The position numbers and the translations under genes are program-made. Below the pieces are notes generated by a model that saw only the letters and a list, made by a program, of their open reading frames with translations, had not been told where the DNA came from and ran no database searches. Below are positions 1 through 64,000 of a stretch of DNA of 64,000 nt, piece after piece (within the stretch, counting starts at the first letter, position 1; each line of letters begins with the position of its first letter). Source of the DNA: Torymus aiolomorphi (taxonomy: Eukaryota > Arthropoda > Insecta > Hymenoptera > Torymidae); assembly GCA_036365515.1 (NCBI GenBank), contig CM070873.1:177989604-178053603 (forward strand), in the 5' to 3' direction.

Positions 1-180
1 AAAGTTACAGTTGTGGCGGTGCTAGCTTAAGTCTTAAATTAGCACCGCCAGGATATCTCGGAAACGACTGGAGCAACAAATTCGGGGTTTGCGTATCAAA
101 TTAGCAACAAATTAGCAACAAATTATGGTATAGTTTTCATAGTTGCGGTCGTTAGTGGCGGTGCTAGCTTAATAGACATA
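1..180. repeat. Hairpin and repeated GGCGGTGCTAGCTTA motif
   Basis: A perfect 10-bp stem (GGCGGTGCTA at 15-24 with its complement at 40-49) encloses a 15-nt loop. The same motif recurs at about 155-170, so this edge looks like part of a larger dispersed or tandem repeat that runs off the window. No coding potential is seen. Confidence 0.5.
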
Positions 181-399
181 TATCTGATTTATTTGAGTTT
201 CTTCTACTACAGAGGTGTAGTAGTGACCACTATCGTTCTTACCAATGTAAAGACTTAATTTTTTTAAATTGTTGCACAAGTTTTGCATGCAAAATAATTT
301 TTTACTATACTTCTTACAAGCATGTATTACATGATATATTTGTTTCAGATGAAGAGATCAGGGAACTAAAAAAGTATATAATTGCAGAAAACTAGATAT

Positions 400-1480
400 A
401 GGCTGGTGGTTTGATAAAAATTCATTACATTCCAAATAAAATAAAATAAAACTATTGTAAATATAATAATTTCAGAAAAAGTAAAAGCAAGTACAAAAGT
501 AAAAGAAAATTAAAAATATCTATTATTTATTATAGCATGTATCATACTTTTGTTCAGAGGGAAAACTATGTGTAAGTGTCAGTCGGTCGCATACTCTAAG
601 TCGATAAACGTATTGACTACCACGAATGTGTCTTAGTAAATACGCAGACTCTGAAGTCTATAAACGTATTGACACATAGAAATAATAATAAAAATGATCA
701 TAAATATATCAATGACTTTCTTTGACGAATAATCGTAGTTTGAATGCAAATATAATATAAAAAATATAATAAATTAACGTATCTTGCAATGAAACAAAAT
801 TAAAATCAATTTACATTAACTATTTTTTATACGCATATTATATTTCTGTTCTGAGGGAAAACCATGTGTAAGTGTGAGTTGGTCACATACGTACAGACTT
901 CAAGTCGATAAACGTATAGACTGACACATAGGAAAGCACATGGTGTCAGTCAATAAATACGAAGACTCTAAGTCGACAAACGTATTGACTATCCTGAATG
1001 TGTCTTAGCAAATATGCAGGCTCTGAAGTCTATAAACGTATTGACACATAGAAATAATAATAATAAAAATGATCATAAATATATCAACGACGTTCTTTGA
1101 CGAATAATCGTAGTTCCAATACATATATAACATAAATACTATAAATTAACCTATCTTACAATGGAACAAAATTAAAATCAATTTACGTTAACTATTTTTT
1201 GTACATGTGTTATACTTCTTTCCTAAGGAAAAATCATGTGTACGAGTTAGTCGGTCACATACGTAGACTCAGTCGATAAACGTATAGACTAACACATAAG
1301 AAAGCATATGGTATCAGTCATTACGTATAGACTCTGAATCGATAAACGTAGATGTAAATAAATTATAAAATAATATTGTAACTATGTACGTAAACGTGAA
1401 TAAATACGTTCATTGTAAGTCCATAGACATATTAACAAGTACACATAGATGATAGTAACAACAAATGTTTACTTATTCCT
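400..1480. repeat. AT-rich satellite, ~375-bp unit, about 2.5 copies
   Basis: The landmark GACGAATAATCGTAG occurs near 724 and 1099, 375 bp apart, and the block around ATGTGTAAGTGT recurs near 560, 855 and 1228. Inside each unit a shorter motif, roughly GACT..AAGTC.ATAAACGTAT, repeats several times. One copy is about 80 bp shorter. This is a short satellite stretch with a nested sub-repeat and no coding potential. Confidence 0.7.
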
Positions 1481-1861
1481 TCTGAAAATATTATAGATAA
1501 AATCGTTTATCACAATAAGCCTTTTTTTGAGTGGTTGCTGTTATTTGATTGGCCTATATAGAACAGTCCCCAAAAATTTTATGTTTAAATTTTAAAAATA
1601 GATTGCTTGAGTTTGAGTATTCAAAACTGAATAATTATAATAGAAACAAAATGTTTCATTACTTTATTTATCAAAATTACGTTAACAAAATAAATATAAA
1701 AGTAAAAGCGTAAAAATAAATTACATTATTTTAGCTTTTACGAAATATTCTGTAAAACTAATTTAAAATCAAAATTTCAATAAGTCACCATCTTCTAACT
1801 AGTTTTCTGTTTCAAATGTCCAAATATTATTTTTATAAATATCGTGTTCGATCATTACAAA

Positions 1862-2519
1862 CAGCTATAGGTTCCCGTAACCTTTTCCGAAAGGACGTTA
1901 TTGACCCCAAATTTCTCTTCTCTTCTCTATCTTATCTATTTTTCCACACTGAATCTGAATTTTGATGGATTATTAAAAAAAATCCGTTTTTATTATAAAC
2001 AATTTATTGCAAAATATTAAATTTTCGATTTTAAAAAAATTTTAAGCTATTCTATAATCTGAATTTTTTTTTTTCTACGATGGAGCGCTAGGTGTCTGAT
2101 GACGGCTACTAGTACATCACTGATGAGTCCAATCTAGTAGCCTGGACGAAACACCCGTGAATTTTTTAGACTGCAATAAGTGTTTGACTTATTGTTATAA
2201 TCTCTTATTTTTGACAACTTGTTTCGATTTGGGCCTTTAATAAAAAGGACATGAGATTGTTTTTTGCCTTATGCACATTAGCGTCATAACGATTATTAAA
2301 TATTCTATAATCTGAAAAAAAAAACCATTTTTGCTCAGAAAATGACAGAGAATAGTCTAGAATTTTTCAAAATCGAAAATATAACATTTGTGCAATAAAT
2401 TGTTTATAACAAATAAAGACGGATTTTTCAAGAATCTACTATCAAAATTCAGCGTGAAAAAATGCATAAAAAAGAGTTGGTGTCGATGTGCCTTTTGAAA
2501 AAACTACGGGAACTAGCTG
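1862..2519. mobile_element. Fold-back/MITE-like element with ~190-bp inverted arms
   Basis: The left arm (1862-2052) and right arm (about 2325-2519) are imperfect reverse complements along their whole length. They start at CAGCTA...GTTCCCGTA on the left and mirror it as TACGGGAA..TAGCTG on the right. Clear matching blocks include the stretch around CTGAATTTTGAT and the stretch around TATAAACAATTTATTGCA. The centre (2053-2324) holds a hammerhead ribozyme. There is no open frame, so it would be a non-autonomous element. The word GATCAT lies close to both ends but is not placed symmetrically, so I cannot name a target duplication or superfamily. Confidence 0.75.
2091..2155 (+). ncRNA. Type III hammerhead self-cleaving ribozyme
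   Basis: All conserved parts of a hammerhead are present in order. Stem III is 2091-2095 paired with 2151-2155 (5 bp including the A15.1-U16.1 pair), and C2096 is the expected cleavage nucleotide. Stem I is 2097-2101 with 2115-2119 (5 bp), followed by the CUGAUGA core at 2120-2126. Stem II is GUCC at 2127-2130 with GGAC at 2144-2147, followed by GAAA at 2148-2151. The loops of stems I and II contain perfectly complementary 7-mers, CUACUAG (2106-2112) and CUAGUAG (2134-2140), which fits the loop-loop contact that natural hammerheads use for fast cleavage. With stem III open, the arrangement is type III. Predicted cleavage is after 2096. Activity is inferred; the fold is seen directly. Confidence 0.92.
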
Positions 2520-5500
2520 GATCATGGACTGTAGAGTGCACTGAGATTAATCGCAATGCGTAGCCAACTTCAGAGAGAACAACGCTGCGTGTCGGTATGG
2601 CAAATTGTGCTAGCCTCGTTTCTTCACCACTAACTGAACTATGGCGCTGGTAACTGTTCAGTGTTCGCGAATGACTACGACGTCCTCTTAATTATCTATG
2701 TACGTAATATATATATATATATATATAAACATTTGTTTACTATCCTTAATTATTAAATAAACACGCGGCGATATAATTACGAAACACAGTAACGAACTAA
2801 TAACAATTAATTATTGGAAGAAAAGTGAAATAATGTTAACGAACTTGACGAAACCACTACGACTACCTCCCGGTTCAGTAACGTGTGCAGAGAGAATGAG
2901 AGAGAAGTGTGTGTGGGGGGGGGGGGGTCGCGCGACTGTAGAAACCGTGATCACCTACCTCCCGTAAATATGGCCAGTCGCACGTATTGTTTCACTTTTT
3001 CGCGATATCAAGGTATATAAAAATCCCGATTATTAGACGCACGCGATCGACCCAATAAATAAAATAAATTATAAATGCACTTTAAATAAAATATAATTTA
3101 ATAAATGAAATAAATAAATGAAATAAAAGAATATATGGACTTAAATTGAAGAAAATAGTAAAGCGCGAATAAATATGACGCAAATAAAAATTGGTTGGAT
3201 CAGCTAAGAAATCGGCGATAATAAATAGGAAAATCTTACCTTGTCGTAGATCACTGCTCCTCTCGTATATTGAAAATTGTGGTATCGGTGGTAATTAAAT
3301 TTGGATTTCGTGGTAAAATGGGAAAAAAATAACTGTTCGACAAATATTGGTAATTCCTTGATTTTATTTTGTTCCTCGGTCCAAGTCGAGATGATTCGCT
3401 TACAATAATTTGACGGTTCTTCTCGCGCGTAATAAAAATATTCTAACACTTACTACTACGGTATAAGGACTTATAAAAATCACAATAAATTATGAATCGA
3501 CAACACCCTTTGAAATCTTCAACTCGACTGTAGTGGCAACGAATTTTCGCAGCCCGCACACCTGGATCCGCGAAAATTCCCTCCCACTACAATCGTCGCT
3601 GCCTCTCTCGCTCCCGTAACTCCTATCGGCGCAGGTAAGGCAAGGAGCGCGAGAGATGCCCGGGAGGTGCTGCCACGAATCCAGCGCAACGCCTGTTGTC
3701 TTCGTTTCGTGTGCGGTTCGTGGCGGTCGTTGCGCTGGATTAGGCCGTTGCCCCGCTAGCGCAGCGATTCCTGGTCATCGTGCGATTCCATTTCTCAATC
3801 TTCTTTTGCGCAATGTTGAGCCGTATTTTAGTTTAACATTAATCTATCGTTATAAAAATTTATCGTTACGTTAAAATTGCATGAGAAAAATGAAATAGTA
3901 CATGGGAACGTAACATCACCCCCCTCTTGATTTGCTTGTCGCCCCGGCATGCAGATATCGGTCGGATGGTGGCCAATGCACTTGAAGGCGCTCTGACTGA
4001 GTTGGGTTCTCGTTGACGGTGTCGGCCGATTTCGTGCTGCCATAATCAAAGGTTTTATAATTGCGGTATGAAAAAGTAATGCAATGTAGTAAGAGATAAT
4101 TCAATTTCTGATAAACTAAATTGCAAGTATATAAGACTATATTTTTTTCAAAATATATAATTTCTTTAAAATATAATGTTTCGAAAAGGAAATTTTATAG
4201 AAAGCATTGATTGTCCGACCGGGGGAAAACCTTTAGTTTGGAAAGCAACTATTTACCGACGCATCGTATCTGACTACCTGATATACTCTAGACATTCAAA
4301 TTTTTTACTGAAATATATTTTTCGGTTGAATTTGGAAAATAAGTTTGTTTGGATTATTTCGGTGCATTGAATAACAATTTTTATAATTAATCAAAAGTTT
4401 GCATATAAATTTTGTAGTCTAAAAATTAATTAATAAATGATTTTTATTTTCCTATGAATACTTTCTTTAATAGATTATAAAAAATAGAAGAATTGTAGTA
4501 AAGGGATGCATAATATAATGTTAATAAAAGCTTAATTTAAAAAAATAAAAACATGTAGTGGTAAATATTGTTTTTGCAACATTTGATGTAATTCGGTAAC
4601 AATTAATAATTATCCTTTTTTTTCATTTTATTTTTTTTTATTTAACGCTTATGTTCTAAACGGAAAAATAAAATAAAATTTCTGTAATTTCAGATAACGG
4701 CTAGTTCTCACAAAGTTAGGCTGTACACTATCTTTGGAAAAATTTCCGGGAAGATAAAATTATATATAAGCATAGCAACTGTTTTCTCGGTAAACTTAAT
4801 TTTAGAGTTAGGAAGATGTAATTTGGAAATTAAATAATTTAATGATATATGATATTTATTAACGGAAAAGTAAAAATGAAATAAATAGAATGTCGCATAA
4901 TTATTTATAAAAGTCAATTAAATTGCTTTTGTATTAAGAAATCAAAACCATAGTTAGAACATTTAAATTTATTGCTTCAATTAATCGTAATGGTCCAGTA
5001 TCAGTAGACTATTATGCAATATGAACAAAAATGGTGTCTGGGTAGTTACTGATTCCATTGAATTTGACATAACTTAATATTGGAATAACAGAACTTACTC
5101 TCTTACTTAGGTAGATATAGAGGGCAGATCGTGGGAATTATATCATTTTCTATATTCCGAATAAATGCAGGTTTCATTTAAAACCACTAGTAATTCCAAA
5201 AGGAAGTTTCAGAAAAAAAATATATTCAATCTTTATTGAACATTAGTGGTGTTAAACCTTCGATATAGCATACCATGAATTCAGTGATCATAATTATCCC
5301 TATATTAAATATAGGAATATTATGTATAAATGGGGTAAAATTATTTGAAGAATTTGAACATAGTCTAAGGAGTATTAAACAGTGTTAAATACTACCAAAT
5401 CTAAATGAAGTATAACGAAGTAATATGATAGATAATATTGGTGAATTATAAATATAGCGATTACTGCCGCTAAGGAATAAATTTTCCTCGATTGAAATGA

Positions 5501-5990
5501 TGTAAATGACCATTGATTCTGCAGAGACAATAATAATATTGAAAACTATAGCCTTAATATTTTAATACAATAGGAGCAATCTCTCTATGAAAGACTTCTA
5601 TATAATTGCATATAACATTTTTAAATGAATGTTCTGAAAATAAACTTGTAATTATTTAAATTTTCCAAATTATTTCTCTGTTTTTTCTCGATACGTGTTT
5701 AAGTATTGAAGTATTAGTCTAGTGCAAAAAAAATTTTACACAAAGTTTATTCGATTTCGCAAATTAAATGTATACGTTTATTTTTGCAAGAGAAAGTTTA
5801 ATTTCGCAGTTTGAACTTATATACGGAATGGTAGTAATAACACTAATAATTCTAACAATGCACCGCAATAATATAAATTCTATTTATAACTACACTGCAT
5901 TACATTATTTAATACATAGTCGTTAACCCTGAAAAAGTTTTATATATAAATTTTTAATAGGCGTGGCTTCATTCTTGGATACAGCAATCT
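2520..5990. other. AT-rich stretch without recognisable gene
   Basis: This stretch holds an (AT)n tract at 2707-2727, a run of 13 G at 2915-2927, a hairpin at 3529-3591 (TGTAGTGG and GAATTTTCGC with their complements) and a 14-bp inverted repeat (3678-3691 with 3728-3741). A GC-richer island spans about 3530-3790. The short open frames here have no recognisable domain and overlap low-complexity sequence, so I do not call any gene. Confidence 0.6.
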
Positions 5991-6169
5991 CTTAGGGTTT
6001 CTAAAAAAAAGAACAACGAACGCATGAATGGGGTCCTGCAACGAGGGTGTGTTGATTAGTTAGATTAGTAGTCGGTGAACGTTGTGACCAGAGTTCAAAT
6101 AGGTGTGGTCGTTGGAAATAGGGATAGATTAATGATTGTCCTGGGTGAATATGGTTTCTGACGTCCGGA

Positions 6170-6704
6170 TCCTCAGTCCTCGGTCGAAAGATCCGCCGTA
6201 CGCATAGTCCAGAGTTTTACGAGTTTTTGCAGGGCGATATGTCGCCTATGCTCAAGCGAACGAATGACAGGATCAACTCCTGGGTCCGGGTTTATTATTC
6301 TGTAGACAAGGCGAGTTTTAGCGAAGACTGAATGGCTGGCGGGGATCATATTGCCTGTAACAAAGAGGGCCCATAGGTCCGAGTCCTAGTTCCATTCGAT
6401 AAATTACGGTGACGACACAGAAATGGTTTGCTGCTGAGTCTATTCTTTTTGTACTGAATGGGAATATCGTCATTTTAGTCGGGCTTAGATAGTTAAGTAG
6501 ATCAAAGGGGTTTCTATGGTCGCGGTGTCCCTTTTCTCGGTGTATCGGAATGTGAGTTAGGGCGCCTTCTAACGGTTCTTTAAGGACCTTTAAACTAATA
6601 TGCCCCCATGATGAGTCAACATACATTCTGGTAAATGCGGTTCGGTTAGCCTTAAATATGTCTGTAGGTTCTTTTTTATGATTATGTACCATAGGGGAAG
6701 CCAT
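6170..6704 (-). pseudogene. Unidentified decayed coding region
   Basis: A minus-strand frame runs from 6704 to 6318 (128 codons). A neighbouring minus frame then continues from about 6375 to 6170 without repetitive sequence, reading through a stretch rich in Arg, Leu and Ile. This looks like one coding region with a frameshift near 6375. GC content is higher than in the flanks. I do not recognise a domain, and no catalytic motif of reverse transcriptase, integrase or a DDE transposase is visible. It could be a remnant of a retroelement, a viral insertion or a lost host exon. Confidence 0.3.
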
Positions 6705-8719
6705 ATGGATCTGACTTAGGGATTCTCAAATTTGTCAAAGTGTGGGACTTATACTGAAGAAGTAAAATGATTGTAGTTAACGTATAGGCACAATAGGATC
6801 GTTACAAAGGCTTATTCATCCAATAATCTAGATTGCAACAGTTAAAATTCGCATATTCGCAGGGATCTGCGCAGGACAATGCGTGTCGTTTTCCATGATT
6901 ATTGTACGAAATTCGTGAGATTTCTGTAGGTACGATTGCGGCATATGCCAAACATTCAATTTATTGGATGTGTAAGTGCATTTCAAAATGAAGAACTTAA
7001 TAAAATTGTGGAAATGGGAAAGATATCTATCAATACCATACAGAGAGAGATTGGGAGCTTTTAATTTAATATTTTAAATACGGATTATCCTCATTCACTT
7101 TATCCGATTCAAGGAAAGGAAGAATTCTTAAGAAGCACCATACTTGTATCTCTCTTTCTTGTAGCTTATGATTTGTAAGTACATTATTTATGTTAGACGA
7201 CGTTAAAATAGCTGATGAGTTTTTTTTTCTTTTTCTGCTTGACCATATTGAAATGAATCAATTAACATATCAACATTTAAATTATAAGTTTTGAAGAAAC
7301 GATATTAGAATTACTAATTTGAGTACATAATGACCTTGGCCTTCTAAAATGTCATGCACAATATCAAAATTATTGTCTGATGTACAATGAAAATATTTAG
7401 GTTCATTGAGAAGACTATTGAACTTAACACCAGTGGTTGATTCAGCTGCTGTGTCAATTGAAACTTCTAAACAAAATCATTCATGTAATTCTTTCATTCT
7501 CTTCTCACCCACCGTCCACGGATATAACAAAAGTCTACAAAAGAAATTTGCTGAAGGTTTCAAAAATACCATAAAGACATGAGCTATCGGCGACCATGAA
7601 GACTTGAATCCCGTATCCGATACGTTTCGATCCGTAGAGGAGGAACCTACGGAGCACACGATTTAACCGTCATCGTCATAGATTTTAGTGACGATGATAT
7701 CACTTGTAGCTTCTATAAACGTACATGAGTAAAATAATGAGCTTAAAACATAATCTTATCCAAATATTATATATTTATGGGCTACTATTGATACTGCGCT
7801 ATAACAATATGACATTTAGATATGAGCATATATGTGAACGATAGTGCGTAAAACTTCGTACATTATTTATTGACATACATATAATTCGCCATCATAAAAA
7901 AATTACGTATGTTAACAGTTACAATATGTACCAATTAATACAATCTCACTGCTCTCTCAGTGCTTTTGGTTATGTTAAAGCTCTTTTGTTATGCCATCTC
8001 AGATGCTCTATTTTCGCCTCCGGTTGCTGGACAACTGGGCGAGTTCTCATGCAAGGTGGTTTTTGTTGGTTTCAATCATTAGGAAATTGAATATAGTGCT
8101 GAGTGTCTATCCTATTTCTTTGATGGCTTGTGCGATTGCGATGTTATAGTACCTTTTCTTTCTATACTTGAAGTTCGGGTGTTGAAGTAGAGTATCATTT
8201 GGCGCGTTAGGAGATGTCCTTTTAGGAGAATATATAAAGTTCTTTGAGTGCCTAGGCAGTAGTTCGTCCGCATACGCACGAAGGGGAATTATGTAAGAAT
8301 GATAGTGACCCTCAGGCGTTTGGATGTCGGGTCTATTTCTAGTGCTTGAATTTTACATTACGGGGGCCTCACTTACTGTCCATGTTATCTTTCGACTGCA
8401 ACGGGGGAGTCAGAAATGGGCTCTTGAATTTCTAAACAACTGGTTAGTGGTCGTTCTAGAGATATAGTTGTCAATATATCTGTGGTGGTGTTGGTGAAAA
8501 CCCGTCCTCGGCTGTCATTATTGAAGGGTATAGGGACGATGTGTGTCCGTACCTTGTGAAAATTAATTGTATGGTTGGCAAGATTGGTCTACAGGCGTAT
8601 TTCTGGCTTGGTTAAGAGGTTGCTTCGTAGGATATCGGGGGTTCCGTAGTAACGTGGATGTTTAACTGAAGAATGCTACGTTCCAAATTGATGCTTCGAT
8701 GGTTTTGAACTTGAAATGG
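6705..8719. other. Mixed-composition stretch, no gene called
   Basis: Composition from about 7950 to 8720 is GC-richer, like the flanking decayed coding regions. Minus-strand translation here gives pieces of open frame broken by several stops. I see no named domain, repeat array or RNA gene. Confidence 0.4.
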
Positions 8720-9640
8720 TTTGGCGAAGCGTTTCAATCCCAATCATAATGCATTAGTCACAATAACTGGGCACTCTGTGATACCGCGTTCGACGATGAC
8801 GAGGGTGTTAAAATCAGAACTTGCTTCGATGGCCCCGATCGTAACTGGATTGAGTGCTGTTAGTGTCAGCTGTTCACATATCTCTTTCAATTCTGTAATA
8901 TTTTGTTCTGCTGAATAACTTAGCGGTGAGAGGGTATTCCGAACACTGCGATCATTAGAGATTCCTTTGATTTCAGTGGTCGAGCGTTGGCATGGAGGTC
9001 CAATATCAGCAACTATATTTTCATCTTCATAGTAGTCATCATACTGATAATTTCTAGATAAATTCCTGGCGTGATTGCCATTGAAAAACCAGCCCAACTC
9101 GTCTAGAAGGTCCAGATGAATTTTGAACCCGTTAATATATTCTATAAATTCTCTTGCCTTATCAACTAATTTTTCTAGAAGAACGTCTAGAAATATTGCA
9201 TAAAATCGATTTGGTACGCGAGTGCGGTTTTCGTCACTTCATAAGCAAAGTCCTGGAAGGAAAGATTATAGCCGTCATATAAGGGCAACCAGTCCCTAAG
9301 ATCATCCCAAAATATCTCTTCGTAGCCAGGTTGCTGGCCAAAATGATCGTCGAGGAGATCCTCGACGTCTAAGTAATGTTTATAGGAATATCGGAGAGCC
9401 TCATGCTCGATGATTTCAATAGACTCATCAGCGAGCATATTATATCCGTCGAAAATAGGAAATTCCATGGTGAAAAGAAATAGTAGTGATACGCAAGATT
9501 AAGCATCACTTCAGTAAGATTCCACGTGAGTCCGACCCAATAAGTCTTATTCGATTTAATGTTGAAGTCTAAGACATCTCTATCTACGCTTTTAAATGAT
9601 AATGAGAAGGACGTAAAATTCTCTGCGGTAATAGCTATAT
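8720..9640 (-). pseudogene. Unidentified decayed open reading frame, at least three pieces
   Basis: Three minus-strand segments follow one another with plausible coding composition. The first is an open stretch at about 9640-9475. The second is a 93-codon frame at 9468-9187, rich in Asp, Glu, Tyr and Phe. The third is a frame from about 9180 through 9097 to 8744, containing many acidic and hydrophobic residues and short Leu-rich helical stretches. They abut with frameshifts or stops between them, so they read like one protein of about 300 residues or more. I recognise no family, signal peptide or catalytic motif. A viral or retroelement structural protein is possible but not shown. Confidence 0.35.
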
Positions 9641-10984
9641 TTCCTCACGGGTAACAATCTCACTATCATTAGATGCCTCTAGTTTACGAAAAGAAAAGTA
9701 TTTCGAAGCGTAAAACATACACTTAACCTCAAAATATAAATCAAATAAAAATTCTATGGAACTTTATATCGATATTCCAGATTATTAAAATAAATGTAGT
9801 TAAGGTTTAAAATAAAAATATTAATAGTGTCGAGTGTAAAATTGAACCGACAAAAGATAAACATACACTTGCTTTGACTTTGACTAAGGATATTACCGTA
9901 GAACTCACTTAAAAGGGTGAAAAGGGACGCGTAAGAGTCAACGAAAAATATTTATCCTTTTCCTCAAAAAGAAAGCGAATTAGAATTTGTTTAGGTTAGG
10001 GCGAACAACCACGCTTTCCCATCATTAATTCTGCTGTTACGTGAGAGGTTGAAATACCCGCACGTAAGGGCAGAACCATAAATTATTTTGGATGTCGCCC
10101 CAGGGCGTCTGTCATTCTTTTTCCTATTTCTACCCCAATTCGCCGTAACTCTGAGGAATTAAATAAATCTGTCCTAATGATTGATAAAGGGGTTAATATA
10201 AGTGCTGAGTTTCCCTTTACTTGTACGGATACGCTCCCTTGATTGGTCAATTCGGGTTCTTCCTGTTTATCTTGAGTCTGTGTTAGTAACCTAAATCTCG
10301 ACGGATCGTACACCCCAATCTTCAGTAGATTTGCCGATTCATGCTACAATGAATCAACCCATCTACTTACTGCATGGGGGAAATCCGGGCTAGGGCTTAG
10401 TAAATTACTTAAATTTAATGGTTAGTTAGCTAGTAAAAATTATAATATAATGAAAATAAGAAAAGAAGGTTAAAATTATTATTAACCAAAATTAAGATCT
10501 TTGATTATTTAAATTTTAATTTCTTGAACTAGGCAAATGATTCTTAAAACCAAGGCTGATTTGAAATAAATATCATTAATATCGAAGACTTGCAAGGGTA
10601 CGAGATCTAATCACACTATTGCATCACAATCCGTTAGCAAATTAAAAAATATTATAAAAAATTAAGAGAATCACTGAGAATCAAAGCTTTCTTGATATTC
10701 TTGTATAGATAAAACTTTTGACGTCTCCCACCCTGGGTAAATCATACATGAGATTCACTGAGCACTTTTTTGATTGAAATTTTCACAATAACACATCCTT
10801 TTCGCTTTTTTCATTTGACATAATCGTTTAATTGGTGCTGAAGTAAATATGTACAACAGCATAGCACTGATACCGACTAAGCTCTTCTTGAAGATGAAAA
10901 ATGCTTTTCCATTAATAATATAACCACTAGGGTTATGAGGACAATCGTTCATTTTTGCTAATTCAAAATTAGATTTTCCAGACA
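9641..10984. other. AT-rich stretch with one short open frame
   Basis: A 76-codon minus-strand frame lies at 10313-10083 and has normal amino-acid composition, but I recognise nothing in it. It might belong to the same decayed element as the frames at 6.2-9.6 kb. The rest is AT-rich and featureless by eye. Confidence 0.3.
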
Positions 10985-11142
10985 GTACATAATTAGAACG
11001 CCTCAACATTATTGGCTATATCTCCAAAATGACTCGAAAAAATCTTGTTATGTAATATCTGTCAAAATTAGCATTCCTCAACATGATTGGCGTTATCTCC
11101 AAAATTGCTTTAAAAACTCTCCTTGTGTAATATCTGTATCTG
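10985..11142. repeat. ~79-bp tandem duplication
   Basis: Two adjacent copies share CCTCAACAT.ATTGG, ATCTCCAAAAT and GTAATATCTGT in the same order, at about 10993-11062 and 11070-11142. They differ by scattered substitutions. The following 600 bases to 11.8 kb are AT-rich with no visible gene. Confidence 0.6.
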
Positions 11143-11803
11143 TAAAAATAAAAAATCACACAAGTCACACCAAAAATTATTATTGGAATTTTTTATATCT
11201 ACACTACTATTCTACTAAACCCAACAATGTTTGTATTCTATTTATAAATGTTATAAAATAAAATATAAAATATAAATATTCTTGTACTCATCGTACATTT
11301 TTTATAACTTACAACTCACTATTTCCATGTTTTAATAATTGGACTTATATGCTCTGATAATTTATTCTTTTTGTTGTTTAAAAAACTTCTTTCCTTCTAG
11401 TTCTTGTATAGTCTTTTAATCTTAGACAATTTAATTTAAAAAATATAACTTTAACTAATGATGTTTCCTTCTTTTGTTGTTCTTGTTATGTAAATCTGAA
11501 AAAAATTTTTTTGAAATCAACACAAAGAATCGATGTTCTTTTCTCGACGAATTTAAAAAATTTGAAATAAATATTTAGACATTTAATACTTGTGATTAAG
11601 CTGTTTTATTACTTGCGATGTTGAGCTTTGTCTTCTAGTAGTTAATTTTTCAGATGTAGTGTACTGTGTTTTGTAGGTCTATTGAATGTACGATGAAAAA
11701 TTGGTGATCCATCCACGAATATACTTTGAGCATATACTAACATGCACGAAGTGTATATATGTGTAAAGATGTGTAAGGTGAGGTCGTCGTCGCCCAGACA
11801 CGG

Positions 11804-11804
<1 letters not shown>

Positions 11805-11872
<68 letters not shown>
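11805..11872. repeat. (AT)n microsatellite
   Basis: An uninterrupted AT/TA dinucleotide run of about 68 bases. Confidence 0.97.
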
Positions 11873-11876
<4 letters not shown>

Positions 11877-12551
11877 CTGAAACAGGAAACCGGAAGTGGA
11901 AAGAAAACGAAGTCTGATGATAAGAAATGGAGAAACCTTAGAATCGGAAATCAGACAAAATTTTTCACTATTTAATATCATTATTATGAGAACATCTTTT
12001 TACATGAAACTTTTTGTGCAACATAGTGTAGCCAAATAGCATGATATTATAAATTTGAGTTAAATAAAAGCGACTGAAAATTGCAGTAAATATTTGAAAT
12101 TCTCAGTCAGGCATTTAAATGTATATGTAGCACGTGTGACTCCTTCAGACTTCTTCTATACTTGCCTTCGGCCTACGCTCCTTGATATGTAAATATGATA
12201 ATACATACTGATGTCAGGTCAATGTAACACGGGTACATTCAATTTGACCTTCTATAAGTATATATGATCATATATAGCAGTACATGGATATATTTTGGCA
12301 TACATTGACATACGGCCATATATGATCAGATATAACAATTTATGTAAATTTTTGAGTTGATAGTCGCTTTGATATGAGCTTTGTTTCGTTAAAAAATGTT
12401 GATTCCTCAAAAAGTTGTAGCCTATTAAAATAGAGTAAGAAGATGCCTTCAAATACCATCTGCAAAATGCTTTTAAAAAATGAGAAATTTTTAGTCAGGC
12501 ATATTCGCATTATATGAACGTTGCGTAGTATATAATATGCATGCATTTACA

Positions 12552-12808
<257 letters not shown>

Positions 12809-12957
12809 TATAAGTATGTTTATAAATATGTTACTTTGACCTAATATTAGTATATACAATAATATTCACCCAAATATAACCATTATGAGATCATACATGT
12901 GGTTTATAACATCATATACGATTTTGTATATTTTATGTTATGTTTTGTCAAGTGATA

Positions 12958-13917
12958 AGATAACTCGGGGTAATTCGGCCATTACGCTAATTCGGTAATT
13001 TTTTTATTTCGCTATCTTTACTTATTCAGAAGCTTAAATAAGCAATGAAGCCAGGTTTTGAATATGAAAAATTTACCTTATAAATCGTTTTTACTTGTTT
13101 GAGGACGATCACTACATTTTTGTGTAAGATTTATTATCAAATTTCAGCGAATCAGGCGTTTTATAAAGTCAAAAAAGCAAGTATTTCGTTTATAGTCGAA
13201 ATATAAGCTATAAACCCCAATTAAATGTAATACGGGCAGAAAGGTGAGGTTTTTTCCTTGAAATTAGTATGGAAGTAATATTCAAAATAATTTTTTTTTA
13301 TAATTTATAGAGGCAAAATATTTTTGTGTCTATAATTCACTTAATTCTGCCAAACTGTAAAGAAGATGTGACCCAATAAATACGAGATAGTTTCAAATTC
13401 GAATTACTTTCACCAAGTTATTTATGAGTCTATTTTCTGAGAAGAAACTTTAAAAATATGATGTGCAATAATCAATTTCATTGGTCAATATGCAGTTTTT
13501 ATTTAATTTACGTCAAACTTCCGTATAGAATTCCAAAATCATTTACAGAATGCATGATAATGTAAAAAAAAAATTATTTCCTTCATACTTAGTATTATTC
13601 ATAGCATTTAATTAATAAATGGTGTTTTTATAAATTTAAACAGGTAAATTTGATTAATTTTTAAAGTTTATGAGTTTTTTCTACTATTTTTTTAATATTG
13701 TCCGAATTGGGTAACATCTCAGCTAATTTAGCCAAAATGCACATTTTACTCTTTTGCACCCTACAAATCCAATATCACATTTGGGGTATTTATAATTTTT
13801 TTCTTGGTAGTATATTTAGTATACTTTAAAGTCTTTTTTACAATTTTGTCTCAACTCATTTACAGAAAGAGAAAGAAAATATTACACTCAAGGTGGCCGA
13901 ATCACCCCAAGTTACCT
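12958..13917. mobile_element. 960-bp inverted-repeat element with TA duplication
   Basis: The left end starts AGATAACTCGGGGTAATTCG and the right end is its reverse complement with three mismatches over about 23 bp (GGCCGAATCACCCCAAGTTA..). TA lies immediately outside both ends (12956-12957 and 13918-13919), as expected for the Tc1/mariner/pogo superfamily. The interior is AT-rich and has no long open frame, so this is a non-autonomous copy. Confidence 0.65.
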
Positions 13918-14653
13918 TACATATAAATCCGGGAAAGTTACAATAAATTTACAGAAAGTGAAACATGAATTTGAAAAGCCATATATCAGCCATATATTGC
14001 ACTATATATACATTTAACGATTTATTTATGTACGCGTTTTACTTTCACTATTTTCTTTCACTTATTTTACATATATGTTACATAGCTGCATATAATATGT
14101 TTGTCACATATAGTATTATATATACTTTGTTTTATATAATTATTATCTAATAAAATTGTATCCAACTAAAGTATTATAATATTTCATAATGTAATATTAT
14201 GTGTAACCTGATGAGGGTCTTAATAATTTTAGAAAAAATTTAAAGAACAGATGAAAATGCCATATATCAGCCATATATTGTATTATATATTGCAATCATG
14301 CATGCACAATATATAATTTATATATAACCATATAGCATTGTACATTGAATATAACCACGTATATATATGCTAATATATGTCAATATACAGTTATATATAG
14401 CCATATATGATCAGACATTACCTGACCATATATACTTATATACATATATATGAGCGCATATTATCATACATAATTGCGCGACTGTCAATTCAAAAATTTA
14501 CATATATTGTTATGTCTTATCATATATGACTGTATGTCAATGTATGTCAACATATAACTATATACTACTATATATGATGGTATATACTTATAAAAGGTCA
14601 AATTCAATGTACCCGTGTTACATTGACCTGACATCAGCATGTATTATCATATT

Positions 14654-14734
14654 TACACACACACACACACACACACGCACACACACACACGCACACACAC
14701 ACATACACAAACACACGCGCACACATATATATAT
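14654..14734. repeat. (AC)n microsatellite
   Basis: An AC run with GC and AT interruptions next to the right arm of the 12185-14656 inverted repeat. Confidence 0.95.
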
Positions 14735-14747
14735 TGTATAAATATCA

Positions 14748-14897
14748 TTGTGAAACAGGACTTATGTTGACATCGCGGGTTATTGTTTATGTACAATTAA
14801 CATGCAAAAAATTATGCAGACGTCCGCATAAGTACCCTAAAGTCAGCATAGGTCTCCCACCAGTTCAGAAATTGTCTGCATAAGTCCTGTTTCACAA
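14748..14897. mobile_element. 150-bp MITE-like hairpin
   Basis: TTGTGAAACAGGACTTATG at 14748-14766 is the exact reverse complement of 14879-14897, and pairing continues a few bases inward with mismatches. The middle contains a further GCATAAGT copy. No clear target duplication is seen. The size and ends fit a very short inverted-repeat element. Confidence 0.55.
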
Positions 14898-14899
14898 AG

Positions 14900-15009
<110 letters not shown>

Positions 15010-15299
15010 TTATAAGATCATATATGTGATTGAGTTAATTATATATATTATATATTTGTATAAAAATAAGCAAAATATAGCTTTATAGTTTTCGTGATTC
15101 TTAAATGTGAGAATAAGTTCAGTCTTCGAGTTAAATCGAATTCATGATACATGCATGGAAATGCATTAACAACATATTTATAAACAAATCTAGACATATC
15201 AGGGGAAAGGGTGACTCAAAGATAACTAAAAGACGATGCAAAACATTCTGTCAAATATTTTTTTTATGCAAAATTGAGTGGAAGCGGAATTTTGACCAC

Positions 15300-15559
15300 T
15301 TTTTCTTGGTTTTGCCACACTGTGCGACGCCGTGGCCATTGTTGTTCCCCGCGCGTCCTGAGAGAGACGGATCTCATGAGTAACGTGCAAGAACCCTAGT
15401 GTCGGTGAGTGTACGTATCCCGCGCCTCCACTACTACAACCGCATGAGTCGCCGCACCGCCACCAGTAGAGAAGAAAGAGAGAGCGAGCGCCAATCACGG
15501 GGACTAGAGGCGGAGAGCGGTCCGCCCGGTTCGCCTTGCCCGCGTTGCAGTGGTAGCAA
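15300..15559. other. GC-rich island of unknown role
   Basis: GC content rises sharply compared with the AT-rich flanks. A CGGTGAGTGT word near 15400 resembles a splice donor, but no supported open frame accompanies it. The island is cut on its right by the 3' tail of a non-LTR retrotransposon. It could be a 5' exon or promoter of a host gene. Confidence 0.3.
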
Positions 15560-15956
15560 GAGAGATAGATAGATAGTTAGATATTAGTTTATTTACCAAT
15601 TGGCAAAAATAAAATACAAAGAAATACAAAAATAGTTATCAGTTGTAGTATACAAATCACATAAATCATCATAATGCTATTAATAACGGAATAAAAACAT
15701 ATCAAATATAACGTATCAAAAATCATTATAAAACACATTAAAAGTCCAAAAGAAAGGATTCGCATGGCAACATTAAAATAAGATAAAAAAAGAATAGCTT
15801 TAGATTAAAATTTAAAGTACAATGAAGTTTGTGTAAAATTAGAATAAATTAGAAGTGAGAAATAATCACAGCGTCAAGAAAATATCACAAAGTTGCTTAA
15901 AATTAGTACAAAAGTCGCTTTTGTTATGACAGAATTTATTTAACTTATCACAGAAA

Positions 15957-18781
15957 TTATCTTTGGTAGGTTCTACTATATCTAAGTACATCCCGGCGAT
16001 CCATTGCCTCTACAAAAGAGAGCGAGGGATCAATGTCGAGTAAATGTTTTCGCACCGCCCTCTTGAATGCGGCTAAATATGGTAAGTGGCGCAGGGTGGT
16101 AGGACGAGAGTTCCAAAACCGATCATATTTAATCTGAAATGCACGGGAACCGATTTCCGAGGACACACGCGGAATCTTTAGTTCTGACGGCGACCCCCCG
16201 CTGGTAGACCTGCGCTTATGTTTCGTGAAAAATGCTGCTAGATATTCAGGCTCTCGCATCCGGGTAATTTTATATTAAAATAGCAGCGAAGTAGATCCTG
16301 CGAAGTCTGTACGAAGCCAGCCCAAGCGTTGCCTGTTATAATTTATTATATAAGTTATAACTGTTATAAGTTATTGCCTGTTAAGGGGGTTATATGTTGG
16401 TCCCTCCTAACATCAAAAATATATCGCACACATGAATTGCTCAGTCGTTGCAGCCGCATACGTTGTTCGTCAGTTGCGTCTAGACACACTACGGAGCAAT
16501 AATCCAGGTGAGGTTGGACTAGAGTTTCGACCAATCTTCGGCGGAGAGTCTCGATGGTATATACCCTAATAAACTGCAGGTTGTATAGGGCCTTATTTAC
16601 TTTTTTTATAACTTGATTTACATGCGGTTTCCATATTAGTTTACAATCTAGTGTAACATCGAGACTCACAACCTCGGCACTGAAAAGGATGAGCTCACCT
16701 CCCTGCATCTCAATACCTGGCAGATTCATTGCTATTAAGTCACTAACTTTCTTTTTCGATCCAAAAAATATTGCCCTTGTTTTTCCAGTATTGAGACGCA
16801 GTGCAGAGCGCTCCGCCCAGCCAGATACCAGTCGTGTCGCTTTAGACAGTCTAGCAATGCCTTCATGTATATTGCCCATAGTGGAGTGTGTGTAGATTTG
16901 AAGATCATCTGCATAGAAAATGTGCTACATCGTACGTTCGTTAAGTGTGTCCTGTAAATCATTAACGTATAAGCTGAAGAGCGGTAGGCCAAGGACGCAG
17001 CCCTGCGAAACACACAAATTTCTTTTTAGCCAGTCCGAATTTCCATTATTCTTGAAAATAACAATCTGAGTGCGATCCTCTAAGTATGAATTAATTCACA
17101 GAAGTGCCGTCCTTGAAAATCCCAATTGTCTAAGCTTGCTCAGCAGTTTAGTTGGTGATATGATGTCAAACGCTTTGCTGAAATCGAAAAAGACTGGCAG
17201 AGTGACTTTCTTTCTCTCCATCGTCTTACATATGACATCTGTTATTTTAATTAAAGCAGTATGAGTACTGTGGTGACGATAAAAACCGGTCTGGAAGGGG
17301 TCAAGAATATTGTTCTTAATTAAGTACTCCGTGATTTGGGTATGGGCAATCTTTTCGAGCACCTTGAAGAGAAAGCACAGCAGCGCGATGGGGCGAAAAT
17401 CTGCTGCAGATGCCGGAGTAGCCGGCTTTTCAAGCACAATCAGCTGTGCTTGTTTCCATGTACCCGGAAACATGCCCTGAGCAAGAGAAGAATTAAAATT
17501 ACGTACAAAGAGGAAGAAATTATGTCCATTGCTTCTTTTAAATTTTCAAGAGGAGAGTCAGAGATCCCCGCAAAGTGAGCATTCAGCTCGCCATACGTAA
17601 AACCATGAAGTTCCTCCTGTTTCTGTTTAGGTAAGAGGCGGAGATTGCGCATTTCCTTCCAGATGTTTTTATTCTTGTCAAGAGCGTTCGCTGACTGTTT
17701 ATAATGGAAGGAGTTACGGTCCCGTTCAATGCGCTCATCGACATCTTTACAGAGTCGAAGGAACTCCCGAAAAAGCGCAGCACCCCCCGTGCGTTTGTAA
17801 CGCCTGTGTGTAGCATTGCGATTATAGATGAGTTGCCTCAACTCCAACCAAATATACGGTGTATGATTTCTACGCGAACTAACATTTTTCAACGGTGCTA
17901 ATTTATCTATTGCAAGATTAAGATTACTATTAAAATTCCATAAAGCGCCTTCCAAATCGGTTTCGATTGAGTCCATGGCTACCCAGTTGCAGCCTGAAAG
18001 TAGTTCGTTAAACGTTCTCGAGCAGACATTCTGGTATTTTCTGTAAGAGAAAGAATCTCTTACAGATTCTGGTGAGAAGATGTCCACTGCTGTAACATCA
18101 ATAATCGTATGACTGCCGAAACTGAGTAACCACTCGTTCTTTTAGTCAAGTACGGTATCGATTTCGTCTGTTAAAATTATGTCAATTCATGTGTGTGACG
18201 TTGGTTTGTGGTGTATTGGGCCGTGTTGTATAATTTGGAGTGACAGTTCTTTTGCCAGGCTCCTGATGGTACTCGCATCCACGTCCTTCTTAGATAGCAG
18301 ATCTGCATTTAAATCCCTCAAGATGATTTTATGACTGTACTCACTGCAGAGTTTCCGCAGGACATTCAACAGCCCGGGATATTTTTGCATTGCCATCTTG
18401 GGGGGTCTGTAGATTATACTGACTTAAATGGGGGAGAGTCACCTTGCTATACAGTACAAATATGTACTCGGTGATGGGAGGCCTACCCAAGCCTGCCGTG
18501 TTCGGACACGCCACCTTTTTTACTTTAAAGCCGTTGCGCACGTACAGAGCTAATCCCCCGCCATTTATGTTGCGGTCTAGTCTCAGAACCGAAAAGCCAT
18601 CAAGGCTGTCCAAACTGTCATCCACAACAGGGCCCAACCACGACTCAGCAATCGCAAATAGATGACAGGATGGATCGTCCGCGATAAACCGGCGGAATTT
18701 CCCGATGTGAGTCCTAATTGAGTTCATATTAAGGAAACCCGCTTTGCAAAAACCCCTGCTCCTTCTCCCATCGACGGCCAC
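15957..18781 (-). pseudogene. Non-LTR ORF2 (endonuclease plus reverse transcriptase), broken
   Basis: This polyprotein would nick target DNA with an apurinic-type endonuclease and copy its RNA at the nick. The endonuclease N-terminus lies at 18781-18341 (FLNMNSIRTHI, FAIAESWL, INGGGLALYVR) and continues in another frame at 18396-18187, where the expected GDLNADL box reads RDLNADL. A linker follows at 18087-17440. The reverse transcriptase starts near 17473 (FRPIALL, FFDFSKAFD) and the catalytic YADD is at 16915-16904. The C-terminal region ends near 15957 with a DRFWNSRP-like block. Several frameshifts and stops separate the pieces, so it cannot make protein. Confidence 0.88.
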
Positions 18782-18790
18782 CGAGTCCAG

Positions 18791-18874
18791 TCACGATGTT
18801 GTCAACAAACTGCCAGCCTGGGATGTCTCCGATTGTGAGGTTTTTGAATTACTAGTTTTCTTTTTAATAATATT
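18791..18874 (-). pseudogene. C-terminal tail of non-LTR ORF1
   Basis: A minus-strand open frame of about 27 codons, rich in Lys, Ser and Thr, ends in TGA at 18793-18791. That is 10 bases upstream of the ORF2 open frame. The plus-strand copy at 51870-51971 has the same kind of Lys/Ser/Thr tail followed by ORF2, which supports the call. The rest of ORF1 is absent. Confidence 0.55.
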
Positions 18875-18930
18875 TTTTTCACTACTCTGCTGAAGCTTAC
18901 TTCAACAGAGTAGTGAAGCTTACTTCAACA

Positions 18931-18942
18931 GAGAGAGAGAGA

Positions 18943-19004
<62 letters not shown>

Positions 19005-19075
19005 AGGAGGGCGAGGGAGAGAGGGAGAGAGAGAGGGGGCAAGAGGGAGAGGGAGAGAGTGAGGGGAGAGAGGGA
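18931..19075. repeat. (GA)n microsatellite
   Basis: A purine run of GAGA with GGGA variants. Just before it, GAAGCTTACTTCAACAGAG is duplicated in tandem (about 18892-18935). Open frames here are Arg-Glu or Ser-Leu artefacts. Confidence 0.95.
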
Positions 19076-19163
19076 CCGAGCACGCGTCATGGCTGGCCAG
19101 CCGCGCGTAAGTCACCTTACGTTGTAATCACGTGATTGTTGTGCGTGAGCGAGGGAGCGGCCT

Positions 19164-19420
19164 TGTTAGAATATAAGGTACATTTATGTCGACGTATGAG
19201 AGAGAATGAATACGTAGCGCCATCTCGCGTATAGCGAGGCGCAAGCTAGCGAGAGCGAGCGGCCGAAGCGGGAGCTCACTCGTCCGCCGTCCTCCGCGTG
19301 TAGCGGTTGTAAAGAGTGAGAGCTGTACTGGAGATTGGATCTTCTCAATAAAGATTGTTACTGTTCACGTTAGCCGGTGTGGTCATTTGAAAGACCCTGT
19401 GTGTCCCTCCATTCCTAACA
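19164..19420 (+). mobile_element. Solo LTR, BEL/Pao- or copia-like
   Basis: The 257-bp unit begins TGTTAG and ends CTAACA. It is flanked on both sides by the 5-bp direct repeat GGCCT (19159-19163 and 19421-19425), which is a textbook LTR footprint. A poly(A) signal AATAAA lies at 19347-19352, which sets the orientation as plus. No internal region or second LTR is present, so the element was lost by LTR-LTR recombination. Five-base duplications and the TGTTAG terminus favour BEL/Pao or copia, but the family is not certain. Confidence 0.85.
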
Positions 19421-19752
19421 GGCCTCGCCTCTGCACCAGCCGTCGCTTGCGTAACGGCCGCGCACGAAACCCTGACCTCACGCGGAGGTTTCGGTCGGCG
19501 GCACCGGCCGCCAGTTTCGCAAGGTCGCGGCCTGCGCGTACTTGTTGTTAGTTTTGTTTGGGTTTCGCGCCCATTAGCGCGACTAACATTTCGTGAATTA
19601 ACCTTTAATCTTATCAGTTACTTGTCGAGTCACGCATTATTATTTAGCATTGCCTAACCTATGCATGATTCCCGAATACCGCCCACTACCCATTTACAGC
19701 AGCTGCAACTAGCCGCAGGCTTCGCATCCGAGAGGATTATCGCTAACGGGTC
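19421..19752. other. GC-rich unique sequence
   Basis: About 330 bases of GC- and CpG-rich sequence lie between the solo LTR and the long DNA transposon, matching the island left of the LTR. It may be part of an old promoter or CpG-rich host segment. No open frame is supported. Confidence 0.3.
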
Positions 19753-21293
19753 TAACAAGGAAGGTACCCCAACCCGAACTCTCGGATTTCAATAATTTTT
19801 AGATATGTTTTAGTACGTTAAAAAGTGACACGTATTTTTTTTATCTGCTAATTCGTCGATTTAAGAGGTGAAAATCACCCTTAAAATGTACCCCCAAAAA
19901 CAGTTTTTTTTTATATCTCCGGAACGAATTGGAATTTTTCGATGAATCAAACGCCAGATTATTTGTTATAAAAAGACGCTTATGTGGACGTAAATTTTAT
20001 GCTAAGGGGTTGCAACCCTTATTTTTTATATGGGTGAATGTGACTTCTTAACGTTTATTTTGGCATAGAAATTATTAAAGTTTCTGAAAATGATTAAAAG
20101 TTGTACTATTATCAAGTAAATTAAAAACCAAACCCACGTGTTGTTGAATTTTTGAAGAAATTCATTGCAAGGAGTGACTTATCCCCAAAAAACAGTTATT
20201 TTTTTTATAGCTCCGGAATGAATTGCAATTTCGGAATGAATCAAACGCCAGTTCATTTGTCATAAAAATACGTTTATATGGGTATGAACATAATGCTAAG
20301 GGGTTGCAACCCATATCTTTTATAAGGGTGAATGTGATTTTTTAACGTTTATTTTGGCATAGAAATTAGTAAATTTTCTGAAATTAATTAAAAGTTGTAC
20401 TGTTATCAAGTAAATTAAAAACTAAATTCACTTGTTTTTGAATTTTTGAAGAAATTCATTGCAAGGGGTGCCTTACCCCCAAAAACCGTTTTTTCAATAT
20501 CTCGGGAACGAATTGGAATGTTTTAATGAAACAAATGTCAGTTTATTTCTTATTAAAAGACGCTCACGTCGACGCTACTTTAATTCTAAGGGGTTGCAAT
20601 TCCTATTTTGATAGGGGTTATTGTGACTTCATAAAAGATTTTTTATCATACAGAAATTGCTAACATATCCCAACCAGAACTCTCCGATTTCAATAATTTT
20701 TGGATATGCTGTAGTACATTAAAAATAAGTAACACGTATTTTTTTATCTGCTAATAAGCACATTTATAGGGTGAAAAATTATTTTAAATGCAAGATAAAT
20801 TGAAAGCTGTTTTTTATTGAAAAATGAGGCTATTTAATGTAGTTTTAACAGTAGGGCTGCAACCCCTACCTTTATTTAAAAAATCTACGTTTTGAAACAT
20901 ATTTATATTACAAGAATTGCTGTAGTTTAAAAATATTAAGAAAGTTTTAATTCCTGTTATTCTTTTGTAACATTTTCTTATTTTCATACAATCTTATCAA
21001 TCATGAAAGTGGAAAATCATCTAAAAATAGATGCAAGCATATTTTTGGTTAGATACAAAAATGAAGTGATCAATACGTTTCATTGTCTGTATTTTCTTGT
21101 ATGAAATTTCTACAATAATGGTAATCTTCATAGAAGTGTTTAAAACATAAAGATTTCTTGCACCAACTACAGCGTACAACGGCAACATTTTTACATCCTT
21201 CTACTTCGCAATGAATATTGCAGGAATCTCCAAAACTATAATCAACTGGATTTTCAAATATCTCTCGTTTTTCATCTATATAGCCACTCTTAA

Positions 21294-23524
21294 CCCATTA
21301 ACGTGCAAATGCACACATTTTCAAGTACAGAATTCTATTGGAAAAACAAAGTCATTTTTATCCAAAATCCTATATAGGGGGTTTTCGAGGGTGCTCTTTC
21401 AGAATCTGCAACTTATTTTGTAAAAAAAAGTCAGTAAGTGTATTATTTTTGAGTTTTTTTTTAAAAAAGTCAAAAAATTTAATAAAATTTTTTTTTCAAA
21501 TCAATTTCTGTTACTGTTTCTGTTTTTGGATAATCATATTACCGCCAGAAGTCGCGGTCTGAATGTCTGGCGTTTCCAAAACACTGGTTGTGAATCTTTT
21601 TCCCCCTTTAGCTTTTCCAAAATGGCGGATTTTGTGAAATAGCGTAATGTTAAACTTCATGATTTTTTTCTCGAAATGTATGAACTTAAGGAAAAAATGT
21701 TATAGAACAAAAAATGCTTAGAATCACTCAAAAAATACGTATGAATTTTTTCAGAAGTTTTTGAACCAATTTTGAATTTTTTAATTTTTAACATTTTTAA
21801 AAAATCAAAAAATGTCTCAAAAACTTCTGAAAAAAAATCATGCGTGTTCTTTGAATGATTCTAAGCACTTTTTATTCTATAAAATTTTTTCGTAAAGTGT
21901 ATTTTTTTTCGAGAAAAAAAATTTTGAAATTATGCGTTACATAAAAACACAAAACGTTGAATGGATTGAAGACTGTATAATCATCACTCTGCCACTATAA
22001 ATATGTAGTAAAATATAGCGTTGCCCAGTTCTAACCATGGGGAGGTAGACGATGCACGAGAACCTTCTTCTTTTTTTTATATATTTTTTTTATTTTTTAT
22101 ATTTTTTATATTTTTTATATTTTATTCTATTCTTTTGAATGTATAGCGAGAAAACAGTTTTTACAAAAATGTAAACCACACACCTTGCAGAGCTTTCTAG
22201 TTCTCAGAGAACATGAGTTTGTTAGAACAGTTTCTTTGACTTGCGGATTGAACTGCATTACTGAATTTGGGCTTTACATGTTTTTCTTTTTCCAAATAGC
22301 TTTTAGCAATAGCCATACAAACATCTTTAGTACCTATTTTTTTGCTCTTACCTGCTGTTGCAACATTGTACAAGACAGTGGGTCACTTGGGTCATTTTTA
22401 TCAGAGGTATCCCAATAGCAATTACCAACGCCACTGTCTTGTACAATGTTGCAACAGCAGGTAAGAGCAAAAAAATAGGTACTAAAGATGATTGTATGGC
22501 TATTGCTAAATGCTATTTGGAAAAAAAAACATCTAATGACAAATTCAGTAATGCCGTTCAGTCCGCAAGTCAAAGAAACTGTTCTAACAAACAATGTTCT
22601 CTAAGAACTAGAAAGCTCTCCAAGGTGTATGGTTTAAATGTTTGTAAAAACTGTTTTCTCTCTATACATTCAAAAGAATAGAATAAAATATAAAAAATAT
22701 AAAAAATATAAAACATAAAAAAAATATATAAAAAAAAGAAGAAGGTTCTCTTGCATCGTCTACCTCCCCGGGGTGAGAACTGGGCAGCGCTATATTTTAC
22801 TACATATTTATAGTGGCAGAATGACAATTATACAGTCTTCAATCCATTCAACGTTTTGTGTGTTTATGAAACGCATAATTTCAAATTTTTGTTCTCGAAA
22901 AAAATACACTTTACGAAAAAATTTTATAGAATAAAAAGTGCTAAGAATCATTCAAAGAATACGTATGATTTTTTTCAGAAGTTTTTGAGACATTTTTTGA
23001 TTTTTCAAAAATGTTAAAAAGTAACAAATTCAAAATTGGTTCAAAAACTTCTGAAAAAATTCATACGTATTTTTTGAGTGATTCTAAGCATTTTTTTTCT
23101 ATAACATTTTTTCGTTAAGTTTATACATTTCGAGAAAAAAAATCATGAAGTTTAACATTACGCTGTTTCACAAAATCTGCCATTTTGGAAAAGATAAAAG
23201 GGGAACAAAGATTCACAACCAGTGTTTTGGAAACGCCAGACATTCGGACCGCGATTTCTGGCGGTAATATGATTGTCCAAAAACAGAAACAGTAACAAAA
23301 ATTGATTTGAAAAAAAAATTTTATTAAATTTTTTGACTTTTTTTTAAAGAAACTCAAAAATAACACACTTACTGACTTTTTTTTACAAAATAAGTTGCAG
23401 ATTCTGAAAGAGCACCCTCGAAAACCCCCTATATAGGATTTTGGATAAAAATTACTTTGTTTTTCCAATAGAATTCTGTACTTGAAAATGTGTGCACAAA
23501 AATGTGCATTTGCGCGTTAATGGG
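21294..23524. mobile_element. Palindromic piggyBac-type element with TTAA duplication
   Basis: TTAA lies directly outside both ends (21290-21293 and 23525-23528), and the termini read CCCATTAACG and its complement. This is the signature of the piggyBac superfamily. The left arm (21294-22381) and right arm (22431-23524) are inverted copies of each other over about 1.09 kb, separated by a 49-nt spacer, so the whole element is one giant hairpin. Each arm carries the same C-terminal transposase fragment pointing outward. No catalytic domain remains, so it would need a transposase in trans. Confidence 0.88.
22440..22681 (+). pseudogene. piggyBac transposase C-terminal fragment (right arm copy)
   Basis: An open frame of about 80 codons ends in TAG at 22679-22681 and finishes with a Cys/His cluster (NCSNKQC, then VCKNCFLSIH). 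This resembles the C-terminal cross-brace zinc finger of piggyBac transposases. The mirror copy lies on the minus strand of the left arm (about 22370-22140). The catalytic part is absent from both arms. The family assignment rests on the TTAA ends and the Cys pattern, so it is fairly good but not certain. Confidence 0.55.
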
Positions 23525-26199
23525 TTAAACCAGGAATATTTAAATAGATTAACATATCTTGGTGAACAAAATTGGTTATGTACTAACGATTGTAGTTTTA
23601 TGATTTCATTTCTTTTATGTAAATTTGAATCATGATTCATTAGTATTACGTTATCTGAAAATTTACGAACAAAATTTTTCCACATACGAAATCCATACAC
23701 ATCTAGTGGTTGGATTTTACTCGTTGTTCCCGTTGGAATTTTTTTGATATTAACAATTTTATTTGGTGGCATTGTTTCCTCTGTAACTCTATCGCAGTGG
23801 CCGCTCCAAGAATCAATTAACAATATTTATTGGGACTTACATTTGGATAAAATATTTTTTTCAACCAAATTTTAAGCAGATCTGAAATTATAATAACTTT
23901 ATTTGTAAATTTATTTACTATAAAATTAAATAAAATTAAAAATATATACTTACTTGTAGTTAACTTTCCAGATTTAGACGCTTCTACGTGAACATTTTCT
24001 GGCTTGAATAAGCTGGCTTCTACGGTAGGTCCAAACTGACCACTGGTTTCCTTTAAAACAAGAAAAAGTGGTGACAGTAGTTGTCCTGTAGCTGATATAA
24101 GCGGCTGTATGGTATAACTGTGTGTGGTAGGTGATATTGACTACACTACACACAGCAATTGCTTTTCTCCTTCAACTGCTAGTGTTCTTCCAGAGTGCAT
24201 TTCTATTTGGAATCCACATTGATCAGAATTATAGATATTCTCAATTCCAATTGCCGATGCACACGATTTAACGTCGGTAATAAACGTATCAGCCTTCCGT
24301 TCTAGTTTTGAAATGCTTTCTATTGTTTTTCTGGTAATAAACTTATTCACTTTTCTAGATACTATTCTATGAGCAGTCTTGAACTTTGCTAGCCAGTGTT
24401 TCGAAGCATTAAATGTAATACCATCTAAACCTATTTCCTGCAGAGCTTGCAAAGCCCATCGCCGTATATCGTGGTCATGAATAATAAAACCAGCTCCTAA
24501 TGCAGCATTAAAATTATCCAATGTATATTGACAAATTCGTGCGATTTTTTCTCTGTAGGTACCACCTTTATTTATTGTATGAACCCAGCGATGCAGCTGA
24601 CTGATGGATTTAACTTTTCTAAATCTATTCTGTACTGTTTTAAGATTTAAGTTTGTCTTTTTTTTACCACTCCTCCAAAATTCTACGGCTCTTTGCTTAT
24701 ATTCAAAACTCAATTCTTCATCATCTATTATAGACTGATCTGTGGGTGCTTCTGGAAGATCAGGAATGTGATGTCTTACTTCATCCTTGATTATTTTTGC
24801 ATCATGATCTTCGTACTCTTCTTGAAAATCCAATGATTCCCCATCAATAATTTCAATATCATTAAAATCATTTGAAGAATTTATTAAAATGGACTTGATT
24901 CTTTCTGATAATTGAATTTCTTTATAATTTATAGTATTCACTGGTATTTTTAATGTTTGGAAATATTTAAATCATTTTTTAAATCTAAAATAAAAAATAA
25001 TGAATTAATATGGATTACGATTTCATGTTGAATAATTAAAAGATAATAAATAAGTGATCACAATAAATGTAAAACATTTTATTACGCAGTGTTTTCTCAA
25101 ATTTTCAAGTTATTTGCACGATTTTCAGACTCTTCACATATCAACATTAATAAGATTTAATGGAACTGAGAATTTTAAAATATTGATAAATAAATTTATA
25201 TGAGTAAAGATTAAACTCAAATGATATTAGCTGAAAAACAGTTGATAAAATACTTACGTAGTTAGAAAGAAAATACAAAATAGTCCAATTTTTCATGTAC
25301 ACGTTCTTCAACTTACACATTTGTTATTATTATTAGTTGCTGCTTCCAATGAGATATAAAGTTGATTCGCACCAATATAATAAAATTCCTTATACCTTTT
25401 TTGTAAAGAACTTATTCGGACAGAAACGTTAACTTTACGTTATTAAAGTAGCTTAGGTCGTATGTCTTCCTATCGATACATATTATCAGGTGACAAGCAA
25501 AATACAAAATACTAATAAATAGAAAATGTAAATAACTAGTAAAATATAAATATTTAGAAGTATTTGGTTTCAATAAAAAACAGCTTTCAATTTATCTCGC
25601 AGCAAAATATTAATTAGATATCGAGATATATTAAAAAAATCTCTTCCCAAGGTTGACCTTTGGGGGTGGTTATCGTTAATTTAATATTTTTCTCGTTATA
25701 ACATGTGTCAGTTTACTTTTTTTAATTCATAATTACGAGCTTAAATTTCATGTAAAAGAATAATTCAAAAATATTTCTATTACATTGCACATGTAAAAAC
25801 AGCCTAATGATTTAACGGAAATTTTATTCAACACACAGAAATATTTTTTTCTCATTCCATAAGATTATTTTGTAGTTCTTGTGAAAGAAATGTGTTTAAA
25901 AAATAGATTTTTTAAAATAATTTTTCACTCCATAAATGTGCTTATTAGCAGATAAAAAAATACGTGTTATTTATTGCCTTCTCAAACAGAAAGCTTGGTA
26001 ACGGTGAAATTTTTCGACCTGAAGATTTGAATGATTTTCGATGTTTCTGAGCTCCCTGAGTCGAGATATGCATTTTCCAGAAAATGTCCGTGTGTGTGCG
26101 TGTGTGTGTGCGTGTGTGCGTGCGCGTGCGCGTGCGTGCGTGCGTGCGTGTGTATGTGTGTGTGTGTGTTTTAAATTTGTCCGCAGCATAACTCGAAAC

Positions 26200-26960
26200 T
26201 GGCCAGAGATATCAAGTTTATCTTTGATAGGTATTTAAAGCTTATTTTGAAGTTAAGCAAGTTCAATTATATAGTTGATCAGATAATATTAAGGCGGTTA
26301 AAAAATAAAGCAAAACATCGATAGATCGAAATTTTTTTTTTCTTCACCGAATTTGGATATCGGTGGAAAGTAGGCCCATTTTCTGAAAGGCCTTGGAAGT
26401 ACCTATCAATCCATCTTTTTGTCGAACTGATCGGATAATATTAAGTTGTTTAAAAAAAATAAAGAAAAATATCGAAAAATCGAAAATAATTTTTTTCGTC
26501 TCTGGGTTTGGATATCGGTGGGAATTAGGTCAATTTTCTGAAAGGTCTTGAAATTAGCTATCAATCCATATTTTTGTCGGCCCAATCGGATATAATTAAG
26601 TCGGTTAAAAAAAAATAAAGAAAAATATGGAAAAATCGAAAATAATTTTTTTTGCCCTGGGGTTTGGATATCGGTCGGAAGTAGGCCCATTTTCTGATAG
26701 GTCTTGAAATTTCCTATCTACCAATATTTTTTTCGGCCCGATCGGATATTATTAAATCGATTAAAAAAAAATAAAGAACAATATGGAAAAATCGAAAATA
26801 TTTTTTTACGGGGTTGGGTTTGGATATCCGTTGGAAGTAGTCAAATTTTCTTAAAAATCTTGATTTTACCTATCGATACATATTTTTGTCTGTCGATAAG
26901 GATAATATTAAGTCGGCAAAAAAAATAAAGAAAAATATGGAAAAATCGTAAATAATTTTT
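26200..26960. repeat. ~156-bp tandem repeat, about 4.5 copies
   Basis: The block ATAATATTAAG.CGGTTAAAAAA recurs near 26284, 26434, 26589, 26745 and 26902. Each copy is followed by an AAAAATCGAAAAT stretch and GGTTTGGATATCGGT. Copies differ by scattered substitutions. Confidence 0.85.
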
Positions 26961-27039
26961 TTCATCGCTTATACAGAAATTGTACTTTAACATCCAAGAG
27001 GTACCACTACAAAATTAAAGGAAAAAAAACGCCTGTGTT

Positions 27040-27190
27040 AGAGGACATTTGAAACCTTCGCCGAGTTATATGGTTTTTGAAACCACTCTATGAGTTGGTG
27101 AATTTTGAAGTCTTCGCTGAGTTGGCGGGGTTTCGAAGCAAACACCGAGTTAGCAGGTTTTCGAAGAAAACGCTGAAGAAATTTCGAAGA
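27040..27190. repeat. ~30-bp minisatellite, about 4 copies
   Basis: Repeated units of the form GAAACCTTCGC.GAGTT..(T)GG.TTT follow each other with a period near 30 bp and moderate divergence. Confidence 0.65.
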
Positions 27191-28130
27191 AATGCAATTA
27201 ATTTATAAATTCAATAAACAGTATGTGTTAATACCTTAAACTTTTTAATTTGCAATTTAATAATTACTACATAACTATTTTAAAAATAATTTTCTTGATC
27301 ATTTTGATTAATTGTATTTATGGAAAATCAGATATGCAGAAAGAATGAAATGTTATATATTATAAAATGTACGTTTAGAAGAAATATTTGATGTAGTTTA
27401 TCAATTCTCTTTGAGAAAGCATTCTGCTAAATCAGTTAGCAGCGGTTTTTTTAATGCACTACAGCATATCCAAAAATTATTGAAATCTGAAAGTTCTGGT
27501 TGGGATATGTTAGCAATTTCTGTATGATAAAAAATCTTTTATGAATTCACAATAACCCCTACCAAAATAGGAATTGCAACCCTTTAGAATTAAAGTCCCG
27601 TCGACGTGAGCGTTTTTTAATAAGAAATAAACTGACGTTTGTTTCATTAAAACATTCCATTTCGTTCTCGAGGTATTGAGAAAAAAGGTTTTTGGGGATA
27701 AGTCACCCCTTGCAATGAATTTCATAAAAAATTCAATAACATTTTTGAATTTAGTTTATTAATTTACTTCATAATAGTACAACTTTTAATCATTTTCAGA
27801 AACTTTAATAATTTCTATGCCAAAATAAACGTTAAAAAAATCACATTCACTCTTATAAAAAATAATGGTTGCAACCCCTTAGCATAAAATTCACGTCCAT
27901 ATAAGCGTCTTTTTATAATAAATAATCTGGGGTTTGATTCATGAAAAAATTCCAATTCGTTCCGGAGATATAAAAAAGAAAACTGTTTTTGGGGGTAAAC
28001 TTTAAGGGTAATTTTCACCACTTAAATCGACGAATTAGCAGATAAAGAAATACGTGTCACTTACTTTTTAAAGTGCTACAACATATCCAAAAGTATTGAA
28101 ATCCGAGGGTTCAGGTTGGGGCACCTTCCT

Positions 28131-28480
28131 TGTAAGTATTCTCAAGCCGCTTGAGGTTATACCAGTGGTGTTGTACGGGAGAAACCGGCTGCGCAGGGAA
28201 GGCTAGTTCATAGCTAGCAGCCGGTATTTAGCGGGCAACAGTTTGCAGCAGCTACAGTGCGCAGCGCCGGTGCTGGCAGAAAGCGGCTTAGGCTTTCTAC
28301 AATAGATGCCGTGTGCGCCTGTCCATGACCTATACCACTGTACTTCTGACTGTCCCGCTAGGGATTCTAAAACGGCGAGTCATTCAGGTGTGTAATACGC
28401 CTGTATATTACCCCTCAGATGGATTCTTATCCTCCTCTTAACTAAACCCCGTTACAACTGGCTCCCATTAACGTGTTGCA
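28131..28480 (+). other. Possible LTR end and primer-binding site
   Basis: The stretch begins TGTAAG and a TTACA end occurs near 28455. It is followed within two bases by TGGCTCCCATTAACGTG, which resembles a gypsy-type primer-binding site (TGGCGCCCAACGTG) with changes. No second LTR copy is visible and the left boundary coincides with the end of the neighbouring DNA transposon, so this is only a possible remnant of an LTR element. Confidence 0.25.
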
Positions 28481-28909
28481 GAGCATAGGGTAGGGTTAAT
28501 TAATAATTTTAACAGGTCGATACTCTCGTTGTGAATAATTAATTATAACGTTGACAATTAATTATTTTATACGTGTATTGTGTATGCAAGGGTAGCTAAC
28601 TGGTGGCTTTAAACCATGCTTGGATGAAAATTACCTAGCCTGCACGTAACAATAGCTGAGGAAATTGCTTGTAAAGGCCGAGCAATTGTTGAAGTAATTG
28701 CCAGGACAACAAGGAGGATAGTATTAATTATTTATAACTTTATTTATCAATATTTATTTATAGAATTATGTTTGGCATTTTGCCTCCTTGTTGGGCAAGA
28801 AACGTGCACGCCGGGAGGAAAAACCAACGGTTTCTCAGTTGGAGACAACAAATCGGGAGACCGGACGTTAAATTCGTTGCTCGCTGAAAATTTTTCAATT
28901 AGCGGGATA

Positions 28910-29365
28910 AGTCGCATAATCGTTTGCGCGGGCGTCGTGTTCAATTGCGCGCCTGCTAATTTTGGGGCTGCGCATGCGTAACACGGTTAAAAATTAATTT
29001 GAAATTTCGTAAGCCCGGAATCGTTCGCGCATGCAACGAGAAGATTTGCGCACCCATGAACTTTGGTGCTGCGCATGCGCAGCACAAGAAAAGTTTCATT
29101 TGAAATTTCGCCCACGCTCATTCGCTTGCACCTGGGGTAAATTAATTTGCGCACGCGACAATTTGTAGTCGCGCGTACCCAGCGTGGGAAAAATTGAATT
29201 AAAATTTTGATTACGCGGATTCGTTTGCACATCCGGCATTTGCGCGCTCATTAGTTTTGCAGCCACGTATGCGCAACGCCGAGGATCGCGATTTGAAAAT
29301 CGGCGCCCGCTAAATCGTTTGCACATGCAACAATTACGTTTGCGCATAAATTAAAGTCATCGAAT
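28910..29365. repeat. ~100-bp GC-rich minisatellite, about 4.5 copies
   Basis: Units contain ATCGTTTGC.CATGCAAC, a run like ATTTGCGC.C..CTA..TTTTG..GC.GCGCATGCGCA, and TTTGAAATTTCG. They start near 28915, 29010, 29110, 29210 and 29305. Copies are diverged by perhaps 20-30 percent by eye. Hits to GCGCATGC make the block CpG-rich. Confidence 0.7.
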
Positions 29366-29552
29366 TACATTTGCGCAATATAATAATCTCCAAGCAGGTA
29401 TAATAACCTCCAAGAGAGTTCTCTCGGTCTAGCAACCGAAGACCAAGCCACCAGTCGGAATGCCGCAGTTCCCTAGCTAGTATTAATCCAGTAAATACAT
29501 TGTGATGGATACCACTGGCAGTCCAAGTTCGGATAGTTAACTTGAAATCCTC

Positions 29553-30299
29553 TTGCACACACACATATTGCGAGCGATTTCTGTGATGACGTATGACATC
29601 CAGGAAGCCGTGGAGAATTCGGGGCTGTCACACTCACAAGGTGAGATTGATAGCTGCCTGGCGGATCTGCAAATGAGGCGACGTGGCACGCTGTTCAGGA
29701 AAATAGGCAGACTGAGTAAGTGGGTGTTGGGGATATATTACCCAGAAGACTTTGAAGAGCCGGTGGGGCTGGGAGATGTGATCGCCAGGTGAAAAACGCT
29801 GAGGGAAGGCCTTTTGAGCAAACTCCTCATAGAGGACGACGGCACCTTCGTGGTAACTCTAAGTGGAAAATACACCCACTGATGGTAGTACTGAAGAGTG
29901 AGCCCTTACTGAAGATACTGAGGGAGTCGGCGGCAAATACTGCGTCAGAAGCCGAACAACCACATCGCATGAGCTCCCACGGTGCACGGCCAGAACACCA
30001 TGAACGAGGAAATCGTTCAACCATACGAAGAAGAAGACAACCGACAGGAGAACTCGCAACGAGGTGAGCCTGACAACAACGCACAAGACACCCGGGACAA
30101 TGGACAATGGCCGCAACCAGGAGACATGTGGCGTCTCCTATCGAGTGGTGGAACGGAGTGGCCGAGGTACGTCGGTTTGTTATTAGCGAAGCTAATAACT
30201 AAAGTAAGGTCGCTGGAGGACAATTTATCAGACCACCAGCGACAAACGGCGCACAGTAGGCAAAACCGACTTTTCCTTTTTCAAAATAGTATAACTTGA
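29553..30299 (+). pseudogene. Gag-like or unidentified open frames
   Basis: A frame at 29553-29792 (79 codons) ends in a TGA and continues in the same frame as open sequence to about 29900. An overlapping frame at 29982-30299 (105 codons) is rich in Glu, Gln, Asn and Arg, then shows a short amphipathic segment. The composition fits a retroelement gag region, and a possible primer-binding site lies about 1.1 kb upstream. No zinc knuckle or protease is seen, and the sequence switches abruptly to AT-rich satellite near 30300. The identity is not established. Confidence 0.3.
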
Positions 30300-30399
30300 G
30301 ATAGGAATATCCATAGTCAATGAATCTTGCTGGAGCTTCAAGATTAAGAATTGCCGAATATAGGAAAACTATAGGGAAAATGATATTATAACATTATAA

Positions 30400-33300
30400 C
30401 CTCGAAAACACGGTGTTAAAGTGTCAATTTTCTAAAAAAACTTCTTTAGTTGATTGGAGTATACGACTTCACACTATATATCAAATGTTTAAAGTCATTT
30501 TTCATAGATTACGGAGCGCTGAATTAGATAATACAATTAATATTAATTAAAAACCGAACCTAAAATAATAGTGATGAGCTAATGATTAATAATTACATTT
30601 TTTTCATACTTAATTATTTGTAATCTATCAATGTACAAAATGAATGCTAATAAATGATATTAAAATTAAAAATTAACCATATAACCTTCTAACCTCAATT
30701 TTGATATGTTATGATTACATGAATTATAATTATATCCGTCCATAGTCCTAATAAAAGGAGATTTAAGAAGATTTACTTTACTTTTCTATTCTCTTTTACA
30801 CATTATGTATTACAGAATTTAAATGCGCAAGTTTTATTGGTTAAGAACATAACCTGAAATACAGATCCCGATTTACATTCAGTGAGCTAACCAAGAATCA
30901 CTGATTTCTCCTTATAAAGTAAATGATTTAAGTAATTTTTCATAGATTATGCACAACTGAATCAGATAACACAATTTATATTAATTAAAAATATAACCTA
31001 ATGTATCAGTGATGCGCTAATGACGAATGAGTACAGTTATCTTCACATATTTCATGGTTTATAATGATCAAGTATGCCAAAAGGTATTGGCATACTGATA
31101 AATAATGTTTCAAAAATGAAATGAACCAGAAAAACCTTCTAACCTCAATGTAGGTAGATTATGATAATATGAATTATAATTGCTTACCCCATATTCTTAA
31201 AGGCATGGTGTGGTTTGTGCACATAAGAATTATGCACATATTTATTGTGCACACTTTAGCATTGGAGTATACACATAGATATAGATATACACCAATGCTA
31301 AAGTGTGCACAATAAATATGTGCATAATTCTTATGTGCACAAACCACACCATGCCTTCTTAAATAGATTCAATTCACTTTACTTTTCAATTCTCTTTTAC
31401 ACATTATGTATTACTCAATTTACATGCGCAAGTTTTGTTGGTTAAAAACATAACCTTAATAACAGATCCCGATTAACATTCAGTCAGCTAACCAAGAATA
31501 TTGATTTCTCCTTATCAAGTACATGATTTAAGTAATTTTTCATACATTATGGACTACTGAATCTAAAAACACAATTTATATTCATTAAGAACATAACCTA
31601 AAATATTAGTGATACGCTAATGTTAAATGAGTACATTTTTCTTTACATATTTCATGGTTTATAATGCTCAAGTGTGCTAAAAAGTATTGGCATGCCAATA
31701 AATAATGTTTTAAAAATGAATAGAGCCAAAAAAATCTTATAACAACAATTGTGTTATCTCATTTAGGTGTCCATAATCTATGAAAAATGACGTTAAACAT
31801 TTATAATACAGAGATAAATTTATGATTTTTTATTAGCTGACCCAATATAAGTCGGGATCTGTTATTCAGCTTATGCTTTTAACCAACAAAACTTGCGCAT
31901 CTAAATTCAGTGACATATAACGTGCGAAAGAAAATTGAAACGTAAAGTAAATTTAATTAAGAGTATGGGGTAAAGCAATTGTAATTCATATTATTATTAC
32001 ATACCTACATTGAGGTTAGAAGGTTTTTTTGGTTCATTTTATATCTTAGACATCATTAATTCTTATATCAATAAATTTTGGTACACTTGAACATTATAAA
32101 CCTTTGAATATCTGAAAATAATACAGCTGCCCATAAATATGGAAATAGACTTTAAACATTTACTGTATAGCAATAAGTCTATGAATTTCGGTTAGCCTAC
32201 GAAATATAAATAGGGACGTATTATTCAGGTTATGGCCTTAACCAAAAAAACTTGCGGTTGACAGTATTAATTGTAATTCATATTGTCATATTACCTACCT
32301 ACATTCAGGTTAGAAGTTTTTTTTGGTCAGTTCATATTTTAAACATTATTTATTGGTATGCCAATACCTCTTAGCACACTTGAGTATTACAAACCATGAA
32401 ATATGTGAAGATAACTGTACTCATTCATCAATAGCGCATCACTGATACTTTAGGTTATGTTTTTAATCAATATAAATTGTGTTTTATGATACAATTGTCC
32501 ATAATCTATGAAAAATCACTTAAATCATTTACTTTATAAGGAGAAATCAGTGATTCTTTGTTAGCTGACTGTACTCTATGAATTTACTCTAATTAAGAGT
32601 ATGGGGTAAGCAATTATAATTCATATTATCATAACCTACCTACATTGAGGTTAGAATTTTTTTCTACTTCATTTCATTTTTTAGACATTATTTGTTGGTA
32701 TGCCAATACCTTTTAGCACACTTGAGCATTATAAACCATGAAATATGTGAAGAAAAATGTACTCATTCATCATTAGCGCATCACTGATACTTTATGTTAT
32801 GTTTTTAATCAATATAAATTGTGTTTTATCATTCAATTGTCCATAATCTATGAAAAATCACTTAAGTCATTAACTTTATAAGGAGAATTCAGTGATTCTT
32901 GGTTAGCTGACTGAATGTAAATCGTGATATTCAGGTTGTGTTCTTAACCAACAAAAATTGAGCATCTAAATTCACTAATACATAATGTCTAAAAGAGAAT
33001 GGAAACGTAAAGTAAATTTACTCTAATTAAGAGTATGCGGTAAGCTATTATAATTCATATTATCATAACCTACCTACATTGAGGTTAGAAGTTTTTCTGG
33101 TTCATTTTTATTTTTTAAACATTATTTATTGGTATTCCAATACTTTTTATCACACTTGAGCATTATAAACCATGAAATAGGTAAACAAAACTGTACTCCT
33201 TTATCATTAACGCATCACTAATATTTTAGGTTATGTGTTTAATCAATATAAATTATGTTAGCTGATTCAGTTGTCCATAATCTATGAAAAATTACTTAAA

Positions 33301-33520
33301 TCATGTTCTTCATAAGGAGAAATCAATATTCTTTGTTAGCTGACTGAATGTAAATCGGGATCTGTTATTCAGGTTATGCTTTTAATCAATAAAACTTGCG
33401 CATCTAAATTTAGTAATACATAATGTGTAAAAGAAAATGGAAAAGTTAAGTGAATTGACTAATTAAAAGTATGGGGTAAGCAATTATAATTCATATTATC
33501 ATATTGTTAAAAATATTACT
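30400..33520. repeat. ~440-bp satellite array arranged as a palindrome
   Basis: The block TCCATAATCTATGAAAAAT appears in plus orientation near 31771, 32131, 32499, 32841 and 33275. It appears as its reverse complement near 30500, 30941 and 31541. Full units are about 430-440 bp and some are shortened to 340-370 bp. Orientation switches near 31745, so about three inverted units face about five direct units. There is no coding potential. A 155-bp hairpin element interrupts one inverted unit. Confidence 0.85.
31201..31355. mobile_element. Hairpin MITE with 7-bp target duplication
   Basis: The 66-bp arms 31200-31265 and 31292-31357 are exact reverse complements around a 26-nt spacer that itself contains partly mirrored AT-rich text. 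TTCTTAA flanks it on both sides (31194-31200 and 31356-31362). Removing the element with one duplication gives the text expected of the surrounding satellite unit. Perfect arms suggest either recent arrival or correction between the arms. Confidence 0.85.
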
Positions 33521-33745
33521 TATGTCGACTGCAATTTACTATCAACTGATAAGAATTTTTCCATCGGTCTTACAGTCTTACAAATTAAATTAAAATAATT
33601 AACATTTATGGCAGTCAGATTGCCGTTGTTTATAATCACCCCCGCAGAATCTGAAATAAAAACTTAATTAAAACCTGGGAAAAAAAACTTGGAAAAAAAA
33701 ACTTTGTTAGCAAAGGACGATCTGACTACCCACCACGACCACATT

Positions 33746-33785
33746 GTCCAACGTTTCGAGCCCGCTCCGGCTCCTCCTCAGGGAC
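33746..33785 (-). ncRNA. Small hammerhead-like motif of the Penelope type
   Basis: On the minus strand the order is GUCC (33785-33782), CUGAGGA (33781-33775), a stem II region GAGCC/GGCUC (after one extra G), GAAA (33757-33754), CGUU (33753-33750) and GGAC (33749-33746). GUCC and GGAC form stem I. ACGU, including the last A of GAAA, would be a two-pair self-complementary stem III, and U would be the cleavage-site residue. Small hammerheads of this design are known from Penelope-like elements and act as dimers. The extra G next to stem II is a departure from the consensus, so activity is uncertain. Confidence 0.5.
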
Positions 33786-33811
33786 TGAAATGAAACCCGC
33801 AATATACCTCC

Positions 33812-34499
33812 TTATATACCCCATAACCCCTTCTTTTCTCTTACCCCCACCACCATCCACATTCCCCTCTCCAACTTATCTAATTTACTTGACTCTATCA
33901 TTAAATTTACATTATTCCGATTTCTTAGAATGTGAATACTTTCAAGGCTTTCCCTCTTATATTTATTCTTAATCACCTCTTCTAAAATATCCACACTCCC
34001 AAAATCGAAAAAATGCAATCTATTTAAACAATGTTCTTTCAAACCCGATGTACAACTTGAGCTGCGTAACATATAATTGATGTTCATATATTCTCTTTTT
34101 CAAATATCTACCCGTTTGACCAATATAACAACCATTACAATCCCTACAATTAATTTTATAAACTACTCCATATTTTAAACATTTATCATCCTTATCTTTA
34201 CAATTACTAAATAACCTTTCTAAATTATTATCGTTTCTAAAGAAAACTTGAATATTATGTTTACTAAAAACCCTTCTAATCCTTTCCAACAAACCTCTAA
34301 CACATGGTAAACTAAAATATGCGTTCTTTCCATTTCTATTCCTTGTTTGATTATCTACCCGCTGCTTCAATCCACCATTATAAATTTCCCACACTCTCTC
34401 GTCAATCATTTTATCAATAAATTTTACCGGATAACTATTCTTAATAAATGTTTCTCTAACTAAATTTAAATTCTTTTTCCTAAAATCTTTATGTGACAA
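33812..34499 (-). pseudogene. Penelope-like polyprotein C-terminus (GIY-YIG endonuclease)
   Basis: This would be the nicking endonuclease that opens the target for reverse transcription. The frame 34499-34020 holds the linker region (YFSLPCVRGLLERIRR), then VVYKINC, CRDC and CYIGQTGRYLKKRIYEH, which are the GIY-YIG core with its catalytic Tyr, Arg and the upstream Cys pair. A frameshift near 34090 moves the rest (KEHCLNRLHFFDFGSV through LESIHIL) into the frame ending at 33812. The length and order match the end of Penelope-like proteins. The product would be non-functional because of truncation and frameshift. Confidence 0.85.
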
Positions 34500-34500
34500 T

Positions 34501-34778
34501 GTGAAATGGTGGATTTTAAATCAAATTTTTGACCCGTATCCCATTAAAAAATATCAAATGGTTGAATCTGTAGATTACGACATGATACAAATTTTAAAAT
34601 CTCAATATCTTTGGATCAAATGGGTTTACAGACCTCTGGTAGGGCCTATTTCTTAAAAAATAAACTATATTTGTATAATATATATAAATAATATCATTAC
34701 TGATCAAAATTTTTATCTTTTCAGTGAATCCAAAAAAAAATATTTTAACTGTAGTACCCCCTTAAAGGCGAATAAAGA

Positions 34779-34824
<46 letters not shown>

Positions 34825-35400
34825 TCTCTCAAGTGAAGCTCTCTAAAAAGACTTTTATAATAGCTTAAATATTATTTTTGAAACTCCGTGCGAGAAGTTC
34901 GATTTCTCGCACGCTGCGTTAAACGATGCGTGCAAAAATCTCACTTCTCGCACGTCGTGTCAAAAAATACGGTTCGACACTTGTGTGAGAAGTTGATTTT
35001 CTCCTCATGTGACCTTTTCACCCTCGCTTCGCTCGGGTGCAAACAATCACACGAGGGGAAAATCAAATCCTCGCACTAGTATCGAAATGTACTATTTCAA
35101 ACAATCAATACATCTTTTGAAAACAGAATGTCTCTTAATAGAAAAAATCCTAAGATTCCCTATTTTTATGAATTTAGAAGTATAACTTTGTAGGAAAGTA
35201 TAAGGCAAGTATCTTTGTTTTTGTATTCTAAAAAATTGTAATTTAAAAAATCATAATATATAATAAGTCTCTCTCACACTGTTCCTCTCGCTCTCTCCCT
35301 CTCTCTCCCTCTCTTCCTCTCTCAATCTCTCTCAAGTCAAGCCCTCTAAAAAACTTTTATAAGATGATAAGATGAAGTTTTTTGTGGTGTTCGTAAGCAA
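34501..35400. repeat. Dispersed repeat with (TC)n tracts and a nested insertion
   Basis: A block around CTCTCTCAA.CTCTCTCAAGT.AAG, CTCTAAAAA.ACTTTTATA and AATCAATACATC, then a stretch ending TTTGTTTTTGTATTCT, matches 63340-63560. In this copy about 218 bases (34880-35098) interrupt the match. That inserted block contains mirrored words such as TGCGAGAAGTT.GATTTCTCGCAC and GAAGTTGATTTTCTCC with its complement near 35060. TC runs lie at 34781-34821 and 35268-35340. Confidence 0.6.
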
Positions 35401-35448
35401 GATAATAAAAACACTAGTTTTGGTGGATCGACGAGCTTTTGTTTATTA

Positions 35449-38440
35449 ACCCATTAAATCCTGAGCCAAATCTAGGCTAGATAGCATCAAACGAACTATT
35501 GGATTGGTTGCATGGCCTTTTGAAAAAACGTACCCGTGTTTTTTTTATCATTTGCAATTGTTTATAAAAAATTATTTAAACAAATAGGTAAAAAATTTAT
35601 AATTTTGAAAAACTAAAAGCGGCAATCGATTCTACGGAAAAAATCATGACGAAAACCTTAGTGACGTTTTTCTGTCAGACTTCAAATTGTTAGTGTAAAA
35701 ATGGTATTAATAAATACAAATTATGAGAAAATCTAAATTTGAAGTGTTGTAGTTGGAAGATTTAAAACAGCGTATAGTGTATTTCTGTATACCGTATGTA
35801 TAGATATACTATATCTATATTTATACTGTATAAATAATTATATAATATCTATATATATATACCGTATAAATAGATACACTATATCTATCTTTATTTTACA
35901 TATAGATATACTAATCAATTAGTATACATGGTTATATTTGTTTTCATTTATTCTACTTATTGAAAATGTCTTGATTTTCAGAAATTATTCTATATCTGAA
36001 ATCAATATAGCACTATTATTCGAAAAAACTATTTAGTAATAGAATTTTTATATATTTTTCTTCGATTTACATATTAGCATCATCCCGTGTCTCTGCTCTT
36101 TTGAGGCACCCCGGTAAAAAATGTCAAGGCGAAGAGTTGCCGATTTACTCGATTTAGTTGACGATGATGATGTTGATTGCGATCAACACATCAATATAGC
36201 GCTCTTACCTTCTGACGACAATCGTTCTGATGGAGACTCTCTTCACGATCCAGATGAAGATACCCTATCTTGTGAACTTCCTGCTGGTTCTTACGAATAT
36301 GTAAGGAGTTCTTACACACGTACGCAAACTTTATTAGAGCCTAATCATGTTTATGATTAGCAGAATTATGCTTACAATGATAGCTCTGTTCAAAGTACTG
36401 ACGATTATACTAGTTGCTTCAATAATAGTTCCATTTTATCATTTCATAATAAAAACACATTAGAATTATTTGAATTGTTTTTTTTAAGTGCGTTAAGGCC
36501 ATGTGAAACCGTGAATTTCAATATTTTTTAAATCAACATTTAAAAGTTTATTTGGAAGAAGACGAACGTCAAGCGCTCCGTACACGTAAACACTATATTC
36601 AGATTTTTTTTTGGGTGATTCTATTGGTATTTTCATGAGATATCCATGTTCGAAAAGTAGCTTAATTGCAGATTCCTACTTACCGACAGTACGGTTTTTA
36701 TTTAATTAAATAAATTCTCATCATTTTTTTGGAAAAACACGAACGTCAAGCGCTCCGTATATGTTAATACTATACTCAGATTTTTTTTTGGACGATTCTA
36801 TTGGTATTTTCATGAGATATCCATGTTTGGAAATTATGTCGGTATTTCACATCACCTTAAAAAACCATATTATTGAAGCAACTTCAGAAAATAATTTCGA
36901 ACTTAGCATGATTGATCTTGAAAGATTTCTTGTCATTATTATGATTACTATTTTCAACTCCAGAAAAAGTCAGCGTGATTATTGGTCAAATAGTCGGCTT
37001 CTACAATGCTCTGTGATCAAAGAACTAATGACAAGAAATAAATTTTTCGAAATAAAAAAATACATACGATTTTACAAGTTGCAAGACAAAGATGAAAATG
37101 ATAAGGTATGAAAAATTAGGTATTTGTATGACTTATTCCGATCAAATTGTATGCAATTTAGGTTTTTTGATTACACTTTATCTATTGATGAAATAATAGT
37201 GAAATATTTTGGAAGGTTTAGTATAAAACAGTGTATCAGAAACAAACCGATCAGATTTGGAATAAAGTTATGGGCACTATGTTCTTCTGATGGATATTTA
37301 TATGATCTTAACATTTACACAGGCAAATCTGGTACTGATACGCGTAATCTATTAGTTTCTGTATGTTTAGGATAAAGAGTGGTAATCAAATTGCTTCAAG
37401 ATCTATTGAGAACTACTCAAAAAGAAGAGCTCAGCAAATACCATGTTTATTTTGATAATTTCTTTTATTCTCCCGGTTTGATGATACATTTAAAAAGAAT
37501 GGGCTATCAACAACTGGAACAGTTCGAAAGAATCGTGTAAAAACGAAAATCGATATGCCAAAAAAATCAGAAAGAAGAACTATCATTTCAGTTTATGAAG
37601 CTAATTCTAATTTGAATTACATAACTGTCATGGACTCTAAGCCAGTGTCAATCCTATCTACATATGGAGATGAACCAAAAGTTGAAATGCAGAGATGGCA
37701 CGATAAGTCTAAAAAATCCATTCTTTTTCCATATGCATTTTCTATGTATAATAAAAATATGGGAGGAGTCGATCTTCATGATCAACATTGCAATGCTTTG
37801 ATGCCTTCAATTCGAAGTAAAAAGTGTGGACATAGTGTCTCTTTTTACGACTTATTCAAGCATCTTTAGCTAATGCCACTATCATTTATAATAAACTTCA
37901 TACTGATGATAAAAAAGGTTCTAACGATGTCGTACAACAGGTATGTGAATATTAATTTGGAAAGTTCTCCAATGTAGAGCGATCTAGATGACAGCACACC
38001 ACTTCTTCATTACCGAATGAGCATGAGATGAAGATAGGGCCACGTAGAAGATGTAGCATACCGATGTATTCTGTAAGGACACAGAAATTTTGCTCTAAAT
38101 GTAAAAAATATCTGTGCAAAAGTCACGAAAATGGTCACTCATAATTTCACCTATACCTCTGATAATGCATTTGGTTACCATTTTTACACTAACAATTTGA
38201 ATTTGAATTTGAACAATTTGACAAAAAAATGTCACTAAGATTTTCTTCATGATTTTTCCCATAGAATCGATTGCCGCATTTAGTTTTCAAAATTACAATT
38301 TTTTTATTTATTTGTTGAAATAACTTTTTATAAACAATTGCAAATGATAAAAGAAAAAACACTGGTACTTTTTTTCGGCCATGCCACCAATCCAATAGTT
38401 AGTTTGATGCTATCTAGCCTAGATTCGGCTCAGGATTTGA
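35449..38440 (+). mobile_element. piggyBac-like transposon, decayed
   Basis: The left end at about 35449 reads CCCATTAAATCCTGAGCC and is preceded by TTAA, as in piggyBac elements. The left arm (to about 35718) pairs with 38170-38440 over about 270 bp, including the GATGCTATCTAGCCTAGAT block. The right-most bases (GGATTTGATG) lack the expected GGGTTAA, so the end is eroded or rearranged. Part of the inner arm is repeated again at about 38490-38545. The centre encodes a broken transposase. Confidence 0.82.
36121..38142 (+). pseudogene. piggyBac-type transposase, multiply broken
   Basis: The protein would excise and insert the element at TTAA. An acidic N-terminus starts at 36121 and hits a stop at 36358-36360. 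The N-terminal DDE_Tnp_1_7-type region follows at 36761-37111, the SIDEIIVKYFGR block (catalytic Asp) near 37180, and YTGKSG near 37318. NKNMGGVDLHDQ (last catalytic Asp) lies near 37755, and a C-terminal Cys/His cluster (CSKCKKYLCKSH) ends at 38142. At least four stops or frameshifts separate these blocks. A ~178-bp tandem duplication (about 36550-36655 repeated at 36730-36835) adds further damage. Confidence 0.88.
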
Positions 38441-38903
38441 TGAAGTCAGCTGTGTCTATTAGGATGCATTTGTTTATACCATTTTTACACTAACAATTTG
38501 AAGTATGACAGAAAAACGTCACTAAGGTTTTCGTTGTCTCTATTCAAAAAATTATATGTATAATACCTTAGTGTAGTCTAGCATTATATTATATATGTTT
38601 ATAGTCCATACGACTATAAGTCAGAAATTAAAAAATTTTTTTTTTATAAAGTCGAAACGGACGAATGTTCGAGAAACTCATGTTGAACTTAAAGTCAAGA
38701 AATTATAAAACACTAAGAACCAATATAAAGGAGATCGCAAGACATACTGACAGCATGACCGCGTTGGCAAAAGTGTTACGAAAACAAAGTTTTCGTCACT
38801 ATTTATACCCTCCGGTATTAAGAACAACTGTAGACATAATCATTCGGTACATAATGTTTTAAGACCCTATAATTAAGCGTGACCATTTTATGACTCTTTT
38901 CAG

Positions 38904-39281
38904 ATTATTTATAGTTTTTTTTTATAACTACTCTTAAGGAATTGAACATCTTCCGTGCGATTTAAAGTATTGCCAAAAAAATAAATGTTTAACTTTTCTG
39001 AGAATTTACGTTTGAAAGTTACTTTTTTACTGTCCAGGATGTTTACATTTTCAAAATCTATACGGTACCCTGTATTTATTAAGTGTTTTGCTAATGCATT
39101 TGTTTAGAATTGTTTATTTACTTCTCTTTACAATTTATTTTATATATTACATTACAATTGTTGTTAGCATCAAGAACGTCATTACCGAGTTTTACCATAC
39201 TCTTTTGATTGTTGATCATTTTATTAATAACGATTACGTGTATTTCCTTGCGATACCTTTTATATTTTTATCAATTTGTTC
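38904..39281 (-). pseudogene. Penelope-like element, C-terminal half of a split copy
   Basis: Minus-strand translation gives a linker block ending VIYKINC near 39150. From 39093 to about 38904 it gives the C-terminal part of the endonuclease region (ALAKHL, IDFENVNIL, FKRKFSEKLNIYF). The YIGQT core between them is deleted. The upstream reverse transcriptase lies 11.8 kb away at 51070-51866, on the far side of a transposon flanked by TATATGG duplications, so both pieces were one element. The sequence left to about 38560 may be its 3' untranslated region. Confidence 0.75.
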
Positions 39282-40269
39282 TATATGGAGGCGTCTACCA
39301 GAAACCAGTCAGCGAACGTGCGCGACGCATTTTTCGTGCAAAACATGCTCTGTTCAACTCGCTTGTCAAAAGACATATATCAATAGATTTCTTCCTGCTC
39401 TTTCCAATGGTGCTATTGTTTTTACTCTGAAACTCTTTCTTGTGGTCGAAAATTCGACTTGAAAGTTCAGAGCCATTTTTCTCAAAGTATATCATGTTTT
39501 TTTCAAAATGCATAACTCCATTTGAAAATACAAGTCTTAAGCTACAAAACCCTAAATTTTCAAATTAGAGAAATGGAGGGCTCAAAAGTAACAAGATTAA
39601 AAAGACAGCGGCCAGTGACCGCGCGAGCTCTTCGCGCTGCGCTCGGATGCGCCCCAGGCTCGGGCTTGGTATAATGAGCTCGTAATCGTATTTTGGGTCT
39701 CTCAGAAGAAAACAAGAGACATACAGGGTGTGTCATTTTAATTGACGCACCCGAAAATTTCAAAAACGGCGTATCCTAGAAAAAAATGATTCAAACAAAA
39801 GTTGTAGGGTACGGAGGGGGCCAACTGATAATAACCTTCAATTTGACCTTGAGGTCAAGGATCAAGGTCATTTTAAGGTCAAATCGATTTTTTGCTTAGG
39901 AACGCGACTTTTGACCCCGGAAATGGAAAGAGCGGCAAATTTTACGTTCAAATATGATCTTGACCCTAACTTCAAACTCAAAGGTCAACATAATGTAAAG
40001 AAGGAAATCAGTCAATGCATTCAAACATTTGGAAAACTACACGCCCTACACAAGAAAATGTTTTGTACAAGAGCTGCGTGTAGGGGAGGGGGGGCAACTG
40101 TCCATGATATTGATCTTCAGGTCAGTATTAAGATATGGCCTTGACATAGACGTCAAGATCCAGGATAAAGATCGAAGAGATCCAAGAAGGACAAACACCT
40201 ATTCCAGCTTTACCCAGACACAACGACGTAGACGTGATAGGAAAGTATTTCGTTGGAGTGCTCAATTTT

Positions 40270-41048
40270 CCTAAGCCCCTTGCCTTTCACGTTCCGGGGT
40301 GCTTTCTGTTGTCCTGAGTCCCCTCGCCTCTCACGTTCCAGGGTGCTTTCTGTTGTCATGAGTCCCCTCGCCGCTCACGTTCCGGGGTGCTTTCTGTTGT
40401 CGTGAGTCCCCTGGCCTCTCACGTTCCGGGATGCTTTCTGTTGTCGTAAGTCCCCTCGCCTCTCACGTTCCGGGGTTCTTTCTGTTATCGTGAGTCCTCT
40501 CGCCTCTCACGTACCGGGGTGCTTTCTGTTGTCGTGAGTCCCCTCGCCTCTCACGTTCCGGAGTGCTTTCTGTTGTCGTGAGTCCCCTCACCTCTCACGT
40601 TCCGGGGTGCTTTCTGTTGTCGTGAGTACCCTCGCCTCTCACGTTTCGGGGTGCTTTCTGTTGTCGTGAGTCCCCTCGCCCCTCACGTTTCGGGGTGCTT
40701 TCTGTTGTCGTGAGTCCCCTCGCCTCTCACGTTCCAGGGTGCTTTCTGTTGTCGTGAGTCCCCTCGCCTCTCACGTTCCGGGGTGCTTTCTGTTGTCGTG
40801 AGTCCCCTAGCCTCTCACGTTCCGGGGTGCTTTCTGTTGTCGTGAGTCCCCTCGCCCCTCACGTTTAGGGGTGCTTTCTGTTGTCGTGAGTCCCCTCGCC
40901 TCTCACGTTCCAGGGTGCTTTCTGTTGTCGTGAGTCCCCTCGCCTCTCACGTTCCGGGGTGCTTTCTGTTGTCGTGAGTCCCCTAGCCTCTCACGTTCCG
41001 GGGTGCTTTCTGTTTCCGTGAGTCCCCTCGCCTCTCACGTTCCGGAGT
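40270..41048. repeat. 44-bp minisatellite, about 17-18 copies
   Basis: The unit GTGCTTTCTGTTGTCGTGAG followed by TCCCCTCGCCTCTCACGTTCC and GGG repeats with a 44-bp period. Copies are very similar, differing at single bases such as CCTCTC/CCCCTC and GTTCC/GTTTC, and some pairs of variants recur at a higher-order spacing. It begins 546 bp inside the DD41D element and ends 30 bp from the transposase stop. Confidence 0.95.
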
Positions 41049-41075
41049 AATTTACTTTTTCAATATCAATCAATT

Positions 41076-41950
41076 TCAGCCTCGTAATAGTTGTTCAAAG
41101 TTAGCACCGTTAGCTTCGAGACATAAGTTGATTCTAATTTGAAAATTATCAACAGTCTTCAGCAGTAAGTTTCTTGGAATTGCCGCAGAAGCTTCTCTTA
41201 TTCGATTTTTCATGTCTTCTCTTGTAGTTGGCGCTTCCTCATACACTTTATCTTTTATGAATCCCCACAAAAAAAAATCAAGCGATGTCATATCAGGTGA
41301 TCGAGCAGGCCAAGAAACTGGACCTGCTCGTCCTATCCATCTTTGCGGATACATGTTATTCAAAAAGTCCCGCACGATTCGTGCATAATGTGGCCCTGCA
41401 CCATCTAATTGAAGGTACATTCTTTGTCTCGTTGCCAAATCAACATTTTCAAGCATACCAGGTAAGTGCTCACTCAGCATCTCTCGAAAAATAGCTCCTA
41501 TTACATTTCTATCAAAAAAGTATGGGCCAATTAGATAACCATTCACGATGCCACACGAGACCATTAGACTCCAACGGTGTTGGTTATCAACTTGTCGATA
41601 CCAATGAGGATTAACCTCTGAGTAATAATGGCAATTGTGTCTATTAAGTTCGCCGTTATTTTTGAAAGTAGCTTCATCGCTAAATATTACAAACCTAAAG
41701 AAGTCATGGTCCTCCTCAATTTTTCGTAAAGCCCAATTACAAAAATTTAAACGCTCTTGGTGATCATTGGGAGTTAAGGCTTGCACTAATACTATGTGAT
41801 ATGCGTCGAATTTCACTTTTTTGATAATTCTTGTAACAGTTTTAAAAGGAATACCTGACCTCTTGAAATGATTCGACAACTTAAGTGCGGATTTAGGTGA
41901 ATGTAAGCTAAAATTACAAGAACACGTGTATCATTTTCGTCGTATACACG
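41076..41950 (-). pseudogene. DD41D transposase (Tc1/mariner superfamily)
   Basis: The main frame 41879-41076 (267 codons) carries the RNase-H-fold catalytic core: the first Asp in FSDEATF, the second in LDGAGPHY, and the third in SLDFFLWG. I count 41 residues between the second and third Asp, the spacing of the insect rosa-like group. The WPARSPD block just before the last Asp is typical. The end of the helix-turn-helix region reads from about 41950 in the same frame, but the N-terminus before it is broken by stops. The catalytic part itself looks uninterrupted, so this copy decayed mainly at its start. Confidence 0.88.
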
Positions 41951-42895
41951 ACTGAACTGAATTATTGAACTGTGGATAATAAAGAGCGGAGTCTCCACAA
42001 AATAATGTATGTCTGTCGTATTAACTGAATGCGCAAACTGCTCCTTTAATTTAAATTTTAAGTGCCTTTCACTTGAGATTAAGTTCACAAGCCGAAATCA
42101 TATCACCAGTGGTCACCTTAGGTAGAAGTCGGTTATTGATAATTATTACAAGTCACTTAAGATGAAAGTTTGTGATTAATGGTTGAATGCGTAGTTTTTC
42201 AAATGGATACATTGATCAATTTAAACATTAGAATGACCTTAAATATTAAATTTCAAATTAGGGTCAAGGTCATATTTGAACGTAAAATTTGCTGCTTTTT
42301 CCATTTCCGGGATCAAAAGTGGGGGTTCCTATGCAAATATCGATTTGACCTTAAAATGGCCTTGATCCTTGACCTCAAGGTCAAATTGAAGGTTATTATC
42401 AGTTGGCCCCCTCCGTACCCTACAACTTTTGTTTGAATCATTTTTTTCTAGGATACGCCGTTTTTGAAATTTTCGGGTACGTCAATTAAAATGAGACAAC
42501 CTGTATATCAATAGATTTTTCCTGCTCTTTCCAATGGTGCTATTCTTTTTACTCCCAAAGACTTTTTGAGTGGAATGTTTATAACCATTTTCCGTAAAGT
42601 ATAACATTTTGTTCTTCAAAATGCATAGCAGCATTAGAAAGTACAAGTTATAAGCGACAAAGCCCTAAATTTTCAAGTTGGAGAAACGTAGAGCTCAAAA
42701 GTAATAAGATTAAAAAGACGCGCCTCTTTATACGTATATAATATCTATTATACTTTAATCGTTGCACTTATACTTGTTATCATTTCTGCCACTAGAGGGA
42801 CTGAGACCACAGAGTCGTTCCAATACTTAAAAAGGCTCCTTGGAAGGTATTTATCACCCACTGAAAATGTTTTCTTTCTCAATATTTATTATTTT

Positions 42896-43309
42896 TGTGG
42901 CGCCTGCGCCTGCGCACACACCAGCCATGGCTGACGACAGACAGCGCCATCCGTGCAAGCAGCGCCTTGAGCCTCGCGAGATGTTCGCGCTAGAGGAGCG
43001 TGAGGCACCGGTCTCTTTCCGCCCGCAGCAGCCTTCGACGCACCAGGCTCTCCTCACCAGCAGCCAAGTACCTCGTGCGGACTACGCCTCAGCTCTGGCG
43101 ACGGCACGTTTACAGTCGTGCGCACCCAACTTATCTCATGCCCTGGCGCGAGCAATTCGCTCGGGTTGTACAGCGTGTTATTAGGATTAAATAAAACTAC
43201 AAGTGTTTTGCTACGTGTTGCTACAACTTTATTGTTGCGCCTCTCCATACTCTTCCCCTCCCGGAGTCACTCCTTAATCATCCACAGCGGGAAAACGAGA
43301 GCGCGCACA
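42896..43309 (+). repeat. 5' LTR of the CsRn1-like element
   Basis: This 414-bp LTR contains AATAAA at 43190-43195. The LTR pair differs mostly by transitions. Confidence 0.93.
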
Positions 43310-43310
43310 T

Positions 43311-43328
43311 TGGTGACCCCGAATTCAT
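43311..43328 (+). promoter_or_regulatory. Primer-binding site
   Basis: TGGTGACCCCGAATTCAT begins two bases after the LTR end and starts with the expected TGG, complementary to a tRNA CCA end. I cannot name the tRNA with confidence. Confidence 0.65.
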
Positions 43329-43365
43329 CACAAAAAGCAGCACGTGCGGCGCAACAGGTAAGAGA

Positions 43366-44931
43366 GTGAAGAAAAACAGGAGGCTGCTGCCGAAAAAGAA
43401 AGAACCGGCGCAGGCCGGCCAAGATGGCCGCCTAACTGCCTACTTCTTACGCAACTCTGCACAGCTTGAGGAGCATCAAAGTCTGCCGGCGTCAACACCA
43501 AAGAAACCACCGCGTCCACAGGCGAGACAAAAGCTTTTTGAAAGGAAGCAAAGCAGCGAGCAGCAAGGCGACAACGAGACACACAGCGAGAAGAAGAGCG
43601 ACGATGAGATTCTCAGCGGACAGCAAAGCGGCGACGACTCACCCAGCGAGAGGCAGAGCGACGACGAAACACACGGCAAGCAAGAGGAGACAACCAGCAC
43701 ACTCGAAGAGCAACTCTCTGACCCCGCCAGCGATCCTGACGCTTCGCAAGGCAGCGAAAACTTTGACAAAACAGTCATCGCACGCAGCACAAATGACGAC
43801 GGCCTCGGCGCGCAGCCCAACCTCGTCGGCGAAGCACAGCTCAGCATTTCGTCACGTCTCGCAGGCGCGCATAACCCAGCCGCCGACAGCTTTCCGCCAG
43901 CGTGCAACTCTCGGCAGCAGTCTACACCAGGAGGTACGGAAGGTCAGTTACAAAACCTTACCTCGGCGCCATCGCCAACTCGCTCGCAACCAGTTTCCGT
44001 GCACGTGCTCAACCCTCGCGCTGCGCCTTTCCGCGCCATGGACGACGAAGTCGATCCAACGCTCTCGGCTGACGAAATTTTCGCCGCGAGCATCGCAGCC
44101 GCCGCCTCTAGCCGGATGCCGCCATTTTGGAAAAAGGACCCGCGACTCTGGTTTCACCAAATCGAGTCACATTTTCAAGTGGCAAACGTCCGGCGTGACA
44201 TTGCAAAATTCAACCTAACCGTCACAGCACTGGAAGGAGAAGCTTTAACCGCCGCGGGCGACATTATTAGTAATCCCCCGGTCGAAAATAAGTACGAAGC
44301 GCTAAAGGCGCGCATCCTCGCGCGCCTCACCGACTCACCCGAGAGGCAGCTGGACCGCATGCTCAACGAATGCTCGCTCGGAGACTCAAAGCCCTAGGAC
44401 CTTTACAGAAGGATGTCTCGCCTCGCCGGAGACAGGGCGACTGAGGCAGTTTTACGCAGCCGATGGCTTGCACTTCTGCCACACCACGTGATCAGCATTT
44501 TAAAAATTTTTAAAACAAATTCAGTCGACGAACTGATAGCAGCTGCAGACCAGCTCATGGAAACACCGATAATCCCTAGTGCTTTCTCTGTCAATAGCAG
44601 TTCTCTGGAGCCACGATCGCCATCGCCAGGAGTTTTCGCCACGCAGCATATGCGAGACTCCGACGACATTAGGCTCCTCCTAGGGCAGCTCATTGGCATT
44701 TCCAGAGAAATCCTGGAAAAAGTCACGCCCCCAGCAAGGCATGATCGCCAAGAACGCAACAGAGACAGGAGTCTTAGCAGGCAGTCACGACAGCGCTCCG
44801 CAACGCCACACCGCCAAGATGGCAACGGCCTCTGTTACTACCACTACAGATTCGGGGCGGCATCGCGCACCTGCAGAAAGCCGTGCAACTACAACGGCCC
44901 TGCGGCAGCAGCCACTCAGGGAAACGCCTAA
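43366..44931 (+). pseudogene. Gag of the CsRn1-like element, one premature stop
   Basis: Gag would form the particle that packages the RNA. Residues 1-220 are low-complexity, rich in Ser, Glu, Gln and Pro. The conserved capsid region follows (MPPFWKKDPRLWFHQIE near residue 250). An in-frame TAG at 44395-44397 ends the first open stretch after LGDSKP. The same frame then continues from 44398 to 44931 with the rest of the capsid and a terminal CYYHYRFG..C...C cluster, the non-canonical zinc motif seen in CsRn1-type gag proteins. A single nonsense codon is therefore the only visible lesion. Confidence 0.85.
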
Positions 44932-47900
44932 GGCTGCCCTCTGTCCTGGCGGCAAAAGGCAGCCTAGACAACCACCCGCAGTGCCCGCCAGAACATCGTC
45001 TATACGTATTCGACAAAACAACAGGAATTAAATTCCTCGTGGACTCAGGGTCCTCGGTATCACTCATACCACAAGGCACGACACACCCACGAGCCAAGAA
45101 AGAGAAGCTAAAGCTCGCAGCAGCGAACTGGACTACAATCTACACCTATGGACGGCGCGTCATGGAACTCAACCTAGGGCTACGCAGAGCCCTCAGCTGG
45201 GCCTTCGTCATCGTCGACGTCGAGTGCGCCATACTTGGCGCAGACTTCCTGGCACATTATGGCTTAACCATCGACCTCAAAAGCCACCGCCTCGCAGACA
45301 CGCAAACCACATGCTGCATCGAAGGCATCACGCACACAGCAGCAGTCCACGGCGTATGCATCGCTTCACCGCAGCCACCGGGTACCGAAGCACTCAACGA
45401 GTACTTCAGGAACGTCCTAAAGGACTACAGCGATCTCTTCGAGCAGCGCGCCACCCCCGGAGCAGGCCCCACCCAAACCGTGCAGCATCACCTGGTAACC
45501 ACGGGTCCACCAGTGTTCGCCAGCCCTCGCCGACTCATCGGAGAAAAGTATGCAGCAGCGAAACATCACTTCGATCTGCTTCTTCTCCAAGGCACGGTTC
45601 GACCGTCAAGCAGCCAATGGGCCAGCCCGCTACACCTCATCAAGAAAGGAAAAACATGGAGGACCTCAGGAGACTATAGACGTCTCAACGCCATAACCGT
45701 TCCAGATCGCTATCCGATCCCCAGGATCGAAGACTTGCTCCTCAGCTTGCATGACTGTAAGATATTCACAAAGCTCGACCTAAACAGGGCATATTTTCAG
45801 ATCCCGGTAGCACCAGAGGACGTAGAGAAAACCGCAGTCACAACACCATTCGGCCTGTTCGAGTTCGTTGGCATGCCACTAGGCCTACGCAACGCCACAC
45901 AGACCTTTCAGCGACACATGGATGCCCTCTTTCGGCACCTGCCCTTCGTGCGAGTCTATTTGGATGACATACTGATCGCCTCAGCCAACGCAGAGGAGCC
46001 CCTTCAACACCTGCGTAGCGTCTTCGAAATTCTGCGCTCCAGTAAGCTCTCGCTAAACCCGACAAAATGCCTCATCGCTAAGGAAGACGTCATCTTCCTG
46101 GGCTACCACATAAACGAAACGGCTTCAAGCCACCGGATGACCGAGTCACCGCCATCTTGGAGCACCAGCAACCAGCAACCATCTGCGACCTGCGCAGATT
46201 TAACGGCATTTTCAACTACTATCGAGCTTCTATTCCAAACGCAGCTGAGCTCCAAGCACCACTAACGGACCTCCTCCGAGGTTCGACAAAGAAGAAGGAC
46301 AAACGCCCAATTACCTGGACCCCGCAGCTGTCAGAGGCCTTTAAGCGCTCTAAAGGTGGCATAGCCCACGCAGTGAGGATGTCATTCCTCGCGCCAGGCG
46401 CACCGCTTGTCCTCTCGACAGACGCCTCTTCTTCGCATCTTGGAGCCGCGCTGGATCAACGTCAAAACCACGTCTGGAGACCCCTTGGACTTTACTCGCG
46501 AAAGCTCTCTCCAGCCGAGCAAAATTACAGCCCGTACGACCGAGAACTACTCGCAATCTACGCGGCACTCAAACACTTTCAGCACCTAGTAGAAGGAAGA
46601 GAGTTCACCGTGAAAACCGATCACAAGCCGCCAGTCAAGGCTTTGGAGCAGCGTCCAGAAAAGGCATCACCGCGCCAACTGCGCCAACTCGACTTCATAA
46701 GTCAGTTCTGCCTAACCCTTACACATGTGAGAGGAGAAGACAATGTCGTCGCTGACGCACTGTCGCGAGTCGCAGCAATCAACATGCCCTCAATCCTCAA
46801 CGCGGACGCCATTCACGAAGCCCAGCAGCGAGAAGACATTTCAGAGAACCACGAGCTCGCGACGTCATCGCTAGCACTCCAATCTCTCATCATCGACGGA
46901 CACAGGCTGCTGTGTGACATCTCCACAGGCCTGGTGCGACCTTACATCCCACAAGATCTTCGAAGAGCAGCATTCAACGTCGTCCACTCGCCAGCGCACG
47001 CCAGCGGATGCGTCACGGCCAAATCACTAAAGGAGAAATTCATCTGGCCAGGACTCAAGAGAGACGCGCTGAAATGGGCTCGAGAGTGCATCAACTGTCA
47101 ACGAGCAAAAATTCACCGCCATGCCAGACTGCAGCCAACAAACATTGAGGTCCCGAACAGGAGATTTAATCACATACATCTAGACCTCATCATCATGCCG
47201 CCCGTTGATAACTTCAGGTACTGCCTAACAATCATTGATCGTTTCACGCGTTGGCCACAGGCCATACCACTGCAAAGCTCCACGGCAGAAGCAGTTTCAA
47301 ACGCTCTCTACAGGCACTGGATCGCGCTCTTTGGCATGCCACTCACAATCACAACGGACCAAGGGCCGCAATTCGAATCGTCTCTCTTCGCTGCACTGGT
47401 GCAACTCATCGAAGCAGACAAAGTACGCACAACAGCGTATCACCCGCAGAGCAACGGCATGATGGAGCGTTGGCATCGGACGCTGAAGGCGTCACTCATG
47501 TGCAGCCCGCACATACCCTGGACTCAACTGCTGCCCACAGTTCTACTAGGCCTCATAACGGCGTACAAGGAGGACATCAAAGCGTCCCCAGCAGGACTTC
47601 TCTTAGGCACGACTCTCCGCATCCCAGGAGAATTTTTCACTGTCAGCGACCAGCCGGTGGATCCTCAGACCTTCATAGACCACCTACGCTGCCATTTCAG
47701 GGAGCTGAAATCCACCCCAACAGCCCACCACGTCAAGGCCAAGCAGTTCACGCACCGCAGCCTCGGCAGCTGCACACACATCTTTCTGAGACTCGACGCA
47801 GTCAAGCCGCCACTCACACCACCCTACACGGGGCCACACCTGGTGCTTCAACAACTGGATGACCGCAGATACGTTATCTTAGTCAACCGAGAAGCAAAAA

Positions 47901-48388
47901 CAGTCAACCTAGACCGTCTCAAGCCAGCGTTCATCGCAGCAGAGGACCTTACAACCCAGCCAGCCATCCAGCCAAAGCAACCCCCAAGGTCTCCGACAGT
48001 TATGTTTCAGGTTCCAGACCTACAGAGGTCAGCGCCGGCACCCACGTCGCAATCAACATCGTGCCCTCCTCACCACTCGGCCACTAGGAGGGGAGTAGCT
48101 GTGGCGCCTGCGTCTGCGCACACACCAGCCATGGCTGGCGACAGACAGCGCCATCCGCGCAAGCAGCGCCTTGAGCCTCGCGAGGTGTTCGCACTAGAGG
48201 AGCGCGAGGCACCGGTCTCTTTCCGCCCGCAGCAGCCTTCGACGCACCACGCTCTCCTCACCAGCAGCCAAGTACCTCGTGCAGACTACGCCTCAGCTCT
48301 GGCGACGGCACGTTTACAGTCGTGCGCACTCAACTTACCTCATGCCCTGGCGCCAGCAATTCGCCCGGGTTGTACAGCGTGTTATTAG
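44883..48388 (+). pseudogene. Pol of the CsRn1-like element, one frameshift
   Basis: The frame 44883-46265 overlaps the end of gag. It carries the aspartic protease (FLVDSGSSVSLIP, near residue 51) and reverse transcriptase (LDLNRAYFQIP, then YLDD near residue 359). A frameshift near 46120 moves the reading into the frame that stays open to 48388. That frame holds RNase H (TDAS near its residue 88, TDHKP), the zinc-binding domain of integrase (H..H, CINC), and the integrase core (LDLI, TTDQGPQF, then the Glu in NGMMERWHR). The frame has no stop before the 3' LTR and runs 288 bases into it. Confidence 0.9.
48086..48099 (+). promoter_or_regulatory. Polypurine tract
   Basis: AGGAGGGGAGTAGC lies immediately before the 3' LTR, where plus-strand DNA synthesis would be primed. 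Confidence 0.7.
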
Positions 48389-48513
48389 GATTAAATAAAA
48401 CTACAAGTGTTTTGCTACGTGTTGCTACAACTTTATTGTTGCGCCTCTCCATACTCTTCCCCGCCCGGAGTCACTCCTTAATCATCCACAGCGGGAAAAC
48501 GAGAGCGCGCACA
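48100..48513 (+). repeat. 3' LTR of the CsRn1-like element
   Basis: This LTR has the same length and ends as the 5' copy. The pol reading frame extends into it and stops at 48386-48388. Confidence 0.93.
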
Positions 48514-48541
48514 TTTTCATAATAAAAAAAAAAACTTTAAA

Positions 48542-50292
48542 ATGTCAACGATTTTCAATCGTTGTTGTAACCCTTTTGATGAAGCAAAGCATTCACCTAC
48601 ACTGAGGTTTGCTTATGAAAAAATGAAAGCCCATTTTCCGAACTTACAAGATAAAGATATAACATGTGATTTAAAATTTGATGCGAAAATTGAGGAAGAA
48701 AATGTAGTGTCAATGGAAGAATCTAGAGAAATTATTTCTAATTTACAAAAATTGTTTAACGATGAAAATTTATCAAAAAAATGAAAAAATGTTGATTTTA
48801 AAATTACTCCCAAAAAATTGGAGTTCTCCTAAAGTTGCCAATTTTTCTAATTCGTCCCGTTGGCTTGTAACAAAATGTAAGTTGTCAGATAGTCAATCCC
48901 TTTTAATTGATAAAAGGGGAAACCGAAAAATATCATGTGATACTCTAGACCAAGTAAAACTTTTCTTTGAAAATGACGGTAATAGTAGAATCATGCCAGG
49001 TTATAAAGATAATAAGTGTATAAAAAATAATGATGGCACAAAGACCTATGTTCAGAAACGACTTGTTGTGTACAATCTTAGAGAGTTGTATTTAAAATAT
49101 AAACAACAGTATCCCGAAGCAAAAATAGGATTCACTAAATTTGCCGAATGTCGCCCTGAATATTGTGTTTTAGCTGGTGCTAGTGGTATGCATTCAGTGT
49201 GTGTGTGCCTTTATCATCAAAACGTCAAGCTCCTCTTAGCTGGTTTAAGAAATTCAGGAGTTTCTTTTGATAAAATGGATACTTACAAAGATTGTATAGC
49301 TGAAATAGTTTGTAGAACACAAACAGCGAATTGTTACTTAAATATGTGTCAAAATTATTCTGGTATTGAACCCCTAAAAACGGAACTTGAACAATTTCTT
49401 GGGAGGTCTGGGATTAATGAAATAAAATTTCAAATGTGAAAAACTACTGATAGATCAACATTGCAATTTCTAGTTCTTTATTTTCTGATATTTTTGTTCC
49501 TCTTACAAAAACTCAAAAGTCATTCTTTTATTTCCAAACAGCAGTCATCTTATTTTTAAATCTTAAGAGAATCCTTAAGCAAAGGACAATATCTAATTTC
49601 CCAAGATTTTTCGGAAAACTATGCGTTTATTCCACAAGATGCGGCACAAACATTCCACTATAATAATAATCAATGTAGTTTGACAACAATAGGTATTTAC
49701 TTCAAAGGTTCAGATTCTAAAATTGATCACAAAAGCATGGCGATTTTGTCAGACAACTTAATTCATGATACTGTGGCAGTTTATCTAATTCAAGAAATTA
49801 TAATCGATTACCTTAAAAAATCTTTTGATTTCATTAAAAAAATCATTTACTTTACTAATGGAGATGCACAACATTTAAAAAAGAAACACAATTTTCAGAA
49901 TCTTCTTCATCATTATGAAGATTTTTCCGTTGAAGGTATCCGATAATTATATATTAACGCTGCAAGATCTTTACCAATGGGCGACTAAATACTTTGAAAA
50001 TATTTTGTCCTTTTTTTCATCGAAAGATGAACATGTTTAGAATAAAGATAAATTAAGACAAAGGCTAGATTCAGCGAAAACAGTGCCTGGAACTCAATCG
50101 TTTCACTGTGTTAGATTAATAGCTGACACTAAAAAGCTAGAATTAAAACGACTTTCAACATCCGAAGATTCTCAATTATATCCACTAGTTAAAAAAGCCG
50201 AACCCTCTAAAACTCGAATTAAGAAAAACGTGAGTATCGTGAAAAGACCAATAAAAATAATCGCAAATAAAAATAAAAAAATTAGGAATTAA
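48542..50292 (+). pseudogene. DDE-type transposase-like protein of an uncharacterised insect family
   Basis: The frames 48542-48784, 48762-49439, about 49560-49946 and 50083-50292 follow one another on the plus strand and read as one decayed protein. Recognisable blocks are a helix-turn-helix-like N-terminal part with RIMPGYKD and VQKRLVVYNLRELY. The CVLAGASGMHSVCVC block follows, then DFSENYAFIPQDAAQ and YFTNGDAQHLKKKHNFQNL, where an RNase-H-fold transposase would have its first two acidic residues. From memory, this block order recurs in many insect and cnidarian repeats, but I cannot name the superfamily. It is the only gene of the 39289-51062 transposon. Frameshifts, stops and a missing segment near 49950 show it is dead. 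Confidence 0.7.
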
Positions 50293-51069
50293 ATAAAAAA
50301 TTAATATGTTTATATTGTGTAATGCTTTTAAATAGGAAACAACGTAAATATGCACTAAGTTTATAAAAGCACGCTCGGGCCCAGCGTAGAAGTAAATCTT
50401 TTGAGCTCTACATTTCTCCAACTTGAAAATTTAGGGTTTGTAGCTTATAACTTGTACTTTCGAATGGTGCTATGCATTTTGAAGAACAACATGTTATACT
50501 TTAAAAAAATGGTTCTGAACTTTTCACTCGAAAAGTGTTTGGGAGTAAAAAGCATAGCACCATTGGAAAGAGCAAGAAAAAATCTATTGATATATGTGTC
50601 TTGTTTTTTTCTGAGAGACTCAACATACGATTACCAGCTAATTATACCAAGACCGAGTTTGCGGCGCGTCCGAGCGCAACGCGAAGAGCTCGCGCGACGA
50701 CTCACCGCTGTCTTTTTAATCTTGTTACTTTTGAATCCTTCATTTCTCCAAGTTGAAAATTTAGGATTTTGCAGCTTAAGAATTGTACTTTCGAATGGTG
50801 ATATGCATTTTGAAAAAAAAAACATGATATACTTTGAGAAAAATGGCTTTGAACTTTCAATTCGAATTTTCGACCAGAAGAGTTTCGGAGAAGAAAACAA
50901 TAGCGCCATTGGAAAGAGTAGCAAAAAATCTATCGATATATCTCTTTTGTTTTTTGTTTCTGAGAGACTCAAAATACAATTATGAGCGAGTTGGACAGAG
51001 CGTGTTTCGCACGAACAATGCGTCGCGCACGCACGCTGTCTGCTTTCTGGCGGACGTTCCCATATATGG

Positions 51070-51866
51070 AAGTACAACTTTAGGTTTGATCATTATTTCT
51101 TTATATTTTAGATTATTCAGGAAACTGTTTCTGGATGTATCATTGTTATTTCTGATATTAATAGTAATTAATCTTTTATTCATGTATTTTTTAATGAAAT
51201 TTTGAGGGTAACCGTTGTTTATCAGAAAATTTTCTATGATTTTTAAATTTTTGTCATGGAAAATCTTATCGGACAATAAGATACTCTTATGTACAAGATT
51301 ATAAATAATGGCAATTTTCTGTGAAGCAGGATGGTGTGAATAAAAATTAATGTAACGTACCGAAGTAGTCTCTTTTCTAAACCAATTTATAATGGGTGTA
51401 TCGTTTTCTTTTCTAAATATCTTGTATCAAGGAAGTTTATTTGTTTGTTTACCTCTCTCTCCATAGTAAACTGAAGAGATTCATTATATTTATTAAAAGT
51501 TTCAAGACATTTTTCAACCATGTTTTCGTGAATTATGAATAGGCAATCGTCAACGTACCGTTTGTGCAAAATATAACTAGATTTAATTTTGTCTAAACAA
51601 TTAATTTCTAAAATTCTAAAAATTCCAAAGTAATATCAGCGAACCATGGGCTCGTGCAGAAACCCATAGGTGCACCACTGACTTGCTTATAGAATTTACC
51701 ATTAAATTATAAAAACTGTTTTTTAGAGATGATATTGGCTTTGAAAAGTACTTATTGAAAAGATTATACAAAGCTTTATTGATTGCGTATGTAGGACTAC
51801 CAAACGCCGAGACAATAATTCTAACCGGATTATTAGGTTTATATATTTTGATTAATCCATACTTTT
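51070..51866 (-). pseudogene. Penelope-like reverse transcriptase, N-terminal part of a split copy
   Basis: Minus-strand translation runs through KPNNPVRIIVSAFGSPTY, then VSGAPMGFCTSPWFADI, then YVDDCLFIIHEN (catalytic Asp pair, about 51555), the FTMEREVNKQINFLD block, and the thumb region with INFYSHHP and NGYPQNFI. This is the reverse transcriptase of a Penelope-like element. One or two stops interrupt it. It breaks off at the TATATGG duplication of the inserted transposon and resumes at 39281. Its upstream end meets a plus-strand non-LTR element at about 51866, so the N-terminus is lost. Confidence 0.85.
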
Positions 51867-51869
51867 AGT

Positions 51870-51971
51870 ACAAGTAATTTGGCAACAGCTGCAAAAAACA
51901 ATAATAATGAGGATAAAACCACCAAAAAAAGTAGCACGACCAAATCTAAAAAAGGTTCCAAAAAGAAATAG
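51870..51971 (+). pseudogene. C-terminal tail of non-LTR ORF1
   Basis: Thirty-three open codons rich in Lys, Asn, Thr and Ser end in TAG at 51969-51971. ORF2 starts shortly afterwards once the gypsy insertion is subtracted. Basic tails like this are common at the end of ORF1 nucleic-acid-binding proteins. The N-terminal portion is missing. Confidence 0.55.
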
Positions 51972-52002
51972 GAGTGACTAGACCAGGTTCCGACCGGAAG
52001 GT

Positions 52003-52971
52003 TGTAACGTGGCAAATTGCCAGTTACCTATGAACGCGTTCCAAAGGAGATACGTGAAGACGAGCACGGCGGCCGCGGCGAGCTACGCTCGACACCCGAG
52101 CACACACATGCGCGCGCCCGTTCCTCCCCGCTGTCGTCACCGCGTACCCGTCCCTTCCCTCCCGTATCCAGCAGGCCAGGAGACGGCCGAACCGGTAGCA
52201 GCTACAGCAAGAGCAGCTGCAGCTGGAGCATCAGCGAGATCGCTCTCCCAGGCCGCTGATAGGAGTAGCCGACGCGCAAGAGAGAGAGAGAGAGAGAGCG
52301 AGAAGCGCTGTGCCATAGCGACGTCGGCCGTCCATGAGAGACGCCGCGCGCGAGCAGCAGGAGTCACGTGGACTGCTCGTTCGCGCCGCGGTGAAGAAGA
52401 CGGCCGATCGGCAAACTGGAGCGGAGAGCAGAGCGAGCACGCCGGCCGGCATTTTCTTCATTCTGTCGCCTACCGCCGTGCCGCGTGCCGCAAGCAAGAG
52501 ACCGAAACAGATTCGCGCGTGTGTGCCCAACGAGCGTCGTCGCCGAGAGAGAGTGAGAGCTGCAACGACGGTCGTCGTCGAGGGCCCAGCTAAGAAAGCA
52601 GAAGGAGAGAGAGAACGAGAGCCCTGCAACAGCGGAACCTCCTGGCCGAGGTTGGCCCCTTTTATTTCCAGTCCCCGTTGTTCCTCGCGTGGTGTGTGTG
52701 CGTTTCCGCGTCGGGAGTCGCGAGAGACTCCGAACTCGCGCCAGCAGCAGCTCGTGCTGTAGCTGTAGCTCAGATTAGCATTCGTTGCTCTCAGTGAAGC
52801 TAGCCGGCGAACGCTTATGATTTGGTGCAAGTGACACGTGCACCTGGCGCCCATACCGTTGTATTGTACATTTAATTTATAGTAATAAACTACTTAGAGT
52901 TTTACCCGGTTGTTCTGTGAATTTAGTAATTACCCGCGCACCTCTGCCCTGATCCCTAGCGGAGTGTGACA
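52003..52971 (+). repeat. 5' LTR of the 9.1-kb gypsy element
   Basis: This 969-bp LTR is GC-rich in its first 750 bases, with a GA run at 52275-52300 and AATAAA at 52884-52889. Several long antisense and sense open frames occur in the LTR, but the same frames recur in the 3' LTR without any domain. I treat them as composition artefacts. Confidence 0.93.
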
Positions 52972-52973
52972 AG

Positions 52974-52993
52974 TGGCGCAGCCAACGTGGGGC
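52974..52993 (+). promoter_or_regulatory. Primer-binding site
   Basis: TGGCGCAGCCAACGTGGGGC lies two bases after the LTR. It resembles the tRNA-Lys-type site TGGCGCCCAACGTGGG with a small internal change. Confidence 0.65.
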
Positions 52994-53800
52994 TGCGGTA
53001 AAGGCCGTGGCAAAGTAGAAGGGACCGCGTCGTGATTTCGCCATTGCGGAGCGCACACACAACCGGGAACCGCGGGGGAAAAGCGTTCTGGCGGCCATTT
53101 TTACATTACCGCGTGCAAGCGTTTATAGACGCCATAACTTTATTAAATTTAGCCAGACGTTTACGAATAATTGGTGGATAATTGTGCTTCCAATAATAAT
53201 TGAATTACTTTGGAAATTTTATTGCGATTTGTGCGTGATTCTGCGATTAAGAGTTCATGAGATACTCGCAAAATCACATCTTGCTACAGCTTTAGTCACG
53301 CGGCACTTAAAGAATCTGCAACGTGCTCAGGGAGTGTGAAGTTGAGAGTAACTTCCTGATCACGCGTGCAGGACAGAATCATTTCCTGTGTTCCGTTTTT
53401 TTCTGATTTGACATTTTGGTCATTTTGATTCGGATTTCATTCCTTTTCCGTGGGAGAAAGGCCTCGCTTACGTTTCCTTTCCATGCCTCCTTGAAATTCC
53501 CACGCCTTCGTTAAAAGACTTTTAGGAACAGGGAGGGGGGAATTTTGCTTCAGGAGTAATTTGGTTTTTGCGAGAGTAAGAGAGATAGGTGCGTCATCGT
53601 CGCACGGAATCTCTCACGTAACTCGGCTGATTGGCTTGATTTTCTTTTTTTTGGTTTTGCCTTGCTGTGCTTGCTTTTAGATTATTTTTTTTGTATTGCT
53701 ATAATTTCTAGTTCATAACTTAATTAATTTAAAGTAAGTGGGTGGGGGAAAAGAAAATCAACGGAGCTACTTGGCCGAGGCTAACTGAGTAAAGATTAAA
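52994..53800 (+). other. Untranslated leader of the gypsy element
   Basis: About 800 bases between primer-binding site and gag have no supported gene. The stretch is T-rich from 53390 to 53720 and presumably contains packaging signals. Confidence 0.5.
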
Positions 53801-55626
53801 ATGGAACACCACGATCGGAGTTGGGCTTCGCTCGGTGTCGACGAAAATGATTTAATGTGCGTCGATCCGATAGCTGCAGCTGAAGCGCTAAAGAGATCAA
53901 TTAATAAGTTAATCGACGGGGAAGTCGCGATGACTGCTCAGCGGTTCGGGCTGAATATTCGCTCAGATGCGATCATTTTGCGTAATAGGTTGGAGAGGCA
54001 CGAGATGCGACGCCATTTTGGCGCAGACGCCGCGCCATGGGACCCGGCCAGAGACGAGCCGGCGGACGAGCCCACTTCTGCGCATAATCTTTCGTCGTCC
54101 AGTAGGAATTCTGTTGCACGGTTTTCGCCATCTAGGGTTCCAGTGCAGCCGATGGTAGCTCCAGAGTATGCAGGAGCAGAGCCGCTCTCCACAGGCCAAT
54201 CGACAGGCAGATTTCGTGATCCAATTTCGATGGAGGGGCCGTCGCAGATTTTTAAGTCGAGGCTGCACATCGAAGTGAGTGAGCCGCGGCGTGCGGCCGA
54301 GCAGCCTACAGCTGGCAGACATATTGCTCCAGCGTTACAGAGTTCTGACGCGCAGAGGCGTATTAGCATCGCCGCGCCGGAAGTGTTTCATGACATGAGG
54401 GAGTCAGCTCCTAATCCGCGTGCACAATCCACACGTTATCCTCTCGGTCCACTTCGTGCTCACGAGCATAGCACATTCATGGAAAATAGTATGGATTTAA
54501 CGAGTGTGGCGAGTGCGCGGAACGAGATTCCATTATCCGCGAGTGAAAGAGGGGCGGGGCGGCAGCCGAATGATTGTTCGACGGTACGTCGTTTTTGCCG
54601 CTTCCAGCGTTACGGTCGCAACAGATGAGAAATCCGGCTGCTCCGTCCACAATGTATCCGGGGAGAGAATTCGGCATCGTTGCTTCTGTGGTTGGTTCCC
54701 TGCCTTTGACTTGTATTCCTCAGCTTTCAGCTAATGTTGCTCTAGGAAATTTCGACGGCGTAGCAGGGCCTGCTGTCTACTCACAATGTCCAATGCCGCG
54801 AGTAACACCAGGTTATCATGAGCCACCTCTCATGTCCTCAGCGTCGCTCGCTCAAAATTTTGTTTCAGCTGGAGCTTCACAATTGAGTGGATTTAGAGCA
54901 CTAGTCGAGCCGGCGCGCACGTATTACGGTCAGCCAGCGCCGCCACCGTCGTTTCATTATACGCCTGGATATTTTCCGCAGCCTTTCTTGTCTTCGCAGC
55001 TGCTGATGCCATATGCTCCAGTGTATCTTCCCTATCCAAGCAACTTGCCGCAAGCGCATTCGCGTTTTTCGCCTGCAGTTCTGCCGCCTGTTGTGACAGG
55101 GCTTCATTCAACTCCAATGCACACGGATGCAAGGTTGCAGACTCACCCGGGGAAATTTGATGTCTCTGCTCCTGGGATGAGTGAAGATGCGTCGTTTTTC
55201 GAGCGTTCATCGCTTTATAAAGAGAAACGCACGACGGAGCTACTCACCAAGTGGCATATTTCGTTTAAAGGGGATAGGAAAAGAGACTCCGAAAGTTTCA
55301 TTGCACATCTAACGAAATGCAAAGACACTTACAAGCTAACTCTCAAGGAAATAGTGAAAGCCTTGCCATCAGCTATCGATGATGAGTCGTGGCAATGGTT
55401 TCGCCGAGAATATCAGTTCTGGAGGACGTATGAAGAATTTGTGGACGCGTTTCGCCTGCAGTACAGCTTTGAAGACGTGCAGGAGAGACTACGGACGGAG
55501 CTGAAGGTGCGAACGCAAGGACCAAGTGAGGAGATTTCCACTTATACTATACTAATACCACGGCGCGTCGATGTACCAAGTGCAATTCGACTACGGCGGC
55601 GGGAAACGAGTAAGAGGGAAAGTTAA
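53801..55626 (+). pseudogene. Gag of the 9.1-kb gypsy element, frameshifted
   Basis: The frame 53801-54628 (275 codons) is the N-terminal part, low in Cys and rich in Ser, Arg and Pro. A frameshift near 54600 moves the reading to the frame ending at 55626, which contains a Pro/Tyr-rich stretch. The conserved capsid block follows (WHISFKGDRKRDSESFIAHL, later WQWFRREYQFW and FVDAFRLQYSFEDVQERL). Just after ISTYTI another frameshift or deletion occurs, and only a short CTKC remnant is visible. No complete zinc knuckle is found in gag, in contrast to the end of pol. Confidence 0.8.
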
Positions 55627-55765
55627 CGGAGTCAACTCACCCCGTGCTACTTAAGACTCGACTCCTCCCACTTCTGATTCGATCGCGGTTACTCCAGAGA
55701 ACAGTTCCGCGGGAGCTATAAGCGAGGGAGACAACCCTCAAGTTTTAGCTCCGGAATCACTGATA

Positions 55766-58700
55766 ATGAGAGGCGCTATCAGTAACGTCGAGCCAAGGTT
55801 ATTCTTCAACGTAGAATTGAATGGAAGAAAACTCTTAGGCATGCTCGACGATGGTTCCGTTCAGTCGTATCTCGGCAAAGGTGTCAGCAAGGAATTTGCC
55901 GAGAAATTGGAAAAGGAAGCAGCTTCAGTACGCGTAGCTGATGGAGGTGCAGTGAAGCTACAAGAAGTACTGAATCTGACGGTGAGCATCGATAATACAC
56001 AATTATCTATGCCTTTCCGTGTAGCAGATGAGCTACAGTACGACTGCGTTCTCGGAATCGACTTCAACCGGTTGTTTAAGATGAAGATCGACTACGAGAA
56101 TGATACATGGTGGACACCGAAGGGAGTAGTGCATCAGTTTTACCCTTACGGCCAAGATCCAACCTGCTTCCCAGCTCTAGCCAGCATAGGAAGACTGAGT
56201 CGTGCTACAGCTGATCAGCAGTTGCTTATTGACGAAATCAAACAGAGATTGATTCCACCGACACCTGAAAAGCTAGGGTTAGCTAATGTCGCCCCGCATT
56301 TCATTGACATTCAAGGAAATGAACCCATTCGCCAAGCTCCTCGGAAGTATACTCCGAAGATGTTGCAGACGGCTTGGGCTGAAGTCTATAGGATGCTGGA
56401 GGAGGGAATTATCGTGCCCTCGGATAGCCCCTGGCGAAGCTGCCCTGTGTTAGTTCCGAAATTATACGATCTGTTCCGATTTTGCATAAACTATAGGCAA
56501 GTTAATAAGAATACTAAGTCTATCGCGTATCCATTGCGAAACATGGATGATATACTTGATAAGTTAAGTTCCGCTAAGTATATTTCTAAGCTAGATTTAA
56601 GCCAGGCATACCACCAGATCCCGTTGGATCCGAAGTGCAGAGAGGTCACCGCATTTTCTGTACAAGGGCGAGAACTTTTCCACTTCATGCGGTTACCATA
56701 TGGGCTCACAAATGCTCCAGCTCTGTTCCAGCGCATCATGGATAACCTAATCAAGGCTGCCTGGGAACTGTATGTGTTCGCCTACTTAGACGATGTCATT
56801 ATCGTCTCGCCGACATTTGAAGAGCACACAAAATGGTTAGAGATCGTGCTCTCGGCGTTAAAAGATGCAAACCTACAGATTAACCTCAAAAAGTCTGAGT
56901 TTTGTTGCGCGGAGGTTAAGTACTTAGGTTATATCGTTAACGACGACGGACTGAAGATTGATGAAGACAAGGTGAAGCTCATCCTCGAGTATCCAGCACC
57001 CCTCAACATCAGGCAGTTGAGAAGATTTCTCGGCATGATTGGCTGGTATTCCAGATTTATAGCTCACCTAGCAGAGTATAAAGCACCGCTAACCAAGCTG
57101 CTGAGGAAGGATGTTCGGTGGCAGTGGCACGAAGAGCAACAGCAAGCGTTTGAGAAGCTGAAACTCGCACTGACGCAAGCCCTTGTGCTTGCAAGGCCAG
57201 ATCTGTCGCTACCCTTCACTCTGCAAACAGATGCGAGTGATTACACTATAGCTGGAGTACTGACGCAAGTATTTGATGACGAGGAGCACCCTATCTATTT
57301 TGTGAGTAGGACTCTGTCGAAGGCAGAGAGAAATTATACTGTCACTGAGAAGGAGTGCCTCGCCGTCTTATGGTCTGTCGAGAGGCTGCGGGGTTATTTG
57401 CTAGGTGAGAAGTTTACAGTAATCACGGATCACCACAGCCTGTTGTGGTTAAATAACCTCAAAGACCCAACTGGTCGATTAGCGAGGTGGAATACGGCTC
57501 TGCAAATGTACAACATTAGATTTGTACACCGTAAGGGTGCGCTACACAAAGTTCCTGACGCTCTGTCGCAGGCATGGGAAGGAACTTACGAGCTTGCAGC
57601 TATAGCCACTGCTACAGCTGAAGATCCGTGGTATCAAGGGAGAATTAGTAATATTGAGAAAAACCCGAGGAAATACCTGGATTGGAAGGTAGTAAATGGC
57701 TTACTGTACGCGCATCGTCCGAATAAGACCGTGGATCCGTTGCTGCTGGACATGGATGCGTGGAAGCTCGTCCTTCCGGAAGCAGATCGAGAAAAAGCCC
57801 TAGCTGAAGCTCATAACACTCCACAAGCAGATCACTTAGGCGTGGAGAAGACTTTTGCGAGAGTGGCGACATATTATTATTGGCCAGGCTATTATCGAGA
57901 TATGTGTTGGTTCGTAGCTGCCTGCCAAGTATGTCAAGCTCACAAAAGCTCTCAGCAAGCTCCAGCTGGGCTGATGACGGAGAGAAACCTGGATAGTCCA
58001 TGGGTTGTCGTAGCAGCTGATATAATGGGCCCAAAACCTTTCTCGCGTACTGGTAACAGGTATGTAATTGTCTTTGAAGACCTGTTTACTAGATACGTTG
58101 AGCTGAAGGCGTTGAAGAAAGCAGATGCTAAATCAGTGCTAAAAGCCTTTGAGGAATTGATCGTATATCGTTGGGGTTGCCCTCGGGTTTTGCTTACGGA
58201 TAATGGCACAGAATTCTCTAACCGGATGGTTACTGAGAGGTTAGGTGAATATGGAATTCTACAATCCACGATTCCGCCCTACCATGCACAAGCAAACCCG
58301 GTGGAAAGTGTCAACCGTAATTTTCGACCAATGATCAACAGCTTTTTAGCCGAGGATCACAGAGATTGGGATTTGCACTTAAACGAATTGTGCTTCGCGT
58401 TAAATAGTGCTGTGCACTCGTCATTAGGGGTTTCTCCCGCGTTTCTTAATTTGGAGCGTAACCCTGTTCCCTCCACTTTACTCCGGAATCACATGGAAAA
58501 TCCTATTCCTACCTCTCCTCCGGACGTGGATAAACGGAAGACTCGAGCCAGCCGATTGCCTGCCTTGCATGATTTGGTACGCAGACACATGGATAAAGCT
58601 GTAGCAAGGCAAGCCCGAAATTACAACAAAAATCGACGAGAAGTCCTCCACCAAGTCGGAGACCTCGTAAGGCGCAGAAACCATGTGCTATCGTCCGCGG

Positions 58701-59401
58701 AGAACCGATTTGCAGCTAAGCAAGCGCCTAGGTTTGTTCGACCGGCTAAGGTGGTAGAAGTCTACTCTCCAGTAGTGTATTTGGTGGAGGATCTTGATTC
58801 AAAGCGGCGGACGAAAGTATTCGTCAACGATCTAAAAGAGTATACGCCGCCGAGAGGCCTGCGACAGCTGGAAGCTCCAACTACAGGGACCAATTTTGAA
58901 ATTGCAGAGGATGGACTCATCAGACGAGGAATGGAGGCCGTCCCTTCCCATCGGTCGAGGAACCAAGCTCGCCCGGCCGATGCCGACGCCAAGACAGGGC
59001 CGGGTGCGCGGTCGAGGACGAGCAATCCTCTTCCCGCCACCACCAGGATTGGCGGCAATTCATCCCCTCCCCGCCGTCGGGGTCGCCCCCCCCCCGGGCT
59101 GCTCCAATTCCGGGGAGGGTTCCAGACCTCCCGGGAACCGGAGCAGGACCGCGACGGGGTCGAAGGCGACCCACGCTCGCCCTTGGTGACTCGGTACGGC
59201 TTCCCGGCGGCCGAGCCTGAGATGCCGCGGTCACCCTCGCCGCAGAAGATAGAGGGAGAGCCGGGGTCTACGCGACCCAGCACCCAGCCGTCGAGGGAGG
59301 CCGGATACGCACGCCCCGGCTGCTGGAATTGCGGAGAATTTGGCCACAGCCGGATCCACTGCCCCCAGTCGCGCAGAAGAGTCTGCTATATGTGTGGTTA
59401 A
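55766..59401 (+). CDS. Pol polyprotein of the gypsy element (1211 codons open)
   Basis: This long open frame encodes the replication enzymes. In order: an aspartic protease-like start (GMLDDGSVQSYLG, near residue 30), reverse transcriptase (LDLSQAYHQIP, then YLDD near residue 340), RNase H (TDAS near residue 489, TDHHSLLWL), the integrase zinc domain (H..H, CQVC near residue 715), the integrase core (ADIMGP near 751, TDNGTEF near 811, Glu in NPVESVNR), and a basic Pro-rich tail. The last 30 residues hold a CCHC zinc knuckle (CWNCGEFGHSRIHC) and the first half of a second (CYMCG). A TAA stops it there. The same frame continues open to 59482 with VATCPSC, so the stop looks like a recent nonsense mutation. 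The protease has Asp-Asp-Gly instead of the usual DTG/DSG. Confidence 0.88.
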   Translation: MRGAISNVEPRLFFNVELNGRKLLGMLDDGSVQSYLGKGVSKEFAEKLEKEAASVRVADGGAVKLQEVLNLTVSIDNTQLSMPFRVADELQYDCVLGIDFNRLFKMKIDYENDTWWTPKGVVHQFYPYGQDPTCFPALASIGRLSRATADQQLLIDEIKQRLIPPTPEKLGLANVAPHFIDIQGNEPIRQAPRKYTPKMLQTAWAEVYRMLEEGIIVPSDSPWRSCPVLVPKLYDLFRFCINYRQVNKNTKSIAYPLRNMDDILDKLSSAKYISKLDLSQAYHQIPLDPKCREVTAFSVQGRELFHFMRLPYGLTNAPALFQRIMDNLIKAAWELYVFAYLDDVIIVSPTFEEHTKWLEIVLSALKDANLQINLKKSEFCCAEVKYLGYIVNDDGLKIDEDKVKLILEYPAPLNIRQLRRFLGMIGWYSRFIAHLAEYKAPLTKLLRKDVRWQWHEEQQQAFEKLKLALTQALVLARPDLSLPFTLQTDASDYTIAGVLTQVFDDEEHPIYFVSRTLSKAERNYTVTEKECLAVLWSVERLRGYLLGEKFTVITDHHSLLWLNNLKDPTGRLARWNTALQMYNIRFVHRKGALHKVPDALSQAWEGTYELAAIATATAEDPWYQGRISNIEKNPRKYLDWKVVNGLLYAHRPNKTVDPLLLDMDAWKLVLPEADREKALAEAHNTPQADHLGVEKTFARVATYYYWPGYYRDMCWFVAACQVCQAHKSSQQAPAGLMTERNLDSPWVVVAADIMGPKPFSRTGNRYVIVFEDLFTRYVELKALKKADAKSVLKAFEELIVYRWGCPRVLLTDNGTEFSNRMVTERLGEYGILQSTIPPYHAQANPVESVNRNFRPMINSFLAEDHRDWDLHLNELCFALNSAVHSSLGVSPAFLNLERNPVPSTLLRNHMENPIPTSPPDVDKRKTRASRLPALHDLVRRHMDKAVARQARNYNKNRREVLHQVGDLVRRRNHVLSSAENRFAAKQAPRFVRPAKVVEVYSPVVYLVEDLDSKRRTKVFVNDLKEYTPPRGLRQLEAPTTGTNFEIAEDGLIRRGMEAVPSHRSRNQARPADADAKTGPGARSRTSNPLPATTRIGGNSSPPRRRGRPPPGLLQFRGGFQTSREPEQDRDGVEGDPRSPLVTRYGFPAAEPEMPRSPSPQKIEGEPGSTRPSTQPSREAGYARPGCWNCGEFGHSRIHCPQSRRRVCYMCG

Positions 59402-60145
59402 GAGGGGATCAGTGTGGCCACCTGCCCTAGCTGTTGCCAAACCTGGCGCCAGCGTCAGCTGGAACGCCTAGGCAGCAAGTAGGTCCAGCTGCAGCGGTAG
59501 CATATGTATGTGTAGTGTCGGTAGGGAGAGCCTAAAGCAATAAAGCAGCCTCCTTACCTCATCTAGATGGTTTTCCATTTATCTTACCTATCCCCTTCCA
59601 TTTGATTTCCTAAGTAAAAGAGAGACGTTTTCTCTCACCAGCAGGCATGAAGCAGGTCGCAATAAAATCACATAATTCAGAGAGAGAAATTCGTGAATCG
59701 TTGGCTAAATTGGTTTATTCCAGAACGTAGCTCTAAAAAGCGCAGTAGTCCAAGGGATCGGCCAGGTAAGATGCTGTTGCAGCATAAAAATTAAATTCTT
59801 TATACTATTGTAATTTCTGAGTGAATGGAGATGTTGGAGTGCGGTGTGGAAGCTCGCGATCGGGATCGGTACCTGCGTATGATTGTAGTTCGGAAAGGTT
59901 ACAGTCGCCAGGTTGCTATAGCTAGGAAACACACTCATCGGGTTACCCTCACACAGATTTACACGCAAGCCTAGCTGCAGAAGAAGAAGCTAAGGGGACA
60001 CAAACAGTTACACCCACACCGCTGCAGCTAAGACAGCTTAGCTTAGGATAAGTTGTAATTAGAGGAATTAGTATAGTCAAGTAAGAAGACGAAGTAAACG
60101 TGCGAAAGTAGTCAACGGACTATTTCGAGTTTAGGAGGGGGGAGT
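59402..60145 (+). other. 3' untranslated region and polypurine tract
   Basis: No open frame of note. A purine tract (AGGAGGGGGGAG, about 60133-60144) precedes the 3' LTR. A CAATAAAGC poly(A)-like word is at about 59539. Confidence 0.6.
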
Positions 60146-61120
60146 TGTAACGTGGCAAATTGCCAGTTACCTATGAACGCGTTCCAAAGGAGATACGTGA
60201 AGGCGAGCACGGCGGCCGCGGCGAGCTACGCTCGACACCCGAGCACACACATGCGGGCACCCGTTCCTCCCCGCTGTCGTCACCGCGCACCCGTCCCTTC
60301 CCTCCCGTATCCAGCAGGCCAGGAGATGGCCGAACCGGCAGCAGCTACAGCAAGAGCAGCTGCAGCTGGAGCATCAGCGAGCTCGCTCTCCCAGGCCGCT
60401 GACAGGAGCAGCCGACGCGCAAGAGAGAGAGAGAGAGAGAGAGCGAGAAGCGCTGAGCCATAGCGCCCGGCCGTCCATGAGAGACGCCGCGCGCGAGCAG
60501 CAGGAGTCACGTGGACTGCTCGCTCGCGCCGCGGTGCAGAAGACGGCCGATCGGCGAACTGGAGCGGAGAGCAGAGCGAGCACGCCGGCCGGCATTTTCT
60601 TCATTCTGTCGCCTACCGCCGTGCCGCGTGCCGCAAGCAGGAGACCGAAACAGATTCGCGCGTGTGTGCCCAACGAGCGTCGTCGCCGAGAGAGAGTGAG
60701 AGCTGCAACGACGGTCGTCGTCGAGGGTCCAGCTAAGGAAGCAGAAGGAGAGAGAGAACGAGAGTCCTGCAGCAGCGGAACCTCCTGGCCGAGGTTTGCC
60801 CCTTTTATTTCCAGTCCCCGTTGTTCCTCGCGTGGTGTGTGTGCGTGTCCGCGTCGGGAGTCGCGAGAGACTTCGAACTCGCGCCAGCTGCAGCTCGTGC
60901 TGTAGCTGTAGCTTAGATTAGTTCGTACATTCGTTGCTCTCAGTGAAGCTAGCCGGCGAAGGCTTAAGATTTGGTGCAAGTGACGCGTGCACCTGGCGCC
61001 GATATCGTTGTATTGTACATTTAATTTATAGTAATAAACTACTTAGAGTTTTACCCGGTTGTACTGTGAATTTAGTAATTACCCGCGCACCCCTGTCCTG
61101 ATCCCCAGCAGAGTGTGACA
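60146..61120 (+). repeat. 3' LTR of the 9.1-kb gypsy element
   Basis: This 975-bp LTR is collinear with 52003-52971. AGGT follows it directly as the second copy of the target duplication. Confidence 0.93.
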
Positions 61121-61124
61121 AGGT

Positions 61125-63330
61125 ATGCAGGGAGAAAGGGTGGACTGCAAGCGGGTTTCATCAATGTGAACTCTCTTCGGGCTGACATTGACCAAGTCCG
61201 TCAATTTCTTCTTGATAATCCTTTCTATGACCTATTCTGCTTTGCTGAGGCTTGGTTGAACTCAGCTGTTTCTGATGACGTCATTCAAATCCGCTGCTTT
61301 AAAGTAATCCGACAAGACCGTAACGCGAATGGCGGAGGCGTAGCTTTGTTTGTAAAAGAACACCTTTGCTGCGAGATTCTAACGAGGTCCAACACGGAAG
61401 GAATCGGAAAACCGGGTCTTCCCGAGTTCATTTTCTGTTCTATCAGTGATACCAAGAACCCGCCTGTACTTGTCGGGGTAATATATCGACCTCCAAAAAT
61501 TGCCTTTTTAAAAAATGCAGATCTAATTACCAATTTAAGAACCTTATCAGGCAACTACAGTCATAAAATGGTAATGGGGTATTTGAATGCTGATCTTCTC
61601 AGTAGCGGTCATGACGCCATGTTTGTTCGTAACCTCGCAGCTGAACTGTCGCTGAAGCTGGTTCAACACGGCCCCACCCACATAAAGCCTGCATCTCGCA
61701 CCTGGATTGACGTGATTCTCGTCGACGAAAATGACAATATCATCAACGATCGAAACATCCCAGCTAACTTTCACAGCAGCCACAACATTATTGACGTTAT
61801 TATCGGTTTCAACTCTGAGGTGTCAAGAACACAAACTTTTCTGTACAGAGATTATAGAAATATCAATGCCGAAGATCTTGTAGCGCTATTGGCCTGCTGT
61901 GATTGGACATCCTTCGATGCTGACGTCTTTGATACAGAGCAAGCTCTGGACTGCCTCTGCACCAATCTATCGGCAGCCACAGATTCCTTGGTACCGCAAA
62001 AAACTTTTGTCCCGAAAAAGGGCAGGCTGCCGTGGATCGATGCCGAGATTCCACATACGTGACACCCTCTACAAACGCTACAAACGCTACAAACGTACTG
62101 GACAGCAAGACCTTTACGTAGAATTTGTCTCGCTACGTAAACAAATCGACGAGAAGACTGACCTAGCGAAGACGTCTTATCTACATGTAAGACTAACGGA
62201 TGCTCTGTCCGATGGCAGTGCCTGGAAAGAGTTACGTGGCCTGCGACTCTTACCCAAACACACCGAGGACTTAAATGGATTTACTCTAGATGAGCTTAAC
62301 CGCCACATTGTTGGAGTGTCCGTCTCTCCACGGGATGAGAATGAGAAACGTCGCAGAATTATATTGGAGAGTAGTGATGAAGGATTCACCTTTAAACCCA
62401 TAACTTTTAATGATGTTGTTATCGCGGTATCTTATTTTTCATCGCAGGCACGTGGAGTGGACGGGATTCCTCAATGTGTCATTGTCAAAGCATTGCCTGT
62501 CATCGGCAACCTACTGGTTAAACTCTAACTCCTCCCAGACGACTAATATTTTCCCATCCCTCTGGAAGAAAGCAAACATCATTCCTCTAAAGAAAACAAA
62601 GGCACCTCTCCCTCAGAATTTCGACCGATTGCCTTGCTTTGCTTTCTTTCGAAGGTGCTTGAGAAAATTGCACACGCGCAACTAATGGAGCATCTGGAGA
62701 CCATGAAATTCACTACCCCAATCAGACAAGTTTTCGACGTTTTAATTCCACACAAACAGCACTTATTAGATGACATCAGATCTGGCATGGACAAAAAACT
62801 CGTGACCATTCTTCTGCTATTTGATTTTAGTAAGGCATTCGACACTATTCTATCTTCTCGCTTCTCGAAAAGCTAGGATTATTGGGGTTTTCTATGGCTA
62901 CCCTCTCCTGGATCAACTCCTACTTCGATGGAAGGATGCAAAAGGTATACTCTAACCTCTCTGGCGAGTCATCGTGGCTCGGTACAAACTTAGGAGTCCT
63001 ACAGGGGTCAGTTCTGGGACCTCTGTTGTTTTGCCTGTATATCAATGCCCTGCGAGAGGTTCCCGATCCTTTGGGTGTCCAACATATATTATATGCAGAT
63101 GATCTGCAAGTTTATTATCAGGTATCGCGTGATAGTTCGGTGAGGGGGTAGCATTAACTCAACAAGCTGCAAAAGCAGTCTCGGAATGTGCAACCGGCGC
63201 CGCGCTCAAACTCAATGCAGGTGAGACGAAAGTGATTGTTTCCGGTAGTAATAGTATTGTCAATAGTTTAAAGGATGATTCCTCGCTTTGCATTGTTTTG
63301 AGTGATGGTGTAAGGGTGCCCTTCTCCGAT
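61125..63330 (+). pseudogene. Non-LTR ORF2 (endonuclease plus reverse transcriptase), broken
   Basis: The endonuclease frame runs to 62062 (GFINVNSLRADI, FCFAEAWLN, NGGGVALFVK, VGVIYRPPK). Two catalytic positions are altered: the GDLN-type box reads MGYLNADL, and the SDH-type box reads SSHN, so the domain would be inactive. A frameshift moves the middle region to the frame 61899-62528. Reverse transcriptase blocks continue in changing frames: LLFDFSKAFDT near 62820, VLQGSVLGPLLF near 63000, and YADDLQVY at about 63091-63114. The reading ends near 63330, where a dispersed repeat begins. It is the same family as the copy at 15957-18781. Confidence 0.87.
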
Positions 63331-63335
63331 TCTGT

Positions 63336-63570
63336 CGAGAATCCCTCTCTCTCTCAGCCTCTTTCAAGTCAAGTTCTCTAAAAAAACTTTTATACGAGCT
63401 TCAATGTTATTTTTGAATAATCAATACATCCTCTAAAAACAGAATATCTCTTAATAGGAAAACCCCTTAGATTTTCTATTTTTAGTAATTTAGGAGTATA
63501 ACTTTCTACGAAAGTATACGATAACACAAGGATCTTTGTTTTTGTATTCTGAAAAAACATAATATATAAT
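63336..63570. repeat. Second copy of the 34.8-35.3 kb dispersed repeat
   Basis: The block from the TCTCTC tract through CAAGTCAAG, AAAAAACTTTTATA, AATCAATACATCC and ending GTTTTTGTATTCTG matches 34800-35240 without the inserted 218 bases. It cuts off the non-LTR element on its left. Confidence 0.65.
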
Positions 63571-64000
63571 AAATTGATTCGTATAAATATCCATGTGATA
63601 TGATAGATATATACTGTTATCTATAACAAATAATATTTATATGATTTTTTCAAAATCAAATAGCGAAAAAGTCTTTTACTTCTTCAAGTCAATAAATACT
63701 CAACAAATGTACATTCACATTGTTCACTACAAATCAAACAAAAGAAAATTATGATATCAATAATCGATACTCAAGTAGACTTCAGTCCACTTGAGTGAAA
63801 TCTCTCAGTTTTAGTTAAGTAATTAACTGATATATTACAAGAACACATTTTTATTATCTACTGAAAATCAAACAAAAGAATGTCGTGAAATCAATTATTG
63901 ATAGTCTGTATGACTTTTCTCAAAAATGTATTGAAATTTTTTCATCCTTCTATACAAATTTAACACAAGAACGTATTGAAATGAAATTATTATGGTCAAG
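63571..64000. other. AT-rich end of window
   Basis: AT-rich sequence with short repeated words (CAAATCAAACAAAAGAA, then AAATCAATTATTGATA or similar, twice). No gene is seen. Confidence 0.5.

Follow-up and report, generated by a model that had tools for sequence, protein, structure and literature searches.

A repeat family with a type III hammerhead ribozyme and Penelope-like, head-to-head insertions

Type III hammerhead ribozymes have mostly been reported from plants and viroids. In plants they reside in non-autonomous LTR retrozymes, which have LTRs, two ribozymes and 4-bp target duplications (PMC4918200, PMC11722881; these papers, like all others given by PMC number below, are cited for the portions available to us). 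The non-LTR retrozymes of animals are ~350-bp AT-rich tandem repeats without LTRs or an open frame, with a type I hammerhead in each unit and target duplications longer than 4 bp, and they yield circular RNA (PMC7229834). Penelope-like elements (PLEs) enter AT-rich targets as copies with inverted ends, one of which may have a 30–40 bp tail, between target duplications; they encode their own reverse transcriptase and endonuclease and contain minimal type I hammerheads (PMC3846280, PMC11167929). Endonuclease-bearing PLEs are described from animals and, in the available part of the source, not from protists or fungi (PMC3846280). Type III hammerheads with Watson-Crick loop-loop pairs are known from termite and dipteran genomes, where they occur as isolated motifs, their helices longer and their contacts shorter than in the family described here, and from HDV-like circles; a search for this pseudoknotted architecture returned none in hymenopterans, hemipterans and a cockroach, according to the portion of the paper at hand (PMC7936874). 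The pDo500 satellite of Dolichopoda cave crickets places a hammerhead within an insect tandem repeat of ~500 bp (PMC2837043).

Here we describe a repeat family represented by one copy in the window, the whole 64,000-nucleotide stretch of DNA that was analysed. Small tandem repeats with one hammerhead per unit, low GC content and no frame link it to the animal non-LTR retrozymes, from which it differs in its type III hammerhead, long kissing contact, head-to-head arms and two fixed ends, A and B (PMC7229834); since its hammerhead is of type III and not type I, the family is a variant of that class and not a standard member. With PLEs it shares the head-to-head layout, a ~36-nt one-sided tail, AT-rich targets and target duplications, but it lacks their frame (PMC3846280, PMC11167929). 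Like plant LTR retrozymes it is non-autonomous and has a type III hammerhead, whereas it has no LTR and its duplications are long (PMC4918200, PMC11722881). Unlike the termite and dipteran motifs it is mobile, with contacts of 9–11 bp and no delta-antigen frame (PMC7936874), and for pDo500 a head-to-head insertion layout is not described in the accessible text (PMC2837043). We propose, with a probability of roughly 70%, that the family is a non-autonomous retrozyme with a type III hammerhead, and that a PLE enzyme with two internal starts copies it from RNA circles.

The hammerhead ribozyme and its loop-loop contact

The ribozyme and the two strands of its loop contact lie on the plus strand of the window:

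2091-2155 (65 bases), plus strand: type III hammerhead ribozyme, from the letters, Rfam Hammerhead_3 (36.2 bits) and a core-and-stems finder
2104-2112, plus strand: strand in loop I for the kissing contact (9 bp), GGCTACTAG, from the letters
2134-2142, plus strand: strand in loop II for the kissing contact (9 bp), CTAGTAGCC, from the letters

As read from the letters, stem III pairs 2091-2095 with 2151-2155 (GGTGT/ACACC, 5 bp), stem I pairs 2097-2101 with 2115-2119 (5 bp in the window copy) and stem II pairs 2127-2130 with 2144-2147 (4 bp, with an A-U closing pair possible in addition). The core motifs CUGAUGA (2120-2126) and GAAA (2148-2151) are unbroken, and C17 corresponds to 2096, directly 3' of which cleavage would be expected. 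With its conserved core and three stems, stem III being the open one, the motif is confirmed on sequence grounds as a genuine type III hammerhead. A preliminary description of this DNA had reported a complete type III hammerhead, and its core and all three stems are borne out by the letters; its accompanying remark on the predominance of type I among animal hammerheads is in line with published work. It had also reported a 7-nt contact between the loops. The two 7-mers are exactly complementary, but the contact is longer than described and comprises 9 bp (2104-2112 with 2134-2142).

Rfam at the gathering threshold gave zero matches across the window. When positions 1500-3000 were searched in E-value mode, Hammerhead_3 (RF00008) matched 2089-2157 with 36.2 bits and an E-value of 9.8e-6 (for 1.5 kb), so that the proposed type III check yields a match, but one below the gathering score of 48.5, the loops of this ribozyme being long. 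Because this curated cut-off is not reached, the ribozyme was classed by its core, topology and covariation. A finder requiring the core plus three stems reported a single site in the window, namely this ribozyme. The same finder returned 1 site per 300 simulated 64-kb windows of equal dinucleotide make-up and 0 with a loop match of at least 7, in keeping with the earlier judgement that chance assembly is unlikely.

The near-identical copies of the window family are uninformative on covariation; among them, only the window copy carries a two-base change (AT to TA), which reduces stem I from 6 to 5 bp. Two-sided changes that keep pairs were found through a diverged subfamily (L076) and a second type III hammerhead of the genome (L077), whose loops differ and also pair over 9–11 bases. 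As a MAFFT alignment of five ribozymes misplaced L077, the pairs were tabulated by hand, in a table of six sequences with few changes. Stem III pairs are kept by two-sided changes between the window family and L076 and between L077 and L079, and the outermost kissing pair within the L077 family (L077 versus L080). Between the families, such changes keep three kissing pairs and three stem I pairs. Shortened contacts also occur, with 5 pairs in one L076 unit, where loop II is shorter, and 6 pairs in L073. The preliminary description had named covariation of the stems among genomic copies as a test, and the result supports its type III reading with a Watson-Crick contact between the loops, as far as sequence comparison can do so.

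The main role of the complementary loops could also be to block the ribozyme once circles are finished, by way of a hairpin, instead of raising the rate of cleavage through a kissing contact. Among nested folds of the ribozyme segment, a plain hairpin is favoured over the hammerhead (−24.5 versus −12.2 kcal/mol, kissing pairs left out); this blocking hairpin is the minimum-free-energy fold and is present in the circular fold of the unit as well, and for the RNAs of plant retrozymes a fold in which the ribozyme is blocked has been described (PMC4918200). We nevertheless find it rather unlikely that blocking is the main role, given the Watson-Crick loop-loop pairs described for genomic type III hammerheads from termites and flies (PMC7936874), and the two structures are not mutually exclusive.

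Copies, ends and arms of the repeat family

Searching the window's own genome (1.085 Gb in 21 contigs) with positions 1900-2500 yielded at least 243 matches (best 40 of 877 candidates scored), which provides the further genomic copies that the preliminary description had suggested looking for. Among the matches listed, the window aside, similarity covers ~2075-2304 at 96–98%. The loci lie on five of the contigs (157–267 Mb). By these matches, the ribozyme is part of one copy of a mobile repeat family. A search of the same genome with RF00008 (68 of 148,516 candidates scored) recovered L076 and L077 and missed the window family. The following features describe the window copy, A and B being the two ends at which arms of the family stop:

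2048-2063, plus strand: left target-site duplication, TATTCTATAATCTGAA
2064-2074, minus strand: run of 11 T, read as a minus-arm stub (A side), by inference from L075, L060 and L061
2075-2304, plus strand: partial retrozyme unit (~230 of ~352 nt) ending at point B, from genome matches and unit mapping (u330>208)
2301-2316, plus strand: right target-site duplication, TATTCTATAATCTGAA
1862-2519, no strand: older element with long inverted repeats (1862-2075 / 2314-2519), the target of the retrozyme and outside the mobile unit

The ribozyme thus lies inside a partial repeat copy at 2064-2300 flanked by a 16-bp target duplication. Inverted repeats on both sides (1862-2075 / 2314-2519) could make the ribozyme part of a MITE or fold-back DNA transposon. 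At 20 loci, however, similarity between copies comprises window positions 2075-2304 plus at most a few bases, and the 16-bp duplication abuts the insert directly; the inverted repeats are absent from the other retrozyme copies examined. We consider a MITE origin extremely improbable and rejected it, the inverted repeats being the interrupted target. In viral contigs, a word from the inverted repeats gave zero matches, and a generic hammerhead pattern matched 19 stretches.

Other repeats populate the window. Positions 540-1436 hold two to three diverged repeat copies at ~372-bp spacing with a recurrent GTCGATAAACGTATTGAC-like word. Positions 42896-48515 are an LTR element (416-bp repeats, 97% alike) with reverse transcriptase, RNase H, integrase and a DUF7041 domain, and 52001-61122 a second one (~980-bp repeats, 95.5% alike) with a 1211-aa frame containing reverse transcriptase, RNase H and integrase. 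Between them, 50900-51650 contains broken pieces of a Penelope-like reverse transcriptase on the minus strand (~51.0–51.6 kb); Pfam gave zero matches on two of these pieces.

The first 20 stretches retrieved are tandem arrays with a period of ~352 bp, in which a minus arm precedes a plus arm. GC content in the unit is 38%, its longest stop-free stretch has 43–44 codons, and its circular fold (−89.8 kcal/mol) is more stable than those of 60 mononucleotide shuffles (−72.9 ± 6.1 kcal/mol). Of 172 full-length ribozyme copies (counted with a duplicate locus, L059, included), 155 have one of two sequences that differ solely outside the ribozyme. Ribozyme sequence is intact in most units, which supports reading it as a processing site. 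The diverged subfamily L076 (L076:358-1670; G000 C1, near 137673711) is likewise head-to-head, with blocks of 75–82% identity and a stem III altered on both sides relative to the window family; from a reading of its letters, it appears to have ends that correspond to A and B as well as a duplication of 13 bp.

Mapping 29 loci to unit coordinates left 28 independent ones after L059, which is L058 reversed, had been dropped: 17 from the first retrieval, four as delimited by the search, six from the second retrieval and the window. Two arms with both outer ends retained were seen at 21 of these 28 loci, a share that is not representative, since twenty stretches were chosen mostly for matches on both strands. 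All 21 combine an arm ending at A with an arm ending at B, with 0 cases of A/A or B/B; under free choice of ends, the chance of this is 2^-21. A falls at unit positions 234–246 (mean 240.7) and B at 197–210 (mean 204.9), a difference of 35.8 (~36 nt). All 21 two-ended loci have direct duplications of 11–17 bp. AC stands before the left duplication at 11 of the 21 loci and GT after the right duplication at 7, with one or the other at 16, whereas these dinucleotides have a frequency of ~5%. Head-to-head copies, a one-sided tail of 30–40 nt and target duplications, the combination known from PLEs, thus occur together at 21 of the 28 loci.

Seven of the 28 loci lack two full ends. In the window and in L075, the A side shows a T-run, the plus arm extends to B and the duplications are 16 bp long; the T-run is taken as an A-side stub because long A/T runs stand at the A ends of L075, L060 and L061, and the window copy would then be such an insertion with its minus arm shrunk to the T-run. 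L071 consists of one arm, which ends at A, with a 12-bp duplication; L034 likewise has just one arm, which ends at B, along with 14 nt of filler and an 11-bp duplication. L066 retains one A end and has lost the other end; no such duplication was found at L066, L073 and L074. L058 and L059, at 63.04 and 137.37 Mb on C5, contain one and the same insertion but face opposite ways, a pattern suggestive of a duplicated genome segment. Beside L058 is a transposase-like frame with DUF4817, a domain linked to arthropods. Along with the endonuclease-bearing PLEs of this genome, it points to a probable arthropod host; in a plant host, an LTR family such as the one described below would be commonplace and the PLE-type family even more unusual.

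Arms reach about a dozen near-identical units. Over 120 full units, the mean number of differences was 1.44 within an arm (371 pairs), 1.53 between opposite arms (302 pairs) and 4.45 between different elements (6467 pairs), and several elements have an identical private base in most units of both arms, although array homogenisation could be an alternative source of this likeness. The junctions between arms are scattered over the unit, with an offset from the mirror point within 3 nt in 1 of 22 and within 10 nt in 3 of 22.

Likeness of both arms in their variants would also be expected if a single cDNA folded back and copied itself, and such self-priming has been proposed for head-to-head PLE copies of A. 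vaga with palindromic junctions (PMC3846280). The junctions of L051 (offset 0) and of L062 and L068 (offset 10) leave room for it in some copies. As a general account we hold it to be very improbable, as 19 of 22 junctions are more than 10 nt from the mirror point, and a second arm made in this way is not expected to finish at the opposite fixed point in every element. Two starts on one template are preferred over such snap-back on the basis of the same RNA in both arms, the two fixed ends and the scattered joins.

Penelope-like elements and a possible route of copying

The layout of the insertions points to a Penelope-type enzyme that would return small RNA circles to the chromosomes as DNA copies. 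The hammerhead would be the processing site of a frame-less, non-autonomous retrotransposon (retrozyme) with a unit of ~352 nt. Tandem copies would be transcribed, ribozymes would cut the RNA into unit-length pieces, and a host ligase would close these into circles. A PLE reverse transcriptase with a GIY-YIG endonuclease would then cut both target strands ~13 bp apart, and both target 3' ends would prime on the same RNA, one at A and one at B, ~36 nt apart. Each cDNA would follow its circular template for anything between a fraction of a turn and about a dozen turns, and joining of the two cDNAs at a chance offset would produce a head-to-head array flanked by the target duplications. What we infer here are the cleavage, the circles, the rolling copying and which PLE would be the helper.

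GIY-YIG sequences are abundant in this genome, with at least 120 matches (150 of 4041 candidates scored), several of which form pairs of one minus-strand and one plus-strand match separated by a few kb. In the single PLE that was read completely (L078:227-4559; G000 C3:45705800-45710800), the open frame is 862 aa long and contains RVT_1 and GIY-YIG; this element is itself head-to-head, with a 14-bp duplication and a 38-bp tail, the same layout as in the retrozyme. Its repeats contain a minimal hammerhead-like core, on which Rfam reported nothing up to E 5. No convincing shared sequence was found between L078 and the retrozyme, and as their similarity is limited to a 17-nt near-palindromic match (E 0.001), no helper PLE can be assigned. 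PLE gene pieces adjoin retrozymes in L064 and L073 and also occur in the window. Since the retrozyme unit has no frame for a reverse transcriptase with GIY-YIG, it is not a PLE and would at most be the passenger of one.

For an anole PLE, reverse transcription in vitro starts from two adjacent internal sites that match the tail, and the enzyme cuts and extends both target strands and favours AT-rich DNA (PMC11167929). Against the model, hammerhead mutants of this PLE still insert in vitro, and in the portion of that work available its RNA-seq gave no ends at the hammerhead cut site (PMC11167929). Published duplications of A. vaga PLEs measure 8–10 bp (PMC3846280), compared with the longer 11–17 bp here, and the retrozyme has many units per arm.

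A LINE-type enzyme could be responsible instead, with multimeric linear RNA, target-primed reverse transcription and twin priming, and with neither PLE nor circle. Duplications of 11–17 bp are LINE-like, twin priming yields a head-to-head layout as its expected product, and A/T runs are present at some A ends. For Nematostella repeats, a 15-bp duplication has been compared with LINEs (PMC4918200). On the other side, all 21 of 21 cases pair one fixed end with the other, which is the published tail pattern of PLEs, and near-identical units, up to about a dozen per arm, are more readily explained by a circle than by an RNA that should cut itself. We therefore judge a LINE-type origin improbable and keep to copying of circles by a PLE enzyme.

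An LTR family with type III hammerheads and implications

The second type III hammerhead belongs to a family with the layout, as read from sequence, of plant LTR retrozymes. L077 (L077:527-1681; G000 C5:19269125-19270279) is an element of 1155 bp with LTRs of 304 and 306 bp, running from TGTG to CACA, and each LTR contains one type III hammerhead. With the best 40 of 278 candidates scored, the family comprises at least 16 spanning matches (15 over 1-1155 and one from base 3, L077 included), at least 8 matches of single-repeat size and a diverged subfamily at 80–90%. In six copies (L077 and L079–L083), 11 of 12 ribozymes pass the finder, 774–850 nt apart. Exact 4-bp duplications flank L080, L081 and L083 and not L077, that is, three of the four copies with both outer ends. 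LTRs, type III hammerheads and 4-bp duplications are accordingly all found in this family, and LTRs, two ribozymes and 4-bp duplications are common to L077 and the plant elements (PMC4918200, PMC11722881). In L077, where a primer-binding site and a polypurine tract would be sought, TGGTGACCCCG.. follows LTR1 and CTGGGGAGGGCGCC precedes LTR2; no tRNA was matched. For animal hammerhead repeats, the available part of the literature reports no primer site or polypurine tract, save a tRNA in schistosome repeats (PMC4918200).

Our search of the literature, largely open-access, found no description of head-to-head type III retrozymes or of animal LTR retrozymes; one group announces related work in preparation (PMC7936874, PMC7761336). 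That one animal genome, probably of an arthropod, has two retrozyme systems built on one extended-kissing type III hammerhead, a PLE-spread form with rolling two-start copying of a circle onto both strands and a plant-type LTR form, is a proposition to which we give even odds. These families place type III hammerheads in mobile elements of a probable animal, and they may offer a natural ribozyme with a kissing helix of 9–11 bp. The arrays act as a recording: they bear on how PLEs make head-to-head copies with a one-sided tail, and on which enzyme moves animal retrozymes.
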